From NCBI RefSeq assembly GCF_014699035.1, contig NZ_JACXAA010000008.1, forward strand, positions 62,001 through 126,000: a DNA stretch of 64,000 bases. The letters run 5' to 3'. Origin of the DNA: Spirosoma validum (GTDB taxonomy: Bacteria; Bacteroidota; Bacteroidia; Cytophagales; Spirosomataceae). The notes under the pieces were generated by a model. The model ran no database searches. It was not told where the DNA came from and saw only the letters and a list, made by a program, of their open reading frames with translations. Numbering within the stretch: the stretch's first letter is position 1; every line of letters begins with the position of its first letter. Both the position numbers and the translations under genes were made by a program. Below are positions 1-64,000 of the stretch, piece after piece.

Positions 1-1
1 A

Positions 2-538
2 GCCATGCACCTTAATGTCCTGACTATCAAACAAACGCTTCTGGACAAATGATAGCTTCATCACGTTCATACACTGCTCCCGTACATTCAACTCGACTAG
101 CCGCCGGTGTCTGGCTTCGGCGTCTTCAATAGAGTCAAGCTCATCGCGATATATGCGATACACGTCCTGTATGTTACGCAGCCAGGTGTTCATGTAGCCA
201 AAATCGTCGTGGGTAGTGGATGCTTTGACGCCACCGCATCCGTAATGCCCGCAAACGATGACGTGTTTAACCTGCAAACTCTCAACCGCGTACTGTAATA
301 CGGCCAGCGAACTAATGTCGTTGTTGGGTACCAGGTTGGCAATATTGCGATGGATGAATACGTCTCCTGGCTTAGTACCCATAAAAGCGTCTGGCGATAC
401 CCGACTATCCGAACAGCCGATGTAAAGAAATTCGGGGGTCTGGTTTTTAGCCATGTCTGAGAAATAGCCAGGATCGAGTTGCAACTGCTTCTGCACCCAT
501 TCTACGTTATGACTGAACACCTTATCGTACAAACTCAT
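2..538 (-). CDS. Beta-class carbonic anhydrase (C-terminus beyond window)
   Basis: Catalyses reversible hydration of CO2 to bicarbonate in the cytoplasm using zinc. About 179 codons are visible from an ATG at 538; the reading frame is still open at the left edge, so the C-terminal end is missing. The beta-class zinc signature is present: CSDSR at residues 42-46 and HYGC at 98-101 supply the Cys-His-Cys ligands and the Asp/Arg dyad. RNIANLVPNND, around residues 64-74, is also typical of the family. The gene is transcribed away from lepA and the two are separated by over 400 bases. The family is certain; the physiological role is inferred from the family. Confidence 0.95.
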   Translation of the reverse strand, partial: MSLYDKVFSHNVEWVQKQLQLDPGYFSDMAKNQTPEFLYIGCSDSRVSPDAFMGTKPGDVFIHRNIANLVPNNDISSLAVLQYAVESLQVKHVIVCGHYGCGGVKASTTHDDFGYMNTWLRNIQDVYRIYRDELDSIEDAEARHRRLVELNVREQCMNVMKLSFVQKRLFDSQDIKVHG

Positions 539-961
539 AGACTCTCTTTGTTTTTAGTTTAATACTAGTATATACCAAACGATTTTCTTGAATACACTCT
601 CCCTGCTCATATCACTTTGTGATCAGGCAAAGAAACTCACCTGGTTGAATTCACCGACTACATAAGTTCATTACTTGTTCTATTTACCATAAGTTTACGT
701 AGCTAGGTGACCGAAAAATAGTATAAAAGCAGTTAAAGTACTTTACGGGTTTACTAAAATCTATTCTGTGACCAAACTGACAACAGGAAAGCCGTAGCCA
801 AACCTGGTTAAAGTTGTCGAACGTCTAAGATGTTGCGTAATACCGTAAACTATCTGTTGACACATGGTGATATTAAAAGCAAATCCTTTTACCATTTTAA
901 CGCTGCCAAGCTTATTACATCCATGTTGCGCCCACTATTATCCTGACAAGCACAAAGACAG
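539..961. other. Intergenic stretch between carbonic anhydrase and the lepA terminator
   Basis: AT-rich sequence with no convincing coding region. It should hold the promoter of the minus-strand carbonic anhydrase: on that strand a TTTG near 580 precedes an AT-rich stretch, but no clean TAnnTTTG box is visible. A plus-strand frame at 864-1232 runs mostly antisense to lepA and is not credible. I see no RNA gene or repeat here. Confidence 0.5.
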
Positions 962-962
962 A

Positions 963-992
963 AAAAGCCAGTTCGTTTCTGAACTGGCTTTT
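963..992 (-). terminator. Terminator after lepA
   Basis: A perfect 12-bp stem (AAAAGCCAGTTC pairing with GAACTGGCTTTT) with a 6-base loop starts three bases past the lepA stop codon. U-rich ends on both strands make it potentially bidirectional. Confidence 0.85.
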
Positions 993-995
993 CTA

Positions 996-2783
996 TTAAC
1001 TGATTTTCAAAACTGCCATAAAAGCTGCCTGCGGAATCTCGACGTTGCCGACCTGGCGCATTCGTTTCTTTCCTTTTTTCTGTTTGTCGAGCAGTTTGCG
1101 TTTCCGGGAAATATCACCGCCGTAACACTTGGCCAATACGTCTTTTCGGAGGGCACTCAAGGTTTCTCTAGCGATAATTTTCTGGCCAATGGCCGCCTGG
1201 ATCGCGATTTCAAACTGTTGCCGGGGTATTAACTCACGAAGCTTTTCACAGAGTTTTTTGCCCCACTCATACGCTTTGTCGCGGTGAACAATGGCTGAAA
1301 GAGCATCTACGGGTTCGCCGTTGAGCAGTACGTCTAACTTCACCATGTTAGACTCGCGGTTATCAATGAACTCATAATCGAGCGAGGCATAACCACGCGA
1401 AATGGTCTTGAGTTTATCGAAGAAGTCAAACACAACCTCAGCCAGCGGCATCTCGAACTGCAATTCTACACGATCCTGCGTCAGATATACCTGATTCTTA
1501 AGCAGACTCCGCTTGTCCATACAGAGACCAATGATAGCCCCTACGTAATCGGCTTTCGTTATGATCTGCGCCTTAATAAACGGCTCCTCAATCCAACTAA
1601 TCGTACTCGGATCAGGCATTTCGGCCGGGGCCGATACCTGTAAATTTACTCCTTTCGTAGTCATCACTTCGAACCGCACGGAAGGCACTGTCGTGATGAC
1701 AGTCATGTTGAATTCACGTTCGAGTCGCTCCTGCACAATTTCCATATGCAACATGCCGAGGAAGCCGCAACGGAAACCAAAGCCCAAAGCTGCTGACGTT
1801 TCTGGTTCCCAGATGAGAGCGGCATCGTTGAGCTGGAGTTTTTCCATCGCATCGCGCAAATCCTCAAACTCACTCGTTTCCACGGGATAAATACCCGCGA
1901 AAACCATTGGTTTTACTTCTGAAAAACCCTGAATGGCTACTTTCGACGGACGGTCGAGCTGCGTTATTGTATCGCCAACTTTGACCTCTTTGGCTACTTT
2001 AATACCCGAAATCAGATAGCCTACGTCGCCACATTCGATAACATCTTTAGGGACTTGTACCAGGCCAAGTGTTCCGACTTCATCGGCAATGTATTCCTTG
2101 CCGGTATTCATGAATTTGACCCGATCACCTTTGCGAATTCGGCCGTTCTTAACTCGGAAAATTACTTCAATACCCCGGTACGAGTTGAAATGCGAATCAA
2201 AAATAAGAGCTTGTAATTCACCGTTGGGGTCGCCTTTGGGGGCGGAAATACGTTCAACAATGGCGGCCAGAATCTCAGGAACGCCGATGCCTTCTTTACC
2301 ACTAGCTGGAATGATGTCGTCGCGGTCGCACCCAAGCAGGTCCACCATTTCATCCTTTACTTCTTCAGGCATCGCACCTGGCAGATCAATCTTGTTCAGC
2401 ACCGGAATAATGACTAAATCACTATTCATAGCCAGATACAGGTTCGAGATGGTCTGCGCTTCGATACCCTGTGCGGCATCGACAAGTAGTAAGGCTCCTT
2501 CACAGGCAGCAATCGAACGCGACACTTCGTAGGAAAAATCCACGTGTCCCGGCGTATCAATCAAATTGAGCGTATACGTCTCGCCTTTGTAGGTATAATT
2601 CATCTGGATGGCGTGGCTCTTAATCGTGATGCCGCGCTCACGCTCCAGGTCCATATCATCCAGCAACTGCGCCTGCATATCGCGGCTGCCAACAGTTTTG
2701 GTAAATTCTAATAATCGATCGGCCAGGGTACTTTTACCGTGATCGATGTGGGCAATGATGCAAAAATTACGAATGTGTTTCAC
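996..2783 (-). CDS. lepA: Elongation factor 4 (LepA) ribosomal back-translocase GTPase
   Basis: A translational GTPase that binds stalled or newly assembled ribosomes. The 595 residues match the usual family length of about 600. G motifs are in order: AHIDHGKS (11-18), RGITIKS (switch I), DTPGH, NKID, and an SGKEG-type G5. EF-G-like domains II, III and V follow, and the LepA-specific C-terminal domain ends in a basic tail ([11 protein letters not shown]). The start is the ATG at 2783, directly before the P-loop. It stands alone: a terminator lies immediately after it, and the terminator of the upstream tRNA-like RNA abuts its promoter. No anomalies seen. Confidence 0.98.
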
Positions 2784-2834
2784 GTTGGAATATCGGATCG
2801 TCGCTGCGACGGAGGAGTCTTACGTAATAAACGG

Positions 2835-2842
2835 CAAAAATA
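2835..2842 (-). promoter_or_regulatory. -7 box of the lepA promoter
   Basis: On the minus strand the sequence TATTTTTG matches the Bacteroidota -7 consensus TAnnTTTG. It lies about 52 bases before the lepA ATG. No well-spaced -33 TTTG was found. Confidence 0.5.
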
Positions 2843-2846
2843 CGCA

Positions 2847-2884
2847 TAAAAAAACAAACGCCGGACTCATCAGGGAGCCGGCGT
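2847..2884 (-). terminator. Terminator of the tRNA-like RNA gene
   Basis: On the minus strand the stem ACGCCGG / CCGGCGT, with a 13-base loop, is followed by TTTGTTTTTTT. This is a classic intrinsic terminator. It starts about 33 bases past the 3' end of the tRNA-like RNA and separates that gene from lepA. Confidence 0.85.
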
Positions 2885-2916
2885 GTTCAATTACACTTCA
2901 TCAACAAACTAAAAGC

Positions 2917-3072
2917 TGTAGGAGGGGGACTCGAACCGCCCACGGTGCAGTTAGCTACAGTACAACTCTGGTGGTCAACCCCAGTCGCCACGAGGGCGGC
3001 ATTATGCTGCGTTTATCCTTTATCACCACCCCCGAGACAGGAGGGCACGTCTGCCAATTTCGACATCCTACA
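2917..3072 (-). ncRNA. tRNA-like RNA, 156 nt, class II fold with a giant variable region
   Basis: Read on the minus strand, the ends form a perfect 7-bp acceptor stem (TGTAGGA/TCCTACA). A leucine-tRNA-like D region (GAAATTGGCAGACG) follows. The next element is a 5-bp anticodon stem (CCCTC/GGGGG) with loop CTGTCTC, reading GTC at positions 34-36. A T-arm with loop TTCGAGT precedes the acceptor. About 88 nt lie between the anticodon stem and the T stem, against 4-23 in ordinary tRNAs. That insert contains small hairpins and a GGTGGT/ACCACC pair. Odd points: a U1-A72 end pair, a pyrimidine at position 37, a C-C mismatch in the T stem and a U-U in the D stem. CCA is not encoded. A consensus promoter lies upstream and an intrinsic terminator downstream, so it is probably transcribed. 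It could be an aberrant tRNA or a tRNA-derived regulatory RNA; a working decoder seems doubtful. Confidence 0.6.
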
Positions 3073-3130
3073 GTGTGAGAAAAATATCAAGAAGACCGGC
3101 GTGTGACCCCGCTCGATCAACTTGACAATA

Positions 3131-3163
3131 CAAAGTTAACATAGCCTGACATATTATTGCAAA
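3131..3163 (-). promoter_or_regulatory. Promoter of the tRNA-like RNA
   Basis: On the minus strand TTTG (3163-3160) and TAACTTTG (3138-3131) are 21 bases apart, an almost ideal Bacteroidota -33/-7 pair. Expected transcription start is near 3124, about 50 nt before the tRNA-like body. It is divergent from the Lrp-family promoter. Confidence 0.7.
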
Positions 3164-3210
3164 TTTCACATAAAAAATTCTTAAAATTTACAATTCGTTC
3201 AAATTGTAAC

Positions 3211-3218
3211 TACTTTTG
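3211..3218 (+). promoter_or_regulatory. -7 box for the Lrp/AsnC gene
   Basis: TACTTTTG is an exact TAnnTTTG match. It overlaps an in-frame TTG at 3216, which therefore cannot be the start codon; this supports the ATG at 3246. Confidence 0.6.
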
Positions 3219-3245
3219 TTGACACTCATCAAAAAAACTGCTGAA

Positions 3246-3740
3246 ATGTCCGAGAAAAATTTAGAAATTGATAATACGGATCTGAAGATATTGAGTTTGC
3301 TGATGCAGGACGCCAACATGGCTTACACCGAAATTGGCAAACGCATCTTTGTTTCAGGCGGCACGGTGCATGTCCGGATGAACAAGCTAAAGCAGATGGG
3401 CATTGTATGCGGATCGCAACTGGTTATCGATCACGCTAAGCTTGGCTGGGATATCAGCGCGTTTCTGGGTATTTATCTGGACAAAAGTTCGCTTTATGAA
3501 GAAGTTTCCAAACAATTAGAAAAAATTCCTGAGGTTGTTAACGTCCATTACACGACTGGTATTTATAGCATCTTTGCCAAAATCGTTTGTCGTGATACGC
3601 AGCACCTGCGCGAAGTTCTTCATGACAAGATCCAGAAAGTGAGTGGTATTCAACGTACTGAAACCTTTATCTCACTCGAAGAAAGTATCAACCGTTCGAT
3701 TCCATTTGCGGAGGGGAAGGAGCATGGGGCGGAGGGGTAA
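3246..3740 (+). CDS. Lrp/AsnC family transcriptional regulator
   Basis: Feast/famine-type DNA-binding regulator of 164 residues, the usual size. The N-terminus (LEIDNTDLKILSLLMQDA) opens the winged helix-turn-helix, and ISGGTVHVRMNKL-like sequence forms the recognition part. The C-terminal half is the RAM/AsnC ligand-binding domain (VPEVVNVHYTTGIYSIFAK-like region). The ATG at 3246 is chosen because the upstream in-frame TTG lies inside the -7 box. The last residues (EGKEHGAEG) and the stop codon fall in the left arm of a long inverted repeat, so the tail appears to be repeat-derived. Its targets and ligand are not visible; the divergent tRNA-like RNA is a neighbour but need not be a target. 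Confidence 0.92.
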   Translation: MSEKNLEIDNTDLKILSLLMQDANMAYTEIGKRIFVSGGTVHVRMNKLKQMGIVCGSQLVIDHAKLGWDISAFLGIYLDKSSLYEEVSKQLEKIPEVVNVHYTTGIYSIFAKIVCRDTQHLREVLHDKIQKVSGIQRTETFISLEESINRSIPFAEGKEHGAEG

Positions 3741-3806
3741 GGGTAGGGGGCGCCGGAAAGACACTGTAGGTAGAACTCTCCGCCCTTACCCCTCCGCCCC
3801 CTGCTC
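3720..3806. repeat. Long GC-rich inverted repeat (terminator-like)
   Basis: Arms at 3720-3743 and 3783-3806 match at 23 of 24 positions; the core is GGGGCGGAGGGGTAAGGG. The left arm contains the Lrp-family stop codon. It is probably the terminator of that gene and belongs to the class of long intergenic palindromes seen elsewhere in the window. Confidence 0.8.
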
Positions 3807-3858
3807 TTGAACCCAAAACGCCTTTTCATGCGTTATATCTCCCAATAACTCACAATTC

Positions 3859-4398
3859 ATGCAACCTAAAATTCACGCAACAACAGTGGTCGGCATTCGC
3901 CACAACGGCCAGGTCGCACTGGCAGCCGATGGGCAGGCCACTATGGGAAATACTGTCGCAAAAAGTAATGTTCGTAAAGTCCGCGTTCTAATGGGCGGTA
4001 AAGTGCTGGCGGGATTTGCAGGCTCAACAGCTGATGCTTTCACGCTGATCGAACGGTTTGAAGAAAAATTAAATGCCTACGGGGGAAACCTCAAACGGGC
4101 CGCTATTGAATTAGCAAAAGACTGGCGTACGGATCGATACCTACGAAAACTTGAAGCCATGCTGATTGTGGCCTCCAAAGAAGATCTATTACTTGTATCA
4201 GGCACCGGCGACGTAATTGAACCCGATAATGACGTAGCTGCTATTGGCTCGGGCGGAATGTATGCCCAATCGGCAGCCCTTGCCTTGAAAAAACATGCGG
4301 CTGGACTATCTGCCGAAGAGATGGTTCGGGAAAGTCTGCACATTGCGGCTGATGTGTGTATCTATACGAACCATAATTTGGTAGTTGAAACGTTATAA
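3859..4398 (+). CDS. hslV: ATP-dependent protease proteolytic subunit HslV
   Basis: Threonine peptidase of the HslUV (ClpQY) complex in the cytoplasm; it degrades proteins unfolded by the HslU ATPase. At 179 residues it is family-sized. The short N-terminal propeptide MQPKIHA precedes [10 protein letters not shown], so the catalytic nucleophile is Thr8 after processing. [10 protein letters not shown] and [22 protein letters not shown] are strong HslV signatures, and [11 protein letters not shown] lies in the second half. The start at 3859 follows the inverted repeat. hslU is not adjacent and not in this window, unlike the hslVU operons of many bacteria. Function is confident by family. Confidence 0.96.
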
Positions 4399-4415
4399 AA
4401 CTGAGTCATTTCTGC

Positions 4416-4450
4416 TTTTGGCAACCAGAGCTCTCTTCCACTTATATTTG
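4416..4450 (+). promoter_or_regulatory. Promoter of the CHASE3 histidine kinase gene
   Basis: TTTTG at 4416-4420 and TATATTTG at 4443-4450 resemble the Bacteroidota -33/-7 pair; the 22-base spacer is slightly long. It implies a leader of about 75 nt before the ATG at 4533. Confidence 0.5.
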
Positions 4451-4532
4451 TGGTAAGTAAGGAATTGATCCGTGTAGATTCTGAGGACCAGAGCATCCAC
4501 AGAATTTACAGCATAGGATATGCCCTGACGTT

Positions 4533-6011
4533 ATGAAAATTCGAAACCAATTTGCCTTTAGAGTAATGAGCCGACGTATTACGTTAGGGTTCATTACAGC
4601 TATGGTGCTGATTGCGTCGGGTTTTGCCATATCCTTTTATAGTTATAGCCAATACAGCAATGACATGCAGCGGGTACGGCACACGTATGAGGTGGTGGGC
4701 GCTCTCCAAAATACCTTGTCGTTAGTGAAAGATGTTGAAACCGGTTCCCGAGGTTATGTTATTACGAACGATACGACGTATCTGGAGCCCTATCGAACCG
4801 GGCTACGTCAATTGCCAAAACAGCTAAGCCAGCTTCGGGAACTTAACAACGAAACCAAAGTTCAGCAGGCAAATCAGGTTCAGCTCGAAAAGCTGATTGA
4901 CGCCAAACTAGCGGTTACGAAGGCCCGGATTGGCATCAGGCTTGCTGACAAGAAAAATTTTGCGGTAAACAAGGAAAGCAAGCATCAGATGGATTTGCTC
5001 AGACGCCACGTTGCGATGATGGTGAATATGGAGCAAACACTGATGGATATCCGAAATCGTCAGGCAGAGCGCTCGTTTCGTAATACGCTACTGATCATTT
5101 TTGCACTGTCACTTCTAACGTTTCTGGTCTTAGTGATCTCCTACCGATTACTGGAACAGGAACTGCTACGTCGACAGGAGAACGAGGATCAACTGCGTGA
5201 CTATGAGGTTAAATTGAAAAGCCAGATTCGGCAACTCGAAGCCTCGAATGAAGAGCTGGAGCGATTTGCTTTTGTGGCCAGCCATGATTTGCAGGAGCCG
5301 TTACGTAAAATTCAGTCCTTTGCCAACCTGATTACGGATCGCTACGGTAATCTGTTCGATGGCGACAGTATGCTGTTCATGGGGAAGATTTCGAACTCAG
5401 CCGAGCGGATGTCTAAACTCATTAAAGACTTACTGAATTTTTCCCGGATATCGAATCATCAGGAACGATTCAGGACTGTACAGTTGAGTGAGATTGTTCA
5501 GCGTATTCTGGATGATCAGGAACTACGTATTAAAGGACTGAATGTGCGCGTTGAAGTTGGTAGCTTACCCGCTGTTGAGGCCGTATCCAGCCAAATGGAT
5601 CATTTGTTTAACAATTTGATTTCAAACGCACTTAAATTTATTCGTCCCGATATACGCCCTTTGTTACGCATTCAGGCCAGGCCGGTCAATGGGGGGACCT
5701 ATGCTGGTTTAATTCCTGATCAACGGTATGTTGAGATCACGGTTGAAGACAATGGCATTGGGTTTGAAGAGAAATATCTAGAGCATATTTTCAAAGTTTT
5801 TCAACGATTGCATGGTAAAAGTGCCTTTGAGGGCACCGGTATCGGACTAGCCATCTGCAAACGGGTTGTTGTATATCACCACGGGTACATTACGGCTCAT
5901 AGCCAACCAAATGAGGGCACTACGTTCGTGGTCGTTTTGCCCGAAAGCCAATCACTTCAAAATTATGACCGACCAACTTCAGCCGAAGCCTATTCATATC
6001 CTGCTGGTTGA
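4533..6011 (+). CDS. CHASE3-domain sensor histidine kinase
   Basis: Membrane sensor kinase of 492 residues. A first membrane helix lies around 20-40 and an extracytoplasmic CHASE3 domain follows (DVETGSRGYVITNDTTYLEPY). The second helix is around 184-205. A coiled linker leads to the HisKA segment with the phospho-acceptor His near residue 251 (VASHDLQEPLRK). The HATPase part has NLISNALKF (N box), EDNGIGF (G1) and GTGIGLAICKRVV (G2). The kinase core resembles those paired with single-domain Rcp1-type regulators, and the next gene is exactly that, overlapping this one by 47 bases. The signal sensed is unknown. Confidence 0.93.
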   Translation: MKIRNQFAFRVMSRRITLGFITAMVLIASGFAISFYSYSQYSNDMQRVRHTYEVVGALQNTLSLVKDVETGSRGYVITNDTTYLEPYRTGLRQLPKQLSQLRELNNETKVQQANQVQLEKLIDAKLAVTKARIGIRLADKKNFAVNKESKHQMDLLRRHVAMMVNMEQTLMDIRNRQAERSFRNTLLIIFALSLLTFLVLVISYRLLEQELLRRQENEDQLRDYEVKLKSQIRQLEASNEELERFAFVASHDLQEPLRKIQSFANLITDRYGNLFDGDSMLFMGKISNSAERMSKLIKDLLNFSRISNHQERFRTVQLSEIVQRILDDQELRIKGLNVRVEVGSLPAVEAVSSQMDHLFNNLISNALKFIRPDIRPLLRIQARPVNGGTYAGLIPDQRYVEITVEDNGIGFEEKYLEHIFKVFQRLHGKSAFEGTGIGLAICKRVVVYHHGYITAHSQPNEGTTFVVVLPESQSLQNYDRPTSAEAYSYPAG

Positions 6012-6429
6012 CGATGACGAAGACGATCGCTATCTTACGAAAGAAGCTTTCCAGCAGCATTATCCATCCAGTCGTATCTCGTTTGCGGAAGATGGAGAAG
6101 ATCTGCTGGATTTTCTGAAGTATGAAGGGCGCTATACGGGTGCTGCTCATACCTTGCCTGAACTCATCTTGCTAGACCTGAATATGCCCCGTAAGGATGG
6201 TCGGGAAGCACTGCGCGAGATCAAGACCAATGAGCAGTTTCGCCACATTCCGATTGTGGTGTTAACAACGTCTGACGCGAAAGACGATATTGAAACGTCC
6301 TATTTTAACGGGGCTAATAGCTTCATTACCAAGCCGCCAACCTTCCAGCGCTTAAGTGAGGTGACTAAGGCAATTGGTCAATACTGGTTTAATGTCGTAA
6401 CGGTCTGCGAGCATTCCAGCGAGGAATAA
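5965..6429 (+). CDS. Single-domain response regulator (Rcp1-like)
   Basis: Receiver-only protein of 154 residues that should accept a phosphoryl group from the kinase encoded just upstream. Acidic pocket DDDEDD lies near the N-terminus, the phospho-acceptor Asp is in LLDLNMPRKDG, a T in VLTTSDAKDD and the conserved Lys in FITKPP. The ATG at 5965 (MTDQLQPKPIHILLVDDD) is used; a longer frame starting at 5866 would place unrelated residues before the fold. No output domain is present, so it probably acts by protein-protein contact or in a phosphorelay. It ends at a long inverted repeat shared with the convergent peptidase gene. Confidence 0.92.
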   Translation: MTDQLQPKPIHILLVDDDEDDRYLTKEAFQQHYPSSRISFAEDGEDLLDFLKYEGRYTGAAHTLPELILLDLNMPRKDGREALREIKTNEQFRHIPIVVLTTSDAKDDIETSYFNGANSFITKPPTFQRLSEVTKAIGQYWFNVVTVCEHSSEE

Positions 6430-6430
6430 C

Positions 6431-6520
6431 GTAGCGTGGACCGCCGGTCCGCGTAGCCGCCGGTTAATTTATAGAACCTATTATTAGCCGGCGGTTATGC
6501 GGCCCGGCGGCCCACGCTAC
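6431..6520. repeat. Long inverted repeat between convergent genes
   Basis: Arms at 6431-6467 and 6484-6520 match at about 32 of 37 positions (outer part GTAGCGTGG / CCACGCTAC, inner part CCGCCGG). It separates the response regulator from the convergent PBP4-like gene, whose stop codon lies in the right arm. Probably a bidirectional terminator; the mismatches are conserved-stem type. Confidence 0.8.
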
Positions 6521-8052
6521 ATGTTGACCATTGCTACAAAAATCTTTTCTAACTCGTTTGTTACAATCCGGTTTTGACCGGGCGTGAATTTGTTGACCAG
6601 TACGCAGAAACTCATCCGTTCGCCGTTAGCTGTTGTGAAGTAGCCCGCGTAGGCACGAACCCCTTCGATCGATCCGCTCTTAGCCCGAACATTACCCGCT
6701 GCAGCTGTACCGCGAGCCAAACTACGTACTGTCCCCGTCTGACCAACGATTGGAATTGTCTCATAGAAGGCAGGAAACGATTTTTCGCGTCCCATCGCGC
6801 TGAGAATGCCTGTCATATTGTCAGCCGTGAGGGCACCAACGGCTGATAAGCCACTCCCGTCCCGAATCCGAAAGCCGTCCAGATTAACCCCTTTTTCTTT
6901 CCAGTAGTTAGCTAAAATTTTCAGGCTGGCGTCGGTCGACTGGACTGTTTTGTTCAAGGTCAGCGCCGTAGTACGTAGCAAGGCTTCGGCGTAAAGATTA
7001 ATGCTCTGGAAATTCGTTTGTTGAATTAACTCCGTAAGCACCGGTGATTTATGCTGATTCAGCACAGTTCGCTTGCCAGACGTACTAATCGTTGTCGATA
7101 AGCCACTGCCTATTGACGTGGGAGGATTACTAATCGTTACGTTAGTCTGAACCAGTTGATTTTGCAGCGCGTAGGCCGTAAAGTAAGCCGGATCGGGTAA
7201 AGCACCTTTCACACTGAATTCATTGGCAGGTTCGCCCATCGGCACTTTTCCTGTTAGCCACTGCTGATTCTGAAAAGGCGCTCCCAAAATATTGACCTGA
7301 TCGCCAGTATTGGCCGCGTCAGTTGTCACGGTATTTCGGAATATTAGATAGGGAAGGAGCGGGTCAGTACGTAGTACGCTGGCCGATGTGCCAATGGTTT
7401 TTCCGGGTCTGAAGAAAACCCGATACAGATTTTCGTTGATATTCAGCGCACTCAGACTAGCGCCGTAATAATTGCCTAAATCGCCATAGGGCCACGTAGT
7501 GGGGGTAGTCAAATCGGTGTACAAACTGGCATCACCAACGATTGTACCCTGAATGCGTCGGATACCCGCGGCTCTGACGGCTTCCGACCAGCTTTTCAGT
7601 AAGGCGGGTAAATCATAATAATTCGTAAATCGCCAGCTACCCAGTGAAGGGTCACCAGTGCCCCGAATATAAAGGTTTCCTGTTAGAGTACTATCCTTGA
7701 TGGTGCCGTCGTACTCGAGTGTAGTGGTGTACGTATAATTTGAGCCAAGTACCGCCAGCGCCGTTGCGGTTGTAATCAGTTTCAGTGTTGAAGCGGAGGG
7801 CAGGCTTTGTCGAGCGTTGTAGCCGATAAGTTCTTTGCCATCGCTTACGCGCCGAACCGACAGCGCTACGGTACCAAAGCGTACAGCCGAACCAGTCTGA
7901 AATGCTTCTACTAACCTGAGTACGTGTTGAGTGGTTACTGAATCGGTAGGTCGCTGATGCTGTGAATAAGCTGGGTTCGGATTATAATAATGAACGAAAC
8001 AGGTAAGCAATAGAGTTGATAAGCAAGACTGAAATAAGGGAATAAAGCGCAT
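6517..8052 (-). CDS. dacB: D-alanyl-D-alanine carboxypeptidase/endopeptidase, PBP4 (S13) family
   Basis: Periplasmic enzyme that trims or cleaves peptidoglycan peptides. The protein is 511 residues from the ATG at 8052. A signal peptide (FQSCLSTLLLTCFVHYY, cleavage near AYS) is followed by the SxxK nucleophile motif in SASTLKL. The large inserted domain typical of PBP4 comes next. DGSGLS supplies the SxN-type motif and AKSGSIEGVRAYAGY the KTG-like motif (KSG). A longer frame begins at a TTG at 8097, but that TTG is the end of a TAAGTTTG promoter box, so translation there is unlikely. Convergent with the response regulator gene. Confidence 0.93.
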   Translation of the reverse strand: MRFIPLFQSCLSTLLLTCFVHYYNPNPAYSQHQRPTDSVTTQHVLRLVEAFQTGSAVRFGTVALSVRRVSDGKELIGYNARQSLPSASTLKLITTATALAVLGSNYTYTTTLEYDGTIKDSTLTGNLYIRGTGDPSLGSWRFTNYYDLPALLKSWSEAVRAAGIRRIQGTIVGDASLYTDLTTPTTWPYGDLGNYYGASLSALNINENLYRVFFRPGKTIGTSASVLRTDPLLPYLIFRNTVTTDAANTGDQVNILGAPFQNQQWLTGKVPMGEPANEFSVKGALPDPAYFTAYALQNQLVQTNVTISNPPTSIGSGLSTTISTSGKRTVLNQHKSPVLTELIQQTNFQSINLYAEALLRTTALTLNKTVQSTDASLKILANYWKEKGVNLDGFRIRDGSGLSAVGALTADNMTGILSAMGREKSFPAFYETIPIVGQTGTVRSLARGTAAAGNVRAKSGSIEGVRAYAGYFTTANGERMSFCVLVNKFTPGQNRIVTNELEKIFVAMVNM

Positions 8053-8094
8053 TTGGGAACGGTTAGGCGATTCGAAGGGTATTTCGTACTTTTG

Positions 8095-8102
8095 CAAACT
8101 TA
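8095..8102 (-). promoter_or_regulatory. -7 box of the PBP4 gene
   Basis: On the minus strand TAAGTTTG matches TAnnTTTG and lies 43 bases before the ATG at 8052. It settles the start-codon choice for that gene. Confidence 0.55.
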
Positions 8103-8184
8103 CACATTAACGCCGTTCGACTTGCCTTAAAATCGACCTTCAGGAATATTGAATACACGACATTGATTAGTTAAAGTTGTACGC

Positions 8185-9624
8185 ATGAAATTATCATTTC
8201 TGGGGGCGGCCCGGCAGGTAACGGGTAGTATGTATCTGCTGGAATTGGAGGATGATTACCGCATCCTCATTGACTGTGGTTCCGATCTGGAACGGTCCGG
8301 TCCACGGGATGCCAACGGTCAGACAGCCCCCGTCGTTACTCATCCGGGATTTTTTCCGTTTGAGGCTTCAAGTATCAATTTAGTTCTGTTGACTCATGCC
8401 CACGTGGATCATTCGGGCAATCTGCCCAATCTGTTTCGCGAAGGCTATGAAGGCCAGATTCTGTGTACTGAACCCACGTTTGCCCTAACCAACGTATTAC
8501 TGAAAGATGCGGCTTCGTTGAACCAGAAACGGATCAACGAACTGAATGCCAGTAAAAAACAGCGTGTAAAGGACCGGCAGTCGCAAATGCAGAAAGACTT
8601 GTTTCTGGATAAACAAGTCCGCGATGCCATGGAGAACGTAGTGCCGATTGGTTTCAACCGCAAGTTTCGGGTTACTGATGGGGTAGACGTTACGTTCATT
8701 CCAGCAGGTCACCTGCTGGGGGCAGCCCATATCGTGATTAACGTAGTGGAAAACGGTGAGCGGAAAAGCATCTGCTTTTCGGGCGACATCGGCCGCAAAA
8801 ACTATCCTTTATTGGTTGATCCGGCGCCTGTACCTTCGGTGGATTATCTAATTTGTGAGAGTACCTACGGTAACCGGCTCCATGAACATACCATGTCGCC
8901 CGAAGATGCACTGGCGGATATTATTCAGCGGACGTGTATCGACATTCCCGGAAGGCTAATCATTCCCTCATTTAGTGTTGGCCGAACGCAGGCGCTGCTT
9001 TACACACTGAATCGACTCTATACCGAACGCGATTTTCCGCCGATCAAAGTGTTTTCAGATAGTCCGATGGGATACGAAAGCACGAAGATTTATATGCAGC
9101 ACGTCAAGATGTTAAACGGCGAGGCTAAAGAATTCTACAAGGAAAACGAAACGCTGTTTGATTTCGAGAATTTCCAGTTTCTGGAATCATCCAAAGCCAG
9201 TAAGGCCGTGTCGAACTATGGCGAACCCTGTATTATTATTTCCTCGTCGGGCATGGTGCAGGGTGGCCGGGTTGAGTACCACGTCGCTGAGAATATCAGC
9301 AATCCATACGCAACCATTCTGATTATAGGTTACTGCGCCGAAGGAACGCTTGGCTGGCGGTTATTAAACGGGCAGCAAACCCTTAGCATCAAAGGCAAAG
9401 ACCATCAGGTGCTGGCCAACATTGAAAAAATAGATGTATTTAGCGGTCATGGTGACCGAAGTGATCTGATTAATTTTGTGGGCATGCAATCGCCTGAAAC
9501 GCTTAAATCGGTTTTCCTGGTACATGGCGAATACGAGAGCATGGAGTCCTTTAAGGATACGTTAGCCGAAGAAGGATACCCACAGGTAATTATTCCAAAA
9601 AAAGGCGAAAGCTTTGAACTATAA
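8185..9624 (+). CDS. Metallo-beta-lactamase/beta-CASP fold RNA-processing hydrolase
   Basis: 479 residues, resembling the CPSF73/YSH1-type exonucleases found across bacteria. The zinc-binding HxHxDH is HAHVDHSG, near residue 73. Later metal ligands appear in the GHLLGAAH and SGDIG segments. The beta-CASP insert includes [25 protein letters not shown] and the C-terminal HGEYESM. These motifs point to a single-strand RNA nuclease rather than a lactamase. It begins at 8185 with the strand-forming [16 protein letters not shown] long purine/pyrimidine inverted repeat follows before accA. Substrate in the cell is unknown. Confidence 0.9.
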
Positions 9625-9630
9625 GGAGTA

Positions 9631-9708
9631 AAGGGAAGAAAGGGAGGAAGGGGAAGAAAGAAATAGATACTTTTCTCCCTTTCTTTCCCTTCCTCCCTTT
9701 CTTCCCTT
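9631..9708. repeat. Polypurine/polypyrimidine inverted repeat
   Basis: Arms 9631-9660 (all purine) and 9679-9708 (all pyrimidine) match at 29 of 30 positions. The block GGAGGAAGGGGAAGAAAG recurs in the repeat near 38953. It fills the gap between the beta-CASP gene and accA and ends six bases before the accA ATG, so it could act as terminator and also influence accA initiation. Confidence 0.85.
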
Positions 9709-9713
9709 CTTTT

Positions 9714-10682
9714 ATGAGAACATACCTCGATTTTGAAAAACCCATTGCCGACCTTGAAGCGCGGCTGGAAGAGACCAAAAAACTAGCTCAAACCAGTAAT
9801 GTTGATGTCAGCGAAGCGGTAAATGTTCTGGAACAGAGCATTGACAAACTGCGCCGGGAAATTTTTCAAAACCTCACGCGCTGGCAACGTGTCCAATTGT
9901 CGCGTCATCCCGATCGCCCCTATACGCTCGATTACATATCGCTTATGTGTAATCAGTTTGTTGAACTACATGGCGACCGCACTGTGCGTGATGACCCGGC
10001 TATGGTCGGTGGTTTCTGCGAACTAGGCCGCAACGGCGGACCGGACCAGACCGTCATGATTATTGGCCAGCAGAAGGGACGTAATACCAAGCAGCGCCAA
10101 TATCGAAACTTCGGCATGCCAAATCCGGAAGGGTATCGGAAAGCGTTACGTCTGATGAAGCTGGCCGAGAAGTTCAATAAACCGATCATTACGATGATCG
10201 ACACACCAGGGGCTTTCCCGGGTCTGGAAGCTGAGGAGCGCGGCCAGGGTGAGGCTATTGCCCGTAATCTCAAAGAAATGTTCATGCTGACGGTGCCTGT
10301 CATTTGCATCATCATCGGCGAGGGGGCTTCGGGTGGGGCACTGGGAATTGCCATTGGCGACAAAGTGCTGATGCTCGAAAATACCTGGTATTCCGTAATC
10401 TCGCCCGAAAACTGTTCGACAATTCTCTGGCGGAGCTGGAATTTCAAAGAACAGGCGGCTGAGGCTATGAAACTGACAGCCCGCGATATGCAACTAAATA
10501 AGCTGGTAGACGACATTGTTGAAGAACCAATCGGTGGTGCGCATAACGACCATCAGGCTATGGCTAACCATCTGAAAACCGTTATCCTCGACGCATTGGC
10601 TGAACTAAGCGCGATTGATCCGCAGGAACGTATTGAGCAACGGATTGATAAATTCTGCTCGATGGGCGTCGTTGTCGAGTAA
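9714..10682 (+). CDS. accA: Acetyl-CoA carboxylase carboxyltransferase subunit alpha
   Basis: Transfers the carboxyl group from biotin to acetyl-CoA to make malonyl-CoA, the first step of fatty acid synthesis, as an alpha2beta2 complex with AccD. 322 residues is standard. The start [20 protein letters not shown] is the family N-terminus, and [35 protein letters not shown] and [10 protein letters not shown] are all diagnostic carboxyltransferase motifs. accD is not in the window. No abnormality apart from the very short distance to the upstream inverted repeat. Confidence 0.98.
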
Positions 10683-10721
10683 TAGGAACCATAATGGTTT
10701 TATCGCTTGAGTTCTTCCTAT

Positions 10722-10737
10722 AAGTCTCCTTAGACTT
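10722..10737 (+). terminator. Small hairpin after accA
   Basis: AAGTCT-CCTT-AGACTT is a 6-bp stem with a 4-base loop followed by CTTT, 40 bases past the accA stop. A weak terminator candidate. Confidence 0.4.
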
Positions 10738-10784
10738 CTTTACCGGCGAGCGTTTACCCAGTTTCTAACTGCTGTTTTTGTTGT

Positions 10785-11957
10785 ATGATTGAAAAAAAAC
10801 TGCCACAGATTTATTATGGCTTAATTACAGTTACCTTTTTTATATTACTCTATTTTTCTATAACCCTGCTGGCAAGAGGAGATGAAGGTGGAGCCTATCT
10901 GCCAACGTTCCAGCAAGCGTACGAGAAATGGCCTGCTTTGGATATGAGTCCTTACTGGGCTGTCTCGTCTTTCTATCTGTGGATTATTGATGGCATTTTA
11001 TATGGCTTAGCCAGTCTAGGGCTTCTGGGTGATTACTTACTGCTAATTGGACGTGTCTTTTCTTTACTCTGCTGGCTGATTTTAGTGTGCACACACGCTA
11101 CGTCGGGTAAATACAAAGCGATGGCTATTCTATTTAATCCCTACGTATTAATTTATGCCAGTCGTGCTCACCCGCTTTTGCCGGCGATTTTACTTTTTTA
11201 TCTCTTCTGGATACTAATCCGTCAAAATAAAAAAATCGGGCTTCTCTTTTTATTGTTTGCTGTTAATTTTCAGGTTTTCACCGGTGGAGCGATTGGCTTG
11301 TTTATGCCTAAATTTCCGCTTGTTAGAAAAGAAGTGTTGCGCGTTATAGGTTTCGGTATCGTGGCTATTTCTGGCGTGCTGATTACCTGGTATACCTGGG
11401 GTGGTGTTTATCCTGTAAAATTTATCAATCACACGTTTTTTCAACATCAACACGTAAACGGAAAGCCGTCCTTTGGGTATCCATTTACGGTATTTATGCT
11501 GGCAGGAAGCACCATATGGTTAGCCGGAAACAGAACCATTAACGAGATTAAACAGCACCAGGCCTATTCATGGGCAGTAATTGCCTTCATGATTATTGCT
11601 GCCATTGCTCTTTACTTTATGGCAAACATTGTCGCGATTGCGCGTGAAGCCAGCCAGGTAATTCTGGGTAATCACTATCAGATCGGATGGATACTGCTAT
11701 ACACTTTAATTGGGTTAGGCTGGCTGCGCGTTCACCGCGACCACTATCCGCTAATTTTCGGATTACTGGGGTCGGCCATATTATTAATCACGCTTCCCTA
11801 TCTTTACGAGCGGATTTCCATCTTTGCGACGATAGCTCCCTGCTTAATCTGGTGCGGTCTTTCAAAAAATGAAGATCAGCAGCATCGTCTTCTGTTACCT
11901 GTATGCTCTCTATTTGTGATGGGGGCTATTCTGTACCAGATGTATGGGTCACTTTGA
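10785..11957 (+). CDS. Polytopic membrane protein of unknown function
   Basis: 390 residues with about ten hydrophobic helices and short loops; no signal peptide beyond the first helix (IYYGLITVTFFILLYFSITLL). The overall plan resembles GT-C-type membrane glycosyltransferases or mannosyltransferase-like proteins, but no clear catalytic motif is seen. A conserved-looking loop after the first helix carries acidic residues (ARGDEGGAY), where GT-C enzymes often keep theirs. The next gene, 18 bases downstream, encodes a dolichol-phosphate-mannose-synthase-like GT2, a partner that would supply a lipid-linked sugar donor. That pairing is the main functional hint. AT-richer than its neighbours. Confidence 0.75.
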   Translation: MIEKKLPQIYYGLITVTFFILLYFSITLLARGDEGGAYLPTFQQAYEKWPALDMSPYWAVSSFYLWIIDGILYGLASLGLLGDYLLLIGRVFSLLCWLILVCTHATSGKYKAMAILFNPYVLIYASRAHPLLPAILLFYLFWILIRQNKKIGLLFLLFAVNFQVFTGGAIGLFMPKFPLVRKEVLRVIGFGIVAISGVLITWYTWGGVYPVKFINHTFFQHQHVNGKPSFGYPFTVFMLAGSTIWLAGNRTINEIKQHQAYSWAVIAFMIIAAIALYFMANIVAIAREASQVILGNHYQIGWILLYTLIGLGWLRVHRDHYPLIFGLLGSAILLITLPYLYERISIFATIAPCLIWCGLSKNEDQQHRLLLPVCSLFVMGAILYQMYGSL

Positions 11958-11975
11958 TTTAATTTTAGCTAACCA

Positions 11976-12686
11976 ATGAAACTATCCATAATAGTACCTG
12001 CCTATAATGAAGAAAAAACCATTGAAAGAATATTAAAAAAATTAGTTGATATCCAATTGCCGAGTCAGGTTGAGAGGGAAATAATTGTTATTAATGATTC
12101 GTCGAAAGATAACACAGAAAGCGTCGTCACGAATTTTATTCGTTTAAACCCTTCGGCAGAAATCAAGTACGTAGCACATGCCGTCAATCAGGGGAAAGGG
12201 GCTGCTTTACATACCGGCATTCAGAAAGCAAGCGGTGATTATCTAATCGTTCAGGATGCTGATCTGGAGTATGATCCGGAAGAATTTAACATTTTATTGA
12301 AGCCTGTTCTCGATGGATTTGCTGATGTCGTATATGGCACGCGGTTCATGGGCGGGAACGCGCATCGCATCCTGTTTTTCTGGCATACGATTGGGAACAA
12401 ATTCCTGACGTTCTTGAGTAATATGTTTACGAATCTGAATCTAACGGATATGGAAACATGCTACAAATTATTTCGATCCGATCTGATCAAAAACATACCT
12501 CTAAAAGAAAAACGATTCGGCTTCGAGCCGGAAGTGACGGCCAAAATTTCTAAAGTTCCGGGTATACGTATCTACGAAGTGGGCATATCTTATTATGGCC
12601 GAACTTACGAGGAGGGAAAAAAAATAAACTGGAAAGACGGTTTTAGAGCCATCTATTGCATCATTCGGTACGGTCTGCTCGGTTGA
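11976..12686 (+). CDS. Family 2 glycosyltransferase, dolichol-phosphate mannosyltransferase-like
   Basis: 236-residue GT-A enzyme with the classic N-terminus (LSIIVPAYNEEKTIERIL) and nucleotide-binding VINDSSKDNT. The metal-binding DxD-like motif is QDADLEYDP and the acceptor region carries TDMETCYKLFR. The latter two are typical of polyprenyl-phosphate mannose/glucose synthases. There is no C-terminal membrane anchor. It lies directly after the polytopic protein and is probably co-transcribed with it. Sugar and acceptor cannot be read from the sequence. Confidence 0.9.
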   Translation: MKLSIIVPAYNEEKTIERILKKLVDIQLPSQVEREIIVINDSSKDNTESVVTNFIRLNPSAEIKYVAHAVNQGKGAALHTGIQKASGDYLIVQDADLEYDPEEFNILLKPVLDGFADVVYGTRFMGGNAHRILFFWHTIGNKFLTFLSNMFTNLNLTDMETCYKLFRSDLIKNIPLKEKRFGFEPEVTAKISKVPGIRIYEVGISYYGRTYEEGKKINWKDGFRAIYCIIRYGLLG

Positions 12687-12701
12687 TTTCGAGTGTCAAT
12701 C

Positions 12702-13661
12702 TTAACGGGTAGTCGTACTGCTTCCGGAAGGACTCACTGCGGCTAAAGCTTTGCTTACTTTTTCGTAAAAGACAGGTACCTTTTGTCGTGGATCACCTTT
12801 GCCCAGCGTTTCAATGGGTAAATACCCCCGATAGCCAGATTCGCGCACAATTCTCATGATTCTGTTCAGATCCGTTTCTGTTTCCCGACCATCGACAAAC
12901 AGGTTTTCTTTGAGCTGCCAGGTAGCTGCATACGGAGCCACGCGGGCAATCTGCCCGTAAGGGTCCCCGATTTTAAAGCTGCCAATGTCCAGATTAACGG
13001 CCAGCCATTCGGAATTAACCTGATTTATGATCTCGAGGATATCATCAGCCGTTCGGATAAAATCAGCGTGATTTTGTAGAACAATCAGTACTCCTTGCTT
13101 AGCGGCATAATCCGCACACTCGCGAAGGGCATCGACAACCCAGGCAGTAACTTCTTTGCGATTGTATCCGGCAGGCAATTCTTTTCCCGTACCAGCGAAG
13201 ACACGTAGCACCGGCGCTCCTAAGCGGGCAGCCAGACCCGTCCACTGTCGGACGAGTTCGATCTCAGCTTTCCGACGGGTCAGGTCGGGTAAGGTAAAGT
13301 CATTACGTACCCCCGTCCCACTGATGTCGAGGCCCAGCCGAAAAGCTTTTCGCTTGATCTGATAAACATAGTTATCATCAGGCAACGTTGGGTACTTTGG
13401 AAAGTAATACCCTGTCGGATCAACGGCATCGAAGCCAAGTTCGGAACAAAACGTGAATACCTGTTCGAGCGTCATCTGGCCGCTCATCAGAGGCTCATTG
13501 AATGAATAGAGGTTACAGCTTAACCGGAGCGGGCCTGACTTATCGTTTCCTGCATTCGTTATTGATCGCCTATCTAACGTAGTGCCTGCGGTTGCCACGA
13601 GGGGTATACCGGCAACTGCGGATTTAAGAAAAGCTCTACGGTCTGGCTGAAGGTTTCGCAT
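12702..13661 (-). CDS. Sugar phosphate isomerase/epimerase-like protein with Tat-type signal
   Basis: 319 residues of the AP-endonuclease-2/xylose-isomerase TIM-barrel superfamily. The N-terminus carries a Tat-like signal (DRRAFLKSAVAGIPLVATAG), so the protein is probably exported. Barrel motifs include LGFDAVDPTGYYFPKYP near 70-90, LRVFAGTGKELP, QNHADFIRTADD and NLDIGSFKIGDP. The acidic and His residues at strand ends are the presumed metal ligands. YLPIETLGKGDPRQKV closes the fold. Exported isomerase-like proteins of this type are common in Bacteroidota and usually act in carbohydrate breakdown; the substrate is not known. Convergent with the GT2 gene, only 15 bases apart. Confidence 0.87.
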   Translation of the reverse strand: MRNLQPDRRAFLKSAVAGIPLVATAGTTLDRRSITNAGNDKSGPLRLSCNLYSFNEPLMSGQMTLEQVFTFCSELGFDAVDPTGYYFPKYPTLPDDNYVYQIKRKAFRLGLDISGTGVRNDFTLPDLTRRKAEIELVRQWTGLAARLGAPVLRVFAGTGKELPAGYNRKEVTAWVVDALRECADYAAKQGVLIVLQNHADFIRTADDILEIINQVNSEWLAVNLDIGSFKIGDPYGQIARVAPYAATWQLKENLFVDGRETETDLNRIMRIVRESGYRGYLPIETLGKGDPRQKVPVFYEKVSKALAAVSPSGSSTTTR

Positions 13662-13890
13662 GCATATATAAAGCTATCGTAAGCGTGTTTCTACTAATTT
13701 ATTGAGTAACGATTTTTTATTAACACGCTGATTGTTAATCATATAAATGTTTATAGAGACACGTGGATTTATACCTTAATAAGCAAGCTCTGATTTTTTG
13801 GATAGAAGGAACAATTCATCCGATTTAACGTGTAAAATGCTGGCACTCGATTGCGCTACTCATTTTTTATTTTGTCAGAGAATCTAATCT

Positions 13891-13898
13891 TATCTTTG
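13891..13898 (+). promoter_or_regulatory. -7 box for the HAD phosphatase gene
   Basis: TATCTTTG matches TAnnTTTG 38 bases before the ATG at 13937. A TTTG at 13871-13874 is a possible -33 box, although the 16-base spacer is short. Confidence 0.45.
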
Positions 13899-13936
13899 GC
13901 TTCCAGTTTATAGATGGCCTGATCTGAACGTAGCGA

Positions 13937-14578
13937 ATGGATTCTGTACTCAATAAAGCAACGCTGAAAAATCTCATTTTTGACCTTGGCGATGTCATCA
14001 TCCCCATTGACCTGACGGCTCCCGTTCGAAACTTTGCCATGCTGGCGAACCTGCCTGAAGATGAAGTACGAGCCATCTGGAAACAACACGACATCTTTAA
14101 GCATTATGAAACTGGCCTGATTGACGACGAAGCTTTCCGGGGACACGTTCGGCGACTGCTTAAGAATGATTCATGGGCGGATGAAGTCATTGATACAGCC
14201 TGGAATACAGTCCTGCTCGATTTACCCGTCGAACGCATCGAACGTATCAAAGAGTTGAAAGCGAACCATCGTTTGTTTCTATTGAGCAACACTAGCCCCA
14301 TTCACATTCGGCGGGTTAACCAGGTATTGACGAACATGAATCAGCCAACGTTAGAAAATCTCTTCGAACGGGTAATTTATTCCTACGAAGTTAAGCTGAT
14401 GAAACCGTCACCAGAAATCTACCAATACGTATTAAATGAAGCTGGCCTAAACGCTAAGGAAACGGCCTTCTTCGACGATAATGCTGCGAACATTCAGGCC
14501 GCAACCGCGTTAGGCATTCAGGGCGTACATGTGCAGCCGCCAAAAACAATTGTCGATTATCTGAAAGATCTGGTGTAG
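13937..14578 (+). CDS. HAD-superfamily hydrolase, YihX-like phosphatase
   Basis: 213 residues, Rossmann-like HAD fold. Motif I is NLIFDLGDVIIPID, with the nucleophile Asp in FDLGD. Motif II is LLSNTSPIH, the motif III Lys sits in KLMKPSPEIYQ, and motif IV is FFDDNAANIQAA. Length and order match the YihX/alpha-D-glucose-1-phosphate phosphatase subgroup, but substrate range in this subgroup is broad. The stop codon lies in the left arm of an inverted repeat. The M50 protease gene follows in the same direction after that repeat. Confidence 0.9.
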   Translation: MDSVLNKATLKNLIFDLGDVIIPIDLTAPVRNFAMLANLPEDEVRAIWKQHDIFKHYETGLIDDEAFRGHVRRLLKNDSWADEVIDTAWNTVLLDLPVERIERIKELKANHRLFLLSNTSPIHIRRVNQVLTNMNQPTLENLFERVIYSYEVKLMKPSPEIYQYVLNEAGLNAKETAFFDDNAANIQAATALGIQGVHVQPPKTIVDYLKDLV

Positions 14579-14631
14579 TGCGGGTGGAAACCTGTACTGC
14601 CAATCATATAGCGGGTTTCCACCCGTACTAC
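14575..14631. repeat. Inverted repeat between HAD and M50 genes
   Basis: Arms 14575-14592 and 14614-14631 match at 17 of 18 positions (GTAGTGCGGGTGGAAACC and its partner). The HAD stop codon is inside the left arm and the M50 ATG is five bases after the right arm. It resembles the repeat at 6431 in its GTAG...CTAC ends. Confidence 0.75.
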
Positions 14632-14635
14632 ACGC

Positions 14636-15787
14636 ATGAATCCACGTACCCGAATGTACCTCCTGCATGGAGGTCTTTTTTTGATTACCCTCATTACCAC
14701 CACATTGTCTGGAGCCGAGTGGATGTTTGGTCGGTTGTTTATTCCATTTGAGGGTATGAAGCCCTTAGGCTGGGACGAATTTATCGCAGGCTTTCAGTTC
14801 TCAATACCTTTTCTGTCTATTCTGACCGTCCATGAGTTTGGCCATTATTTTACGGCCAAAGCGAACCGGGTACGCGTTACGTTGCCCTATTACATTCCGA
14901 TGTGGCTGGGCATTGGACAAAGCATTGGTACGTTGGGCGCGTTTATCCGCATTCAGGATTACATCAACAGTCGCCGAAAATATTTTGACATTGGTATTGC
15001 TGGTCCGTTGGCCGGGTTTGTCCTGGCGCTGGTTGTGTTATGGTATGGGTTTACGCACCTGCCACCACCAGAGTTTATCTTTACTATCCACCCCGAATAT
15101 CAGAAATGGGGCCTTGACTACGGAAAATATGCGTACCAGAACTTGCCTGAAGGGGGTGCCGTGGGCTTGGGAGACAATTTACTATTCAACTTTTTCAAAA
15201 CCTACGTAGCCGACCCTGCCCGTGTGCCGCACCCCTATGAAATGATTCACTATCCATACGTATTGGCGGGGTATCTGGCCTTGTTCTTCACGTCGCTCAA
15301 TCTGATTCCGATCGGGCAATTGGATGGAGGACATATTCTATATGCACTTATTGGCCGTAAGCAATTTAGCTGGGTAGCCCCAGTCTTGTTTACTGGTTTT
15401 GCCTTTTACGCCGGTCTGGGTATGTTCAAACCAACCGACTTTGCGGTGCTATCCGATGAAGCATTTTTCTCGGAGTTAGGCTCGTTTGCCTTATACGTTG
15501 TCTTTCTGTTTCTGGCTTTTTCGCGCATCAGCGAAAATCGTATGACGTCGCTGCTCATAACGCTTAGCGTTGTCGTGGGGCAACTACTACTATCATGGCT
15601 CCGGCCCGATTGGGAAGGGTATTCCGGGTTTATGATCTTTGTGTTTGTATTGGGCCGTTTCCTGGGCATTTACCATCCTGAAACAGAATTGGAAGAACCT
15701 TTAGATCTAAAGCGGCAGGTGCTGGGATGGATCGCCCTGCTTGTTTTTGTCCTTTGTTTTAGTCCGCGACCTTTCCTGATTTCATAG
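14636..15787 (+). CDS. Site-2-protease family (M50) membrane metalloprotease
   Basis: 383-residue integral membrane protein with the zinc motif HEFGH (residues 66-70) in a membrane helix. The third ligand is in NLIPIGQLDGGHILY near residue 229. At least eight hydrophobic segments are visible. This subgroup is widespread in Bacteroidota and cyanobacteria and is thought to cut membrane-embedded substrates such as anti-sigma factors. The next genes encode a sigma factor and a membrane anti-sigma-like protein, which makes a link conceivable, but a gap of about 130 bases and the lack of further evidence leave it as speculation. Confidence 0.92.
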   Translation: MNPRTRMYLLHGGLFLITLITTTLSGAEWMFGRLFIPFEGMKPLGWDEFIAGFQFSIPFLSILTVHEFGHYFTAKANRVRVTLPYYIPMWLGIGQSIGTLGAFIRIQDYINSRRKYFDIGIAGPLAGFVLALVVLWYGFTHLPPPEFIFTIHPEYQKWGLDYGKYAYQNLPEGGAVGLGDNLLFNFFKTYVADPARVPHPYEMIHYPYVLAGYLALFFTSLNLIPIGQLDGGHILYALIGRKQFSWVAPVLFTGFAFYAGLGMFKPTDFAVLSDEAFFSELGSFALYVVFLFLAFSRISENRMTSLLITLSVVVGQLLLSWLRPDWEGYSGFMIFVFVLGRFLGIYHPETELEEPLDLKRQVLGWIALLVFVLCFSPRPFLIS

Positions 15788-15914
15788 CCGATATATACCG
15801 TTCGATAAAGTCGAGTGTTGACGTAGACTAAATGAGGAATTTAGGTGCCAAGTCCCTAAAGAATTCCTAATAATCATTATCTTACAGTCTCATAATGACT
15901 TGCTTATTCATTCT

Positions 15915-16496
15915 ATGGGACTTTTTTCCAGACAGCCGTCCGATGCTGATCTGATCGCGGGTATACAGACCGGTGGCACCCAGCGTCGGCTTTATGAAAA
16001 TAAGTTATACGAAAAATACCAATATCTAATTACAGATGGTACGCGGAAGCATCGCCTGACTGAAGACGAATGCGCTAGTGTCTACTCCGATACCATGCTG
16101 ACGGCCTTTGATAATATCACTAAAGGTCAGTTTGAAGGGCGTTCGAGCCTTAAAACGTATCTATATCAAATATTTACGAACAAATGTGTTGACGCAATTC
16201 GAAAAAAGACGACTAATCGAAGTAGCGTCCACGATGCCTTCTCGCTCGATGATTCGCTGATGCAGTTGCCCGATGAGTCCCGGTCAATAGTGCAGACGCT
16301 CATTGCCCAAAGTGACTTCGAACGGCTGCAGCTGTATTTACGTGAGTTGGGTGAGAAATGTCGCGCCATGATTTTATCCTGGGGCGAAGGCTATTCCGAC
16401 GACGAGATTGCGCAGGCGATGGGCTATAATTCAGCTGCTGTTGCAAAAACCAGCCGATTACGATGCTTGGAAAAATTACGTGAACGTTTTTCGTAA
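15915..16496 (+). CDS. ECF-like RNA polymerase sigma factor
   Basis: 193 residues. Region 2 carries an RSSLKTYLYQIFTNKCVDAIRKK-type segment for -10 recognition, and region 4 has the helix-turn-helix GYSDDEIAQAMGYNSAAVAK with RCLEKLRERF. The frame extends back to a TTG at 15900, but the ATG at 15915 (MGLFSRQPSDADLIAGI) fits the family start. It is followed by a membrane protein gene six bases later, a subtilisin-like protease and a TPR-CHAT protease, all on the same strand. It likely directs transcription of that cassette when released by the downstream anti-sigma-like protein. Confidence 0.88.
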   Translation: MGLFSRQPSDADLIAGIQTGGTQRRLYENKLYEKYQYLITDGTRKHRLTEDECASVYSDTMLTAFDNITKGQFEGRSSLKTYLYQIFTNKCVDAIRKKTTNRSSVHDAFSLDDSLMQLPDESRSIVQTLIAQSDFERLQLYLRELGEKCRAMILSWGEGYSDDEIAQAMGYNSAAVAKTSRLRCLEKLRERFS

Positions 16497-16502
16497 ACTA
16501 CG

Positions 16503-17255
16503 ATGAAAACTGATCTGGAAACGATTGAAAACTATTTAACTGGTCAACTCCCGTCCGACGAACGAGCCCAGTTTGAAGCTACGCTACGTACCGACCCCGA
16601 CGTAGCGAATGCCGTGGCGTTTTACCTGATGACAAAGCAGGTCGCTCAGGATGAAGCCCGTGAGCAGCGCCGAACTGAACTGGATGCGTTACGTACGAAG
16701 AATGTACCCGTCCGTCCACTGTGGAGTGCTCCAATGCGCTGGGCCGCAGCTGCCAGTGTAATTGTCCTGCTAGGATTAGGCTGGGTTTTCTTTCGCCCAA
16801 CAGACTCAACCGTTATGGCAAGCCGGCTGGCTGATGAATACGTAGCAGAACATTTTAGGCAATTACCACTGACTATGGGAGGAGGTCCCTCTGGTTCCAG
16901 TTCGGAGGATAGTGTAAAAACAGCCGTTAGCTTGTTCAACGATGGGAAGCTTGCTCAAGCAGAACTCATATTCCAGGACGTGTTGACCCGCCAGCCAAAT
17001 ATGGATAGTGCCTTGAAATATGCGGGGATTGTTTCCCTCCGGCAGGGAAATTACGACAAAGCCATTACGTTATTCCACCGTCTGAGCCAACAGCCCGATT
17101 TGGTGGCGAACCCCGGCACGTTCTATGAAGCGCTGGCCCATTTGAAACGCGGACAACCGTTGGATAAAAGCCAGGCTGAAAAATTGCTTGAAGAAGTGAT
17201 TAACAAGAACTTGGAGGGAAAGCAAGAGGCTGAAGTTCTGCTTAATCAGTTATAA
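16503..17255 (+). CDS. Membrane anti-sigma-like protein with TPR region
   Basis: 250 residues in three parts. An N-terminal acidic helical part (LETIENYLTGQLPSDERAQF) resembles anti-sigma zinc-finger-like domains but lacks the His/Cys cluster. One membrane helix follows around 80-97 (WAAAASVIVLLGLGWVFF). The periplasmic part has TPR-like repeats (ALKYAGIVSLRQGNYDKAITLFHRL). Position directly after the sigma gene and this topology make it the probable partner that holds the sigma factor at the membrane. No canonical binding motif proves this. Confidence 0.75.
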   Translation: MKTDLETIENYLTGQLPSDERAQFEATLRTDPDVANAVAFYLMTKQVAQDEAREQRRTELDALRTKNVPVRPLWSAPMRWAAAASVIVLLGLGWVFFRPTDSTVMASRLADEYVAEHFRQLPLTMGGGPSGSSSEDSVKTAVSLFNDGKLAQAELIFQDVLTRQPNMDSALKYAGIVSLRQGNYDKAITLFHRLSQQPDLVANPGTFYEALAHLKRGQPLDKSQAEKLLEEVINKNLEGKQEAEVLLNQL

Positions 17256-17274
17256 ATGTTTAAGGTCCATTCAC

Positions 17275-19173
17275 ATGTCTACTGAATCCACTCCCTTACA
17301 AAGCGAACGTCCTGATTATGGCAAAAACCCTGACGACTATAATCGAGGTGAGAATCCTCCTGTTGACGACAGAAGCCGCCCGCCCCTAAATAGAATCGGC
17401 CATCGTGCTAATCCGCTACTGAACTTTTTGAATAAAAAGGTCGTCGCCGAGTTTAAGGGTCCGAAGGGCGGCTCACCTAACATGCCCCAGTATGCCATTC
17501 AGAAGCAGAAAATTGTCACAATGACAGAGAGCCTGCTAAAGCTGTTGCAGGGAGAAGATCCTGACAAAAAGCTATTAATAGGTACAGCGAAGCGTCAGGT
17601 TGAAAAGGATGAACTAGATGAACCGTTAACGTCAATAATCAGTGATCGTGCTAATCGGCGTATTATCCCGACTGACTGCCCGGATATATCTTCGGATGGC
17701 GTGGTGATGTACACAGTTTTGCTGGACTGGGCGGAAGATACCAAAGAAACGTTCCCAGATGTACTTATTAAGGATTTGGAATCGGGAGAAACAACCCGCT
17801 TTGATACGCAGACAAACAATTTTCTGGTGGTTAGTGGTATGGAAGATGATGGCGGAGACCCCCACAATCCGCCACCGGGCCCCCCAGTTACAGGATCAGG
17901 GCCGTTAAACACGCAGATAAGTGATTTCAAAGTAGCGACTGAGGACGATATCACCCATTACCAGAAGCTTAACGGACAGGATAAAGGCCCATCTGTGGCT
18001 GTGATCGATACCGGATTGAAATTTAATCTTCATGCATCCCAATGGCCTGATGGCGCTTACTCGTATCGACAGGCCAACGGGAACAAACGACAGTTTAAAT
18101 TAGCTTACCAGGACCCATCCGTCAATGCATGCGAAGGTGTAACGGCGAGTAATCCGCTTGGTTACTGCGCGCTTCAATCCTATCGGGAGGATGAATCGAT
18201 CACGAAAATAATGCCGCTACCACTCGGGGCTACCATGTCAGCGCTTGAACGTAATGAGCGTATACGCAAGGTGAAAGACAGTCCTTATGATGATTTTCGG
18301 CTATTCGATAGCGTGACGGAAACGACCGTCCAGGAAGCTCGGCACGGTACGTCGGTAACGGCGATAATTCAGCAGAATGGCGACGATGCCCCCGTGCTGG
18401 TAGTCAAATCGTTCGATAATATGGGTTTTGCCACCCTGTTCGACGTATTGAATGGGTTTAATTATATACTGCATCGGTGTGAAAGCGCTAACATCCGGGT
18501 GGTAAATGCCAGTTGGATTTTTGGTCGGGATGAACCCATGCTGAGGGTTAAAATTGAACAGTTGATGGAGAAAGGCGTGTTTGTTGTGGCGGCTGCGGGT
18601 AACGAGCGGCAAACCTCCGACCGAAATTTAGACATAGTAAAGGTCTATCCAGCCTGTTACAGCCAGAAATATCCAAACGTCATTACTGTTACGTCGGTCC
18701 GGAAAACGTATCTTCCTCCGAAGCTCATGTCATATCGGGGCGATTCTGTTGTTGGAAAACTGCTGGGCTTCGCCATAGGAAAGCTAGGCCTGTTTGATTT
18801 TTTAAACAAGGCTGGTAATCTGGTTGATGCTGTACTGCCAACCCGTGGTTACATAGCCGTTGAAAATTATTCGCCGAGCGATGTGAACGTGGGAGTTGTC
18901 AGTACGTTTGGCTTCTTCCCCAGTCCGTTCCGAAAGGGGAAGCCGATACGGGGTAGTTCGTATGCGTGTGCATTCATATCCGGATTTGTGATCAAACGCT
19001 TACGTACTGGTCATGATCCTTTGCCATTGCTCTCATCAATTCAACCTATGCGCAGTCGTATGATGGCGGCTCGCGAGAAATTGCTGGAGGCTATGAGTGG
19101 AAGAGACCAGGAGAATTTAGAGCCAGATTACGTAGCGGGCGGCTATTACTTGGCTGGCCATGACGTTGACTAA
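17275..19173 (+). CDS. Subtilisin-like (S8) serine protease with N-terminal extension
   Basis: 632 residues without a signal peptide, so probably cytoplasmic. The first 220 residues are polar and low in known motifs. The S8 catalytic triad then appears in order: Asp in VAVIDTG (about 244), His in RHGTSV (about 356) and Ser in GSSYACAFISG (about 561). The oxyanion Asn lies in AAAGNE (about 441). It is 19 bases after the anti-sigma-like gene and about 145 bases before the TPR-CHAT gene. The pairing of a subtilase with a caspase-like CHAT protease suggests a proteolytic cascade, for instance in conflict or stress; that role is inferred. Confidence 0.9.
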   Translation: MSTESTPLQSERPDYGKNPDDYNRGENPPVDDRSRPPLNRIGHRANPLLNFLNKKVVAEFKGPKGGSPNMPQYAIQKQKIVTMTESLLKLLQGEDPDKKLLIGTAKRQVEKDELDEPLTSIISDRANRRIIPTDCPDISSDGVVMYTVLLDWAEDTKETFPDVLIKDLESGETTRFDTQTNNFLVVSGMEDDGGDPHNPPPGPPVTGSGPLNTQISDFKVATEDDITHYQKLNGQDKGPSVAVIDTGLKFNLHASQWPDGAYSYRQANGNKRQFKLAYQDPSVNACEGVTASNPLGYCALQSYREDESITKIMPLPLGATMSALERNERIRKVKDSPYDDFRLFDSVTETTVQEARHGTSVTAIIQQNGDDAPVLVVKSFDNMGFATLFDVLNGFNYILHRCESANIRVVNASWIFGRDEPMLRVKIEQLMEKGVFVVAAAGNERQTSDRNLDIVKVYPACYSQKYPNVITVTSVRKTYLPPKLMSYRGDSVVGKLLGFAIGKLGLFDFLNKAGNLVDAVLPTRGYIAVENYSPSDVNVGVVSTFGFFPSPFRKGKPIRGSSYACAFISGFVIKRLRTGHDPLPLLSSIQPMRSRMMAAREKLLEAMSGRDQENLEPDYVAGGYYLAGHDVD

Positions 19174-19318
19174 AATGTATTGTTAGTCAGAGTCAAATTT
19201 AAAAGTACTTCAACCTTCTAATTGGGACAAGACCTGACAGGTTAAAGCCTCCTTCGGTAGGTTAGTATGCTTTTTGTAGTAATCAAGGAGTAGTTTCTAG
19301 GTGTTCTTCCCAACTACT

Positions 19319-22120
19319 ATGCGTTATTACTTATTTCACAAATGCTTTATAGCCTGGATAGCGCTATTTGGGCTATCTTATCATGCGATTGCCCAATGCC
19401 CGGCCCGAACCCAATTACAGACTAGGTTGCAAAGGTTGTCGGATGCGGCCGATATAACAAAGACTGCTAAAATCGATGCTGCACAGGTCCAGGCGCAGGT
19501 TACTGTTTTGCAAAAATGGCAGCGGCAGTGGCAGCAGTGCGGCTATCCCCTTGACTCAACCTATATTAATGGTTTGCTGCAGTTGGGTCTGGTTCATTAC
19601 TACCGGGGTGAATTACCGGAAGCAACCCAGACTGTGCGTCAGGCAATTCGGTTGTGCCAGACAGCACGTGCGGAAAGAAGCGTTGACCAACCCGCCAAGG
19701 CGTATTACCGATTAGGGATGTTATTGGTACATCAGAATCAGCCCGCCGTAGAGACACTTAAACAGGCGGTTCGTCTTGGGCAGGGCATCCGCTCAGCCGA
19801 TCGGTGGATGGGTGGAGCCTGTTTATACTTAGCTAATGCCTATTACTCAGCAGGTGATTATCAACAAGCTCTTAGTATTGCCAAGCAGGGCGAGCAAGTG
19901 GCCAGCCATACCACTGACTGGCCACTAATAGCCAAATTATTACTGGAAAAAGCAGAGACATTAAATGTATTGGAGCAATATAGCTCCGCCCGTCAGGCTG
20001 CCGAACGCGCTATCGCCATGTCGGAGCGGGGCGACTATCAGTCTATAATGGCCAGAGCTTATAGACAAGTAGGGATTATAGCTGAAAATCAGGAGCAATT
20101 TATCGATGCGCTACGATACCGCCAGCGTGCGTTCGAGATTGCCCGAACTATTAATGATCCTACGGCTCCCGACTATGCCGTGTCAGTAGGGAATCTGTAT
20201 TACCGACTCGGACAGTATGATCGGGCTGTAGTTTATTTTCAGTATGGAGTCGACAACAATACAAACAGCTACGCTAAGGCTAACTCTCTGGATAAATTAG
20301 GGGAGGTTTACCAGAAAAAGAAAGCATATGATCGGGCTTTGCGGTATTATCAACAGGGCCTAACGACGATACCCATCCACTTTGGGAATCCGGCTATCAC
20401 GGGCTTGCCCAATGCCCAGACCATCCAACTAGCCGATCAGAAAGAATACTTGCTTAGAATTATCCAGAATAAAGCCGATACGTGGCTTGATTACGCCAAA
20501 GCGACTACTAATCAACAGCGTCTTCATTACGCCCTCGAAACATATAAAGTGGCCGACCGGATGATTGATTTTATGCGCTGGGAACATATTGGTCAGCAGT
20601 CGAAATTATTCTGGCGGTATAAGACCCGAAGCATCTACGAACGAGCTATTGAAACCAGTTTTTTGCTGAAAAATACAGAACAGGCGTTTCACTTCTTCGA
20701 GAAAAGCCGGGCGGCTATGCTAGGGGACAAGCTGAATGAACTGGGAGCCCGGCAACAACTATCTCCGGAACAAACTGAAGAAGAAGAGCGATTGAGGCAG
20801 AATGTAAGCAAGAGGCAGATGGATTTTGCGGCTATTATAGCCAGCCAGCCTATTAACGACGCAGCTTACAGGAAGGCACAATCGGCTTTAAACTCAGAGC
20901 AGGATGAGCTGGATCAATTTCGAAAAAAACTGGAAAAATCGAATCCCGTATACTATCAAGTTAAATACGATACAGCCGCTACGTCCTTATTCGACCTACG
21001 CCAACATCTGAAGAGACAGAACGCTTCGTTTGTTTCGTACTTCGTTGGCGACAGCACGTTGTATGTATTAGGCGTAACCGCTGATACCTCAGTCCTATAT
21101 CGCCAGCCATTACGTAGCTACGGACAAAATGTGAATGCATTCATGAATCTATTATGGATGCCCGAAGCTATGAATCGCCGAGCGAATTATCAGCAATTTC
21201 TAGCATTAGGAAGTAGTTTATACAGGCAGCTATTGGCTCCTGTTAACCTCCCCACCGGACGTATTATTGTTTCGCCTGACGGTTCATTTGTGCCTTTCGA
21301 AACGCTCAGCCGAAACGCTGGTGCGCCTGATTACTTGGTAAAGGATTATGCTTTCAGCTATGTTTATTCAGTACGTTTACTGTTAAAAAAACGAGTAGAT
21401 AACCGATCGGAAATACGCGTTCGTGGTCATGATTTTTTAGGGATTGCCCCTGTAAATTTTGCTGCGACGTTAAAGCAGGTCGCTTTGCCCGGTTCCGAAG
21501 AAGCTTTGGAACGTACGGCTAATGGATTTCATTCGCCAACATTATTAACACACGATAACGCTACCCGCCGGGCTTTTTTGAAAGAAGCTACCGACGCCAG
21601 TGTCATTCAGTTGTTTACCCACGCGACTGCCGATAGCTCAGGCCAGGAGCCCCAGCTCTATTTTGCTGACTCAACATTAATGCTTTCTGACCTTGGCGAC
21701 GGTGATCTCTCGAACACAAGGTTAGTAGTCCTGGCGGCCTGCAAAACGGGGGTCGGTGCCAATCAGCGGGGCGAGGGCGTGTTTAGTCTGGCACGTGGAT
21801 TTGCAGCTCTGGGCGTACCAAGCGTATTGACAACGCTCTGGAGCGTTCAGAATGAGGCTACCTATAAATTGACTGAACTGTTTTACAAATACATACACCA
21901 GGGGTTACCCAAAGACATTGCACTACAGCGTGCCAAACAGGAGTGGCTCAGCGAGGTCGATCAGACTAACCAATTACCAAACTTCTGGGCTGGGTTGATT
22001 ATCGTAGGCGATACTGAACCGCTCCCACGTAGTAATTACAGTCTATGGATGGTATTACCACTGCTGGCGTTGGCTGGGTCTGGAGTATGGTTCTGGAGAA
22101 AACGAAAATCTAAAGGGTAA
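19319..22120 (+). CDS. TPR-repeat CHAT (caspase-like) protease, membrane-anchored
   Basis: 933 residues from the ATG at 19319; the frame also opens at a GTG at 19301, but the signal peptide (CFIAWIALFGLSYHAIA) begins best at the ATG. The first half is a long array of TPR-type helical hairpins, followed by a coiled region near 480-560. The CHAT domain has the His of QLFTHATADSS (about 767) and the Cys of LAACKTGVGANQRGEG (about 807), the catalytic dyad of this clan. A C-terminal helix (LWMVLPLLALAGSGVWFW) with a basic tail anchors it, so the protease faces the periplasm. Last gene of the sigma-protease cassette. Its stop overlaps the convergent exonuclease gene by 11 bases. Confidence 0.92.
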   Translation: MRYYLFHKCFIAWIALFGLSYHAIAQCPARTQLQTRLQRLSDAADITKTAKIDAAQVQAQVTVLQKWQRQWQQCGYPLDSTYINGLLQLGLVHYYRGELPEATQTVRQAIRLCQTARAERSVDQPAKAYYRLGMLLVHQNQPAVETLKQAVRLGQGIRSADRWMGGACLYLANAYYSAGDYQQALSIAKQGEQVASHTTDWPLIAKLLLEKAETLNVLEQYSSARQAAERAIAMSERGDYQSIMARAYRQVGIIAENQEQFIDALRYRQRAFEIARTINDPTAPDYAVSVGNLYYRLGQYDRAVVYFQYGVDNNTNSYAKANSLDKLGEVYQKKKAYDRALRYYQQGLTTIPIHFGNPAITGLPNAQTIQLADQKEYLLRIIQNKADTWLDYAKATTNQQRLHYALETYKVADRMIDFMRWEHIGQQSKLFWRYKTRSIYERAIETSFLLKNTEQAFHFFEKSRAAMLGDKLNELGARQQLSPEQTEEEERLRQNVSKRQMDFAAIIASQPINDAAYRKAQSALNSEQDELDQFRKKLEKSNPVYYQVKYDTAATSLFDLRQHLKRQNASFVSYFVGDSTLYVLGVTADTSVLYRQPLRSYGQNVNAFMNLLWMPEAMNRRANYQQFLALGSSLYRQLLAPVNLPTGRIIVSPDGSFVPFETLSRNAGAPDYLVKDYAFSYVYSVRLLLKKRVDNRSEIRVRGHDFLGIAPVNFAATLKQVALPGSEEALERTANGFHSPTLLTHDNATRRAFLKEATDASVIQLFTHATADSSGQEPQLYFADSTLMLSDLGDGDLSNTRLVVLAACKTGVGANQRGEGVFSLARGFAALGVPSVLTTLWSVQNEATYKLTELFYKYIHQGLPKDIALQRAKQEWLSEVDQTNQLPNFWAGLIIVGDTEPLPRSNYSLWMVLPLLALAGSGVWFWRKRKSKG

Positions 22121-22727
22121 GTTTCATAGCCTCACTCAGTTTAAACACCTCTTTCAGGCATTTAGCAGTTAATTCAGCGTCTTCAAGGGCATTATGAAAG
22201 CCGTCTTCCCGAGCGAAACCGAAATAGTTTGCAATGGCGGTCAGGCTCAAGCGGTCGGGAGCTTTACGGCCGTTTGCCTTTAATACCCGGAACGTAAAGT
22301 AAGCCAGCGTGTGAAGATCAAGCAGAACGCGTGAGTACGGCCATTTCAGCTTCTCGTAACGATATGCTTCTTTCAGGAAATTGATATCGTTGATAACGCT
22401 TTGCCCGCAGATGATTACGTCGCGCAGGAACGGCGTTCGATCCAGCTGCCCTTTTGGAACGCGGAGGCCAAGCTCTTTGCAAATCCATTCTTCCAGTTCT
22501 GGCAGTACGTCATACATCATGGGCGCATCTTCCAGGTCGGCCAATGAGAGGTTATGGATTTTTTCGGACGAGGACGAAAAGGCTTCGTGATTTTCAGGAT
22601 AAACGTTTGTCAGGTAGCGACCGCCCTCAACCCAGTTATCGTCAAAAAGGACAGCACCAATCTGAATAATTTCGTTGTAATCCGGTTCCGGACCGGTCAT
22701 CTCAAGGTCAAGTACTAAAAATGGCAT
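22110..22727 (-). CDS. DEDDh-type 3'-5' exonuclease
   Basis: 205 residues of the DnaQ-like fold. The first acidic motif is LVLDLEMTGPEPDYNEIIQIG (Asp and Glu), the second Asp falls in CGQSVINDINFLKEA, and the final His-Asp is in GFHNALEDAELTAK. This places it with oligoribonuclease/epsilon-like exonucleases, acting on short RNA or single-stranded DNA ends. It is monocistronic and ends 11 bases inside the CHAT gene on the other strand. No polymerase or other replication gene is nearby, so the exact substrate is open. Confidence 0.88.
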   Translation of the reverse strand: MPFLVLDLEMTGPEPDYNEIIQIGAVLFDDNWVEGGRYLTNVYPENHEAFSSSSEKIHNLSLADLEDAPMMYDVLPELEEWICKELGLRVPKGQLDRTPFLRDVIICGQSVINDINFLKEAYRYEKLKWPYSRVLLDLHTLAYFTFRVLKANGRKAPDRLSLTAIANYFGFAREDGFHNALEDAELTAKCLKEVFKLSEAMKLTL

Positions 22728-22742
22728 ATCAAATAAAGTTTA

Positions 22743-22750
22743 CAAAGTTA
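22743..22750 (-). promoter_or_regulatory. -7 box of the exonuclease gene
   Basis: On the minus strand TAACTTTG matches TAnnTTTG exactly, 16 bases before the ATG at 22727, implying a very short leader. Confidence 0.5.
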
Positions 22751-22871
22751 TCGATTTTAGTAACTAAAAGACCGTTTAATATATATTATGGAAAACTGTA
22801 GATTAATTTTTCAAGGGTATTTTTCTTTTCTCATATTGGTAACTTTCCATGTATTTGTATAAATAACTTCT

Positions 22872-25001
22872 CTAGTGTTTTACTCGTTCAACCAATTTCC
22901 CAATGTCGCTGCTGACTTGCTGAATAAAGGCTAGTTGATCACCCAGCAACTGATCGTCACCAGTTAGCATTGTTACGTTTGCATCGGGTGTTACTGGTTC
23001 TATGGCGGGTTTCAGCGAATCGATACCCAGCCGGCGCAGGCTTTCAGTCAGGGTGAATAATGCACGTTTAACGGGTTTTGCCAGGGAGGCCGAGTATGTT
23101 TTTGACTCATCCGATAACTGGGCCGACGTAATGGTGGCTACATTAGCCGACAAAATGTGATTCAGCACGACAAATTCATAGATTAGCTTTTCATTACGTT
23201 GCTTATGCTTTGGTTCCGACAGCATCCGATCGAAAGCAGCCGACAGGTTGGCCGATGTAACGTAAACGTCTTTTCGAGCCAGTTTATAATCGACCAGTTT
23301 GGCTGGCCTTCCTGACAAACTGTCGAGCAACAACTGAAGGTACCGGACGTTCGCTTTCAGTACAGCCTGCATAGGCTTCTTTAACTGGTCTGACTCCCAC
23401 TGCGGAAACAATACGTAACTCGCTACAAACGCAATGACACCGCCTAGTAACGTATCGAAAAATCGTTCTTCAGCCGCACCTAAATAACTGACACCTAGAA
23501 AGTTGAATAGTATTAAAATAAATGGTGTGACGCAAATAACCATCACGATGTAATTAACCCGCTGAGCGCTGTATGTGCCTAGCATGAGCAATACCATGAA
23601 ACCGAACTGCACAGTTTTGTTCGGCAGGAACGTGAGAATAAGCACCCCAATGATACCACCCGCCAACGTACCGATAATCCGTTCGATGTTTCGCTGTTTG
23701 GTCAGACTGAACGCTGGTTTCAAAATAACCGAGATGGTCAGCAATACCCAGTAACTATGATGGCCGTAGGGGAGAAGTTTGGTAATGACAAACCCCAGCA
23801 ACATGGCGATCGCTACCCGAACGGAATGCCGAAAAACAGACGAGTCGAGCGTCAGGTTATCCCGAAAGGATTTCAGGTCAATTTCCTGGTGCGTGACAAA
23901 ACGGCCATATTCCATTTCCTCACTGTTAATCGGGCTGATAGTCGTTACCGTAAGATTTTTTTGTATCCGAGTTAGCCGCTGACTCACCCCCCGTAAACTC
24001 ACCAGCACTTTTTTCAGTACCAACGTACTGCCACCCTCATCGCTCAGGGCGTCTATGTGACGTTTCAACTCCTCCAGTCCCGGATTTATGTCGATTGGTT
24101 TGTGCAGCGGAACGGGTAACTGAATCGTCAGGCCAATATGGTCAAGCTCAACGGACAGTCGGCGAATGGATCGGGAAATTTGATTGAGTATACCCGATTT
24201 GCCAAAACGTTCGCGGATGTCGGAGTAGTCATAATACATGGCGATGATCTGATCATATAGATCAACGACATCGACAAACGTTAGCAGCAACAGGCGGCCC
24301 GTTCGGGTTGATTCGGTAACAATACGCCGACTTTTGAATAAAACCTCCCGGACAGCGTCCTGTTTTTCGCTCACATCAACCTGCTGAGCAATCAGTCGAC
24401 GGTAATCTGTATCTAACGGCGTCGCTACGTCGTAGAAATCAGCTTTGATGGCCATGAGCTTGGCGATCTCGTGGATGCACTGCCCTAATGCCTGCTGCGC
24501 CAGTCGGTACGGTTGCAGACGCGACACCAGTAAACTGATGGTGCTGTACCAAATACTGCCGAACAAAACCAGGACGCTCTCCCGAACCACACCCGCTGCA
24601 TCCAGCGGGCGGTCGAGCATCAGGATCATAATCAATAAAGCCGCCGTTCCGACGGATGTTGCCCGATTGCCATAAATGGCGAACATGGAGAAGAAAAAAC
24701 TGAATACCAGAATTTCTATGCCCAGCGTGTAGGGATTCAGACGGGCGAACCCCGTAATGAACGTGACCAGAAAGCTAATCAGCGCACTGGTTGCCATGGC
24801 GTTACGTCGATGCATAACGGGCCCGGGCGCATCGCTCAGGCTAACGTTCAGCGCCCCCAGCGACATAGCCATACCCGTCTGGAGCTGATCGAACTGAGCC
24901 AACACCAGTGAGGGTAGCAAAATAGACAGCGTTATCCGCAGCCCATCCGAAAAATACTGGCTGGACAGAAAATAACTGACTTGTCGACTTCGCTTGTTCA
25001 T
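22872..25001 (-). CDS. FUSC/YccS-like inner membrane protein
   Basis: 709 residues with the double-block design of the aromatic acid exporter (FUSC) superfamily. One set of about six membrane helices lies near 20-170, a long soluble part follows at 180-390, and a second helical block near 400-520 carries GHHSYWVLLTISVILKPAFS, R-N-I-E-R-IIGTLAGG and a C-terminal soluble domain. YccS and its relatives are predicted efflux or envelope proteins with little known biochemistry. The ABC transporter gene lies 27 bases upstream on the same strand and the two are probably one transcript. Confidence 0.88.
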   Translation of the reverse strand: MNKRSRQVSYFLSSQYFSDGLRITLSILLPSLVLAQFDQLQTGMAMSLGALNVSLSDAPGPVMHRRNAMATSALISFLVTFITGFARLNPYTLGIEILVFSFFFSMFAIYGNRATSVGTAALLIMILMLDRPLDAAGVVRESVLVLFGSIWYSTISLLVSRLQPYRLAQQALGQCIHEIAKLMAIKADFYDVATPLDTDYRRLIAQQVDVSEKQDAVREVLFKSRRIVTESTRTGRLLLLTFVDVVDLYDQIIAMYYDYSDIRERFGKSGILNQISRSIRRLSVELDHIGLTIQLPVPLHKPIDINPGLEELKRHIDALSDEGGSTLVLKKVLVSLRGVSQRLTRIQKNLTVTTISPINSEEMEYGRFVTHQEIDLKSFRDNLTLDSSVFRHSVRVAIAMLLGFVITKLLPYGHHSYWVLLTISVILKPAFSLTKQRNIERIIGTLAGGIIGVLILTFLPNKTVQFGFMVLLMLGTYSAQRVNYIVMVICVTPFILILFNFLGVSYLGAAEERFFDTLLGGVIAFVASYVLFPQWESDQLKKPMQAVLKANVRYLQLLLDSLSGRPAKLVDYKLARKDVYVTSANLSAAFDRMLSEPKHKQRNEKLIYEFVVLNHILSANVATITSAQLSDESKTYSASLAKPVKRALFTLTESLRRLGIDSLKPAIEPVTPDANVTMLTGDDQLLGDQLAFIQQVSSDIGKLVERVKH

Positions 25002-25028
25002 TGTGGACTATATTGGCTGGCGCTTGTT

Positions 25029-26792
25029 CTATTGCGTAACAACCGCCCCCGTTTTGCGTTCGCCGATTTGTTGTCGCCACATGGCATAATAAAGACCTTT
25101 CTGCGTCAGCAACTCGTCGTGGCTACCCGTTTCCACAACCTTGCCTTTTTCGAGAACGAAAATGGTGTTGGCGTGCATAATCGTAGAGAGCCGGTGGGCA
25201 ATCAAAATGGTAATTTGCTCGTTCATCGCTGACACACTACGTACCGTATCCGTGATTTCTTCCTCTGTCAGGGAGTCAAGTGCCGACGTCGCTTCGTCGA
25301 AAATCAGCAGACGCGGGTGGCGCACCAACGCTCTGGCAATAGACAGCCGCTGTTTTTCTCCGCCCGACATTTTCAGACCACCTTCGCCAATGGGTGTGTC
25401 GAGCCCTAATTCGGACCGAGCCAGTAGATGCTCACAGGCCGCTTTGTCGAGCGCATCCAGCATTTCCGCTTCGGTGGCATCGGGTTTAACGAAAGCTAAA
25501 TTCTCACGAATGGTTCCGGAGAACAGGTGCGTATCCTGCGTAACGAAACCGATTTGCCGACGCATTGGGTTAAACCGAATGTCTTTGGTGGAGATGTCAT
25601 TGTAATAAATTTCACCGCCTACGGGCCGGTAAAGCCCGACTGACAGCTTGACCATCGTTGATTTCCCCGAACCCGATGGTCCAACAAAGGCGATGGTGTC
25701 GCCAAGCGTGGCTTCAAACGAAACGCCATCGATTGCATTCTGATTGGCCCCGTTATGCCGAAAAACGACTTCTTTAAACCGAATCCGTTCAATCGGACCA
25801 ACTTCGATAGGGGATTCGGGATTGCGTTCGATCGGCTTTTGCATCAGTTTCTCGAAATTGGTCAACCCCGCTTCGGCTTCCCGATAAGCAAGAATAATAT
25901 TGCCCAAGTCCTGCAGGGGATTAAAGATCGATACGGAGATAAACTGCATCGAAATCAACTCGCCGGTGCTCAGTACGTCGCGGAAGATCAACCACAGCAA
26001 TGTAAAGAGAACCGATTGTTTCAGGATATTCAACGTAGTGCTTTGCCAGAACGATAACAAACGGACCCGCCGAACCTTAAACATTTCCAGTTCAAAAATA
26101 CGACCCGTTTGTGCCTTCAGACGTCGTATTTCCGGAAACGTTAAGCCAAGGCTTTTGATCAGTTCGACGTTACGTAGCGATTCTGTAATGACACCCGACA
26201 GTAGGGCCGTCTCACGATTGATCGATCGCTGGGTGGTTTTGATCTGTTTGCTGAGTAAACCCGTTAGTCCGCCCAGCAGTAGCACACCGATTAGAAAGAC
26301 CGGAACCAGCGCCCAGTGTTTTGTGATGGCGTACCATATCAAAAATCCCATCCCCACAATAGACGAGAACAGGACGTTGATGAACGAGTTGATGAATTTC
26401 TCTGTGTCGGTACGTACCTTTTGCAGGATCGACAACGTAGTACCACTGTTCTGATCGCCAAATTCCTGATAGGATAGACGTAGCGTTTGTTTCAGACCGT
26501 CGTTGAAGATGTCGGTGCCAAATTTCTGGACAACTAATCGCGTTACGTATTCCTGAAATGCTTTGGTAATATTCGAGAGAACGGCTACCCCAACCGCTAT
26601 CGCTAAAAGTTTTAATACACCTCTAACTTTGTCAGTATCAGTTTTCTGTCCGGGATGTGTAGCGTATTCGTCAATAAGTTTTCCGAAGATGATCGGATCG
26701 ACAAGCGCGAGAATCTGAGCAATACCAGCCAAGGCTAATGCCAGCACGGCCAGCCAACGATAAGGCTTTAAATACTGCCAGAGAACGCGCAT
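25029..26792 (-). CDS. ABC transporter, fused permease and ATPase (exporter type)
   Basis: 587 residues from the ATG at 26792; the frame opens at a TTG two codons earlier. The N-terminal half has six membrane helices. The ATPase half carries Walker A GPSGSGKST, Q-loop VTQDTHL, signature MSGGEKQRLSIARAL, Walker B LLIFDEATSALD and the H-loop AHRLST. The arrangement matches MsbA/lipid or multidrug half-transporters working as homodimers. It is followed by a FUSC-family gene 27 bases later. The cargo cannot be deduced. Confidence 0.95.
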   Translation of the reverse strand: MRVLWQYLKPYRWLAVLALALAGIAQILALVDPIIFGKLIDEYATHPGQKTDTDKVRGVLKLLAIAVGVAVLSNITKAFQEYVTRLVVQKFGTDIFNDGLKQTLRLSYQEFGDQNSGTTLSILQKVRTDTEKFINSFINVLFSSIVGMGFLIWYAITKHWALVPVFLIGVLLLGGLTGLLSKQIKTTQRSINRETALLSGVITESLRNVELIKSLGLTFPEIRRLKAQTGRIFELEMFKVRRVRLLSFWQSTTLNILKQSVLFTLLWLIFRDVLSTGELISMQFISVSIFNPLQDLGNIILAYREAEAGLTNFEKLMQKPIERNPESPIEVGPIERIRFKEVVFRHNGANQNAIDGVSFEATLGDTIAFVGPSGSGKSTMVKLSVGLYRPVGGEIYYNDISTKDIRFNPMRRQIGFVTQDTHLFSGTIRENLAFVKPDATEAEMLDALDKAACEHLLARSELGLDTPIGEGGLKMSGGEKQRLSIARALVRHPRLLIFDEATSALDSLTEEEITDTVRSVSAMNEQITILIAHRLSTIMHANTIFVLEKGKVVETGSHDELLTQKGLYYAMWRQQIGERKTGAVVTQ

Positions 26793-26802
26793 AAACAATG
26801 GG

Positions 26803-26900
26803 GTTTGGGGTGAGGGGCAAAAGGTTTAGGGCGGAGAGCTTCATGGATAGCCAAAGTTGCCTTTCGCCTAAAAAACCTATGCCCCAGACCCGTTACCCTA
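26803..26900. repeat. Imperfect G-rich/C-rich inverted repeat
   Basis: The segment at 26800-26833 (GGGTTTGGGGTGAGGGGC and onward) pairs loosely with 26867-26900 (GCCCCAGACCCGTTACCC). It sits between rpiB and the ABC gene, both on the minus strand, and probably terminates rpiB. Several mismatches, so less certain than the other palindromes. Confidence 0.5.
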
Positions 26901-26904
26901 GACA

Positions 26905-27339
26905 TTAATACGTGTCCAGTTCCTGAATCCGGGCCAGGTGGCGACCGCCTTCAAAGGGCGTATCGAGCCAAATCTGAACCAGTTTCAAGGCTGTTTCTTC
27001 CGACATCATTCGTTCGCCAAGCGATATAACGTTAGCGTCATTATGCTGACGACACAAACGGGCCGACTCTTCATTCCAGCATAAACCAGCCCGAACTCCT
27101 CTGACGCGGTTGGCAGCTATAGCCTCACCGTTACCTGATCCCCCCAATACAACACCCCGTTCGACCTCACCAGCCGCAACTGCTTCGGCAACAGGGCGAA
27201 TGAAAAGGGGATAATCAACCGATGGCGTTTCGGCATAGGTACCTTTGTCGATTACCTCGTGGCCGAGGTTGATGAGGAATTGTTTGATAGCTTCTTTGTA
27301 GCGGAAACCAGCGTGGTCGGAGCCAATAGCGATTTTCAT
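26905..27339 (-). CDS. rpiB: Ribose-5-phosphate isomerase B
   Basis: Interconverts ribose 5-phosphate and ribulose 5-phosphate in the pentose phosphate pathway. 144 residues is the usual size. IAIGSDHAGFRYKE at the N-terminus, GVVLGGSGNGEAIAANRVRG and the following CWNEESARLCRQHNDANVISLG are RpiB signatures. GSGNGE is the form seen here where many RpiB proteins carry GTGIG or a Cys. It is divergent from zwf, the first step of the same pathway. Fully consistent with a housekeeping role. Confidence 0.95.
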   Translation of the reverse strand: MKIAIGSDHAGFRYKEAIKQFLINLGHEVIDKGTYAETPSVDYPLFIRPVAEAVAAGEVERGVVLGGSGNGEAIAANRVRGVRAGLCWNEESARLCRQHNDANVISLGERMMSEETALKLVQIWLDTPFEGGRHLARIQELDTY

Positions 27340-27417
27340 GATAAATTAAGAGCAGATGAAAACAAGGCCCAAAAGTAGTAGAATAGCGGCCTAACATGAA
27401 ACCTTACCGGAGTAAAC

Positions 27418-27447
27418 TTGTTCGGAAAACAGACGGGCGGTAATTTG
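27418..27447 (+). promoter_or_regulatory. Promoter of zwf
   Basis: TTG at 27418-27420 and TAATTTG at 27441-27447, separated by 20 bases, form a near-consensus Bacteroidota promoter (the -7 box is one base short). Transcription start is expected near 27454, before the ATG at 27471. Confidence 0.5.
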
Positions 27448-27470
27448 CGCCCCGTCAATACAACTGACTC

Positions 27471-28970
27471 ATGATTCCAGCAACCAACCAGCGGCCACCT
27501 GCTACGATACTTTTTATTTTCGGCGGCAGTGGAGATCTTAATCTTCGCAAACTAACGCCCGCGCTATACAACTTATTCATTGATAAGTATTTATCTGAAA
27601 AATTCGCTGTTGTTGGTTTAGGCCGCAGCAAGTATACAGACGAATCGTTCCGGGAGCGTCTACTGGAAGGTGTTCAGTCATTTTCCCGGCGTAAAGATGA
27701 TCTGGATGATACGTGGAAATCGTTTTCGCCCAGCATATCTTATTTGCAGATGGATGCTGATGATGCGGGGGCCTATCCGAAATTGTCTGATTTTGTAGCG
27801 GCAAAGAAAAAAGAGTGGGGCGAAGAGCCCAACGTCGTCTTTTATCTGGCTGTTGCGCCCCAATTGGTGCCGGATATTGCAACTAATCTAGGTAAACTAC
27901 CGCTCTGTGGCGAAAAATCGCACGTCCGCATTGTGGTCGAGAAACCGTTTGGACACGATCTGAAAACGGCGCAGGAACTGAATGCCTTATTGGGCGGACT
28001 GTTTGCGGAAGAGCAGATTTATCGAATTGATCACTATTTAGGAAAAGAAACGGTACAAAATATTCTGGCGCTTCGGTTTGCCAATTCGTTGTTCGAGCCG
28101 ATCTGGAACCGGCGCTACGTGGAATACGTGCAGATTACCGCTTCGGAAACGGTAGGACTCGAAGGTCGTGGCGGCTATTACGAAGGCTCGGGAGCGTTAC
28201 GGGACATGATCCAGAATCACCTGCTGCAGATGCTGTGTATGGTAGCGACCGAAGCGCCCATCTCGTTCGAAGCCAACGAGGTGCGTAACAAAAAAGTAGA
28301 CGTATTGAACGCCATTCGTCGGATTAGACCCGAGCAGGTGAACGATGTTGCCGTCCGTGGACAGTATGGACCTGGTGAAAAAGACGGGAAGAAGATTCCG
28401 GGCTACCGCGAAGAGGAGGGTGTAAAGCCTGATTCAGCAACGGAAACGTTTGCCGCCGTCAAGCTTTATGTCGACAACTGGCGTTGGGAGGATGTACCCT
28501 TTTATCTGCGCACGGGAAAATCACTGCCCGAAAAAGCAACCGTTATTACCGTTCAGTTCAAACCCGCGCCTTATTACGCATTTCCGGAAGAAGCCACGCA
28601 AGACTGGCACTCAAACCAGCTGACAATTGGTATTCAGCCTGATCGGGATATTCGCTTACGATTTCAGGCCAAACGTCCGGGGCAAACGCTTGCCATCGAC
28701 CCGGTCGAGATGGTTTTCAGTTATAAAGACGCTTATTCCAGCCAGGAACCGGAAGCCTACGAGACCTTGCTGCTGGACGTTATGACGGGCGATGCTACGT
28801 TGTTTATGCGCGCTGATCAGGTCGAAGCCGCCTGGAAAGTAGTAACGCCGATTCTGGAAGCCTGGGAAAATCAAACTCCTGATTTTCCAAATTATGCACC
28901 TGGTTCCTGGGGTCCTGAAGCCGCCACGCAACTAATTGAAAAAGATGGATTTCACTGGACCATGAAATAA
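27471..28970 (+). CDS. zwf: Glucose-6-phosphate 1-dehydrogenase
   Basis: Oxidises glucose 6-phosphate to 6-phosphogluconolactone with NAD(P)+, opening the oxidative pentose phosphate pathway. 499 residues. The coenzyme loop is IFGGSGDLNLRKL, where many homologues have GASGDL. The EKPFGHDL motif and the active-site RIDHYLGKE follow, and YFRTGK-type sequence (PFYLRTGKSL) lies near 345. The next genes in order are a cupin and pgl (lactonase), so this is a compact upper-pathway operon. gnd is not next to it. Confidence 0.97.
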   Translation: MIPATNQRPPATILFIFGGSGDLNLRKLTPALYNLFIDKYLSEKFAVVGLGRSKYTDESFRERLLEGVQSFSRRKDDLDDTWKSFSPSISYLQMDADDAGAYPKLSDFVAAKKKEWGEEPNVVFYLAVAPQLVPDIATNLGKLPLCGEKSHVRIVVEKPFGHDLKTAQELNALLGGLFAEEQIYRIDHYLGKETVQNILALRFANSLFEPIWNRRYVEYVQITASETVGLEGRGGYYEGSGALRDMIQNHLLQMLCMVATEAPISFEANEVRNKKVDVLNAIRRIRPEQVNDVAVRGQYGPGEKDGKKIPGYREEEGVKPDSATETFAAVKLYVDNWRWEDVPFYLRTGKSLPEKATVITVQFKPAPYYAFPEEATQDWHSNQLTIGIQPDRDIRLRFQAKRPGQTLAIDPVEMVFSYKDAYSSQEPEAYETLLLDVMTGDATLFMRADQVEAAWKVVTPILEAWENQTPDFPNYAPGSWGPEAATQLIEKDGFHWTMK

Positions 28971-29081
28971 ATGCGGTCCAGAGTCAACAAACGTTGATTG
29001 AGAGTAGCTAACGCAAATTGATTGCTTTCCTACCCATTGCTACGGACTAACGACTGTTGACCACTGACGTACTGAAAAATT

Positions 29082-29423
29082 ATGACAACCCAACTTGCCG
29101 CCCTTTTTGTTGACGATCAGGCCTTGCCGTGGGAGACGGTTGCTGAAGGTGTGAAACGTAAGATTATGACGTATGATGCCAACCTGATGATGGTCAAAGT
29201 GGCGTTCGAAGCGGGTGGGATAGGCGCTGCACACAGCCACGTCCATACGCAGATGAGCTACGTAGCGAGTGGTGTCTTTTCGATAACGATTGACAACGAC
29301 ACACGCGTCGTTCGGGCGGGTGATGCCTATTATATTCCGCCAAATGTTCGGCACGGAGCCGTTTGTGAAGAAGTAGGCATGCTGGTAGATATTTTTACAC
29401 CCATGCGCGAAGATTTTGTGTAA
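29082..29423 (+). CDS. Small cupin-domain protein
   Basis: 113 residues forming one cupin barrel. Motif 1 is GGIGAAHSHVHTQMSYVASG, where H, H and the later residues bind a metal; motif 2 is AGDAYYIPPNVRHG. Length and sequence resemble small cupins often found with sugar metabolism genes. It sits between zwf and pgl, with gaps of about 110 and 40 bases, and is probably in the same transcript. The substrate is unknown; a role in sugar-phosphate or lactone handling is only suggested by position. Confidence 0.85.
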   Translation: MTTQLAALFVDDQALPWETVAEGVKRKIMTYDANLMMVKVAFEAGGIGAAHSHVHTQMSYVASGVFSITIDNDTRVVRAGDAYYIPPNVRHGAVCEEVGMLVDIFTPMREDFV

Positions 29424-29464
29424 GAGTCTTATCTGCACTTACAGTATTACTTTAAGAAGATAGT

Positions 29465-30187
29465 ATGCAACTCATCGTTAAGAAAAATCCAACTGAACTG
29501 GCCAAAGCTGCTGCCGATTTTATATCAAAACGAATAAAAGAGGTTTTAGAAACGAAAGATCAGTTCACGATTGCCCTATCAGGAGGAAGCACACCTAAGG
29601 CTTTACATGAATTGCTCGCTAAACCGCCTTATTCTCAACAAATCCCGTGGGCACAGCTACACATTTTTTGGGGCGATGAACGCTACGTGCTGATAGAAGA
29701 TGAACAGAGCAATGCAGGTATGGCCTACGATACGTTGCTCGGTCACGTTTATACACCCGAATCCCAGATTCATATTTGGCGGACAGATCTTGAACCCGAA
29801 GCGGCCGCAGCTGACTATGATCGTGTTCTTCACACGTATTTCGGAGATACGGGGCCTACGTTTGATTTGGTGTTGCTCGGCATGGGCGATGATGGACACA
29901 CACTCTCACTTTTTCCGGGGACTGAGGTTATCCACGAACAAAACGCCTGGACAAAGGCTTATTTTTTGACCAAACAGGATATGTATCGTCTAACACTGAC
30001 GGCCCCTCTGGTCAACCGGTCGTCATGCATTCTGTTTCTGGTAGCTGGACCAAAGAAAGCTGAACCGCTTAAAGAAGTACTTGAAGGAGAATACAATCCG
30101 GATAAATATCCATCGCAAATCATCAAGCCAGAAAATGGAGATCTGGTTTGGTTAATAGATGAAAAAGCTGCTGCTGATTTAGAGTAA
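29465..30187 (+). CDS. pgl: 6-phosphogluconolactonase
   Basis: Hydrolyses 6-phosphogluconolactone to 6-phosphogluconate, the second step of the oxidative pentose phosphate pathway. 240 residues of the DevB/Pgl (NagB-like) family. ALSGGSTPKALHELL near 38-52 binds the phosphate, IFWGDERYV follows, and GMGDDGHTLSLFPG is the family active-site stretch. It follows zwf and the cupin gene, which matches its place in the pathway. No gnd gene is next to it. Confidence 0.95.
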   Translation: MQLIVKKNPTELAKAAADFISKRIKEVLETKDQFTIALSGGSTPKALHELLAKPPYSQQIPWAQLHIFWGDERYVLIEDEQSNAGMAYDTLLGHVYTPESQIHIWRTDLEPEAAAADYDRVLHTYFGDTGPTFDLVLLGMGDDGHTLSLFPGTEVIHEQNAWTKAYFLTKQDMYRLTLTAPLVNRSSCILFLVAGPKKAEPLKEVLEGEYNPDKYPSQIIKPENGDLVWLIDEKAAADLE

Positions 30188-30279
30188 AGAGTATCTAAAT
30201 TCATACTACCGCAATAAATTCATATTTTTAATATTATAAGTTAAATAACTGTATTTTAGATAAACTTTTCTACTAATAT

Positions 30280-31770
30280 ATGAGATTGGTTACTAGTTGG
30301 CTGGTGACTTTGCTCCTGCTATTGAGCTACTATACGTCAACTGGGCAATACGATTCTCTAAAGAGAAACACGCAATTTTATTCGGAAGTCGGTACGTTGA
30401 TGACGACGAATCGAACGGTACCTTTCTGGCAACGCGCAAATCAATATGGTACTGTACCCTTAACAGGCTCACTAGGTACAATTCGTTTCGGTGTTTCATC
30501 GGATTACCGACCGTTACCAGCTCGTCGGATTGATTGGGGATACGGTCTGGAAGTGGTAGGTAACACAAGTCCCTGGGGGCAGCAACTGATTTTACCACAG
30601 GTTTATATAAAAGCTCGCTGGAAGAATCTGGAAGTGTATGTAGGGCGTCGTAAAACTATTGTCGGACTGGTTGATACGCTATTGACGTCTGGGTCGTATG
30701 CTATGTCGGGTAATGCGTTGCCCCTGCCTACGATTCAGCTGGGAACGCGGGGATATGTACCCATTCGCTTTACAAAGGATCTAATCAGTATAAATGCTAC
30801 GTTCAATCACGCGTGGTTTGAAACCGCTAATCGGCAGGTCAGCCACACCATGCTTCATCAGGCTACGTTCTACGCTCGATTAGGCAAACCCTCGTGGCCC
30901 GTTCGCCTGTATGCAGGCCTTAATCACCAGGTGGTGTGGGGTGGTTATTCACATTCATCCAATCTCCTCCCGGGTGTATCCAACAATGGAAAATTGCCAT
31001 CCAGTTTTAAGGCCTATCTATATGCAGTTGCGGCTTTGTCTGACAGTGATTTGTCTATTGATGGCAATGTGTCGTCATTCGACGAAACGAATCGAATTGG
31101 GAATCACCTTGGCTCACTAGACGTTGGGGCCGAATTCGATATAGGCAATTCTACTTTTCTAATCTACAGGCAAAATCCATATGATACGGGGGCGATCTGG
31201 TATTTAACTACGATTGCCGATGGGTTGAATGGTTTGAGTATTCGTCGTAAACAGCCAGGTGAAGGGTTCATATCCGTTGACCGTGGACTTTTTGAGTTTT
31301 TGTTTACGGCCGATCAGGGTGGAGATCAGTTTGTTCTTGAGGACCCATATCGTCGAGGCAAGGTTAATTACTTTAATAGTTCGCAATTTGTTGATGGATG
31401 GACAACCCGCGGTCAAACCATTGGCACTCCGTTTTTAACTCCTCAGGGGGAGATCTATCCATGGGCACCTTACGGCCCTATCGTTAATAACCGCGTATCG
31501 GTTCTCCACCTGGGACTGATGGGGCACGTTGGTAAAGAGGCAACCTGGCTACTGAAACTTTCGAATAGCAAGAATGTAGGTACATATGATGTTTCATTCA
31601 ATAGGAAGTTAGAACAGTTCTCAGCAAGTCTGCAACTATTAACTCCCATCCGGTTGCCTGTTTTGGGTCTGGCTCAATTAAATACAACGGGCGCAATTGA
31701 TCGAGGAACCCTACTACCCGACGCAACAGGGATTTATATCGGCCTGCGTAAAACGTTCTGTTCGTTTTAG
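30280..31770 (+). CDS. Capsule assembly Wzi family outer membrane protein
   Basis: 496 residues with a signal peptide (LVTSWLVTLLLLLSYYTSTG). The mature part begins with the Wzi-like pattern FYSEVGTLMTTNRTVPFW and continues as alternating beta-strands of an outer membrane barrel (FRPGKT-like turns and many aromatic ends). The last residue is Phe, as in many barrel proteins. E. coli Wzi is a surface lectin that anchors capsule. The polysaccharide genes that follow on the same strand support an envelope-polysaccharide role; the export route here is not shown. Confidence 0.88.
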   Translation: MRLVTSWLVTLLLLLSYYTSTGQYDSLKRNTQFYSEVGTLMTTNRTVPFWQRANQYGTVPLTGSLGTIRFGVSSDYRPLPARRIDWGYGLEVVGNTSPWGQQLILPQVYIKARWKNLEVYVGRRKTIVGLVDTLLTSGSYAMSGNALPLPTIQLGTRGYVPIRFTKDLISINATFNHAWFETANRQVSHTMLHQATFYARLGKPSWPVRLYAGLNHQVVWGGYSHSSNLLPGVSNNGKLPSSFKAYLYAVAALSDSDLSIDGNVSSFDETNRIGNHLGSLDVGAEFDIGNSTFLIYRQNPYDTGAIWYLTTIADGLNGLSIRRKQPGEGFISVDRGLFEFLFTADQGGDQFVLEDPYRRGKVNYFNSSQFVDGWTTRGQTIGTPFLTPQGEIYPWAPYGPIVNNRVSVLHLGLMGHVGKEATWLLKLSNSKNVGTYDVSFNRKLEQFSASLQLLTPIRLPVLGLAQLNTTGAIDRGTLLPDATGIYIGLRKTFCSF

Positions 31771-32091
31771 CTACTACAGACTAAGACGCCACTGTACGAT
31801 GCGCTTCCCTGTTACGTTGAATAATCAGCGATGGGTAAGGTTTTATAAACAAATAGCGCTATTTTTGTTGGTCAGTTTTCCCAGAAAAATACAACTGTTG
31901 ATTGACTGAACGCTCAGGTTTTCTTGCTGCGCAGATAGTAAATAAATGGCTTTGCTGGCTAAATTGGTACGTAATGCAGTGTTTTCGAAACGATACTGAA
32001 TTAGGTCAATTGCCGAAATAATAAAGGTTGGTTTATAAATCAGAACATACCGTCGAACGCGTAAACTACAAACCGTAGCTACAAATCGTTT
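31771..32091. other. Intergenic gap after the Wzi-like gene
   Basis: About 320 bases, AT-rich. A near-perfect palindrome AAATAGCGCTATTT at 31851-31864 followed by TTGTT is a weak terminator candidate. No promoter box of good quality and no credible coding frame were found; the following polymerase gene may be served by sequence near 32020-32060. Confidence 0.5.
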
Positions 32092-33456
32092 ATGACTAGT
32101 TTAATTCGTTTACTGCAGAAACTCGACTATATACGCCTGGTCGTAGGTATCTGTATTCTCATAGATGGCTACCCGTTGATCTTCTTTTTTAGGGATACGT
32201 TACGGTTTGCAACGGGAAGTACTGTGTTCACCGCATTAGGGTTTGCTGGAGGACTAGTGCTAATGGTGCCATTTACCGTGTTCCGTCGATTGTATCGTTT
32301 CGACGTTATAATGTTCTGGACGAGCATTGCCTTTATCGCGTTCAGTATTTTCTACATGTATGTTTATCCTCCCCTCGATAAGGTAGATTATACCAGGGAG
32401 ATGATCTATTACGCATTCATTATTATATTTTTGTTTCTATTGATCAACATTCCCAATGATATTATCCCTGTCGTTGTTCCTGTGATCGTATTTTTTACCT
32501 TGGCATCAAATCTGGGGCTAGTTTATTCCTTGGTGAAAGACCCGTCCTGGGTTATTGGTCAACGAGCAACGATCGTGTTAAATGATAGTGACGATGGCTC
32601 CGGAAACCCCCACGTATTTGCACGCAACGCATTTATGGGAATTGTGGCCTGTATGATCTGGCTGGTACGTCCGCAGACTAACTTTTTGGTACGATTGCTG
32701 GCTTTGTTTTCGGGTATATTCAGTGTTGTTGTTTTGGTGCTGACGCAAACCCGTTCGTCGGTTGTGGCATTAGGACTAGCCATTATTTTATTTGTAGTCT
32801 ATAATGTCCGCCCTACCCAGATTCGAACAGCTGTTCGGGGTATTTTTAAACCCGGTCCGCTTATTGTTATCGCAATCGGAATTGTCGGATTGGTTGTTTT
32901 TTTTAACAAGTACAGTGATTTATATTATATATTAGAAAGCTATGTATATGGCTTTATTGAGCGTAACCTGGAGACAGTTTATGGAGCATTAGGGCTGACA
33001 TCAAAAGGGGCGGATTATAAAGCTGTTATAGATGATTCGGTGGCAAACCGGACTGGTAACTTAAATTTACTGACGAATACGCTTACCAGCCAGGCATATA
33101 TGCTCATTCCCGGCTATGGCTATAAATTTTCGTACATTGATATACCTATGCTGGAAGCCTTTACAAATCAGGGTATTCTTGGTTTAATTTTATTTGGAGG
33201 AGTCACCGCAATGTCTGTGCGTCATAGCCTACGAGTTATGCGCACTGATCCGAACGATTTAAACACCTTTCTGGCTTATTTTTACGTACTTATCTTTGTC
33301 TATACCTTCACGGGAGGGCGGCCTTACGACATTACGTTCTGGTTTCCATTGGCCCTAATGACCCGGTTTATGGGGGTCGAACATTTATTCCCGTCTTACT
33401 TGTCGAAGCATCCTGTGGAGACTTCCTATCTCGTCGTTAAGGATGGGGATAGTTAG
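32092..33456 (+). CDS. O-antigen ligase/polymerase-like membrane protein
   Basis: 454 residues with about eleven hydrophobic helices. A long periplasmic loop lies near 290-345 (after IESYVYGFIERNLE-like sequence). The TQTRSSVVALGLAII segment resembles the Wzy/WaaL motif where a conserved Arg and small residues line the active site. In a cluster of glycosyltransferases and a Wzi-like protein the best guess is the polysaccharide polymerase or ligase. Direct motif proof is weak, so the exact role is open. Closely followed by two acyltransferase genes. Confidence 0.75.
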   Translation: MTSLIRLLQKLDYIRLVVGICILIDGYPLIFFFRDTLRFATGSTVFTALGFAGGLVLMVPFTVFRRLYRFDVIMFWTSIAFIAFSIFYMYVYPPLDKVDYTREMIYYAFIIIFLFLLINIPNDIIPVVVPVIVFFTLASNLGLVYSLVKDPSWVIGQRATIVLNDSDDGSGNPHVFARNAFMGIVACMIWLVRPQTNFLVRLLALFSGIFSVVVLVLTQTRSSVVALGLAIILFVVYNVRPTQIRTAVRGIFKPGPLIVIAIGIVGLVVFFNKYSDLYYILESYVYGFIERNLETVYGALGLTSKGADYKAVIDDSVANRTGNLNLLTNTLTSQAYMLIPGYGYKFSYIDIPMLEAFTNQGILGLILFGGVTAMSVRHSLRVMRTDPNDLNTFLAYFYVLIFVYTFTGGRPYDITFWFPLALMTRFMGVEHLFPSYLSKHPVETSYLVVKDGDS

Positions 33457-33473
33457 AGGATTATGACCACCCT

Positions 33474-34577
33474 ATGCCACTACCTCAGCTTACCTTTACG
33501 CGCTTCATTGCCGCATTGATCGTTTTGATTTTTCACGGTGCTCGGAGCACTTATCCATTTACGGTTTATCCGGGTCGATATTTCATTGAATATGGTCATA
33601 TTGCCGTTGTCTACTTTTTTGTTTTATCCGGCTTTATTTTAACCATTACGTACCGGTCTTCTCTTGAGCGAACCGGTGCATTAAATCGAGGCCAGTTCTG
33701 GCTGGCTCGGTTTTCCCGGATTTATCCACTTTACTGCTTCGCGTTGCTAATGACGATGTTCGTCCAGACAACGTACTATAATGTATCCGTAACACCCGCC
33801 CAATTAATAGCTAGTTTGAGTCTAATGCAGGCCTGGCTTCCGTCTCTGGTTACTACGCTTAACGGGCCGGGCTGGTCGTTATCAGTTGAAGCTTTTTTCT
33901 ACGCACTTTTTCCGTTGTTGCTGCCACTACTAATGAATCTGCCTAACCGGGTGTTAGCAGGACTTTTGGTAATCTGCTGGCTTAGCGGTATTGGGTTATA
34001 TCATTTGTTAGATAGTCAACCTAAACCCGTGAATTTTTCCTCCGACGAATACCATAATCTCATTTATTATTCGCCCTGGATGCACTTGGCTACGTTCGTT
34101 AATGGTTGCCTAAGTGGTTTGCTTTTCTGGCGTTACGTACGGCAACATAAGCCCTCTCCAGCCCGAAATCGGCTCGCCTGGTGCTTGTTGGTGCTGGGGT
34201 TGATTGGCCTGATCGTAATCGTTCCTCAGGATCGACTTATGATGTATGCCCAGGGAGGGATGCTAGCCCCGGTTTTTATCTTATTTATCACGGGACTAGG
34301 CTTACAAACCGATACGGTGCTAACCCGCCTTTTTTCATGGCTTCCGCTGGTATATCTGGGCGAGATCAGCTATGGACTGTATATCCTGCAAATGCCCGTA
34401 ATCTGGCTGTTTAAAAAAGTTGATCCCTTGTCGCTGGGCGATACGTTCCAACGGGATATCTTCACGTTTGCTGCACTGTTTCTTGTAACAATAATCTGTT
34501 ACCACCTTATTGAACGTCCTGCTCAGACGTATATTCGTACCCGCTGGCATCCCAGACTAGCGCATTCCAATTCGTAG
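33474..34577 (+). CDS. Acyltransferase 3 family membrane protein
   Basis: 367 residues with about ten membrane helices. The family's N-terminal pattern (LTFTRFIAALIVLIFHGARS) supplies the catalytic His at the end of the first helix (residue 22), and the YFFVLSGFILT and RFSRIYPLY motifs follow. Such enzymes move acetyl or other acyl groups onto sugars during surface polysaccharide synthesis. It starts 18 bases after the polymerase-like gene. The next gene is a second, distinct member of the same family. Confidence 0.9.
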   Translation: MPLPQLTFTRFIAALIVLIFHGARSTYPFTVYPGRYFIEYGHIAVVYFFVLSGFILTITYRSSLERTGALNRGQFWLARFSRIYPLYCFALLMTMFVQTTYYNVSVTPAQLIASLSLMQAWLPSLVTTLNGPGWSLSVEAFFYALFPLLLPLLMNLPNRVLAGLLVICWLSGIGLYHLLDSQPKPVNFSSDEYHNLIYYSPWMHLATFVNGCLSGLLFWRYVRQHKPSPARNRLAWCLLVLGLIGLIVIVPQDRLMMYAQGGMLAPVFILFITGLGLQTDTVLTRLFSWLPLVYLGEISYGLYILQMPVIWLFKKVDPLSLGDTFQRDIFTFAALFLVTIICYHLIERPAQTYIRTRWHPRLAHSNS

Positions 34578-34624
34578 CGAGAAAGATCGCCCGTTCTCAG
34601 AGCCTTATCTCATTTGATCCATTT

Positions 34625-35707
34625 ATGTTGACTTCTGCAACTCCCCCAAGAAAGGTATTTGACACGATTCAGATTCTTAGAGGATTAGCGGCATTAATCG
34701 TTGTTCTATTTCACCTGTCTCTGGGAAACGAACGACGTGGACAACAACCGCTTATTGGGGGACTTTTTCAGAATGGATTTGCCGGCGTCGATTTATTTTT
34801 TGTGATCAGTGGATTTGTGATCATGCATACATCTCATCGGTATTTTGGTACACCCGACTATTTCGCTACGTATATTCGTAAGCGACTGATCCGAATTTAT
34901 CCAATCTACTGGATTACATTCGTCGTTATCGTTGGTGGCCTTTTGTTAGTCGAGTTCGTCACAAAAAAATCGGTAGGTTTTCTGCCAACGTCCTGGGATT
35001 TGATCGTAAGCGCTTTTCTCCTTTTGCCCAACCATCCTAATATCAATGGTGTTACGTGGAGTTTGAGTTTTGAATTATATTATTATTTGTTATTTGGTCT
35101 GCTAATCCTCTCCCGACAATTATGGTTACTTATTGCTATTGTACTGACCCTGTCAGGAGTTGCTACGTTAAATCCAAACGTATTCACACCTTACCCGCTA
35201 CTTACCTTCTTTTTTAGTCCCTACAATCTGGAATTCGCTTCAGGGGTATTAATCTGGTGGCTTATTCATCAGTATAAATTCAGTACACCGATCTGTTTTC
35301 TTCTGTTATTAATTTCGGGCGTTTGGCTATTGGTAAATAAAGGTACTTTGTTTGAAGAGCCTGCCAAGCGAACCATCCTCTACGGACTGAGTTCCTTTCT
35401 ATTGGTGCTTTCTTTCACGGGATTAGAACGTAATGGCTGGTTTCAGCCTTCAGGTCTTAATCGGCTCCTGATGAAGATTGGTGACGCATCTTACCTGATC
35501 TATATCTTTCATTTCCCATTTCTTCCTTTTTACGGGCGATTACTGAACGCAGTACCTAATACGTTGGGACAGCATATAGCGGCCCTTTTGTTTACCGTTG
35601 TACTGATTGTTGTCTGCATTGATCTTCATAGTCGTTTTGAAGCGCCTTTGGTGAAAAAATTGAATTTGTTGTTTAAACCAGTTAGTCCGAAACCAGATAA
35701 CGGATAG
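34625..35707 (+). CDS. Acyltransferase 3 family membrane protein (second copy)
   Basis: 360 residues, same fold as the preceding gene. Motifs are IQILRGLAALIVVLFHLSLG (catalytic His), DLFFVISGFVI, RKRLIRIYPIYW and, later, GDASYLIYIFHFP. The two proteins are clearly related but far from identical (for example GVDLFF versus HIAVVYFF), so they are probably not a recent duplication. Two acyltransferases imply two acylation steps on the polysaccharide or on different sugars. Confidence 0.9.
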   Translation: MLTSATPPRKVFDTIQILRGLAALIVVLFHLSLGNERRGQQPLIGGLFQNGFAGVDLFFVISGFVIMHTSHRYFGTPDYFATYIRKRLIRIYPIYWITFVVIVGGLLLVEFVTKKSVGFLPTSWDLIVSAFLLLPNHPNINGVTWSLSFELYYYLLFGLLILSRQLWLLIAIVLTLSGVATLNPNVFTPYPLLTFFFSPYNLEFASGVLIWWLIHQYKFSTPICFLLLLISGVWLLVNKGTLFEEPAKRTILYGLSSFLLVLSFTGLERNGWFQPSGLNRLLMKIGDASYLIYIFHFPFLPFYGRLLNAVPNTLGQHIAALLFTVVLIVVCIDLHSRFEAPLVKKLNLLFKPVSPKPDNG

Positions 35708-35735
35708 TGTATATTTGCCCTCTTTTTTCCTGTAA

Positions 35736-36935
35736 ATGCGTATTCTGATCGTTCATAATATTCTTTGGGCACATTACAAGGCCAGTGTATTTCAGGCACT
35801 TCAGCAACTTGTTGATCAGCAGACAGACGTTACTGTAAAGGTTTTGCAAATCGCTCGCAACGAACGTTCCCGGGCTGATCTGGAAACAGCATCGGACGTA
35901 GGTACTCTGGTTTATGCCTACGACTACGATTTACTCTTTGATCGATTTCTGGAAGATATTAGTCTTCGTAGTCGGACAAGATCCCTATTACAGCGTGCCG
36001 GAGCATTTAAGCCAGACGTTATTCTATTAACGGGTTACTACGATTTTGCTCAAATTTTTCTGCTCCTATGGGCAAAAGCGAAAGGTATTCGCGTCGTCAT
36101 GCAGAACGAAAGCACCTTGGCCGATCAGCGGCAGGGAGGATGGAAAGAACAATTCAAACGCCGGATATTCAGCTTATGTGATGGATTTTTCTGTTTTGGA
36201 ACACAATCCGCCAATTACCTTATTCAGTTGGGCGTTCCACCCGAAAAAATTCTGCTACGTAAGAATGCCGTCGACAATGACGCGCTTCGAGTTGCCTATG
36301 AAGAGGCCCTGCCGAAGCGAGTTCAGGAGCAGCAGCGATTGAGCGTACGGCCTAATAATTTCATCTTTGTTGGTCGATTGATTACGTTTAAAAACTTACA
36401 GACTCTGCTCACGGCTTTTGCGGATGCCAATGAAAAATCGTCAAATGCACAGGAATGGGGGCTAATTTTGCTTGGGGATGGTCCGGAAAAGGTTTCCCTT
36501 CAACAACAGGCGGATGAATTAGGGTTAATCGATTCGGTTCAATTTATGTCAGGTCGCCCCTGGTTTCAGGTGCCTGATGTACTGGCGTTAGGTAATGTGC
36601 TGGTATTGCCGAGCTGGTCAGAGCCGTGGGGGTTAGTGGTCAATGAAGCCCTGGTTTGTGGTTTACCAGTCATCGTGTCTAATCGGTGCGGTTGTGTTCC
36701 CGACCTGGTTCACGATAAAGAAAACGGTTTCGTTTTCGACCCAGCTCAACCTGACCAGTTGACGGATTTACTCCTGCGATTTATGGATGACAAAGTTGAT
36801 CTGGGACAACTGAGCGAATCAGCCCGGCAAAGTGTTATTCCGTATTCGCCAAAAGCAGTGGCTCTGGGAATGCTCAACGGATTTAGGAAAGTTAGTCAAT
36901 CAAAGGTGACTCAAACGGCTCAAAATCAGCACTAG
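35736..36935 (+). CDS. GT4-type glycosyltransferase (GT-B)
   Basis: 399 residues. The N-terminal Rossmann half starts MRILIVHNILWAHYKASVF. The C-terminal half carries the nucleotide-sugar binding segments FVGRLITFKNLQTLL and LGDGPEK, and the EX7E region LPSWSEPWGLVVNEALVCGLPV. This motif set marks retaining family 4 enzymes. It is one of two adjacent GT4 genes in the polysaccharide cluster. Donor and acceptor are unknown. Confidence 0.92.
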   Translation: MRILIVHNILWAHYKASVFQALQQLVDQQTDVTVKVLQIARNERSRADLETASDVGTLVYAYDYDLLFDRFLEDISLRSRTRSLLQRAGAFKPDVILLTGYYDFAQIFLLLWAKAKGIRVVMQNESTLADQRQGGWKEQFKRRIFSLCDGFFCFGTQSANYLIQLGVPPEKILLRKNAVDNDALRVAYEEALPKRVQEQQRLSVRPNNFIFVGRLITFKNLQTLLTAFADANEKSSNAQEWGLILLGDGPEKVSLQQQADELGLIDSVQFMSGRPWFQVPDVLALGNVLVLPSWSEPWGLVVNEALVCGLPVIVSNRCGCVPDLVHDKENGFVFDPAQPDQLTDLLLRFMDDKVDLGQLSESARQSVIPYSPKAVALGMLNGFRKVSQSKVTQTAQNQH

Positions 36936-36985
36936 CGAAGCGCAACGTACTTTGGCGTTTCGTTGATTAATTCAGCTTTTAACGG

Positions 36986-38092
36986 ATGAAGATATTTTTT
37001 TCGGCTGGTTCATTTTTTCCGGCGCAAATTGGTGGTCCTGACAATATTATGTACTGGCAGGCCAAAGCACTCACCCAACGAGGGCATCAGGTTTGGGTAA
37101 CAACAACCGATGATGGCATTGGCCCTGAAATCGAAAAAGACCGTTGGCTGACAACTGATTTTGGCCGCGGAATTTACGTCAAAACGGCTATTCACTACGT
37201 ACCCCTGAAATTGCTACTGGCCTCATTGATGCCACTGTGGCGGTGTGACATTGTTCATTTATCGAATTTATATTATCCATCTTCATGGTTGCTGGCTCCG
37301 CTGGCCTTGTTATTCGGTAAAAAGATTGTCTGGACGATTCACGGCGAGCTGGACCCGGATGCGATGATCTACAGTACAGGCCGTAAAAAAGCCGTCCTGA
37401 ATTTTATACGGATGATGACAAAGCGAATTGTTTTTCATTCAACCTGTGATGCTGAGACGCAATACGCCAAAAATCAATTTGGCTCAGGTGTTCGTATCGT
37501 TCAACTCCCTTATTTTATGGAACTGACCCCCAGACTGACCCGAACGCCCGGCGATTACTGGCTCTACGTCGGACGAATCCATCCTAAAAAAGCGATTGAA
37601 CGACTCATTGAAGCCTTGCCGCTCGTTCGGATAAAGAAACGGCTGAAAATCATCGGTGATTACCAGAATGAGTATGGCCAACAACTAATCGAATTAGCGA
37701 ATCGAATAGGCTACGGCGATCAAATTGATTTTCTAGGCCACAAAAAAGGAACGGAAAAATACCAGCTGATGGCCGATAGCTATTGCATGGTGATGCCATC
37801 GCATACCGAAAATTTTGGTATTGTCGTGACTGAAGCACTCACCCAGGGCACGCCCGTGATTGCCTCGCTGGGCACGCCCTGGAAAATTTTGAGTGATCGT
37901 AAGGCTGGTTTCTGGTCGTCGAACGAAGTACAGCCGTTAGCCGAAACGCTTAACCAGATGGCCGATTTAGATTCCGCTACGTATGAGCAGTATCGGAAGA
38001 ATGCGACTAAGCTGGTAGAAGAATACGATATCACGAAAAATATCCAGCAGTGGGAAGCGGTCTACCAGCAAGTACTTGATAAAAAGCTATAA
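36986..38092 (+). CDS. GT4-type glycosyltransferase (GT-B), second
   Basis: 368 residues. The N-terminus includes the glycine-rich FFSAGSFFPAQIGGPDNIMY and HLSNLYYPSSWLLAP, and the C-terminal half has YVGRIHPKKAIERLIEALP, GHKKGTEKYQ and MPSHTENFGIVVTEALTQGTPV with the EX7E motif. It is the last plus-strand gene before the minus-strand deacetylase, whose stop codon lies two bases away. Role in the cluster as for the previous enzyme, but with a different N-terminal acceptor domain. Confidence 0.92.
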   Translation: MKIFFSAGSFFPAQIGGPDNIMYWQAKALTQRGHQVWVTTTDDGIGPEIEKDRWLTTDFGRGIYVKTAIHYVPLKLLLASLMPLWRCDIVHLSNLYYPSSWLLAPLALLFGKKIVWTIHGELDPDAMIYSTGRKKAVLNFIRMMTKRIVFHSTCDAETQYAKNQFGSGVRIVQLPYFMELTPRLTRTPGDYWLYVGRIHPKKAIERLIEALPLVRIKKRLKIIGDYQNEYGQQLIELANRIGYGDQIDFLGHKKGTEKYQLMADSYCMVMPSHTENFGIVVTEALTQGTPVIASLGTPWKILSDRKAGFWSSNEVQPLAETLNQMADLDSATYEQYRKNATKLVEEYDITKNIQQWEAVYQQVLDKKL

Positions 38093-38093
38093 A

Positions 38094-38945
38094 TCAGTTG
38101 ACTCGCTTTGTTACTACGTTCGACCAGTCAATTTGGCTGTCTGCCTGGGTTAAATCGACGAAGGGGAATTCGACAAGCAACCGTTTGAGTTTAGGTAGGC
38201 AATTTTTAAGGCCGTAATACGATTTGAACTGCCGCGCCCGACTCAGTCCGGGAATCATGGGCTGTCCGGCGTCGAAATCACGGGGGTGAAAATACGTCAT
38301 CACGTAGTTAGACTGGCGTGTAAATCGTCGAATGACCTCGTAAGGAAGTAACCGAAAATAGCCCCCGCCCGAGAAAACCAGATCCTGCCCGAACATGGCT
38401 GCCGTATTCATCGGAAATTCTTTCAGCAACGTACCGCCTACATCAAGATAACCCGGCTCGAACATTCCCAACTCGGCATCGCCCCCATGTGCGCGACGGG
38501 CCGAGAATACGGAACAATCAATTTCGATACCCTGCTCAACCAGAATTGGAAAAACCCAACGGTTAAATTCTTTGATGGAAAAACCCGGTGCCCGATAGGA
38601 CCGAACTTTTTTGCCCGTCAGATCCTGCAAATGCTTGATGGAACGTATTAAATCGGTCTGGAAATCAGCAGGCGTTTGCTCATAGGCAAGTTGATGAGCG
38701 TAGGAGTGAGTCGCAATTTCATAGCCGGCGGCATCAATTCGCCGAATTACATCTGGGTGCTTATCGGCTACCCAACCGAGGCAGAAAAACGTAGCGCGGC
38801 TGTTTGTATCGGCCAGAAGCTGGAAAATACGATCCATGTTCTCGTAAATCCGCGTTTCGTATCGACTCCATTCGGCTTCGGTACGTGTCGACGCATTATC
38901 CAGAATATGAAACCACTCTTCAATATCGAATGTCAGGATGTTCAT
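38094..38945 (-). CDS. Polysaccharide deacetylase family protein
   Basis: 283 residues from the ATG at 38945 (MNILTFDIEEWFHI). The reading frame runs 16 codons further back, but those codons (proline- and serine-rich) are translated repeat DNA. NodB-type motifs: TFDIEEW (catalytic and metal Asp), ATHSYAHQLAYE (the HxxxH metal pair) and SYRAPGFSIKEF. The family removes N- or O-acetyl groups from glycans and is often coupled to exopolysaccharide export. DIEEWFHI-type starts are typical of members associated with exopolysaccharide loci. It reads opposite to the surrounding glycosyltransferases. Confidence 0.9.
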   Translation of the reverse strand: MNILTFDIEEWFHILDNASTRTEAEWSRYETRIYENMDRIFQLLADTNSRATFFCLGWVADKHPDVIRRIDAAGYEIATHSYAHQLAYEQTPADFQTDLIRSIKHLQDLTGKKVRSYRAPGFSIKEFNRWVFPILVEQGIEIDCSVFSARRAHGGDAELGMFEPGYLDVGGTLLKEFPMNTAAMFGQDLVFSGGGYFRLLPYEVIRRFTRQSNYVMTYFHPRDFDAGQPMIPGLSRARQFKSYYGLKNCLPKLKRLLVEFPFVDLTQADSQIDWSNVVTKRVN

Positions 38946-38952
38946 AATAAAA

Positions 38953-39041
38953 GGAGGAAGGGGAAGAAAGGGAGGAAAGGAAGAGAGGGGCATTTAGGAA
39001 TTAGCTCCTTTTCCATTTCCTCCCTTTCTTCCCCTTCCTCC
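38953..39041. repeat. Polypurine/polypyrimidine inverted repeat
   Basis: Arms 38953-38978 and 39016-39041 are a perfect 26-bp match (GGAGGAAGGGGAAGAAAG then GGAGGAAA). The 18-base block at the start of the arm is also in the repeat at 9631. It lies between two minus-strand genes, just before the deacetylase ATG, and is probably a terminator of the formyltransferase gene. Confidence 0.85.
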
Positions 39042-39046
39042 ACTTT

Positions 39047-39811
39047 TCAATAAAACCGCTTGCCGTTGGCCAGGAAAGCTTTTACGTCGTCTCGCGTGGG
39101 AAAGGTAAAATAGGTCATTTGAGACGCATCGTTCTCGATCAATTCATACTTGCCTGAGTGAATTTTTTCTATAGATTCCAGAATGGCGTCCATGCCCATC
39201 TTCTTGGTTATGTCGATCAGTTCGGCCTGACTCATAGTGCCAATGGCCAGTTTTTTCTGTACCAGAATTGGGCCACTGTCAATCCCTTCATCAACAAAAA
39301 AGACCGATACGCCCGTGTGCGTTTCACCATTTTTTAGCACCCAGAATGAAGGCATCAAACCCCGGTATTTGGGCAGCAGCGCTGTATGCAGATTGATACA
39401 CCCATACGTAGCAATGTCTAACAGTTTTCGCTTAAAAATCTGGTTGCCCGCAATTGATACCAGCAGATCCGGCTTGTACGCCCGAAGTTTATCCAGGTTT
39501 TCGTCTTTATTGATATTCCCTTCGATCTGAACCAGCGGAATGTTTCGGTCGGACAGTACCTTGCGAACATTGTTACGGCTATCTAATTTCGACGCTACGT
39601 ACTTAAACCCGTAGCGCACAAAGAAAGGCAACCCAAAGATGTCATACGTTTTTTTTATCTTGTCACTGAAGCTTTCACGCTTGCCAAACGGTGATACATC
39701 AAAAACCACCGTTGCCACGACTTCAGCATAAGGGGGTAACTTTTTCAGCAGGTAGTCAATATTACGAGCCAGGTAGAATGGGTCATCCTGCGTGAGAATC
39801 ACAAGACGCAT
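39047..39811 (-). CDS. Formyltransferase-family protein
   Basis: 254 residues with the formyl-THF-dependent transferase core. PDLLVSIAGNQIFKRKLLD, near 110-135, is followed by GCINLHTALLPKYRG (the N-H-D motif's Asn and His) and DEGIDSGPILVQ with the catalytic Asp. It lacks the full length of methionyl-tRNA formyltransferase (about 315). The neighbourhood suggests an amino-sugar N-formyltransferase or a similar sugar-modifying enzyme. The formyl donor and sugar are not known. The N-terminal LTQDDPFYLARN and the C-terminus are unlike Fmt. Confidence 0.87.
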   Translation of the reverse strand: MRLVILTQDDPFYLARNIDYLLKKLPPYAEVVATVVFDVSPFGKRESFSDKIKKTYDIFGLPFFVRYGFKYVASKLDSRNNVRKVLSDRNIPLVQIEGNINKDENLDKLRAYKPDLLVSIAGNQIFKRKLLDIATYGCINLHTALLPKYRGLMPSFWVLKNGETHTGVSVFFVDEGIDSGPILVQKKLAIGTMSQAELIDITKKMGMDAILESIEKIHSGKYELIENDASQMTYFTFPTRDDVKAFLANGKRFY

Positions 39812-39835
39812 AAGCAGTTATTGGATAGTTGCCCA

Positions 39836-39843
39836 CAAAACTA
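39836..39843 (-). promoter_or_regulatory. -7 box of the formyltransferase gene
   Basis: On the minus strand TAGTTTTG matches TAnnTTTG exactly, 24 bases before the ATG at 39811. No well-spaced -33 box was found. Confidence 0.45.
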
Positions 39844-40109
39844 ACTATTCTGGCGTAAAACAGACGTGTACTATTCACAGAACTGCTATATTCTGAGGTA
39901 GGCCGTTTATCCATTACATCATGAATCGATAAAAAATAGTACAAAAACAATATGATATTCCCGTAATGTATCGTCGCAGGCTTTGTCCTATATAAAAAAA
40001 GTTATAATATTGCATTGTTTATCAGCTGGCAGTCACTGGGTAAATTCATCGTCTTTTGCTGGAAAAGAATAGGAATAACCCAATTAGTTTACAACGTATT
40101 ATCGAACGC

Positions 40110-41042
40110 ATGACTGATGTCTCCGTCATCATTCTGACACATAACGAGGAAAAACACATTACTCGCTGTTTGCAGAGTTTACTGCCGTTTACGGATAAAA
40201 TATTTATCGTCGATTCGTTCTCAACAGATCGAACCGTTGAGATTGCCCGTTCGCTGGGGGCCGTTGTCGTTCAGAATGCGTGGGTTAATTATGCTACGCA
40301 GTTCAACTACGGGATTGAACATACGCCTTTCACAACAACCTGGTTGATGCGGATGGATGCCGACGAATACGTAATGCCCGAATTAGCGGACGAGATAAAC
40401 CGCCGACTCATGGGTTTACCTATTTCGGTAGGGGGCGTGTATGTGAAACGTCGGGTATTTTTCCTGAATCGCTGGATGCGGCATGGCGGTTTTTATCCAA
40501 TATGGCTGTTACGATTGTGGCGCCGGGGGGATGGATTCTGTGAGCAAGTGTGGCATGACGAACACATCAAGCTTACGAAGGGTGAATCGATTCAGTTTGA
40601 TCATGACATTGTTGATCACAATCTTAATAACCTAACCTGGTGGACGCAGAAGCATAATCATTATACAATTTTGGAAATGATTAATCTGCTGAACTACCGT
40701 TACCAATTCGATCAGGCCGAGAAAGTACAACCCAAACTCTTCGGAACGCAGGATCAGCGGATTCGGTATCTGAAAGAAAAATACGCGTCGTTACCCTTAT
40801 TTACTCGCCCGATTCTCTATTTTATTTATCGATATTTTGTTCGACTAGGCTTTCTGGACGGGCGCGCTGGCTTCGTGTGGTGTTTTTTACAGGCACTGTG
40901 GTATCGTTTTCTGGTTGACGCTAAACTAATGGAGGTTAGGATTCGGGTTGGTCAGGACAAAGACGCAATTATTGATTATTTCCGAACGGAATATGGCAAA
41001 GACCTTAGAGCAATCCGACCGCAACAGGTTAGTCAATCCTGA
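40110..41042 (+). CDS. Family 2 glycosyltransferase (WaaE/KdtX-like)
   Basis: 310 residues from the ATG at 40110 (MTDVSVIILTHNEEKHI); a TTG at 40056 would add 18 residues before the strand and is not favoured. DSFSTDRTVEIARSLG and the metal-binding MDADEYV are the GT-A landmarks, followed by RVFFLNRWMRHGGFYP. The latter stretch resembles LPS core or capsule beta-glucosyltransferases of the KdtX/WaaE group. It begins the second plus-strand block of the polysaccharide cluster, about 300 bases from the divergent formyltransferase gene. Confidence 0.9.
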   Translation: MTDVSVIILTHNEEKHITRCLQSLLPFTDKIFIVDSFSTDRTVEIARSLGAVVVQNAWVNYATQFNYGIEHTPFTTTWLMRMDADEYVMPELADEINRRLMGLPISVGGVYVKRRVFFLNRWMRHGGFYPIWLLRLWRRGDGFCEQVWHDEHIKLTKGESIQFDHDIVDHNLNNLTWWTQKHNHYTILEMINLLNYRYQFDQAEKVQPKLFGTQDQRIRYLKEKYASLPLFTRPILYFIYRYFVRLGFLDGRAGFVWCFLQALWYRFLVDAKLMEVRIRVGQDKDAIIDYFRTEYGKDLRAIRPQQVSQS

Positions 41043-41097
41043 ATCGGTGACACCTCTGCACGAACAGGCACCGCTCAATACAGAACCCAGCGCATCA

Positions 41098-41661
41098 ATG
41101 AGCCAGCCAAATGGAAAAACCGATCTGTCGCAGTTCAATAACAGTTGGTACAATCCCGGTCCACGATGGAAAGTCTTGCTGTGGTTTCTGGTAAATGCGT
41201 TTTTTCTCAATACGTATTTACCCATCCCAGTCAGTCTTAAAGTAGCTGTCTTACGGCTGTTTGGCGCGAAAATCGGGGAAAACGTGATGATCAAACCTGC
41301 TGTAAACATCAAATTTCCCTGGTTACTTCGGGTGGGAAACTACGTCTGGATTGGAGAGCAGGTCTGGATCGATAACTTTAGCGAAATTGTGATTGGGGAT
41401 CATGCCTGCCTATCGCAGGGAGCTATGCTTCTGACGGGTAACCATAATTACAGTTTGCCAACTTTTGACCTGATGCCTAGCCCCATTACGTTAGCGGAAG
41501 GTGTCTGGATAGGCGCTAAGTCAGTTGTATGTCCGGGCGTTCGTTGTGAGTCCCATGCTGTGCTGGCCGTTAACTCGGTTGCCACACGTTCTTTGGAAGC
41601 ATACGGTATTTATCAGGGAAATCCGGCCGTTTGGGTCCGACAACGAAAAATTAAAGCGTGA
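41098..41661 (+). CDS. WcaF-like acetyltransferase (LbH fold)
   Basis: 187 residues from the ATG at 41098 (MSQPNGKTDLSQFNNSWYNPG). The frame opens earlier, at 40948, but that would overlap the GT2 gene by about 95 bases and add a segment without homology. Left-handed beta-helix hexapeptide repeats run from residue 62 on (IGENVMIKPAVNIKFP, IGEQVWIDN, VWIGAKSVVCPGV). This pattern and the length match WcaF-type O-acetyltransferases of colanic-acid-like polysaccharides. A short gap separates it from the GT2 gene before it, and a GTG overlap links it to the next one. Confidence 0.9.
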   Translation: MSQPNGKTDLSQFNNSWYNPGPRWKVLLWFLVNAFFLNTYLPIPVSLKVAVLRLFGAKIGENVMIKPAVNIKFPWLLRVGNYVWIGEQVWIDNFSEIVIGDHACLSQGAMLLTGNHNYSLPTFDLMPSPITLAEGVWIGAKSVVCPGVRCESHAVLAVNSVATRSLEAYGIYQGNPAVWVRQRKIKA

Positions 41662-42425
41662 AAGTATCCATCATAACGGTTGTCTACAACGGGGCGGAAT
41701 TTGTTCGGGATTGTATCGAATCGATTCTCAATCAGACCTATCCGGACATTGAGTACATAGTTGTCGACGGAAAATCGACCGATGGTACAGTCGATATTGT
41801 GCAGTCGTACGGTAAGCGAATAGCTCAGTTTGTGTCAGAACCCGATAAAGGTTTATACGACGCGATGAACAAAGGTATTCGTCTGGCAACAGGCGAAGTG
41901 ATCGGACTGCTTAACGCCGACGATTTTTACCGGCACAACCGGGTAATCGAAAACATGGTTGCTACGCTGAAACGAACGGATAGCGACGCGGCTTACGGCG
42001 ATATGATTTATGTTGATCGGACTAACGTTCAAAAAATAAAAAGGTACTGGCGTTCAGGTTGGTATACCGAAAATGCGTTCCTTTGGGGATGGATGCCCGG
42101 CCACTTGTCGTTCTTTGCAAAACGATCGATGTATGAGCAGTATGGGCTGTTTCGGCTTGATCTGAAGAGCGCAGCCGACTATGAATTGATGCTACGTTTC
42201 ATTCATAAAAATAAGGTCAAACTGGCTTATATGGATGAAGTGACGATTGTCATGCGTATGGGTGGAGTTAGTAACAGCAGTGTGAAAAACCGCCTGGAAG
42301 CTAATCAGTCAGATCGGATAGCCTGGCAACTGAACGGGTTAAAGCCTTACTTTTTTACCTTTTGGTTGAAGCCACTACGGAAAATAAGCCAATACGTCAC
42401 CAAGCCACCAAAACGACCAGATTGA
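41658..42425 (+). CDS. Family 2 glycosyltransferase
   Basis: 255 residues; the GTG start at 41658 overlaps the stop of the WcaF-like gene by four bases, so translation is coupled. GT-A motifs: VSIITVVYNGAEFVRD, DGKSTDGTVDIVQSYG, and LLNADDFY with the Asp pair. SEPDKGLYDAMNKGI is a common acceptor-side stretch in capsule glycosyltransferases of the WcaA/WcaE type. Linked to the next gene (polyprenyl-phosphate sugar transferase) by an interval of about 115 bases. Confidence 0.92.
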   Translation: MKVSIITVVYNGAEFVRDCIESILNQTYPDIEYIVVDGKSTDGTVDIVQSYGKRIAQFVSEPDKGLYDAMNKGIRLATGEVIGLLNADDFYRHNRVIENMVATLKRTDSDAAYGDMIYVDRTNVQKIKRYWRSGWYTENAFLWGWMPGHLSFFAKRSMYEQYGLFRLDLKSAADYELMLRFIHKNKVKLAYMDEVTIVMRMGGVSNSSVKNRLEANQSDRIAWQLNGLKPYFFTFWLKPLRKISQYVTKPPKRPD

Positions 42426-42539
42426 TAACAATCAAGCCGTTAAATCAAATAAGTTTGCATTTTTTGACAAACCGTTCATTTTTATAGACCTTATCGGCTT
42501 CAATTCGTAGAGCCATATCTTCAAGTAAACCCACACATT

Positions 42540-43751
42540 ATGAATATAGACTTATTTATAGCTTATCTGCAACATAAATGCGGTGACGACCTGTTCATGC
42601 TGGGTTTATACCAGTGTGTACTGGCTTTTTTAGTCGCCTGTTTTGTTTCAGTAGTTGCTATTCCTGTCGTTATTAAAATTTCCGAATTAAAATCGCTGAT
42701 GGAGAAACCCGGCGAGCGTCGGTCGCATACGACACCAACGCCAACATTCGGAGGTATTGCCATATTTGCGGCCATCCTGATTGCGTATTTTTTGTGGCCG
42801 AGCATTGACCAGACAGATATCTATCGTACGAACCTTTCCATTGTCGGAATGACCATCCTATTCTTCGTTGGTATTAAAGACGATCTGGTTGGCATCGACC
42901 CAACGAAAAAGATTTTGTTTCAGGTATTGGCCTCGATCATCCTGATTTTCTTTGGCGAACTCCGTGTAGATTATTTATACGGAATAATGGGGTTCCATCA
43001 CATTACCGAAGTCGTTAGTATTCTACTTACCTGCTTCATTTTCATTGCCCTGACTAATGCGATCAACCTTATCGACGGTATTGACGGGTTAGCCGGGGGA
43101 ATTGCGACGATCGCCAGTGGTACGTTTGGCGGTTGGTTTCTACTGACAAACCATTTTACCATGGCTTGTCTGGCGTTTACGCTATCGGGCGCGCTGATTG
43201 GCTTTTTACGGTTTAACTTTTCGAAAACCAGTAAAATATTCATGGGTAATACTGGTTCGCTGATTATTGGCTTTATGCTGGCATTCTTCGCTGTGCGATT
43301 CGTGAACCTTAATGCGTCGTATCGCTATGAACCAACAGCGTTTTTCAATGCGCCAATCGTTGCTATCGTGATTCTGATTGTTCCGATCTTCGATACATTA
43401 CGGGTATTCTTGGTACGTATTCTGGCCGGTCGTTCGCCTTTCTCGGCAGACCGAAACCATATGCACCATATTCTGCTGGATAACGGTCTATCGCACATAG
43501 GTGCTACAGCTGTGCTTTGTGGGGCGTCGTTGGTCAATACGATCATGTTTTTCCTGTTACACCGGAACATAACCAATACAGCATCCCTGATCATTTTAGG
43601 TTGTCTATTCGGACTATACATGTTTATCAGCTTCACGCTCAAGATGCGCGTCATGTACATGTCGACTCACCCACGCCTTCGTAAATCGATGCTGCACCGG
43701 GAGTGGAAGAACAGCGTAGCCGGTCGGCGCCGTATCGTCGATTATCTATAA
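42540..43751 (+). CDS. Undecaprenyl-phosphate N-acetylhexosamine 1-phosphate transferase (WecA/TagO-like)
   Basis: 403-residue polytopic enzyme that loads the first sugar phosphate onto the lipid carrier at the inner face of the membrane. MraY/WecA motifs in order: MEKPGERRSHTTPTPTFGG, KDDLVGIDPTKK, NAINLIDGIDGLAGG with the Asp pair, MGNTGSL, and SADRNHMHHILLDNGLSH. Eleven helices are expected. It closes the polysaccharide block and would initiate its repeat unit. A perfect 42-bp palindrome follows 13 bases later. The N-acetyl sugar is not known. Confidence 0.95.
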   Translation: MNIDLFIAYLQHKCGDDLFMLGLYQCVLAFLVACFVSVVAIPVVIKISELKSLMEKPGERRSHTTPTPTFGGIAIFAAILIAYFLWPSIDQTDIYRTNLSIVGMTILFFVGIKDDLVGIDPTKKILFQVLASIILIFFGELRVDYLYGIMGFHHITEVVSILLTCFIFIALTNAINLIDGIDGLAGGIATIASGTFGGWFLLTNHFTMACLAFTLSGALIGFLRFNFSKTSKIFMGNTGSLIIGFMLAFFAVRFVNLNASYRYEPTAFFNAPIVAIVILIVPIFDTLRVFLVRILAGRSPFSADRNHMHHILLDNGLSHIGATAVLCGASLVNTIMFFLLHRNITNTASLIILGCLFGLYMFISFTLKMRVMYMSTHPRLRKSMLHREWKNSVAGRRRIVDYL

Positions 43752-43764
43752 CATAATAATTACT

Positions 43765-43806
43765 ATGCAAAAAGCCCTCCGGAAATTTCCGGAGGGCTTT
43801 TTGCAT
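43765..43806. terminator. Perfect 42-bp palindromic terminator
   Basis: Arms of 21 bases (ATGCAAAAAGCCCTCCGGAAA and its exact complement) meet without a loop; the centre is at 43785/43786. With the stem A-run opposite a T-run it can end transcription on both strands: the WecA-like gene (plus) and the intron-bearing tRNA-Arg gene (minus), whose 3' end is six bases away. Confidence 0.9.
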
Positions 43807-43850
43807 TTAGGTGACCCCGAAGCGATTCGAACGCTTGACCGTCTGCTTAG

Positions 43851-44446
43851 CTTACCAACTACAGTTTTCGCTGCTATACGTACTACTGACGCACATTTGT
43901 GGTCTGGACTATGTCTTCACCCTATTCGCCACTCGGCGTACGTAGGTGGTTGCCGTTTAGTCTCTACACCTTCCCCATACAAGTAGAGGCTTGGCTCGGC
44001 GTTGTCATTAACCTAAGTCATCAAGATGAAGATTTGCACTAAATGTAAAATTCAGAAATCCATTGACAATTTCTATAAGTCCAAGACTCATAGTCAAGGG
44101 GTAATGTGTTATTGTAAAGCCTGTTTCAATCGAAAGGCTGTTCGCCGATGGATTGAGTGTAAACGACAGGCGATTTACTACAAAGGTAGCCAATGCGCAG
44201 ATTGTGGTTTACATCTTTCAAATACTCATTACTCCGTTTTTGAATTTCATCACTTAGAGCCATCCGAAAAAGATCATGATTGGACCAAACTTCGTCTAAA
44301 ATCATGGTCAGCTATCCAAACGGAACTAAATAAATGTATTTTACTTTGTGCTAATTGTCATCGAGTACGACATTCAAGATTAGAAGAGTTCGCCGAATTT
44401 GACAACATCCCATAAGCAGTTTCCTTACTTATGGCTCCTAACAATA
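43851..44446 (-). mobile_element. Group I intron (IC3-like) within tRNA-Arg
   Basis: 596 nt on the minus strand. The exon before it ends in U and the intron ends in G, as group I splicing needs. The core is recognisable: GCCGAGCCAAGCC (P3-P4 region), GGAAGGTGTAGAGACTA and AAACGGCAACC, with P7 formed by GACTA (43962-43958) and TAGTC (43911-43907). These resemble the cyanobacterial tRNA-Leu and other IC3 introns. P2 near the 5' end is CCATAAG/CTTATGG. The region between P2 and P3 is occupied by an HNH endonuclease gene on the opposite strand. Secondary structure of the P1 guide was not resolved by eye. Confidence 0.88.
44026..44415 (+). CDS. HNH homing endonuclease-like protein, antisense inside the intron
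   Basis: 129 residues. Two CxxC knuckles at C4/C7 and C30/C33 come first. The HNH part follows: CADC at 57-60, FEFHHLEP with H75 and H76, and CILLCANCHRVRH with C108, C111, H112 and H116. This zinc-ribbon plus HNH layout is typical of small phage and intron endonucleases. It is encoded on the plus strand, opposite to the intron RNA; its stop overlaps the P2 stem of the intron and its start is before the P3 region. No promoter box stands out. If active it would probably cut intronless tRNA-Arg alleles; that is inferred from position. Confidence 0.88.
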   Translation: MKICTKCKIQKSIDNFYKSKTHSQGVMCYCKACFNRKAVRRWIECKRQAIYYKGSQCADCGLHLSNTHYSVFEFHHLEPSEKDHDWTKLRLKSWSAIQTELNKCILLCANCHRVRHSRLEEFAEFDNIP

Positions 44447-44507
44447 AAGGCAGATGCTCTATCCAACTGAGCTACAGGGCCAACTTAGCTAACCCATTTG
44501 TAATTAT

Positions 44508-44541
44508 GAAAATTACACAGGATCAATAAGTGCGTCAAAAA
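44508..44541 (-). promoter_or_regulatory. Promoter of the tRNA-Arg gene
   Basis: On the minus strand TTTTTG (44541-44536) and TAATTTTC (44515-44508) are 20 bases apart, close to the Bacteroidota promoter consensus, with a start about 20-25 bases before the tRNA 5' end. Confidence 0.5.
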
Positions 44542-44575
44542 TACGCAGATTGTGGGTATTCTGCAAAAAAAAGGA

Positions 44576-45358
44576 CTATTTCCCCATCCACTGTTTGAAA
44601 TCACTAACCCGTTCACGGCTGACGAGAGCCTCTTTGTCGAAAACGGGCCGAAGGCTGAGGGCCAGTCGGTTACCGAAATAAGGTTGCATCTGCTCCACGG
44701 CCTGGTGGGTAACTAAGACGCCCCGATTAATGCGAAAAAAACGATTCGGATCGAGTGCGTCGGCCAGTTCATCGAGCGTGTAATCAACCAGGAATTTCTG
44801 ACCTGAATGCATGGCAAAGAAACTGTATCGCTCATCTGTGTAAAAATAAGCAATGTCGCCGACCTCAACCGAGAGCATACGCTGTCCCTGACGTACCAGA
44901 AACCGCTGGCGATAATTACGTGGAGTCTGTCCCTGAAGCTGTTGCAGGAGCTTTTCAATTTTGAACTCCGGTGCTTCTACCGACTGCCCACGCAGGTCTT
45001 CGTATTTTTGAAGGCTACGCTGTAAATCCTCACGCTGAACGGGCTTAAGCAGGTAATCGATGCTATTGACCTTGAAAGCCTGTAAGGCATACTCGTCGTA
45101 GGACGTAGTGAAAATCACCGTACTACGTACTGGAGTCCGCTCGAAGATTTCGAAACTCTGTCCATCGGCCAGTTCAATGTCTAAAAAAATCAGGTCTGGA
45201 TCGGGTTGACCTGCGGACCGACGGCCTTCCAGCCAAGCCACAGTATCTTCAATACTGGCGGTAACGCCCAGAATAGTGAGCGTGGGCGATACTTCGTGCA
45301 ATAACTTCTGAAGTTTGCGTACAGCTAATTCTTCATCTTCAACAATCAGGGCGTTCAT
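44576..45358 (-). CDS. LytTR-type response regulator
   Basis: 260 residues. Receiver domain at 1-120: acidic start (MNALIVEDEELAV), phospho-Asp in LIFLDIELADG, T in FTTSYDEYAL and K in LLKPVQRED. The LytTR DNA-binding domain follows at about 155-258 (RFLVRQGQRMLSVEVGDIAY, then FFRINRGVLVTHQAVEQM). The gene overlaps the upstream histidine kinase gene by four bases, so the two are coupled. It is the only LytTR regulator for four nearby kinases. Candidate DNA sites are the repeats upstream of the second kinase. Confidence 0.93.
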   Translation of the reverse strand: MNALIVEDEELAVRKLQKLLHEVSPTLTILGVTASIEDTVAWLEGRRSAGQPDPDLIFLDIELADGQSFEIFERTPVRSTVIFTTSYDEYALQAFKVNSIDYLLKPVQREDLQRSLQKYEDLRGQSVEAPEFKIEKLLQQLQGQTPRNYRQRFLVRQGQRMLSVEVGDIAYFYTDERYSFFAMHSGQKFLVDYTLDELADALDPNRFFRINRGVLVTHQAVEQMQPYFGNRLALSLRPVFDKEALVSRERVSDFKQWMGK

Positions 45359-46479
45359 GCGGTGATCAAGGCAGTTTGGAGTAACGGTAATATAACAGTA
45401 AACGAATCGGGTCCGGGTTTGATCACGGGTTCGATTTGACTAAGTAATTGATATTTAGACCGAATGTTCGACAGGCCAACCTGCGTTGACTCGATTTTAG
45501 CCAGCTCAGATCGGGCCGTTTTCTTCTGGAGGTTATTGCTGACTAACAAGCGGCCATCCGACGTAGTTAAAATTTCTATGCGTAACGGTCGGCTGGCCAG
45601 AATAACATTGTGCTTCACGGCGTTTTCGACCAGCAACTGTAGCGTGAGGGGCGGCAGGCGGTGTTGCCGAAAATAATTATCGACTTGGATATTGAGGTGT
45701 AAACCAGCTCCGTGTCGGGTTTTGAGCAAGTGATAATACGAATTGATAAAGGCTAATTCTTCGTCTAGTGTAGTTAACTCGTCGTTTTCATCTCCAGACG
45801 AATCCTCGCTTGAGGAGCGGTTCGTCTGAAGCATATATCGGTAAACGCGAGCCATCTGATCCACAAACTGCTCCGCTCGCTTCGGTTCGTCGGCGATCAA
45901 TGACGAGAGGGAATTTAGGCTGTTAAACAGAAAATGCGGATTAACCTGGCTTTTGAGACCTTGCAGTTTACCCTGCAGCGTTTCTTTTTTAAGTTTCTCC
46001 TTATTCACCTGGTGCTTCTGCCAACGGCTTAGTGAGTAAGAGGTTTCGTTAACACCTACCAGCAATAAAATGGCTATCAAATTAAAACCACATACAATCA
46101 CTAAAGAATCAGACGTGAGCTGATAACCAAAGGGGCGGAAACGAATAAAAAGCCAGGTATATATGGTTAAGAAAAAACCTGAGATGCCAATAAAAACCAG
46201 CGCCATCATGCCTGCGCGTACTACCGTTTGACGTAGTTCGGGATATTTTCTTACAACTGCATCGGCTGCCCAGTCATGCGGTATGAAGGCGATTGTCGTC
46301 AATACACAAATAAAGGCAGTTGCCTTTACGAGTACGTGCCAGCTGTGCAGGTAATCATGTCCAAAGACCAGATAACTCAGGATCGGCGTAAACCAGGGTA
46401 TCAACAGAACGTACGACCACGCTCCACGCCTTGAAAGACGCAGTGAACGGCAAATGCGGTCGAGTATAGGTCTGTTCAT
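45355..46479 (-). CDS. LytS-type sensor histidine kinase A
   Basis: 374 residues: four membrane helices in the first 150, a coiled linker, then the His_kinase segment LKSQVNPHFLFNSLNSLSSL with the acceptor His. The ATPase part has LQLLVENAVKHNVI and lacks the classical G1 box, as in LytS/YehU kinases. An acidic serine-rich insert (SSSEDSSGDENDE) sits between them. It is translationally coupled to the LytTR regulator. It resembles kinase A' at 49808 in length and in the membrane region (IPWFTPILSYLVFG versus FPWFIPLLTYWVIG). No ligand-binding domain besides the helices. Confidence 0.92.
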   Translation of the reverse strand: MNRPILDRICRSLRLSRRGAWSYVLLIPWFTPILSYLVFGHDYLHSWHVLVKATAFICVLTTIAFIPHDWAADAVVRKYPELRQTVVRAGMMALVFIGISGFFLTIYTWLFIRFRPFGYQLTSDSLVIVCGFNLIAILLLVGVNETSYSLSRWQKHQVNKEKLKKETLQGKLQGLKSQVNPHFLFNSLNSLSSLIADEPKRAEQFVDQMARVYRYMLQTNRSSSEDSSGDENDELTTLDEELAFINSYYHLLKTRHGAGLHLNIQVDNYFRQHRLPPLTLQLLVENAVKHNVILASRPLRIEILTTSDGRLLVSNNLQKKTARSELAKIESTQVGLSNIRSKYQLLSQIEPVIKPGPDSFTVILPLLQTALITA

Positions 46480-46641
46480 GGTTCGTTTACTAGTAGACTC
46501 TGGGGCTGCTCATGAGGATAAAGATAGAGGGTAATCCTACAAAATCAGTTGTGCGTATTGAATCAATTGTCTAAACCGAATCGTGAAAAGGAGAAAAGTA
46601 AGAGTTAACTGTATCGGGTTATCGATCATGTTCAGCTACGT

Positions 46642-47736
46642 TTATACGATTAGTAACGGAAGAGCAACCTTGAAGTAATCGTCGGTTGTTTCGACAACAA
46701 CAGCTTCTGAACTCAGTAGTTCATACCGGGCCACGAGGCTAACCAGCCCAGCCCGGATGGCTTCTAACCGGATGGTTCGTTGCTGACGGTTGTTAATCAC
46801 CTGAAGCCAGCCATCGGGGGTAACGTCAATACATATCACCAACGGCTTACCCGTCGACATGGTATTATGCTTAACCGCGTTATCGACCAGGGTTAATAAG
46901 CTGAGTGGCAATACACTACGTGTCAGGAGCATGCTACTCACATACGAAGGATGGTCAATACGCAGACTGGTTTGGTACCGTACCTGCAACAGGTCAGCAT
47001 AAAGACTAATGAATTCTAACTCGGCCTGCAACGTAACGCATGCACTTTGGTCATTCGATCGACCGCTTTGCAGCATATACCGGTAAACGCGGGCCATTTT
47101 ATCGACAAATTCCTCGGCTTGTTTAGGTTCTTCGCCGATAAGTACCGAAACGGAATTGAGCGCATTAAACAGGAAGTGCGGATTCAATTGCCCTTTTAAC
47201 GTATCATACTGACTTTGGAGCGCCTGACGTTGCAGGTGTTCATCTTCCTGAAGTTCAAGTTTCCACTGCGAGTACGTATAAAACAAGCCTAGAGCGACGC
47301 ATAAAAACGCATCGGAAAGCAGCCCAACTATCCAAACTGGCCGTACTGCCAGCCAGGTAAACGGTACGCTTGTTAGTGTACTATACGCACAGACATAAAC
47401 AATGGATAGTCCTATCGTGAGAGCGCCAATGAACGTTAGCATGACCAGCGTACGAGGTACGGTCTGCTGCATACCCGGATAATGCCGAATCGACCAACGT
47501 ACTGTTAACGTGATCAGAACAACAGAGAACCAGTAAAGACTGAATGCTAACGCGGTCCCGATGACAAACGTGAATGGATTCCTGAAATACGCTGAACCGA
47601 TGAAGTAATAGTTAGCCAGCAGAAACAGCGGAGGCATTAGCCGTACGTGCCAGCGCCACTCGCGCTCGCAAAAAAAACGAGGACGGTAGCTATCGACTCT
47701 GCTTGGGGGAGACCAGTTGGTAAGAAGCGGCATCAT
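46642..47736 (-). CDS. LytS-type sensor histidine kinase B
   Basis: 364 residues with four or five membrane helices, coiled linker, LKGQLNPHFLFNALNSVSVL and LLTLVDNAVKHNTM. It pairs in sequence with kinase B' on the other strand at 48543 (membrane stretch NYYFIGSAYFRNP versus NYYLIGLDYFTDL; VRWSIRHYPGMQQ versus VRWAISYYPAVEQ). Upstream lie five GTATSRATT-like repeats, read as AATTCATAC along the gene, that could bind the LytTR regulator. A gap of about 160 bases separates it from kinase A in the same direction. Confidence 0.92.
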   Translation of the reverse strand: MMPLLTNWSPPSRVDSYRPRFFCEREWRWHVRLMPPLFLLANYYFIGSAYFRNPFTFVIGTALAFSLYWFSVVLITLTVRWSIRHYPGMQQTVPRTLVMLTFIGALTIGLSIVYVCAYSTLTSVPFTWLAVRPVWIVGLLSDAFLCVALGLFYTYSQWKLELQEDEHLQRQALQSQYDTLKGQLNPHFLFNALNSVSVLIGEEPKQAEEFVDKMARVYRYMLQSGRSNDQSACVTLQAELEFISLYADLLQVRYQTSLRIDHPSYVSSMLLTRSVLPLSLLTLVDNAVKHNTMSTGKPLVICIDVTPDGWLQVINNRQQRTIRLEAIRAGLVSLVARYELLSSEAVVVETTDDYFKVALPLLIV

Positions 47737-47764
47737 GGATCAGACAGCAAAAATGCCCATGTCC

Positions 47765-47838
47765 GTATCAATTTTCAGACCGTTAGTGTATCGATTGTAT
47801 GAAATGCTGTATGAATTGAGAAAAATAGCGTATGAATT
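47765..47838. promoter_or_regulatory. Array of five GTATSRATT-type repeats
   Basis: Direct repeats GTATCAATT (47765), GTATCGATT (47788), GTATGAAAT (47797), GTATGAATT (47809) and GTATGAATT (47830), about 30-100 bases upstream of kinase B. Two of the pairs are 21 and 23 bases apart, roughly two helical turns, as expected for paired LytTR-domain sites. The sites and the binding protein are inferred. Confidence 0.5.
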
Positions 47839-47895
47839 GTAAAAAAAAAGTTGAACAGGTTCCGTTCGATAAATATGACACGTAGTGAATGTCCC

Positions 47896-48439
47896 TGATA
47901 GTGTCTCAGTTTGACATTTACTTTTCACTTGTAACCTCAACCCCGTATCGTATTGCCGCTTCAAGTATATCCATGTGTATATCGTTTAGCGTTTTGAACT
48001 TAATGCAATAGCCGCTCACGCTTGCCTTGCCGAGTTTTTCTCCATAGGTCTGGGCTAAGTGTTTCTTATCGTCAATACCAAGGATATAGACTGAGATTCC
48101 GGTTGAGTTCGCACTGATACCTATCTGATAAAACTCTCTGGTTTTTCCATCAGCATAGTGTATGGTGTGAATTCCATAGCCTACAGCAGGATTAGAAACA
48201 GTTTTATTTTCACTGTTTTTTCCATCCAGAAACCATACTTTACAGGCTGGTATTACGTGCAGAATAAGGTGGTGCAACGCTTGCATGTCGCTGCGTTTTG
48301 GTTCAGGCTGGCTAGTAATATACGCTTCGATTTGCTCTTGTATGTTCATGTGATTCAGCTAGTTATAGATTGCTAGTTTACCTTTTCAGGGTTGGGTTTA
48401 TTTTTAGTCATACACTAACGTCAAACTGAGACACGATCA
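47896..48439. repeat. 20-bp inverted repeats flanking the DUF1801 gene
   Basis: TGATAGTGTCTCAGTTTGAC (47896-47915) and the inverted copy at 48420-48439 agree at 19 of 20 positions. Just outside lie imperfect direct repeats ATGTCCCTGAT (47889-47899) and ATGTCCTTGAT (48439-48449). The unit could be a small non-autonomous mobile element carrying the DUF1801 gene. Alternatively each arm is an operator of the two diverging kinase genes B and B', since it faces both in the same orientation. No transposase is present. Confidence 0.6.
47918..48349 (-). CDS. DUF1801 (YdhG-like) domain protein
   Basis: 143 residues. The N-terminal EQIEAYITSQPEPKRSDMQALHHLILHVIPACK and the following GKTREFYQIGISANSTGISVYILGID fit the YdhG/DUF1801 fold, whose biochemistry is not established. 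Cytoplasmic, no signal peptide. It lies between two diverging kinase genes and inside 20-bp inverted repeats, so it may be an inserted passenger. Base usage is AT-richer than the kinases, in line with that idea. It is on the minus strand like kinase B, but a 180-base gap with the repeat array separates them. Confidence 0.85.
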   Translation of the reverse strand: MNIQEQIEAYITSQPEPKRSDMQALHHLILHVIPACKVWFLDGKNSENKTVSNPAVGYGIHTIHYADGKTREFYQIGISANSTGISVYILGIDDKKHLAQTYGEKLGKASVSGYCIKFKTLNDIHMDILEAAIRYGVEVTSEK

Positions 48440-48542
48440 TGTCCTTGATTGGACTGGAAGTCAGCAGATTTCCCGCATTTCGCTAAAACTGGTTAAATTT
48501 AGCCGCTTAAATTAGCCCCAATTAGTTTGGGAATTATTACGC

Positions 48543-49616
48543 ATGGTTCAAGCCCTCTACCAACTAGTAGCCAGGAATTTCTCGAAATGGGAATTGAGGT
48601 ATCATGCACTGTTTATTCCGGTCCTGATTCCTATTTGCAATTACTATTTAATTGGACTGGATTATTTTACAGATCTGGGTCTGTTTATCGGAGGGACGGT
48701 GTTACTGATCATTTTATATGTTCTGACGACCTGGCTGATAGCGAAAGCGGTTCGTTGGGCAATCAGTTATTACCCTGCCGTAGAACAGTCTACGCAGCGT
48801 ACACTGACGTTGCTGGTTGTGCTGAGCACGTTATCTGCCGGAGCTGTTTTATTTGATGTGTTTGTGTACAGCCTGATTCCTGCGTTTGGAACCAAGTTTA
48901 CCTGGGTACGTATCCGCCCGATTCTGATACTGACTCTGCTATTTGATTTTGCATTCTGTACCGTACTGAGTCTGTCCTACGCTTACCAACAGTGGCACAA
49001 CGATCAGACTGCGAACGAACATTTACGAGCGGCTACGTATCAGCATCAGCTCGACGCGCTAAAAATGCAGATCAATCCGCACTTTCTGTTCAATAGTTTA
49101 ACCTCGCTTTCGTCGCTCATTGGTGAAAATAAACAGCTGGCGAGCCAGTTTGTTGACGAACTTTCGAAGGTATATCGGTATCTCCTGCAGGCAAATACCC
49201 ATGAGCTGGTTAGTCTGCAAACAGAGGTGAATTTTATGACCAGCTATAGCAGTCTGCTACAAACCCGCTACGGCTCAAGTTTGTCCATCACACAGAACGT
49301 CGACCCAGCGTATCTGGAGGGTAGCTTGCCTACATTAAGTTTACAGACACTCATCGATAACGCCATGAAACACAACGTAATGTCGCCGGGAAAACCATTG
49401 ATGATCAGCATTCGGACAACGTCAGATGGCGCGGTACTGGTGGAAAATAATCTACAGCGTAAAGTGGTTAAGGTTGAAACGATGCAGGCCAATCTGGAGA
49501 ATCTGACCGCCAAATACCGACGGCTGAGTAACGCTGAGGTTCAGGTGGAAGAAACGGACACGCATTTCAAGGTTTTGCTGCCGTTGCTAAGTAATCAACG
49601 GGTAGGAGAGGGCTGA
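48543..49616 (+). CDS. LytS-type sensor histidine kinase B'
   Basis: 357 residues: membrane helices up to residue 150, LKMQINPHFLFNSLTSLSSL with the acceptor His, and LQTLIDNAMKHNVM in the ATPase part. It is the plus-strand relative of kinase B. The promoter probably uses a TTAGTTTG-like box just before the ATG. The AATTCATAC-type repeats seen upstream of kinase B are not present here. It is followed after about 190 bases by kinase A'. No response regulator gene accompanies the plus-strand pair. Confidence 0.92.
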   Translation: MVQALYQLVARNFSKWELRYHALFIPVLIPICNYYLIGLDYFTDLGLFIGGTVLLIILYVLTTWLIAKAVRWAISYYPAVEQSTQRTLTLLVVLSTLSAGAVLFDVFVYSLIPAFGTKFTWVRIRPILILTLLFDFAFCTVLSLSYAYQQWHNDQTANEHLRAATYQHQLDALKMQINPHFLFNSLTSLSSLIGENKQLASQFVDELSKVYRYLLQANTHELVSLQTEVNFMTSYSSLLQTRYGSSLSITQNVDPAYLEGSLPTLSLQTLIDNAMKHNVMSPGKPLMISIRTTSDGAVLVENNLQRKVVKVETMQANLENLTAKYRRLSNAEVQVEETDTHFKVLLPLLSNQRVGEG

Positions 49617-49807
49617 TTTTCCGTGAACGAATGTATATTAACCGGCGAGTGGTAGGTCTTTTGTTGCCGGTTGTGGTTTCACGACTCCCGCATCGCTTTA
49701 CTCAAAACAGCGCCTGAAACAGGCATTTGGAAACATTCAGATAGGACCGTAACGAATACTGTGTGCAACTTGCGCTCCCTATTTACACATTCGTTGACCA
49801 GTCTATT

Positions 49808-50887
49808 ATGAAGCAGATGGCTACTGACCTATACCGGCGATTGCCGCGCATTCGGCCTCAGACTCAGTGGCACTTTCTGCTGTTGTTTCCGTGGTTTATT
49901 CCGCTACTGACGTATTGGGTCATTGGCTCCCGTTACTGGACAGAACCCTGGATTTTTATAACCGCTACGATCCTCAACCTGTCGATTGCCGGATGCTGTC
50001 TGGTTACGTTAGATCTGGTAACCCAGCATGTCATTAGCCGCTATCCCAATTTGGGGCAGACCTGGCAACGAGTCTGGCGGTTAATTGTCGTGTTCATGGT
50101 GATAACGCCCTGTTTCGTCTTTGGTACAATAACCGCCTACAGTTACTTCCATTTATTTGGCTACGTATATGATCCTGAAACGTTGTCAATTGGACGTATC
50201 GCTCTCGTTAATTTAATTGCTAACCTGTTATCCGTAGGGATTGACGAGAGTACATACTCTCTGAAAAAATGGCGTGAGAATAAACTGGAGAAGGAGCAGC
50301 TAGAAAAAATTAATATACAGAGCCAGTTGGAAAGCCTAAAGAACCAGGTTAATCCACACTTTCTGTTCAATAGTCTTAATTCACTCTCGTCGCTGATTGA
50401 CGAGGAACCCGAAAAAGCCGAACAGTTTGTCGACGAGATGGCTAAAGTATATCGATACTTGCTTCAAACCAATGAGGACGTATTGACAACGCTGGACACA
50501 GAACTAGGTTTCATTCAGTCGTATTATCACTTACTCAAAACCCGCTATGGTGCTGGAATTCAACTGACGGTAGATATTGTTTCTCAGGCGCGTACGTATC
50601 AATTGCCTCCACTTACTTTGCAGATGCTTGTCGAGAATGCGGTTAAACACAACGTCATTCACGCCAGTAAGCCTTTACTGATTGAAATTCGGACGACCGA
50701 CGACGGCCAATTGCTGGTACGTAACAATCGGCAGCGACGAACCAGCGGTCGGATTGCGTCTAACCAGGTTGGCTTATCGAACATTTCGGCCAAGTATCGC
50801 CTGCTAGCCCAAACTGATCCTGTCGTTTTAGCCGACGATGATTATTTTACGGTTATGTTGCCGCTGTTAAAACCAGCCCACGCCTGA
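49808..50887 (+). CDS. LytS-type sensor histidine kinase A'
   Basis: 359 residues from the ATG at 49808 (MKQMATDLYRRLPRIRP); a GTG at 49763 would add 15 residues with no support. Four membrane helices, then LKNQVNPHFLFNSLNSLSSL and LQMLVENAVKHNVI. It mirrors kinase A on the minus strand, sharing for instance the SYSLSRWQ/TYSLKKWR turn before the coiled linker. The acidic insert of kinase A is missing. A palindromic terminator follows. Confidence 0.92.
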   Translation: MKQMATDLYRRLPRIRPQTQWHFLLLFPWFIPLLTYWVIGSRYWTEPWIFITATILNLSIAGCCLVTLDLVTQHVISRYPNLGQTWQRVWRLIVVFMVITPCFVFGTITAYSYFHLFGYVYDPETLSIGRIALVNLIANLLSVGIDESTYSLKKWRENKLEKEQLEKINIQSQLESLKNQVNPHFLFNSLNSLSSLIDEEPEKAEQFVDEMAKVYRYLLQTNEDVLTTLDTELGFIQSYYHLLKTRYGAGIQLTVDIVSQARTYQLPPLTLQMLVENAVKHNVIHASKPLLIEIRTTDDGQLLVRNNRQRRTSGRIASNQVGLSNISAKYRLLAQTDPVVLADDDYFTVMLPLLKPAHA

Positions 50888-50940
50888 TACGGCGCCAGTT
50901 TGATTAGTAACGCGGTTTGTATATCTATCATCCAATGAAA

Positions 50941-51007
50941 AAACCCATGTCGATGATTGTACAGGAAATCCATAAGGAGTTCCGTGTGCAACCGTCGACA
51001 TGGGTTT
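50941..51007. terminator. Bidirectional terminator between kinase A' and the convergent membrane protein
   Basis: AAACCCATGTCGA (50941-50953) and TCGACATGGGTTT (50995-51007) form a perfect 13-bp stem around a 41-base loop. T-rich ends lie on both strands. Confidence 0.75.
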
Positions 51008-51033
51008 ATTTATTGGCTAATAGATGCCGGTTG

Positions 51034-52068
51034 TTATCCCTGAATGGGCCGATCTAACGTATTAGTCTCATCTTTAGACTCGGTTCCTACCTTAGCACCG
51101 TATCCGGCAGCCGCTACGCCAATCAATAAGCCAAAGAAACCGAAAATAGCGGCTTTCGATGCAGCCGAAGCCGTCGCGTCTGCTGCCTGCCGGGCTTTCA
51201 CTTCAGCTTCTTTCTTCGTCTGTTCAAACTTAGCCGCTGCCTGTTTGTAGGTGCTGATCCAGTTGTCTACGATTTGTTCAGATTCGGCCCGGCTTTTACC
51301 AGTTCGTTTCATAACCACATTCACCGCATCTTCCCGATCCACACTGTTGACCGTAGCCTGACCCTGTTTAAACAACCGATCGAATAGACCACCCGCAATA
51401 TCGTCCGAAGACTGAGGGTCGACAGCGGCCCGACTGGCGGCTGCTTTTGTCTGCTGACCAGCCTGATCGGCCTTACGTTCCAGGGTATTTGGATTTAGGT
51501 TTTCATTACCTGTCTGCCGTAACAGTTTGTTCGCTTCCTGCTTCAAATCGTTCAGATCCAGGTTTTGTAAATCAATCCCATTCTCTTTCAACTGGCCCTG
51601 TACCGCATTACCAATGCCGGGTGCGGCTGCCGCGACAGCAGACCCAGCGGTGCTAACCAGGCTACCCACTAGTCGTCCCGCCCCACCTATAAGACTGCCA
51701 AGGGTCGTCGTCAAAAAATAAATCGTTATTAAAGTAGCCAGACACCAGGTGAGTATCCCGTGAATGATACCATCGAACAGGCGGGGCGCGCTAGCTAGCC
51801 GACCAGCAATCCAGCCGCCTATAAATAAGGAAAACAGGCTGCTGACGATGTACCACACAGCACTTCCCGTACCTAGTCCAGCGGTCGGATTTCGTTCCGT
51901 TACCGGGTCAATAGTGCTTAAACCAATACCAACTCCTAATAAGGTCAGTAACATCTGGCTCACAATGGCCACCAGCACCCCAGCCAGGATGGCACTCCAG
52001 GAAATCCGTTTCATAAAATTGTTGCGGCCGTAAGCCGACTCAGTCGAGTAAGAAAGTGTACGTTCCAT
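51034..52068 (-). CDS. Membrane protein with glycine/alanine-rich helices and coiled region
   Basis: 344 residues. Three or four membrane helices lie in the first 150 (ISWSAILAGVLVAIVSQMLLTLLG, SLFSLFIGGWIAGRL, LATLITIYFLTTTLGSLIGGAG). A soluble polar part from 160 to 300 is rich in Gln, Lys, Ala and Asp. It includes NVVMKRTGKSRAESEQIVDNW, a helical repeat-like stretch. The C-terminal helix (AIFGFFGLLIGVAAAGYG) returns to the membrane. Such proteins are conserved in Bacteroidota and Proteobacteria but have no assigned role. The YtxH gene upstream, also on the minus strand, suggests envelope-stress association. Confidence 0.75.
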   Translation of the reverse strand: MERTLSYSTESAYGRNNFMKRISWSAILAGVLVAIVSQMLLTLLGVGIGLSTIDPVTERNPTAGLGTGSAVWYIVSSLFSLFIGGWIAGRLASAPRLFDGIIHGILTWCLATLITIYFLTTTLGSLIGGAGRLVGSLVSTAGSAVAAAAPGIGNAVQGQLKENGIDLQNLDLNDLKQEANKLLRQTGNENLNPNTLERKADQAGQQTKAAASRAAVDPQSSDDIAGGLFDRLFKQGQATVNSVDREDAVNVVMKRTGKSRAESEQIVDNWISTYKQAAAKFEQTKKEAEVKARQAADATASAASKAAIFGFFGLLIGVAAAGYGAKVGTESKDETNTLDRPIQG

Positions 52069-52134
52069 TTTAATTGATAATAACTTAGAGAATTAGCGAA
52101 AGAAGTAAAAAGGCCCTAATCCTTTCGGGCGTTG

Positions 52135-52175
52135 AAAGCGAATCTCGTCCGCTATGCGTTGAGGGATTCGCTTTT
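52135..52175. terminator. Hairpin between YtxH and the membrane protein genes
   Basis: AAAGCGAATC (52135-52144) pairs with GATTCGCTTT (52165-52174), a 10-bp stem with a 20-base loop. A U-run follows on the plus strand only, so for the minus-strand YtxH transcript the terminator is less classical. Confidence 0.5.
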
Positions 52176-52220
52176 GTATTTTATGACATGTTGAGTAAAC
52201 CAGAAGAAGCCACGAGTTCG

Positions 52221-52595
52221 TCAACTAGCCTTGAAGGTGTCGCGGAGTTTATCAACACCTGACTTTGCGTTATCCGCTAGTTGATCCGCTTTGTTATCTG
52301 CTTTATTGGCGTAGCCATCAAACTCATCCTGTGCTTTATCGGCCAGTTGACTCACGTTGGTTTTGATGTTGTCGATAGTTTGTCCAGCCTGTACTTTGGT
52401 TTTATCCCATTGGTCTTGAACGTTCTTGGTCTGGTCGCTCAGGGCACCCGCAATCTGTTTACGTAGTTTTTTACCTGATCGAGGTGCCAACAAAAGGCCA
52501 GCTACCAGGCCAGCAACTAGTCCTGTTAATAGACCTGACCGATAAGCCGGATCCGTGAGGTAATCCTGGGGATACTTTCTTTTTTCAAAAAGCAT
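52221..52595 (-). CDS. YtxH domain-containing protein
   Basis: 124 residues. The start has a membrane-associated GLLTGLVAGLVAGLLLAPRSGKKLR, the YtxH signature of Gly-rich helix followed by basic residues. Amphipathic coiled repeats follow (KTNVSQLADKAQDEFDGYANKADNKADQ), resembling late-embryogenesis-like or apolipophorin-like heptads. YtxH proteins are general-stress associated with no defined biochemistry. It stands upstream of the membrane protein gene in the same direction, 152 bases apart with a hairpin between. Confidence 0.88.
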   Translation of the reverse strand: MLFEKRKYPQDYLTDPAYRSGLLTGLVAGLVAGLLLAPRSGKKLRKQIAGALSDQTKNVQDQWDKTKVQAGQTIDNIKTNVSQLADKAQDEFDGYANKADNKADQLADNAKSGVDKLRDTFKAS

Positions 52596-52984
52596 GGTTT
52601 TGATATGATTAATTTTAAATGTAATGAACAGTCAAAATCATGCTTAAAAAGCGTGCCAGGAAATCGGTTAGCGGTTAATGGATTAAAAATAAGTACTTTT
52701 CGTAAAGAATATTACTTATGTATGTAAAAAAATGTAGGTATTTTTACTCAATATTGGGAAATACTACCCCATCTCTACGGGAAAGAGGGAACTACTCATG
52801 TTTGAGTAGCACTTAGCAAAAAGCGTATATACTGTTTTGGCTCCCGCTTGATTAGACGGACTTTATAAAGCGACAGTATTGTAAGTTACCTGTGTTCCCT
52901 CTCGTTTTGTTGAGGTCTAGGCGGTCCCGCTAAAACTAACCAATCTCATAAACGGTATTTTTATTACCTAAATGGACGTTAGCG
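52596..52984. other. Intergenic gap between YtxH and DinB-like genes
   Basis: About 390 bases, AT-rich, no credible coding frame. It must contain the YtxH promoter and the end of the DinB-like transcript, both on the minus strand. A 7-bp pair ATACTGT/ACAGTAT encloses about 37 bases near 52829-52880 and may be a weak terminator. Nothing else stands out. Confidence 0.45.
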
Positions 52985-53425
52985 TTAAAGTAACGTTTTC
53001 AGGTGATGCTCTAAATGCACTACGTAATCTTCGATAAGCCAGCCCAGTGTATAAGCCGCCGAGTTGGACGTAGTGAGTTGGACTGGGTGGGCTAGCGTCT
53101 CTGCCGAAAGGAATTCGACTACGTAGACAATCTGTGTATTCAGGCTTTGCCAAAGGGTTATTAAGTGCTCGATTGGTAAATCCTGATAATGATTGACAAT
53201 AACTAATTGATTCTGACTATAGGACTGAATCGGATACGGTCCATCAGCGAACTGCGCATCCGTAAATCGTTTTAGGTTATTAATTGCTGAATCAATCAAA
53301 TGGCCTAAAATTTCTTTCCGTGACCATTTTTCAGGCACCTTTTGTGCCAATTCCGTTACAGATCGCGTAGCCAGGCGCGCAGGAACCTCGGCAATATGAG
53401 TACGTAGTCGATGAAGGGCATCCAT
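52985..53425 (-). CDS. DinB-like four-helix metal-binding protein
   Basis: 146 residues. The DinB_2 pattern is present: KWSRKEILGHLIDSAINNLKR supplies a metal-binding His, and EDYVVHLEHHLKTLL near the C-terminus supplies further His ligands. YSQNQLVIVNHYQDLP, around 70-85, is typical. These proteins include thiol-S-transferases and many of unknown substrate. It lies downstream of the esterase gene on the same strand, with a strong terminator between them, so it is transcribed separately. Confidence 0.85.
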   Translation of the reverse strand: MDALHRLRTHIAEVPARLATRSVTELAQKVPEKWSRKEILGHLIDSAINNLKRFTDAQFADGPYPIQSYSQNQLVIVNHYQDLPIEHLITLWQSLNTQIVYVVEFLSAETLAHPVQLTTSNSAAYTLGWLIEDYVVHLEHHLKTLL

Positions 53426-53454
53426 GGTTTAAACGTGTCTTTATGTAAAATGAA

Positions 53455-53475
53455 AAAGCGGCTTGAGGCCGCTTT
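53455..53475 (-). terminator. Terminator of the esterase gene
   Basis: AAAGCGGC-TTGAG-GCCGCTTT is an 8-bp stem with a 5-base loop. On the minus strand it is followed by a T-run and begins two bases past the esterase stop codon. Confidence 0.85.
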
Positions 53476-53477
53476 AA

Positions 53478-54182
53478 TTAAATCATACTTAGATACCTCG
53501 GGAACTGATCTTTCCAGACTGGCCAGTCGTGATTACCCCAGGGCGTTACGTCCAGTCGATGTCGGATACCTTTATTTCCCAAAATACCCGACATCTTGAA
53601 ATTAGCGTCTTTACAGAAATCATATTCCGACGTACCCAGAACGATATTCATGTGATAGAATTCGTCATTCTGCGCATTGGGCATAAAATCGGGTGGATTA
53701 TTAAAATATACGTTATCGTCATAATATCCACTCAGAAACGACCGGATGTTGAAAGCCGCGCCCATTGACAGCAAATGACCTACCTGCTCAGGATGTCGAA
53801 ACGCGAAGTTCAGGGCATGGTACCCGCCAAACGAAGCGCCTGAAACGCCGATCTTTTTGACATTACACTCACGCTGAATGCCCGGTACTAGTTCCTCATG
53901 CAGAAAACGATCATACAATACGTGGTTCCAGATACGGGTTCCGGGATGTAGATGTTTGGCGTACCAACTGTCGCGGTCGATGCTGTCAATACAATATAAT
54001 TTGATTTTACCCGTCTCGACAAACCAGCGGACGGTTTCGATCAGGCCGAAGTCTTTGTACTCGTAATAATGTCCCATTGAGGTCGGAAATAGCAATACCG
54101 GGTACCCCCAGTTGCCATAAACCAGCATCTCAATATCGCGACCGAGATGGTGCGAATACCATTTTCTATAATCTTCCTGCAC
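53478..54182 (-). CDS. Putative esterase, alpha/beta-hydrolase fold
   Basis: 234 residues beginning with a GTG at 54182. The nucleophile elbow is VSGASFGGYHALNFAFRHP, where Ser sits in GASFGG. YGNWGYPVLLFPTSMGHYYEY and DSIDRDSWYAKH are characteristic of a Bacteroidota esterase group related to S-formylglutathione hydrolase/esterase D. The likely acid is near DFCKDANF, and the His near GNHDWPVWKDQFPRYL. No signal peptide, so probably cytoplasmic. The substrate is not known. It is divergent from the next, exported, esterase-like gene. Confidence 0.87.
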   Translation of the reverse strand: MQEDYRKWYSHHLGRDIEMLVYGNWGYPVLLFPTSMGHYYEYKDFGLIETVRWFVETGKIKLYCIDSIDRDSWYAKHLHPGTRIWNHVLYDRFLHEELVPGIQRECNVKKIGVSGASFGGYHALNFAFRHPEQVGHLLSMGAAFNIRSFLSGYYDDNVYFNNPPDFMPNAQNDEFYHMNIVLGTSEYDFCKDANFKMSGILGNKGIRHRLDVTPWGNHDWPVWKDQFPRYLSMI

Positions 54183-54295
54183 AGTAGTGTTGGGTTGATG
54201 AGCACGTTGAAATTTCGGATGAAAATAGATGAAATAGCTGGGAACGGCAATGTCAATCGGCAGTTACTTATGAAAAATCCCTATTTTGCAACTTG

Positions 54296-55183
54296 ATGAC
54301 TACCGTACTTTTGACATTTCTTGCGCTTATGGCTGATCCTTTACTGGCCTCAATTCATGCTGAACCGCCTACCGTAACGGTCAGGCGGGATGACTCGTTA
54401 TACTCGGTTCCCCTTAAACGTACTGTTCACCTGGATATCGTTTTCCCACCTGCTTATGACGAGTATCCTCAGAAACGTACCGGCGGGGAGCCGCTGCCGG
54501 TCCTGTATCTGAACGACGGTCAGGATTTACCCCGCCTGCGTATGACGGACGTATTGGATTCACTTTATCAGAAAAAAGCCATTCGTCCCTTCATACTGGT
54601 GGCTATTCACGCGGGCGACCGAATTCAGGAATATGGAACGGCTGCGCAGGCCGACTATATGCACCGGGGCAGCAAAGCTGGTTTGTATACCGACTTTGTT
54701 CTGACCGAACTATTGCCTTATATCAAAAAGCATTATCGGGTTAGTGGCGATCCGGCGAAGTCAGTTTTTGCCGGTTTCTCGCTTGGGGGCCTATCTGCGT
54801 TCGATCTTGTATTTCATCATCCAGACCGCTTTAGTAGGGCAGGCGTTTTTTCGGGCTCGTTCTGGTGGCGTAGCAAAAGTTCCGAAGAAGGTTACCGCGA
54901 CGAAACGGATCGAATCATGCATGATCTGGTCCGTAAAGGCGTATACACCCCCAGTCTGAAATTCTGGTTTGAAACCGGCACCGACGACGAAACCAGTGAC
55001 CGGAACAACAACGGCGTAATTGACTCGATTGACGATACGCTCGACCTGATCAGCGAACTGGTCAAAAAAGGCTACAACCGTGAGCGCGACATTCGCTACG
55101 TAGAGGTTCAGGGCGGCCAGCACAATCAGCAAACCTGGAGCCAAATCATGCCCGATTTTTTAAAGTGGGCGTTCCCCGAGTAA
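54296..55183 (+). CDS. Exported alpha/beta-hydrolase (enterochelin esterase-like)
   Basis: 295 residues from the ATG at 54296; a TTG three bases earlier is not preferred. A signal peptide (MTTVLLTFLALMADPLLASIHA) is followed by the D-alanyl/enterochelin esterase fold. Nucleophile elbow FAGFSLGGLSAFDLVFHHP has Ser in GFSLGG, and the acid and His fall in WFETGTDDETSDRN and QGGQHNQQTW. Calcium-like acidic runs (DRNNNGVIDSIDD) are unusual for the family and may bind metal. Acts in the periplasm or outside; substrate unknown. Confidence 0.88.
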   Translation: MTTVLLTFLALMADPLLASIHAEPPTVTVRRDDSLYSVPLKRTVHLDIVFPPAYDEYPQKRTGGEPLPVLYLNDGQDLPRLRMTDVLDSLYQKKAIRPFILVAIHAGDRIQEYGTAAQADYMHRGSKAGLYTDFVLTELLPYIKKHYRVSGDPAKSVFAGFSLGGLSAFDLVFHHPDRFSRAGVFSGSFWWRSKSSEEGYRDETDRIMHDLVRKGVYTPSLKFWFETGTDDETSDRNNNGVIDSIDDTLDLISELVKKGYNRERDIRYVEVQGGQHNQQTWSQIMPDFLKWAFPE

Positions 55184-55207
55184 ACTACCCACTCTGATTC
55201 GACACCC

Positions 55208-55247
55208 CACGCTAATCCCTTTATTTTCAAGGGGAGGGATTAGCGTG
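55208..55247. terminator. Bidirectional terminator
   Basis: CACGCTAATCCCT (55208-55220) and AGGGATTAGCGTG (55235-55247) form a perfect 13-bp stem with a 14-base loop between the convergent esterase and the 89-residue protein genes. Confidence 0.85.
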
Positions 55248-55261
55248 AGGTAACGTTATGC

Positions 55262-55531
55262 TCAGAAAAAATCACTGATTGCGGTTTTGATTTGGTTGGT
55301 TGATACGATAAACGGTTTTTTAGTGATCGTAATCGAAACAGGTGTTTGCTGCGTTGAGTCAGGACTCATCACCTGATACGTTCCTTCGACTGCACCAATA
55401 CCAGTTTTTATCCGAAACGTTCCTGTGCTTGTATCGCCCAAAAACTGACCACCTTTTTCGGTAATGGCTGAACTGGCTTTAGTCGTAAACTGACTGGCCG
55501 TTCCGGGAAAATCAATTGTGAATGTGCTCAT
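55262..55531 (-). CDS. Small conserved hypothetical protein
   Basis: 89 residues. The sequence starts MSTFTIDFPGTASQFTTKAS and alternates hydrophobic and polar residues as a beta-sheet-rich domain (TGTFRIKTGIGAVEGTYQV, PVSITITKKPFIVS). Small proteins of this type occur in Bacteroidota and Proteobacteria without known function. It is convergent with the esterase gene, with a strong terminator between them. It has no signal peptide or membrane segment, so it is probably cytoplasmic. I cannot assign a role. Confidence 0.75.
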   Translation of the reverse strand: MSTFTIDFPGTASQFTTKASSAITEKGGQFLGDTSTGTFRIKTGIGAVEGTYQVMSPDSTQQTPVSITITKKPFIVSTNQIKTAISDFF

Positions 55532-55730
55532 GGTTTCTCCAGAGTTTCGATGGTATAATGAATATGAAGCGTGGTAATGCTACGTTGAAAGTAACCGTTT
55601 GCTAAATCCATATTGGTTTACTACGTAATAAGACGCATCTTTTACTGAAGGTTTTCGGAAACCGACTAAAATTTTACGCTTCGAGAAGTTCGAAAAAACA
55701 GAGCGCTTCTATAGCAAATCTCACTACGTA

Positions 55731-56546
55731 ATGAAGCAACTGATTCTAATCAAAATCATTGGTGTTTTAGCCATTTTCATGGCCTGTCGAAGTAGTGAAC
55801 CAACGTATCGAAGTACGTCAAGTGCCCGCAAACTGGTATGGGCCGATGAGTTTGATAAAACGGGTTTGCCCGACTCGACCAGATGGAAATACGAAACAGG
55901 CGGCAACGGCTGGGGTAATAACGAACTCCAGTTTTATACTGCCCGACGTAGTGAAAATGCCCGCGTTGAAAATGGCAAATTGATTATTGAAGCTCGTAAA
56001 GAAGCGTTTCAGGGGCATAATTACACTTCTGCGCGACTCGTTACGCAGGGTAAACAGACTTGGAAATACGGACGTATCGAAGTGCTGGCCAGGCTACCCA
56101 AAGGCGTTGGTACGTGGCCCGCTATCTGGATGCTGGGCAACAACATTTCTACCGCCGACTGGCCTTTGTGTGGCGAAATCGACGTTATGGAACATGTTGG
56201 ATATGACGAAGGCGTGATTCACGGCACCGTCCATACTGAAGCGTACAACCACGGTAAGCACACAGAAAAAGGCGATACATTACGCGTCAACAACGTAACG
56301 TCGGCTTTCCATCTCTATGCCATCGAATGGACCGCCAGTCAGATCGATTTTTTGGTCGATAACCAGAAATATTACAGCGTTAAGAAAGCCGATTTGGGTG
56401 AGAACGTAACGCAGTGGCCCTTCGATCAGCCGTTTTACTTACTTCTAAACGTAGCCGTGGGAGGAAACTGGGGCGGTAAGAAAGGTGTCGACGAACGCAT
56501 CTGGCCCCAACGCATGGAAGTTGATTATGTACGGGTGTATCAGTAG
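55731..56546 (+). CDS. GH16 family beta-glucanase-like lipoprotein
   Basis: 271 residues. Lipoprotein signal (KIIGVLAIFMAC, lipid-modified Cys). The GH16 fold starts near LVWADEFDKTGLPDSTRWKYE, and the catalytic motif is GEIDVMEHVG, about 148-157, with the two Glu and Asp (ExDxxE). ARLPKGVGTWPAIWMLG and NVAVGGNWGGKKG are further signatures. It likely cleaves beta-1,3 or mixed-linkage glucans at the cell surface. It stands alone before the next operon, about 100 bases upstream of it. Confidence 0.95.
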   Translation: MKQLILIKIIGVLAIFMACRSSEPTYRSTSSARKLVWADEFDKTGLPDSTRWKYETGGNGWGNNELQFYTARRSENARVENGKLIIEARKEAFQGHNYTSARLVTQGKQTWKYGRIEVLARLPKGVGTWPAIWMLGNNISTADWPLCGEIDVMEHVGYDEGVIHGTVHTEAYNHGKHTEKGDTLRVNNVTSAFHLYAIEWTASQIDFLVDNQKYYSVKKADLGENVTQWPFDQPFYLLLNVAVGGNWGGKKGVDERIWPQRMEVDYVRVYQ

Positions 56547-56576
56547 GAGAGGAGGTGGCCGGAAAGAGGAATGAGG

Positions 56577-56597
56577 CATCCCCCTTTTATGGGATGT
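56577..56597. promoter_or_regulatory. ATCCC-N9-GGGAT palindrome upstream of the subtilase-like gene
   Basis: CATCCC (56577-56582) and GGGATG (56592-56597) form a palindrome with a 9-base spacer. The -7 box TACTTTTG begins 22 bases later. The same palindrome, with an 8-base spacer, lies at 60688 and 63626 at almost the same distance from a -7 box. Likely an activator or repressor site for a local regulator. Confidence 0.65.
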
Positions 56598-56626
56598 TGT
56601 GAGATAAGAGCGGTTAGTACTTTTGG
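56598..56626 (+). promoter_or_regulatory. Promoter of the subtilase-like operon
   Basis: TTG at 56598-56600 and TACTTTTG at 56619-56626 are 18 bases apart, directly next to the palindrome. A GTG at 56623 lies inside the -7 box and is not a start; the ATG at 56644 is used. Confidence 0.65.
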
Positions 56627-56643
56627 TGACAAACAGCTTAGTT

Positions 56644-57963
56644 ATGAATGAATTAGTGAAAAAAGGAAATTATGCTTTGTTTCTTGCTGATTTAGACGAC
56701 GTTAAGGTGCTGTATAGCCAGGGAAAAATTAAAGCGTCTAATAACAATAAATTTGCAGAACTGCTTGGTGTATCACCAACGCCTGCCTCTTCACCTGGGT
56801 GGGCATGGGTTTTTGACGATCGTACCGATGTAATTGACTCACTTGGCAAAGCTGATCAGCGCCTGTTTCTTCGTCTGTTTAGGATCATAAGTTTAAGTAA
56901 CAACTTAGCTGATTTATTACCAAACTTAAATCCTAATCGTGTTCAACTAGGCCTATCCGGTAATGGTAATGAAAACTGGTTAAGGTACTTATTTACAAAT
57001 CTGCATACTTCACAGACTCTGCGTATACTAAAGCAGCTGATGCCTAATGTCTTGAAAATTAGGCCTGGACTAGTGCCTCGTCTCATTAATGACACCGGTT
57101 TTTACTATATAGATTCCACGTTAATCCAGATACAACGAAAGCAGCGATTAGTTCATCTTGCGAGAACGGACTTCAGTGTCCAGGAGTTAAAACAAGTCGC
57201 TCAGGACCAACAGCTCAGAGATGGTATATTCACCCTATTAGATTATCTGCCGGAGAAGTACATCAATTCACATGGCCAAAATTCAGTTAAGCTCGCTCGT
57301 TCGGTAGCAAGCTTAGGGACTAAATCGACTATTCCTTTCGAGTTTGTTTCGTTAAATTATCCAACGCGTGAAGACATAGCGAATCAGAGAAATGTATCGA
57401 ATGTCCGACTTTATATGGCCTTTAGTAGCCCTACTGTATTAAGCTTGTCCGAAGGAGACGTATTATTTGTTACTCATTCGTTTCTTGAAACAATTGGGCT
57501 TCCAACTTATCCCGTTCTGTGTGACCAAAGTGTCTATTGCATTTCCCAATGGTTAGAGTTGAGGGGAGTAACTATTTTGTTTTCAGCTGGTGGGAATAAA
57601 AATTCACGCCAGAATTTGAAGACTATTTTTGGGTCAGGAGGCTGGCCAGGCATTGTTGTGGGAGGGGTGGATGCAAATGGGCAATTCGTGCAGAGTAATT
57701 ATGGCCCACAGGTTACCTGTTATGCTCGCCCCAGCAGTAGTATGCCTGATTTTGATGAGTCATCTGGAGCAACATCATTTGTTGCTGGATTGGTGGTTCG
57801 GGCTCAGACTTATGCCAAAAAACGAGGCAGATTTTTAACCCCGGCTGAAGTCAGAAGCCTTCTTGGAAGTTGTGGGCCAATAAAATCCGTTGAAATGGCC
57901 GGTCCTATCTGTTTACCCGAGTGGGAAAACCTAGCCATTGCCATTAATACGCTCATACCATAG
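56644..57963 (+). CDS. Subtilase-like protein lacking an evident Asp/His pair
   Basis: 439 residues from the ATG at 56644. The first 200 residues are helical and hydrophilic with no recognised domain. The C-terminal half resembles S8 subtilases: FSAGGNKN (oxyanion Asn), IVVGGVDANGQFVQSNYG and SSGATSFVAGLVVRAQ with the Ser. The usual Asp-Thr-Gly and His-Gly motifs are not visible; VTHSFLET near 280 is the only His close to that position. It may be a degenerate protease or one with an altered triad. It opens an apparent four-gene transcript with an unknown protein, a membrane protein and a histidine kinase. Confidence 0.75.
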   Translation: MNELVKKGNYALFLADLDDVKVLYSQGKIKASNNNKFAELLGVSPTPASSPGWAWVFDDRTDVIDSLGKADQRLFLRLFRIISLSNNLADLLPNLNPNRVQLGLSGNGNENWLRYLFTNLHTSQTLRILKQLMPNVLKIRPGLVPRLINDTGFYYIDSTLIQIQRKQRLVHLARTDFSVQELKQVAQDQQLRDGIFTLLDYLPEKYINSHGQNSVKLARSVASLGTKSTIPFEFVSLNYPTREDIANQRNVSNVRLYMAFSSPTVLSLSEGDVLFVTHSFLETIGLPTYPVLCDQSVYCISQWLELRGVTILFSAGGNKNSRQNLKTIFGSGGWPGIVVGGVDANGQFVQSNYGPQVTCYARPSSSMPDFDESSGATSFVAGLVVRAQTYAKKRGRFLTPAEVRSLLGSCGPIKSVEMAGPICLPEWENLAIAINTLIP

Positions 57964-58037
57964 TGTTGTCTGGAATAGCAGGCAATCTATTCCGGCTACA
58001 GTTTTTTACTTACTCACCATTTATCCCTTAATTCATT

Positions 58038-58877
58038 ATGCTACCGCAAACTAACACAACGCCGTTACGGGATGCCTTCGATTTCTTCACAAATTATCAG
58101 GGTAAGCCGAATCAGAATGAAAAATACCAGACTAAGCTGGCTGACCTTACCCGGGGCCCAGGCCGTTGGTCTGAATTTCAAAACTTTCTTCATTATTTCT
58201 TAGCCTATTATCGAGCCGAAAAAGGGGTTACTGCCTGTAGCCAGCTACCCGATGTGCTGAACTTGAGCGTTCAGAAAAAGGCTTTGCTACGCACACTTGA
58301 CTATTTCGAACGAGGCAAATGCCTAAACATTAAAATTTGCTTTGGTCTGGATGAATGTATGATCCCTCAACTGATTGTTTCAGGATCATTTTATTATTCA
58401 AACAAAGCTTTATCCATAAGTTTAGTGGATAATCCGTACAAAAAGGAGGTCAGCGGTGGCAATGGGAGTAAAAAGAAAATAGGCCATTACGTATTGAATT
58501 TTGGAAGACAACTCTCACTAAAGGTGGCTCGTGACTTATTAAAACGCTTCGAAGCTGCTGTTACGTCTGGTTTAGACGCTTCTAATGCCGATCTACGTGG
58601 GTATAGTCTTGATATAAAGACATTTAAATTACTACTGACTGATTCTCAATATTTGGGTAAAGCCAAGGATATAGTGATTCGAATGGGGATGAATAACGAC
58701 GGACTTGATGATTCTATACCCAGTCATTCAGGGCGTGTGCGTATTATGTTGCTCGAATTTGCTGATGCTAAGAACAGCGCGGGTAAATCGTTTTATATGT
58801 GCGCCGGGTCAGTTAAAGATGACTCCGACCCTACCGAGTGCCCTCCTCGACAACCGTGTAATGCTACAATTGACTAA
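58038..58877 (+). CDS. Hypothetical protein in the subtilase-like operon
   Basis: 279 residues. I do not recognise a domain. The first 100 residues are helical and mixed charge, with a Cys pair region (YFERGKCLNIKICFGLDEC). The centre has VSGGNGSKKKIGHYVLNFG, and the last part is acidic and Cys-rich (VKDDSDPTECPPRQPCNATID). No signal peptide or membrane helix. Its position between a subtilase-like gene and a membrane protein gene, with a gap of about 75 bases before it, suggests work in the same pathway, possibly as substrate or partner. Confidence 0.7.
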   Translation: MLPQTNTTPLRDAFDFFTNYQGKPNQNEKYQTKLADLTRGPGRWSEFQNFLHYFLAYYRAEKGVTACSQLPDVLNLSVQKKALLRTLDYFERGKCLNIKICFGLDECMIPQLIVSGSFYYSNKALSISLVDNPYKKEVSGGNGSKKKIGHYVLNFGRQLSLKVARDLLKRFEAAVTSGLDASNADLRGYSLDIKTFKLLLTDSQYLGKAKDIVIRMGMNNDGLDDSIPSHSGRVRIMLLEFADAKNSAGKSFYMCAGSVKDDSDPTECPPRQPCNATID

Positions 58878-58885
58878 TAAAGAGT

Positions 58886-59551
58886 GTGTCTCTGTATGAT
58901 ATTTTAGACTGGCTCTGGTACGGCTTTATGATCGTGATCGTCTGGCCTATTCTCACTGGCCTAATTGTCTGGCGGCAGTTAGATCGCCGGGAACGGAGCC
59001 TCATTGCATTTTTGCTAAGTTTACTGACGGGAGAAATCATAGCAACTATTCTTCGATTTAGCATGATGCGTAATCACTTTATGCATTACGTAGCGACTCT
59101 AGCAGTACTGGGTCTTATTCTTTTTTTTTATGCCAACTCTGGCCGGAGTCGTTGGATCGTTACATCTATAGTAGTAGCTATAACTGTGTCAATACCCATT
59201 GAAGTGTTCGTCTGGACGGGCTTCAACCAGATTAATACGGTTACTGAAACATTAGCCTGGCTTCTATTGACAAGTCTGGCTTTTATCAATCTAAAGCATT
59301 TGTTGGATTCGTCGGCGGAAGTTTCGTTACGGAAAAATCCATTTGTGTATTATCATACTGGTTTTTTTATTCTCGGTTTCTTTAGAGCCGGAAAATCGTG
59401 TTTTGTGAGATATTTTATTGAGACCTCGCTTGATTTGTATTTCTTCATGGACACGCTCGTTGTCATTATGGGCGCGGTAGCCTATAGTTTATTTGCTCTG
59501 GGGATTCTATACAGGCAACGACTTTCGGTATCTTCTAACGCTGTGGTATGA
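58886..59551 (+). CDS. Polytopic membrane protein of unknown function
   Basis: 221 residues starting at a GTG, with six or seven hydrophobic helices (YGFMIVIVWPILTGLIVW, MHYVATLAVLGLILFFYA, TSIVVAITVSIPIEVFVW and others). No family motif was recognised. Its gene overlaps the histidine kinase gene by four bases, so the two are translationally coupled, and it lies eight bases after the preceding gene. It may act as a membrane sensor or partner of the kinase; this is inferred from coupling only. Confidence 0.78.
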   Translation: MSLYDILDWLWYGFMIVIVWPILTGLIVWRQLDRRERSLIAFLLSLLTGEIIATILRFSMMRNHFMHYVATLAVLGLILFFYANSGRSRWIVTSIVVAITVSIPIEVFVWTGFNQINTVTETLAWLLLTSLAFINLKHLLDSSAEVSLRKNPFVYYHTGFFILGFFRAGKSCFVRYFIETSLDLYFFMDTLVVIMGAVAYSLFALGILYRQRLSVSSNAVV

Positions 59552-60672
59552 ATTTACGTTGTTGGATGCTATTCGGAATGCTTGCGGATTTGATCTGTAG
59601 TTCTGGTCTGGCCCAGCCTGTTCGAATCAGTCATGTTGAGCCAGTCAGGCGTCCATATGCCAGTGCTGTTTCCTTCTCCTATCGACAAGGAGATTCTGTA
59701 GTGCATCTGAGCTATTTTAATAATAACCTCATTATCTATCTGGCATCTGAAGACCACAATCCAGAATATAGATACAAAGTCAGTAGTCTTTTGCCGCAGT
59801 ACGTGAATACGCGAGATACATTTGTTGTATTACCTAACTTGCCCAATGGGGAGCTGTTATTCGAAGTACAGAACATCCATCAAAGTAACTTTCCCCCCGC
59901 TCATCTGAAAATTATTGTTGAATCACCGCTCTGGTTACGCTGGTGGTTTTTGCCCATGATGTTCCTGTATGGGTTATTGTTTGTCAGTGCTTTTCTTTAC
60001 CTCTTCTATCGCTACCGTCTTCGTCAGTTCATGCGTCTGCAACGGGTACGCGACCGTATCGCTCGTGATCTGCACGACGATATGGGTAGCTATCTTAGTA
60101 GCATCAGTATCATGAGTCAGACAGCCCGCCGATCGGCTATGAAAGACCCGGCTAAAACCCAGGCTACGCTCGAACGTATTGGCCAAACGGCCCGGCAGGT
60201 GATGGACTCGATGGGTGATATTGTCTGGAGTATCAACCCTACGCATGATTCGATGGAGCAGGTCGTTGCCCGCATGACGGACGTAGCATCGAGCCTGTTT
60301 GCCTGGAGCGCCGATCAGGCTGTACACGTAGCGTTGGATATGGACGTAGCGGCTGAGGTGCGCCAGCTAAGTTTATCGGCCGAAAACCGGCGTGACTTTT
60401 TTTTGATCTATAAAGAAGCCGTTACCAACGTAGCGAAATATGCAAAAGCTAGTCACGTACGCGTTTCACTACGTCGGGAAGGAGCAAATCTGGTGCTGGT
60501 GGTTCAGGATGACGGGCAGGGGTTTAATACGCAAAGTCCGGTGCGGCAGAATCCATCAGGCGGTAACGGACTACGGAATATGCAAACGCGGGCAGCCCTG
60601 CTCAACGGTACGTTAACCGTTGAGTCAACCATCGGGCAGGGAGCGAATGTTACGTTACGTTTCCCGGTGTAA
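59548..60672 (+). CDS. HisKA_3-type sensor histidine kinase
   Basis: 374 residues. Signal or first hydrophobic stretch (CWMLFGMLADLICSSGLA), a periplasmic beta-rich part to about 130 resembling the end of a Y_Y_Y domain, one membrane helix (WWFLPMMFLYGLLFVSAFLYLF) and a linker. HisKA_3 carries the acceptor His in RDRIARDLHDDMGSYLSS, near 174. HATPase motifs: VTNVAKYAKASHV, VQDDGQGFN and GGNGLRNMQTRAALL. It is coupled to the preceding membrane protein gene and followed by the LuxR-type regulator gene, its likely partner. Confidence 0.93.
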   Translation: MNLRCWMLFGMLADLICSSGLAQPVRISHVEPVRRPYASAVSFSYRQGDSVVHLSYFNNNLIIYLASEDHNPEYRYKVSSLLPQYVNTRDTFVVLPNLPNGELLFEVQNIHQSNFPPAHLKIIVESPLWLRWWFLPMMFLYGLLFVSAFLYLFYRYRLRQFMRLQRVRDRIARDLHDDMGSYLSSISIMSQTARRSAMKDPAKTQATLERIGQTARQVMDSMGDIVWSINPTHDSMEQVVARMTDVASSLFAWSADQAVHVALDMDVAAEVRQLSLSAENRRDFFLIYKEAVTNVAKYAKASHVRVSLRREGANLVLVVQDDGQGFNTQSPVRQNPSGGNGLRNMQTRAALLNGTLTVESTIGQGANVTLRFPV

Positions 60673-60687
60673 ATTCTGTGCCATACC

Positions 60688-60705
60688 ATCCCCCAAATAT
60701 GGGAT
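60688..60705. promoter_or_regulatory. ATCCC-N8-GGGAT palindrome upstream of the LuxR-type regulator
   Basis: ATCCC (60688-60692) and GGGAT (60701-60705), spacer eight bases. The -7-like box TACCTTTA at 60729-60736 begins 24 bases after its end, as in the related promoters at 56577 and 63626. Suggests that the regulator controls its own gene. Confidence 0.6.
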
Positions 60706-60728
60706 AGCCGGTGGTCAGTCTTTGTGTG

Positions 60729-60736
60729 TACCTTTA
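60729..60736 (+). promoter_or_regulatory. -7-like box of the LuxR-type regulator
   Basis: TACCTTTA is one mismatch from TAnnTTTG and lies about 95 bases before the ATG at 60831. Its distance from the palindrome matches that of the subtilase-like promoter. Confidence 0.45.
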
Positions 60737-60830
60737 CAAAGAGCGAAAGAGCGCCCTAACGGAAGCTGAAAAACGCACGGTAATCGTTCACTCATTCACT
60801 CCGCTCCGGCGGTTCGATTTTGCTGTTCCC

Positions 60831-61454
60831 ATGCCAATACGTGTTCTGATTTATGAAGACAATGCGCCCCTGCGTGAAGCGCTCAGTACGTTGGTCGATG
60901 ATGCCGATGAGTGTACGGTGGTAGGTGCCTTTGGTGACTGTTTGCACGCAAACGGTCAGACGTATCAACTACAGCCCGATGTCGTACTGATGGATATTGA
61001 TTTGCCCGGTCGGGATGGGATTCAGGCCGTAACGAGTCTGCATCGGGAGTTTCCGACGGTAGAGGTTATTATGTTGACCGTTTTCGATGACGACGATCGC
61101 GTATTTCGCGCGCTTTGTGCCGGTGCATCGGGGTATCTGCTCAAACAAACTTCTCCCGATCAGATCATTGAGGCTATTCAATCCGTTTATGCCGGGGGAG
61201 CGCCCATGTCGCCAAGCATTGCCCGTAAGGTAATTCAGACGTTTCCCTCCCGATCTACGCAGTCGGCTAATCTTGACCAGCTTACCAGTCGCGAAAGTCA
61301 GGTGTTACATTATCTGGCGCAGGGCATGAGCTACAAACTCGTAGCCGCCGAACTGGGTGTTGGAATCGAAACTGTCCGAACCCATATCAAACGGATTTAC
61401 GAAAAATTGCAGGTCCATTCCGTGGTCGAAGCCGTGTCAAAATACCGAACGTAG
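60831..61454 (+). CDS. LuxR/NarL-family response regulator
   Basis: 207 residues from the ATG at 60831 (MPIRVLIYEDNAPLREAL). A GTG at 60711 would add 40 residues of unrelated sequence upstream of the fold. Receiver domain with acidic pocket (YEDN), phospho-Asp in VLMDIDLPGRDG, T in MLTVFDDDD and K in YLLKQTSPDQ. LuxR-type helix-turn-helix at about 142-200: LTSRESQVLHYLAQGMS and GVGIETVRTHIKRIYEKLQ. It lies between two HisKA_3 kinases. It is the best candidate to bind the shared ATCCC-N8-GGGAT palindrome found at three local promoters. Confidence 0.93.
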   Translation: MPIRVLIYEDNAPLREALSTLVDDADECTVVGAFGDCLHANGQTYQLQPDVVLMDIDLPGRDGIQAVTSLHREFPTVEVIMLTVFDDDDRVFRALCAGASGYLLKQTSPDQIIEAIQSVYAGGAPMSPSIARKVIQTFPSRSTQSANLDQLTSRESQVLHYLAQGMSYKLVAAELGVGIETVRTHIKRIYEKLQVHSVVEAVSKYRT

Positions 61455-61460
61455 CGTACC

Positions 61461-63353
61461 TTACGACATTGCCGAGAGCGTAGTGGTTTGTTGAGCGGAA
61501 GGTGTGCTACGTTCCGATTCCGGTAGAGTTGGGCAGTTCACCCGGATAACTGTGCCCGCTCCCGGATTCGATTCAATAGAAAGTATGGCGCCGATTTGAT
61601 TGGCCCGCGCCTGGATGCTACGTAGTCCCAAACCACTGAAATCAGTGGTCTGGTCGAAACCCATGCCATCATCACGAATGCTGAACAACACCGTCGGGGG
61701 CGTCGCCTGTAGCATGAGCCAAACGTTTTGCGCCTGCGCGTGGCGTAAGCAGTTAATCAGGCATTCTTTGGCAATCATGTGTAATTCACGCCGTTGTTTC
61801 TGGCTAAGACCATGTACCGCGTCTGTTTCGGCCAGATCAATATGTAGTCGCGTGGGCGTATCCGCAAACAGATTATAAGCCGTTTCACGGATACGCAGCC
61901 CCACGTGCTGAAGCGAATCGCTGGACGAATTGAGGCTCCAGACAATTTCCCGCATACTTTCCATAATCTGCCGGGCCGTTTGGCCAATAGTGCTGAGTCG
62001 CTGTTTGGCTCGTTCATCCGATATGTAACGGGCCGTCGTCTGGCTTAAGATGCTAATGCTACTGAGTTGAGAGCCGATTTCGTCGTGCAGGTCGCGGGCA
62101 ATTTCGTCGCGAAGGGTATTGAGCTTCACCTGCTTCTGTTCATTATGCTGCAACTGTTCGATCAACTGTGCCTGAATGCTTACTTTTTCCTGCCGGATTA
62201 GCTCATGGCGCTGAGCAATACCCAACGCAAACATCAGGATTTCCAGCACGTAACCCGTCGCAAAAATGGCGACTTCTGTATCATAGACCGTTGGTAAGTA
62301 CCCAAAAAAACTACGATTAATGATGGAACCTAATCCGCTGATGAAAAAGAACAAAATACCCCAGAACAGGAATTTAGTGACAGCATCATAGAAACGCCAG
62401 AGCGTATAGAGAGTGAAAAAGCCGAATAATAGTAAACATACGTCAACCGCCCGATGTACCTGTTGCCAGACCGGTACGGTGAATTTATCGACAGTGATAA
62501 AAACATCGCCAAGGCCCAGCAGAATAAAGACGCTGATCATGGCTGCATACAGATGGTCAAGTTTGGGGGAGCGTGCTCGTAACTGGACGTATTCCCGTAG
62601 AAAGAGCCCATACGCGGCCAGCGACCAGAGCATAAACGTAAGCGAAAAGCGACTCACAAAACCCACCGAACGTAGCAGCGGCCATCCATCCATAACGTGC
62701 AGATAGTCGTCGTGTATGACGCTACGCAGAATAACCAGCAGCACAAAAAGAGCGTAGTAGAGCAGAACGCGTTCCCGCAAAATAATGTATTGGGTGCCTG
62801 TATACAGGAACATAATCAGCAGACAGCCCACGAAAATCATCCCTAACATTCGAACAGGCAGATGAGCGGCAAGCTGACGATCCAGAAATTGCTGGTAACC
62901 TGCCCGACTGAACAGGCGCGGATAAAGCAGGGCCGTGTTCGCAAACATTTTATTGCGGTAAACAGCTTGTAGATGAACGGTTTGTGCAGGAGGGAGCTGG
63001 AAGAGCACTCCGTTTCGGTGCTGAAAGCCAAATTCCGGGTACTGATCAAGCTGAAGCAGATGAGCCGGATAGAGCCATCCAGATCGGCCTAGTAGGGTAC
63101 GTTTCAAGCCATTGATGCGATAAACGTCTATTTCGTCTACTTCCTGAAACAGAATGACATCAACTTCTGTATTCGTCGGATTAAGCAGCGTATACGTAGC
63201 AGAGGTAGGTGCATACTGAACACAAGTTGTTAATGGTAAGTCAGCGCGGCCGTTGTCGAACGGGTACGTAAATGTTTGCGCCAGACTCGAAAAGCCAGTA
63301 ATCAGAAAAAGTAGCGAAAGAAGCCCTAAGCGAACACATCTATGGCGAGTCAT
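61461..63353 (-). CDS. 7TM (DISM) sensor histidine kinase
   Basis: 630 residues. Signal peptide (CVRLGLLSLLFLITGFSSLA), then a periplasmic beta-sandwich part (7TMR-DISMED2-like, to about 175), then seven membrane helices between about 180 and 400. HisKA_3 follows with RDEIARDLHDEIGSQLSS, near 420. The HATPase part has IAKECLINCLRHAQAQNVW, IRDDGMGFD and GLGLRSIQARANQIG. It is convergent with the LuxR-type regulator gene, six bases apart, and shares its HisKA_3 class, so both kinases may feed the same regulator. The DISM module typically senses small or carbohydrate ligands. Confidence 0.93.
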   Translation of the reverse strand: MTRHRCVRLGLLSLLFLITGFSSLAQTFTYPFDNGRADLPLTTCVQYAPTSATYTLLNPTNTEVDVILFQEVDEIDVYRINGLKRTLLGRSGWLYPAHLLQLDQYPEFGFQHRNGVLFQLPPAQTVHLQAVYRNKMFANTALLYPRLFSRAGYQQFLDRQLAAHLPVRMLGMIFVGCLLIMFLYTGTQYIILRERVLLYYALFVLLVILRSVIHDDYLHVMDGWPLLRSVGFVSRFSLTFMLWSLAAYGLFLREYVQLRARSPKLDHLYAAMISVFILLGLGDVFITVDKFTVPVWQQVHRAVDVCLLLFGFFTLYTLWRFYDAVTKFLFWGILFFFISGLGSIINRSFFGYLPTVYDTEVAIFATGYVLEILMFALGIAQRHELIRQEKVSIQAQLIEQLQHNEQKQVKLNTLRDEIARDLHDEIGSQLSSISILSQTTARYISDERAKQRLSTIGQTARQIMESMREIVWSLNSSSDSLQHVGLRIRETAYNLFADTPTRLHIDLAETDAVHGLSQKQRRELHMIAKECLINCLRHAQAQNVWLMLQATPPTVLFSIRDDGMGFDQTTDFSGLGLRSIQARANQIGAILSIESNPGAGTVIRVNCPTLPESERSTPSAQQTTTLSAMS

Positions 63354-63720
63354 CGTATCGAGTGGGTGTGAATGGTAGCTAAACGAGCAACCTGTAAGCT
63401 AGTCGATATTTTACGGAAAAATAGTAACAAAACCCGTGTTTGCCCGCTGGCTTTTAGCAAAAGGTAATTCGTTACGTTCTGCCAGTGAACGCAAATATCG
63501 TTTGGTGGATGCAGGCAGCATTGTAAGAATGCGACATGACTACGTCATCAGCCTGGCCAATTTGATTACAGAGTAGCCTTTTGCGTACTTTCTTCTTCCC
63601 GGAATGTCCCACTGGGGAACCATATATCCCCCTTTTATGGGATTTTACAGCGTGTGCCATCCTGCGAATTTTGAGGCAGTCATTTACATCTGGGACTAAT
63701 CGCTAAAACACCATTTTCTC
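63354..63720. other. Intergenic region between the 7TM kinase and the lipoprotein gene
   Basis: About 365 bases with divergent promoters. It contains the third copy of the ATCCC-N8-GGGAT palindrome at 63626 and a GAATTTTG -7-like box at 63666. The rest shows no coding frame or RNA fold I can support. The minus-strand kinase promoter is not obvious. Confidence 0.5.
63626..63643. promoter_or_regulatory. ATCCC-N8-GGGAT palindrome upstream of the lipoprotein gene
   Basis: ATCCC (63626-63630) and GGGAT (63639-63643), spacer eight bases. GAATTTTG at 63666-63673, a -7-like box, begins 23 bases after its end. The spacer sequence CCTTTTAT resembles that of the copy at 56577 (CCCTTTTAT). Confidence 0.65.
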
Positions 63721-64000
63721 ATGAACACAAGGTTAATCGCTATCCGCACCATTGCCTTTATGATGTTTATCATACTACTGACAGTGGGTTGTAAGAAAAA
63801 AGAAGAGGAGGTCGATCCTTACGCCTTTCTGAAAGGAACCTGGCAATACGCAAACGGTGCCGAATGTGTATTTGACGCCACGACGAAAACCGCAAAAGGT
63901 ACCAAAGTTCCCACCAACAATACGATCCACAAATTTGTGGTGGGTGAAGAGTATTGGCGCAACGTAACCTCGACCGGAGCCGATGCCTGGAGCTATGAGC
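63721..64000 (+). CDS. Putative lipoprotein (C-terminus beyond window)
   Basis: About 93 codons are visible and the frame is open at the right edge. Lipoprotein signal (FMMFIILLTVGC, with the lipid-modified Cys at residue 24) followed by a Lys/Glu-rich spacer (KKKEEEVDPYAFLKGTW). The GTW motif with flanking Asp and Phe is common at the start of lipocalin-like small outer-membrane lipoproteins in Bacteroidota. It is preceded by the same palindrome as the subtilase-like gene and the LuxR-type regulator gene, so it may belong to their regulon. The rest of the protein is outside the window. Confidence 0.8.
   Translation, partial: MNTRLIAIRTIAFMMFIILLTVGCKKKEEEVDPYAFLKGTWQYANGAECVFDATTKTAKGTKVPTNNTIHKFVVGEEYWRNVTSTGADAWSYE

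Follow-up and report, generated by a model that had tools for sequence, protein, structure and literature searches.

Among the mobile group I introns of bacteria are ones with sense homing genes, including introns inserted in a tRNA anticodon loop, with an endonuclease aimed at the anticodon region. Where homing genes lie antisense in nuclear rDNA introns, they encode His-Cys box enzymes. Synthetic home-and-rescue drives combine a nuclease with a protected copy of the target gene and are inserted into that target. An example of a nuclear rDNA group I intron with an antisense homing gene is Didymium S956-2, a type that, in the passages of the paper, interrupts eukaryotic rRNA genes and has no tRNA target (PMC3679873). 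Passages of two other papers describe freestanding phage endonucleases capable of intronless homing, including SegB of T4/T6 (PMC13096335, PMC3984707), and in the second, a 2014 review of bacterial group I introns, the words "antisense" and "opposite" are absent (PMC3984707). According to parts of a study on Kuravirus, it is unclear why only specific tRNAs are carried; phage YF01 has a single tRNA-Arg(TCT), and this lone tRNA and HNH genes are both mentioned, unconnected in those passages (PMC9965538). Searches of open-access papers, a scope outside which most subscription papers fall, turned up no description of a bacterial tRNA intron whose homing gene is antisense, or of an HNH cassette with a substitute tRNA.

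The locus described here lies in a 64,000 nt stretch of the Spirosoma validum genome, hereafter the window (contig NZ_JACXAA010000008.1, positions 62,001-126,000; 8.2 Mb genome, assembly in 39 contigs). It resembles the bacterial introns with sense genes in that a group I intron in a tRNA anticodon loop is combined with a putative homing endonuclease, but the enzyme here is of the HNH type, is encoded on the opposite strand within a tRNA-Arg(UCU) gene, and takes its C-terminal residues from the strand complementary to the ribozyme core. With the Didymium S956-2 type it shares a homing gene antisense to the ribozyme.

The tRNA-Arg(UCU) gene is on the minus strand and is split in two. Its 5′ exon (44447-44481) holds the acceptor strand, the D arm (GCTC..GGATAGAGC), the anticodon stem and C32, U33 and U34, while the 3′ exon (43812-43850) resumes with C35, U36, A37 and A38 and runs to a discriminator A. 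The two are separated by an intron of 596 nt (43851-44446) with G as last base, located between anticodon bases 34 and 35. Run without introns, ARAGORN reports no tRNA across the whole window; with introns allowed, it calls a tRNA-Arg(tct) whose 596-nt intron follows base 35. Full-length matches to the joined exons (74 of 74 bases, 95-97% identity) occur at 18 places in 17 genomes of the genus, G206 having two. All 17 uninterrupted loci of the genus are called tRNA-Arg(tct) by ARAGORN, with a junction reading CTGCCTT|CTAAGCAGAC, and an intact tRNA-Arg(tct) is present in each of the 30 loci fetched, 13 of which are of lower identity and mostly from other genera. ARAGORN, exon mapping and the uninterrupted alleles thus agree on the isotype, the insertion site and the intron length given in the initial annotation. 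An alternative junction giving GCU, and hence a tRNA-Ser(GCU), was rejected on account of the short variable loop and of the UCU anticodon in the uninterrupted alleles. The search of related genomes that the annotation had suggested turned up both kinds of allele: the gene is uninterrupted in the 17 genomes of the genus, so the intron is optional, and among the 222 family genomes it carries an intron in at least 5, three of them with the HNH gene, a count given as a lower bound because some ARAGORN labels are odd (e.g., L025, L294, L297, L299, L307, L309).

Besides the split gene, the genome has 40 tRNA matches, of which 30 could be typed, the arginine tRNAs among them having the anticodons ACG, CCG, CCU and UCG; the other ten are 82 to 90 bases long, that is, of class II length. 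No second tRNA-Arg(UCU) was found among the 30 typed matches, the ten long ones being untyped, and as the only such gene found in the genome, the split gene should therefore need splicing to work. Downstream of its 3′ end, before a convergent gene (42540-43751), lies a terminator-like 19-bp inverted repeat (43765-43806, minus strand). Since the repeat is symmetric, it may also stop read-through from the convergent gene toward the HNH gene, and it is perhaps a two-way terminator. Partial copies of the 3′ part of tRNA-Arg(UCU) occur in five genomes (G213, G185, G203, G194, G210), those of the first three sharing a contig with the full gene at a distance of some 12 to 63 kb, which suggests that integrative elements also use this tRNA gene as an attachment site.

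The initial annotation had claimed a group I core and proposed to fold it with a covariance model. A cmscan of the whole window bears this out: RF00028 matches the minus strand at 44457-43890 with 51.0 bits (E = 5e-10) against a gathering cut-off of 50, and is the sole match in the window to reach an Rfam gathering score. At the splice borders (CCTT|TATTG ... GGTAAG|CTAA) the 5′ exon ends in U and the intron in G. Seven introns at the tRNA-Arg(UCU) site were aligned with the protein gene removed, namely those of the window, Fibrisoma (L032), L039, L027 and L033-L035 (two Saprospiraceae and one unplaced Bacteroidetes MAG). The structure scored on this alignment comprises P1, P2, P3, P4, P7, P8 and two P9-region helices, as named by the analyst, with 42 pairs in total. 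Across the seven introns, 93.5% of its cells are paired and 20 of the 42 pairs have changed on both sides; none of 500 shuffles scored as high, and slid versions of the structure reached 29-42% paired. The group I core elements (P3, P4, P7 and P8, with a P3/P7 pseudoknot) are all present, P4 with 66% pairing overall, good in four rows and poor in three, where the alignment may be shifted. The arms of P7, GACTA (43958-43962) and TAGTC (43911-43907), are those already named in the initial annotation, and the fifth P7 pair is A-U, G-C or C-G depending on the intron. The P2 hairpin (CCATAAG/CTTATGG, 44410-44434), in which six of seven pairs have changed on both sides, holds the antisense stop codon. 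The 5′ strand of P3 (GTTGTC, 44401-44406; partner 43954-43949) is opposite the last HNH codons, and that of P4 (TCGGC, 44392-44396; partner GCCGA, 44000-43996) is opposite HNH codons near the C-terminus; all these helices are on the minus strand. With no other tRNA-Arg(UCU) found among the typed tRNA matches of the genome, the intron would be expected to splice itself out of the pre-tRNA.

The HNH gene occupies 44026-44415 on the plus strand and encodes 129 residues, with N-terminal CxxC..CxxC pairs followed by an HH..N..H motif. The protein matches PHROG 2255, "HNH endonuclease", with E = 2e-29; its match to Pfam HNH_2 is weak (E = 0.18), and NCBIfam gives none. Ten positions are invariant in 24 aligned homologues (C4, C7, C30, C33, C57, C60, H75, H76, N110 and H112). 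An AlphaFold2 model with a pLDDT of 91 places strands at residues 72-76 and 104-108 and a helix at 109-118, a strand-strand-helix arrangement at the motif. Foldseek matches to PDB are weak (best E = 0.04, TM about 0.3), and the top ten are all HNH-type nucleases or Cas9. The PHROG match, the invariant motif and the model together identify the motif and the ββα-metal fold of HNH enzymes, and the plus-strand HNH-type protein of 129 residues proposed from the sequence alone was correctly recognized. A chance open reading frame was considered and rejected in view of the homologues, the PHROG match and a dN/dS of 0.07 between the window and Fibrisoma L032 (0.08 between L033 and L035), dS being near saturation.

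Most of the HNH codons sit in the L5 loop. The C-terminal tail (RLEEFAEFDNIP-stop, 44377-44415, plus strand) is read from the antisense of P4, P3 and P2, and its stop codon (44413-44415) falls within the 3′ strand of P2 (44416-44410), just as had been noted at the outset. An intron without this open reading frame in G205, of the same genus, has a short loop where the HNH gene sits elsewhere, so that the gene behaves as a module, and at the position of the tail it keeps a latent frame, KEFADFDNIP-stop. A C-G to U-A change of P4, present in Fibrisoma L032 and in L039, coincides with Ala to Thr in the tail of the L032 protein, a small case of dual coding. No promoter-like site for the HNH gene was found on the plus strand by a scan that does not model Bacteroidota promoters. 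The orientation would uncouple HNH expression from tRNA transcription and may give rise to overlapping transcripts.

Six intron-borne homologues were found, in Spirosomataceae, Saprospiraceae and one unplaced Bacteroidetes MAG (the window, L032 from Fibrisoma montanum, genome G116, L039 from genome G115, L033, L034 and L035). Each of the six runs antisense to a tRNA-Arg(UCU) gene split at this one site, with both tRNA halves present and seven of seven acceptor pairs. For comparison, translations were made of 14 long introns that interrupt other tRNA genes, 12 of them from the family of the window. A sense HNH frame of more than 100 residues was found in 12 of the 14 (11 in the family, and L091 outside it), the HNH nature of the frames resting on homology or profile matches. 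The L005 intron has only a 79-residue sense fragment, and in L084 the HNH frame is in sense, yet longer antisense frames are present. The statement that an antisense gene is unusual for a bacterial tRNA intron therefore applies locally, as 11 of 12 family introns at other tRNAs have an HNH frame of more than 100 residues, all in sense. Introns of tRNA-Gln(CUG) in several genera (L002, L004, L006, L010, L018, L021, L091) have an HNH gene of another kind, in sense and situated upstream of the core that Rfam matches, and those of tRNA-Leu(UAA) (L026, L300, L304, L305, L311) carry another sense HNH type, PHROG 14736.

An Rfam survey of the family gave 54 group I matches in 43 of 222 genomes, with the loci of all matches fetched or covered by other loci, G037 excepted. 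The introns of L033-L035 were undetected by Rfam even at E = 0.1, so this survey undercounts. Homologues of the protein are rare, with profile matches at E = 1e-10 in 4 of 395 genomes across the phylum and 7 of 390 genomes of the order, several of them distant; a single-sequence search of the family at E = 1e-6 matched 9 of 222 genomes, three of them closely. The presumed mobility of the intron follows only from its own patchy occurrence among the 222 family genomes. A protein of 28% identity in a Yanofskybacteria MAG (L036) was rejected as a member of the same system, being distant and next to tRNA-Arg(TCG). In the genus of the window, a chromosomal array of 12 tRNA genes (L040 in G214, 440-2833) has a distant HNH gene inside it on the same strand. 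RF04351 (Plastid-psbl-rps4) scores antisense to tRNA-Ser genes at L032 3633-3684, L038 1204-1255 and L039 2071-2122, likely an artefact of that Rfam family.

The state of the gene at the tRNA-Arg(UCU) site varies: it is intact in the window and L032, decayed in L039, where Tyr stands at conserved Cys and His positions and the N-terminal frame is broken, reduced to apparent remnants in L027 as judged by eye, and without an open reading frame in G205. The decayed copy and the two introns without a frame would also fit a dead passenger in a vertically inherited intron. We regard this as most improbable, since the window copy has a dN/dS of 0.07 with its motif intact and the distribution is patchy. 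The gain, decay and loss that these states appear to record are the pattern expected of homing genes.

Further homologues were collected in a context table of 133 loci, 122 with an HMM match and 94 with distinct domain sequences, drawn from viral contig scans, eight of 316 matching phage records, one further phage record and the genome matches. The HMM was built from set A1, which already included five intron copies and the phage protein L046, and is thus biased toward high scores for that clade; adjacency to a tRNA did not enter the scoring. A line at 105.9 bits, drawn after the table had been inspected, separates 27 distinct proteins (six intron-borne and 21 others) from 67 below. All 21 close homologues outside introns, 20 viral and one bacterial, adjoin tRNA-Arg(UCU). 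A complete tRNA-Arg(UCU) lies within 60 bp in 20 of them; the contig of L269 breaks off after 59 nt of the tRNA, and on that ground this gene is included among the linked ones. In 19 of the 21 (18 plus L269) the gene is antisense to the adjoining tRNA, L074 and L281 being on the same strand. The initial annotation had named as counter-evidence the HNH gene occurring at unrelated loci without the intron and never antisense. The gene does occur without the intron, but next to the same tRNA gene and mostly antisense, and the antisense layout is a conserved trait of the lineage in both its intron and its phage form.

This linkage also bears on whether the protein is an ordinary freestanding HNH enzyme that hitchhikes, having as its target some other sequence near tRNA genes, as may be the case for endonucleases of tRNA arrays, with its place in the intron due to chance and its orientation meaningless. 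Distant homologues do adjoin many other tRNAs, mostly on the same strand, and the protein next below the line, the Felix O1 HNH (105.8 bits), which is 45% identical to that of the window, has no tRNA-Arg(UCU) close by; this protein is as identical as some linked ones, so that linkage is not a simple matter of identity. SegB of T6 is likewise linked to tRNA genes without isotype preference, in passages of PMC13096335. Against hitchhiking, all 27 distinct proteins above the line, placed as it was after inspection, are linked to tRNA-Arg(UCU), while 15 of the 67 below have a tRNA within 60 bp and three have tRNA-Arg(UCU), one of them (L078) looking like a truncated copy of the linked kind. We consider hitchhiking unlikely. 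SegB and the present proteins are alike as freestanding phage endonucleases tied to tRNA genes, but in the close clade tRNA-Arg(UCU) is the sole partner, and several phages have a native copy that is split and substituted.

In five phage loci (L072, L276, L272, L093, L106) native-type tRNA-Arg halves flank the cassette on both sides and form six or seven of seven acceptor pairs, the best chance half pairs in other loci forming two to four. Both native halves are also seen by eye in L075. Among the remaining homologues outside introns, six have the 5′ half only and nine have neither, including L269 at its contig end. A complete substitute is thus carried in 20 of 21 loci, with the disruption visible in five and, by eye, in a sixth. 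The direct pair of an occupied and an empty site is provided by Bas92 and LAMP. In the E. coli phage LAMP the tRNA-Arg(UCU) gene is intact, and at the same locus Bas92 has the 5′ half up to GGATAG, the antisense HNH gene, a complete divergent tRNA-Arg(UCU), GGATAG again, and the 3′ half. The Ptacy1479 locus resembles that of Bas92. E. coli is the recorded host of Bas92 and also of relatives that lack the cassette, Bas90 among them. As expected of a homing gene, the HNH gene interrupts its presumed target and empty alleles exist, both for the intron (the intronless alleles) and for the cassette (LAMP versus Bas92). Since the split genes with both halves visible keep their 5′ part to about GGATA and their 3′ part from about TTCTAAG, the break would lie between the D arm and the anticodon, near the intron site. 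At the same tRNA, Bas93 (L103 1136-1585) and O18-011 (L105 2143-2559) have a different HNH type, PHROG 14913 in Bas93. As judged by eye, this gene is in sense and preceded by the 5′ half, and behind it comes a further tRNA-like sequence, whose loop is TTCTAA. A different HNH type at the same locus, along with another tRNA that resembles a substitute, may mean that tRNA-Arg(UCU) is a homing hotspot in kuraviruses.

The substitute tRNAs differ from the native type in the D arm, the stems and the acceptor, with a nearly unchanged anticodon loop. The native D-arm pattern GCTCA..GGATAGAGC is found in E. coli argU (K-12: GCTCAGTTGGATAGAGC), in LAMP and in alleles of the genus of the window. None of the 19 substitutes beside the 18 scored antisense genes matches it; the tRNAs of the same-strand loci L074 and L281 also miss the pattern and keep GCTC. 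A resistance of the substitute to the nuclease through its D arm is a hypothesis only, because the native D stem is also missing from two of the three phage tRNA-Arg(UCU)s seen that are not linked to the gene.

The same D-arm difference could speak for a weapon, with the enzyme destroying the tRNA-Arg(UCU) gene of the host or of a rival phage and the divergent tRNA sustaining the carrier's translation, as argU is of the native type and the 19 substitutes are not. However, the difference is weak in view of the unlinked tRNAs, the cassette is flanked by native halves, the trace that homing or insertion leaves, and a host with the intron form would go unharmed; we find this explanation rather doubtful. 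Alternatively, the substitutes could have been selected to resist tRNA-cutting host defences, the HNH enzyme merely amplifying or moving them. In passages of two papers, phage tRNAs are proposed to evade defences via anticodon-loop changes (PMC10264068), and SegB amplifies tRNA-Tyr against Septu (PMC13096335). The nearly unchanged anticodon loop of the substitutes does not fit such a role, which also leaves the split native gene and the intron form unexplained and seems to us very unlikely.

The one close bacterial homologue outside introns is that of G827, from the same order but another family, where the HNH gene abuts a divergent tRNA-Arg(UCU) in antisense downstream of tRNA-Ser(GCU) and tRNA-Pro(UGG). 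In all 20 loci fetched from its genus, tRNA-Pro is by a native tRNA-Arg(tct), and 18 of them have tRNA-Ser in view. The divergent tRNA is the only tRNA-Arg(UCU) found in G827 (39 tRNA matches, 30 typed); no native one was found in this genome, the best native-type match (1.5e-8) being to another tRNA. G827 thus looks like a case in which the native tRNA gene was replaced by the cassette tRNA. In three other genomes of this genus (G938, G946, G949; 91-100% complete) there was no strong match to either the native or the G827-type tRNA-Arg(UCU). In a tree of 37 proteins, the six intron-borne proteins group with phage L046 and G827 (support 99/99), and 12 phage proteins form another clade (95/89). 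The intron label requires two changes on this tree, and the intron form may be of single origin. The ribozyme may have been gained by a cassette lineage or lost by an intron lineage.

The anatomy, the covariation, the conserved linkage and the occupied and empty sites are all directly observed. They are best explained, with a probability of roughly three in four, if the antisense HNH protein is a homing endonuclease that targets the tRNA-Arg(UCU) gene, with either self-splicing or a substitute tRNA rendering its insertions harmless. The HNH enzyme would cut an intronless native tRNA-Arg(UCU) gene between the D arm and the anticodon, and repair off the intron-bearing copy would insert the intron and the HNH gene together. 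The ribozyme would then excise the intron from the pre-tRNA, sparing the host. The HNH gene itself sits in the L5 loop as a module, with a reading frame that extends into the strand opposite the ribozyme core. In phages, this enzyme lineage would spare its target in another way, its cassette splitting the native tRNA-Arg(UCU) and bringing a complete, divergent one. Splicing, cutting, the cut position, homing, the resistance of the substitute and the direction of evolution are what we infer here from sequence comparison.

The locus represents a bacterial variant, and a conserved one, of the mobile group I intron; it also documents a protein tail that is encoded opposite a ribozyme core. The strongest new point is its connection with phage cassettes that resemble home-and-rescue elements of natural origin. 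Compared with the synthetic drives, these would be natural and prokaryotic, with a tRNA gene as both target and rescue. We put at about even odds a broader proposal, namely that a single tRNA-Arg(UCU)-specific lineage exists in two forms, the bacterial antisense intron and the phage break-and-substitute cassette, and that the phage form is a natural home-and-rescue drive that can replace the sole tRNA-Arg(UCU), as in G827, and may explain phages with a lone tRNA. If true, it would provide a natural case of the logic of synthetic drives, in which an essential gene is broken and a protected copy is brought along, and would show one nuclease lineage arriving at two solutions, a ribozyme or a substitute gene. 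It would also give a testable answer to why some phages carry exactly one tRNA, tRNA-Arg(UCU).
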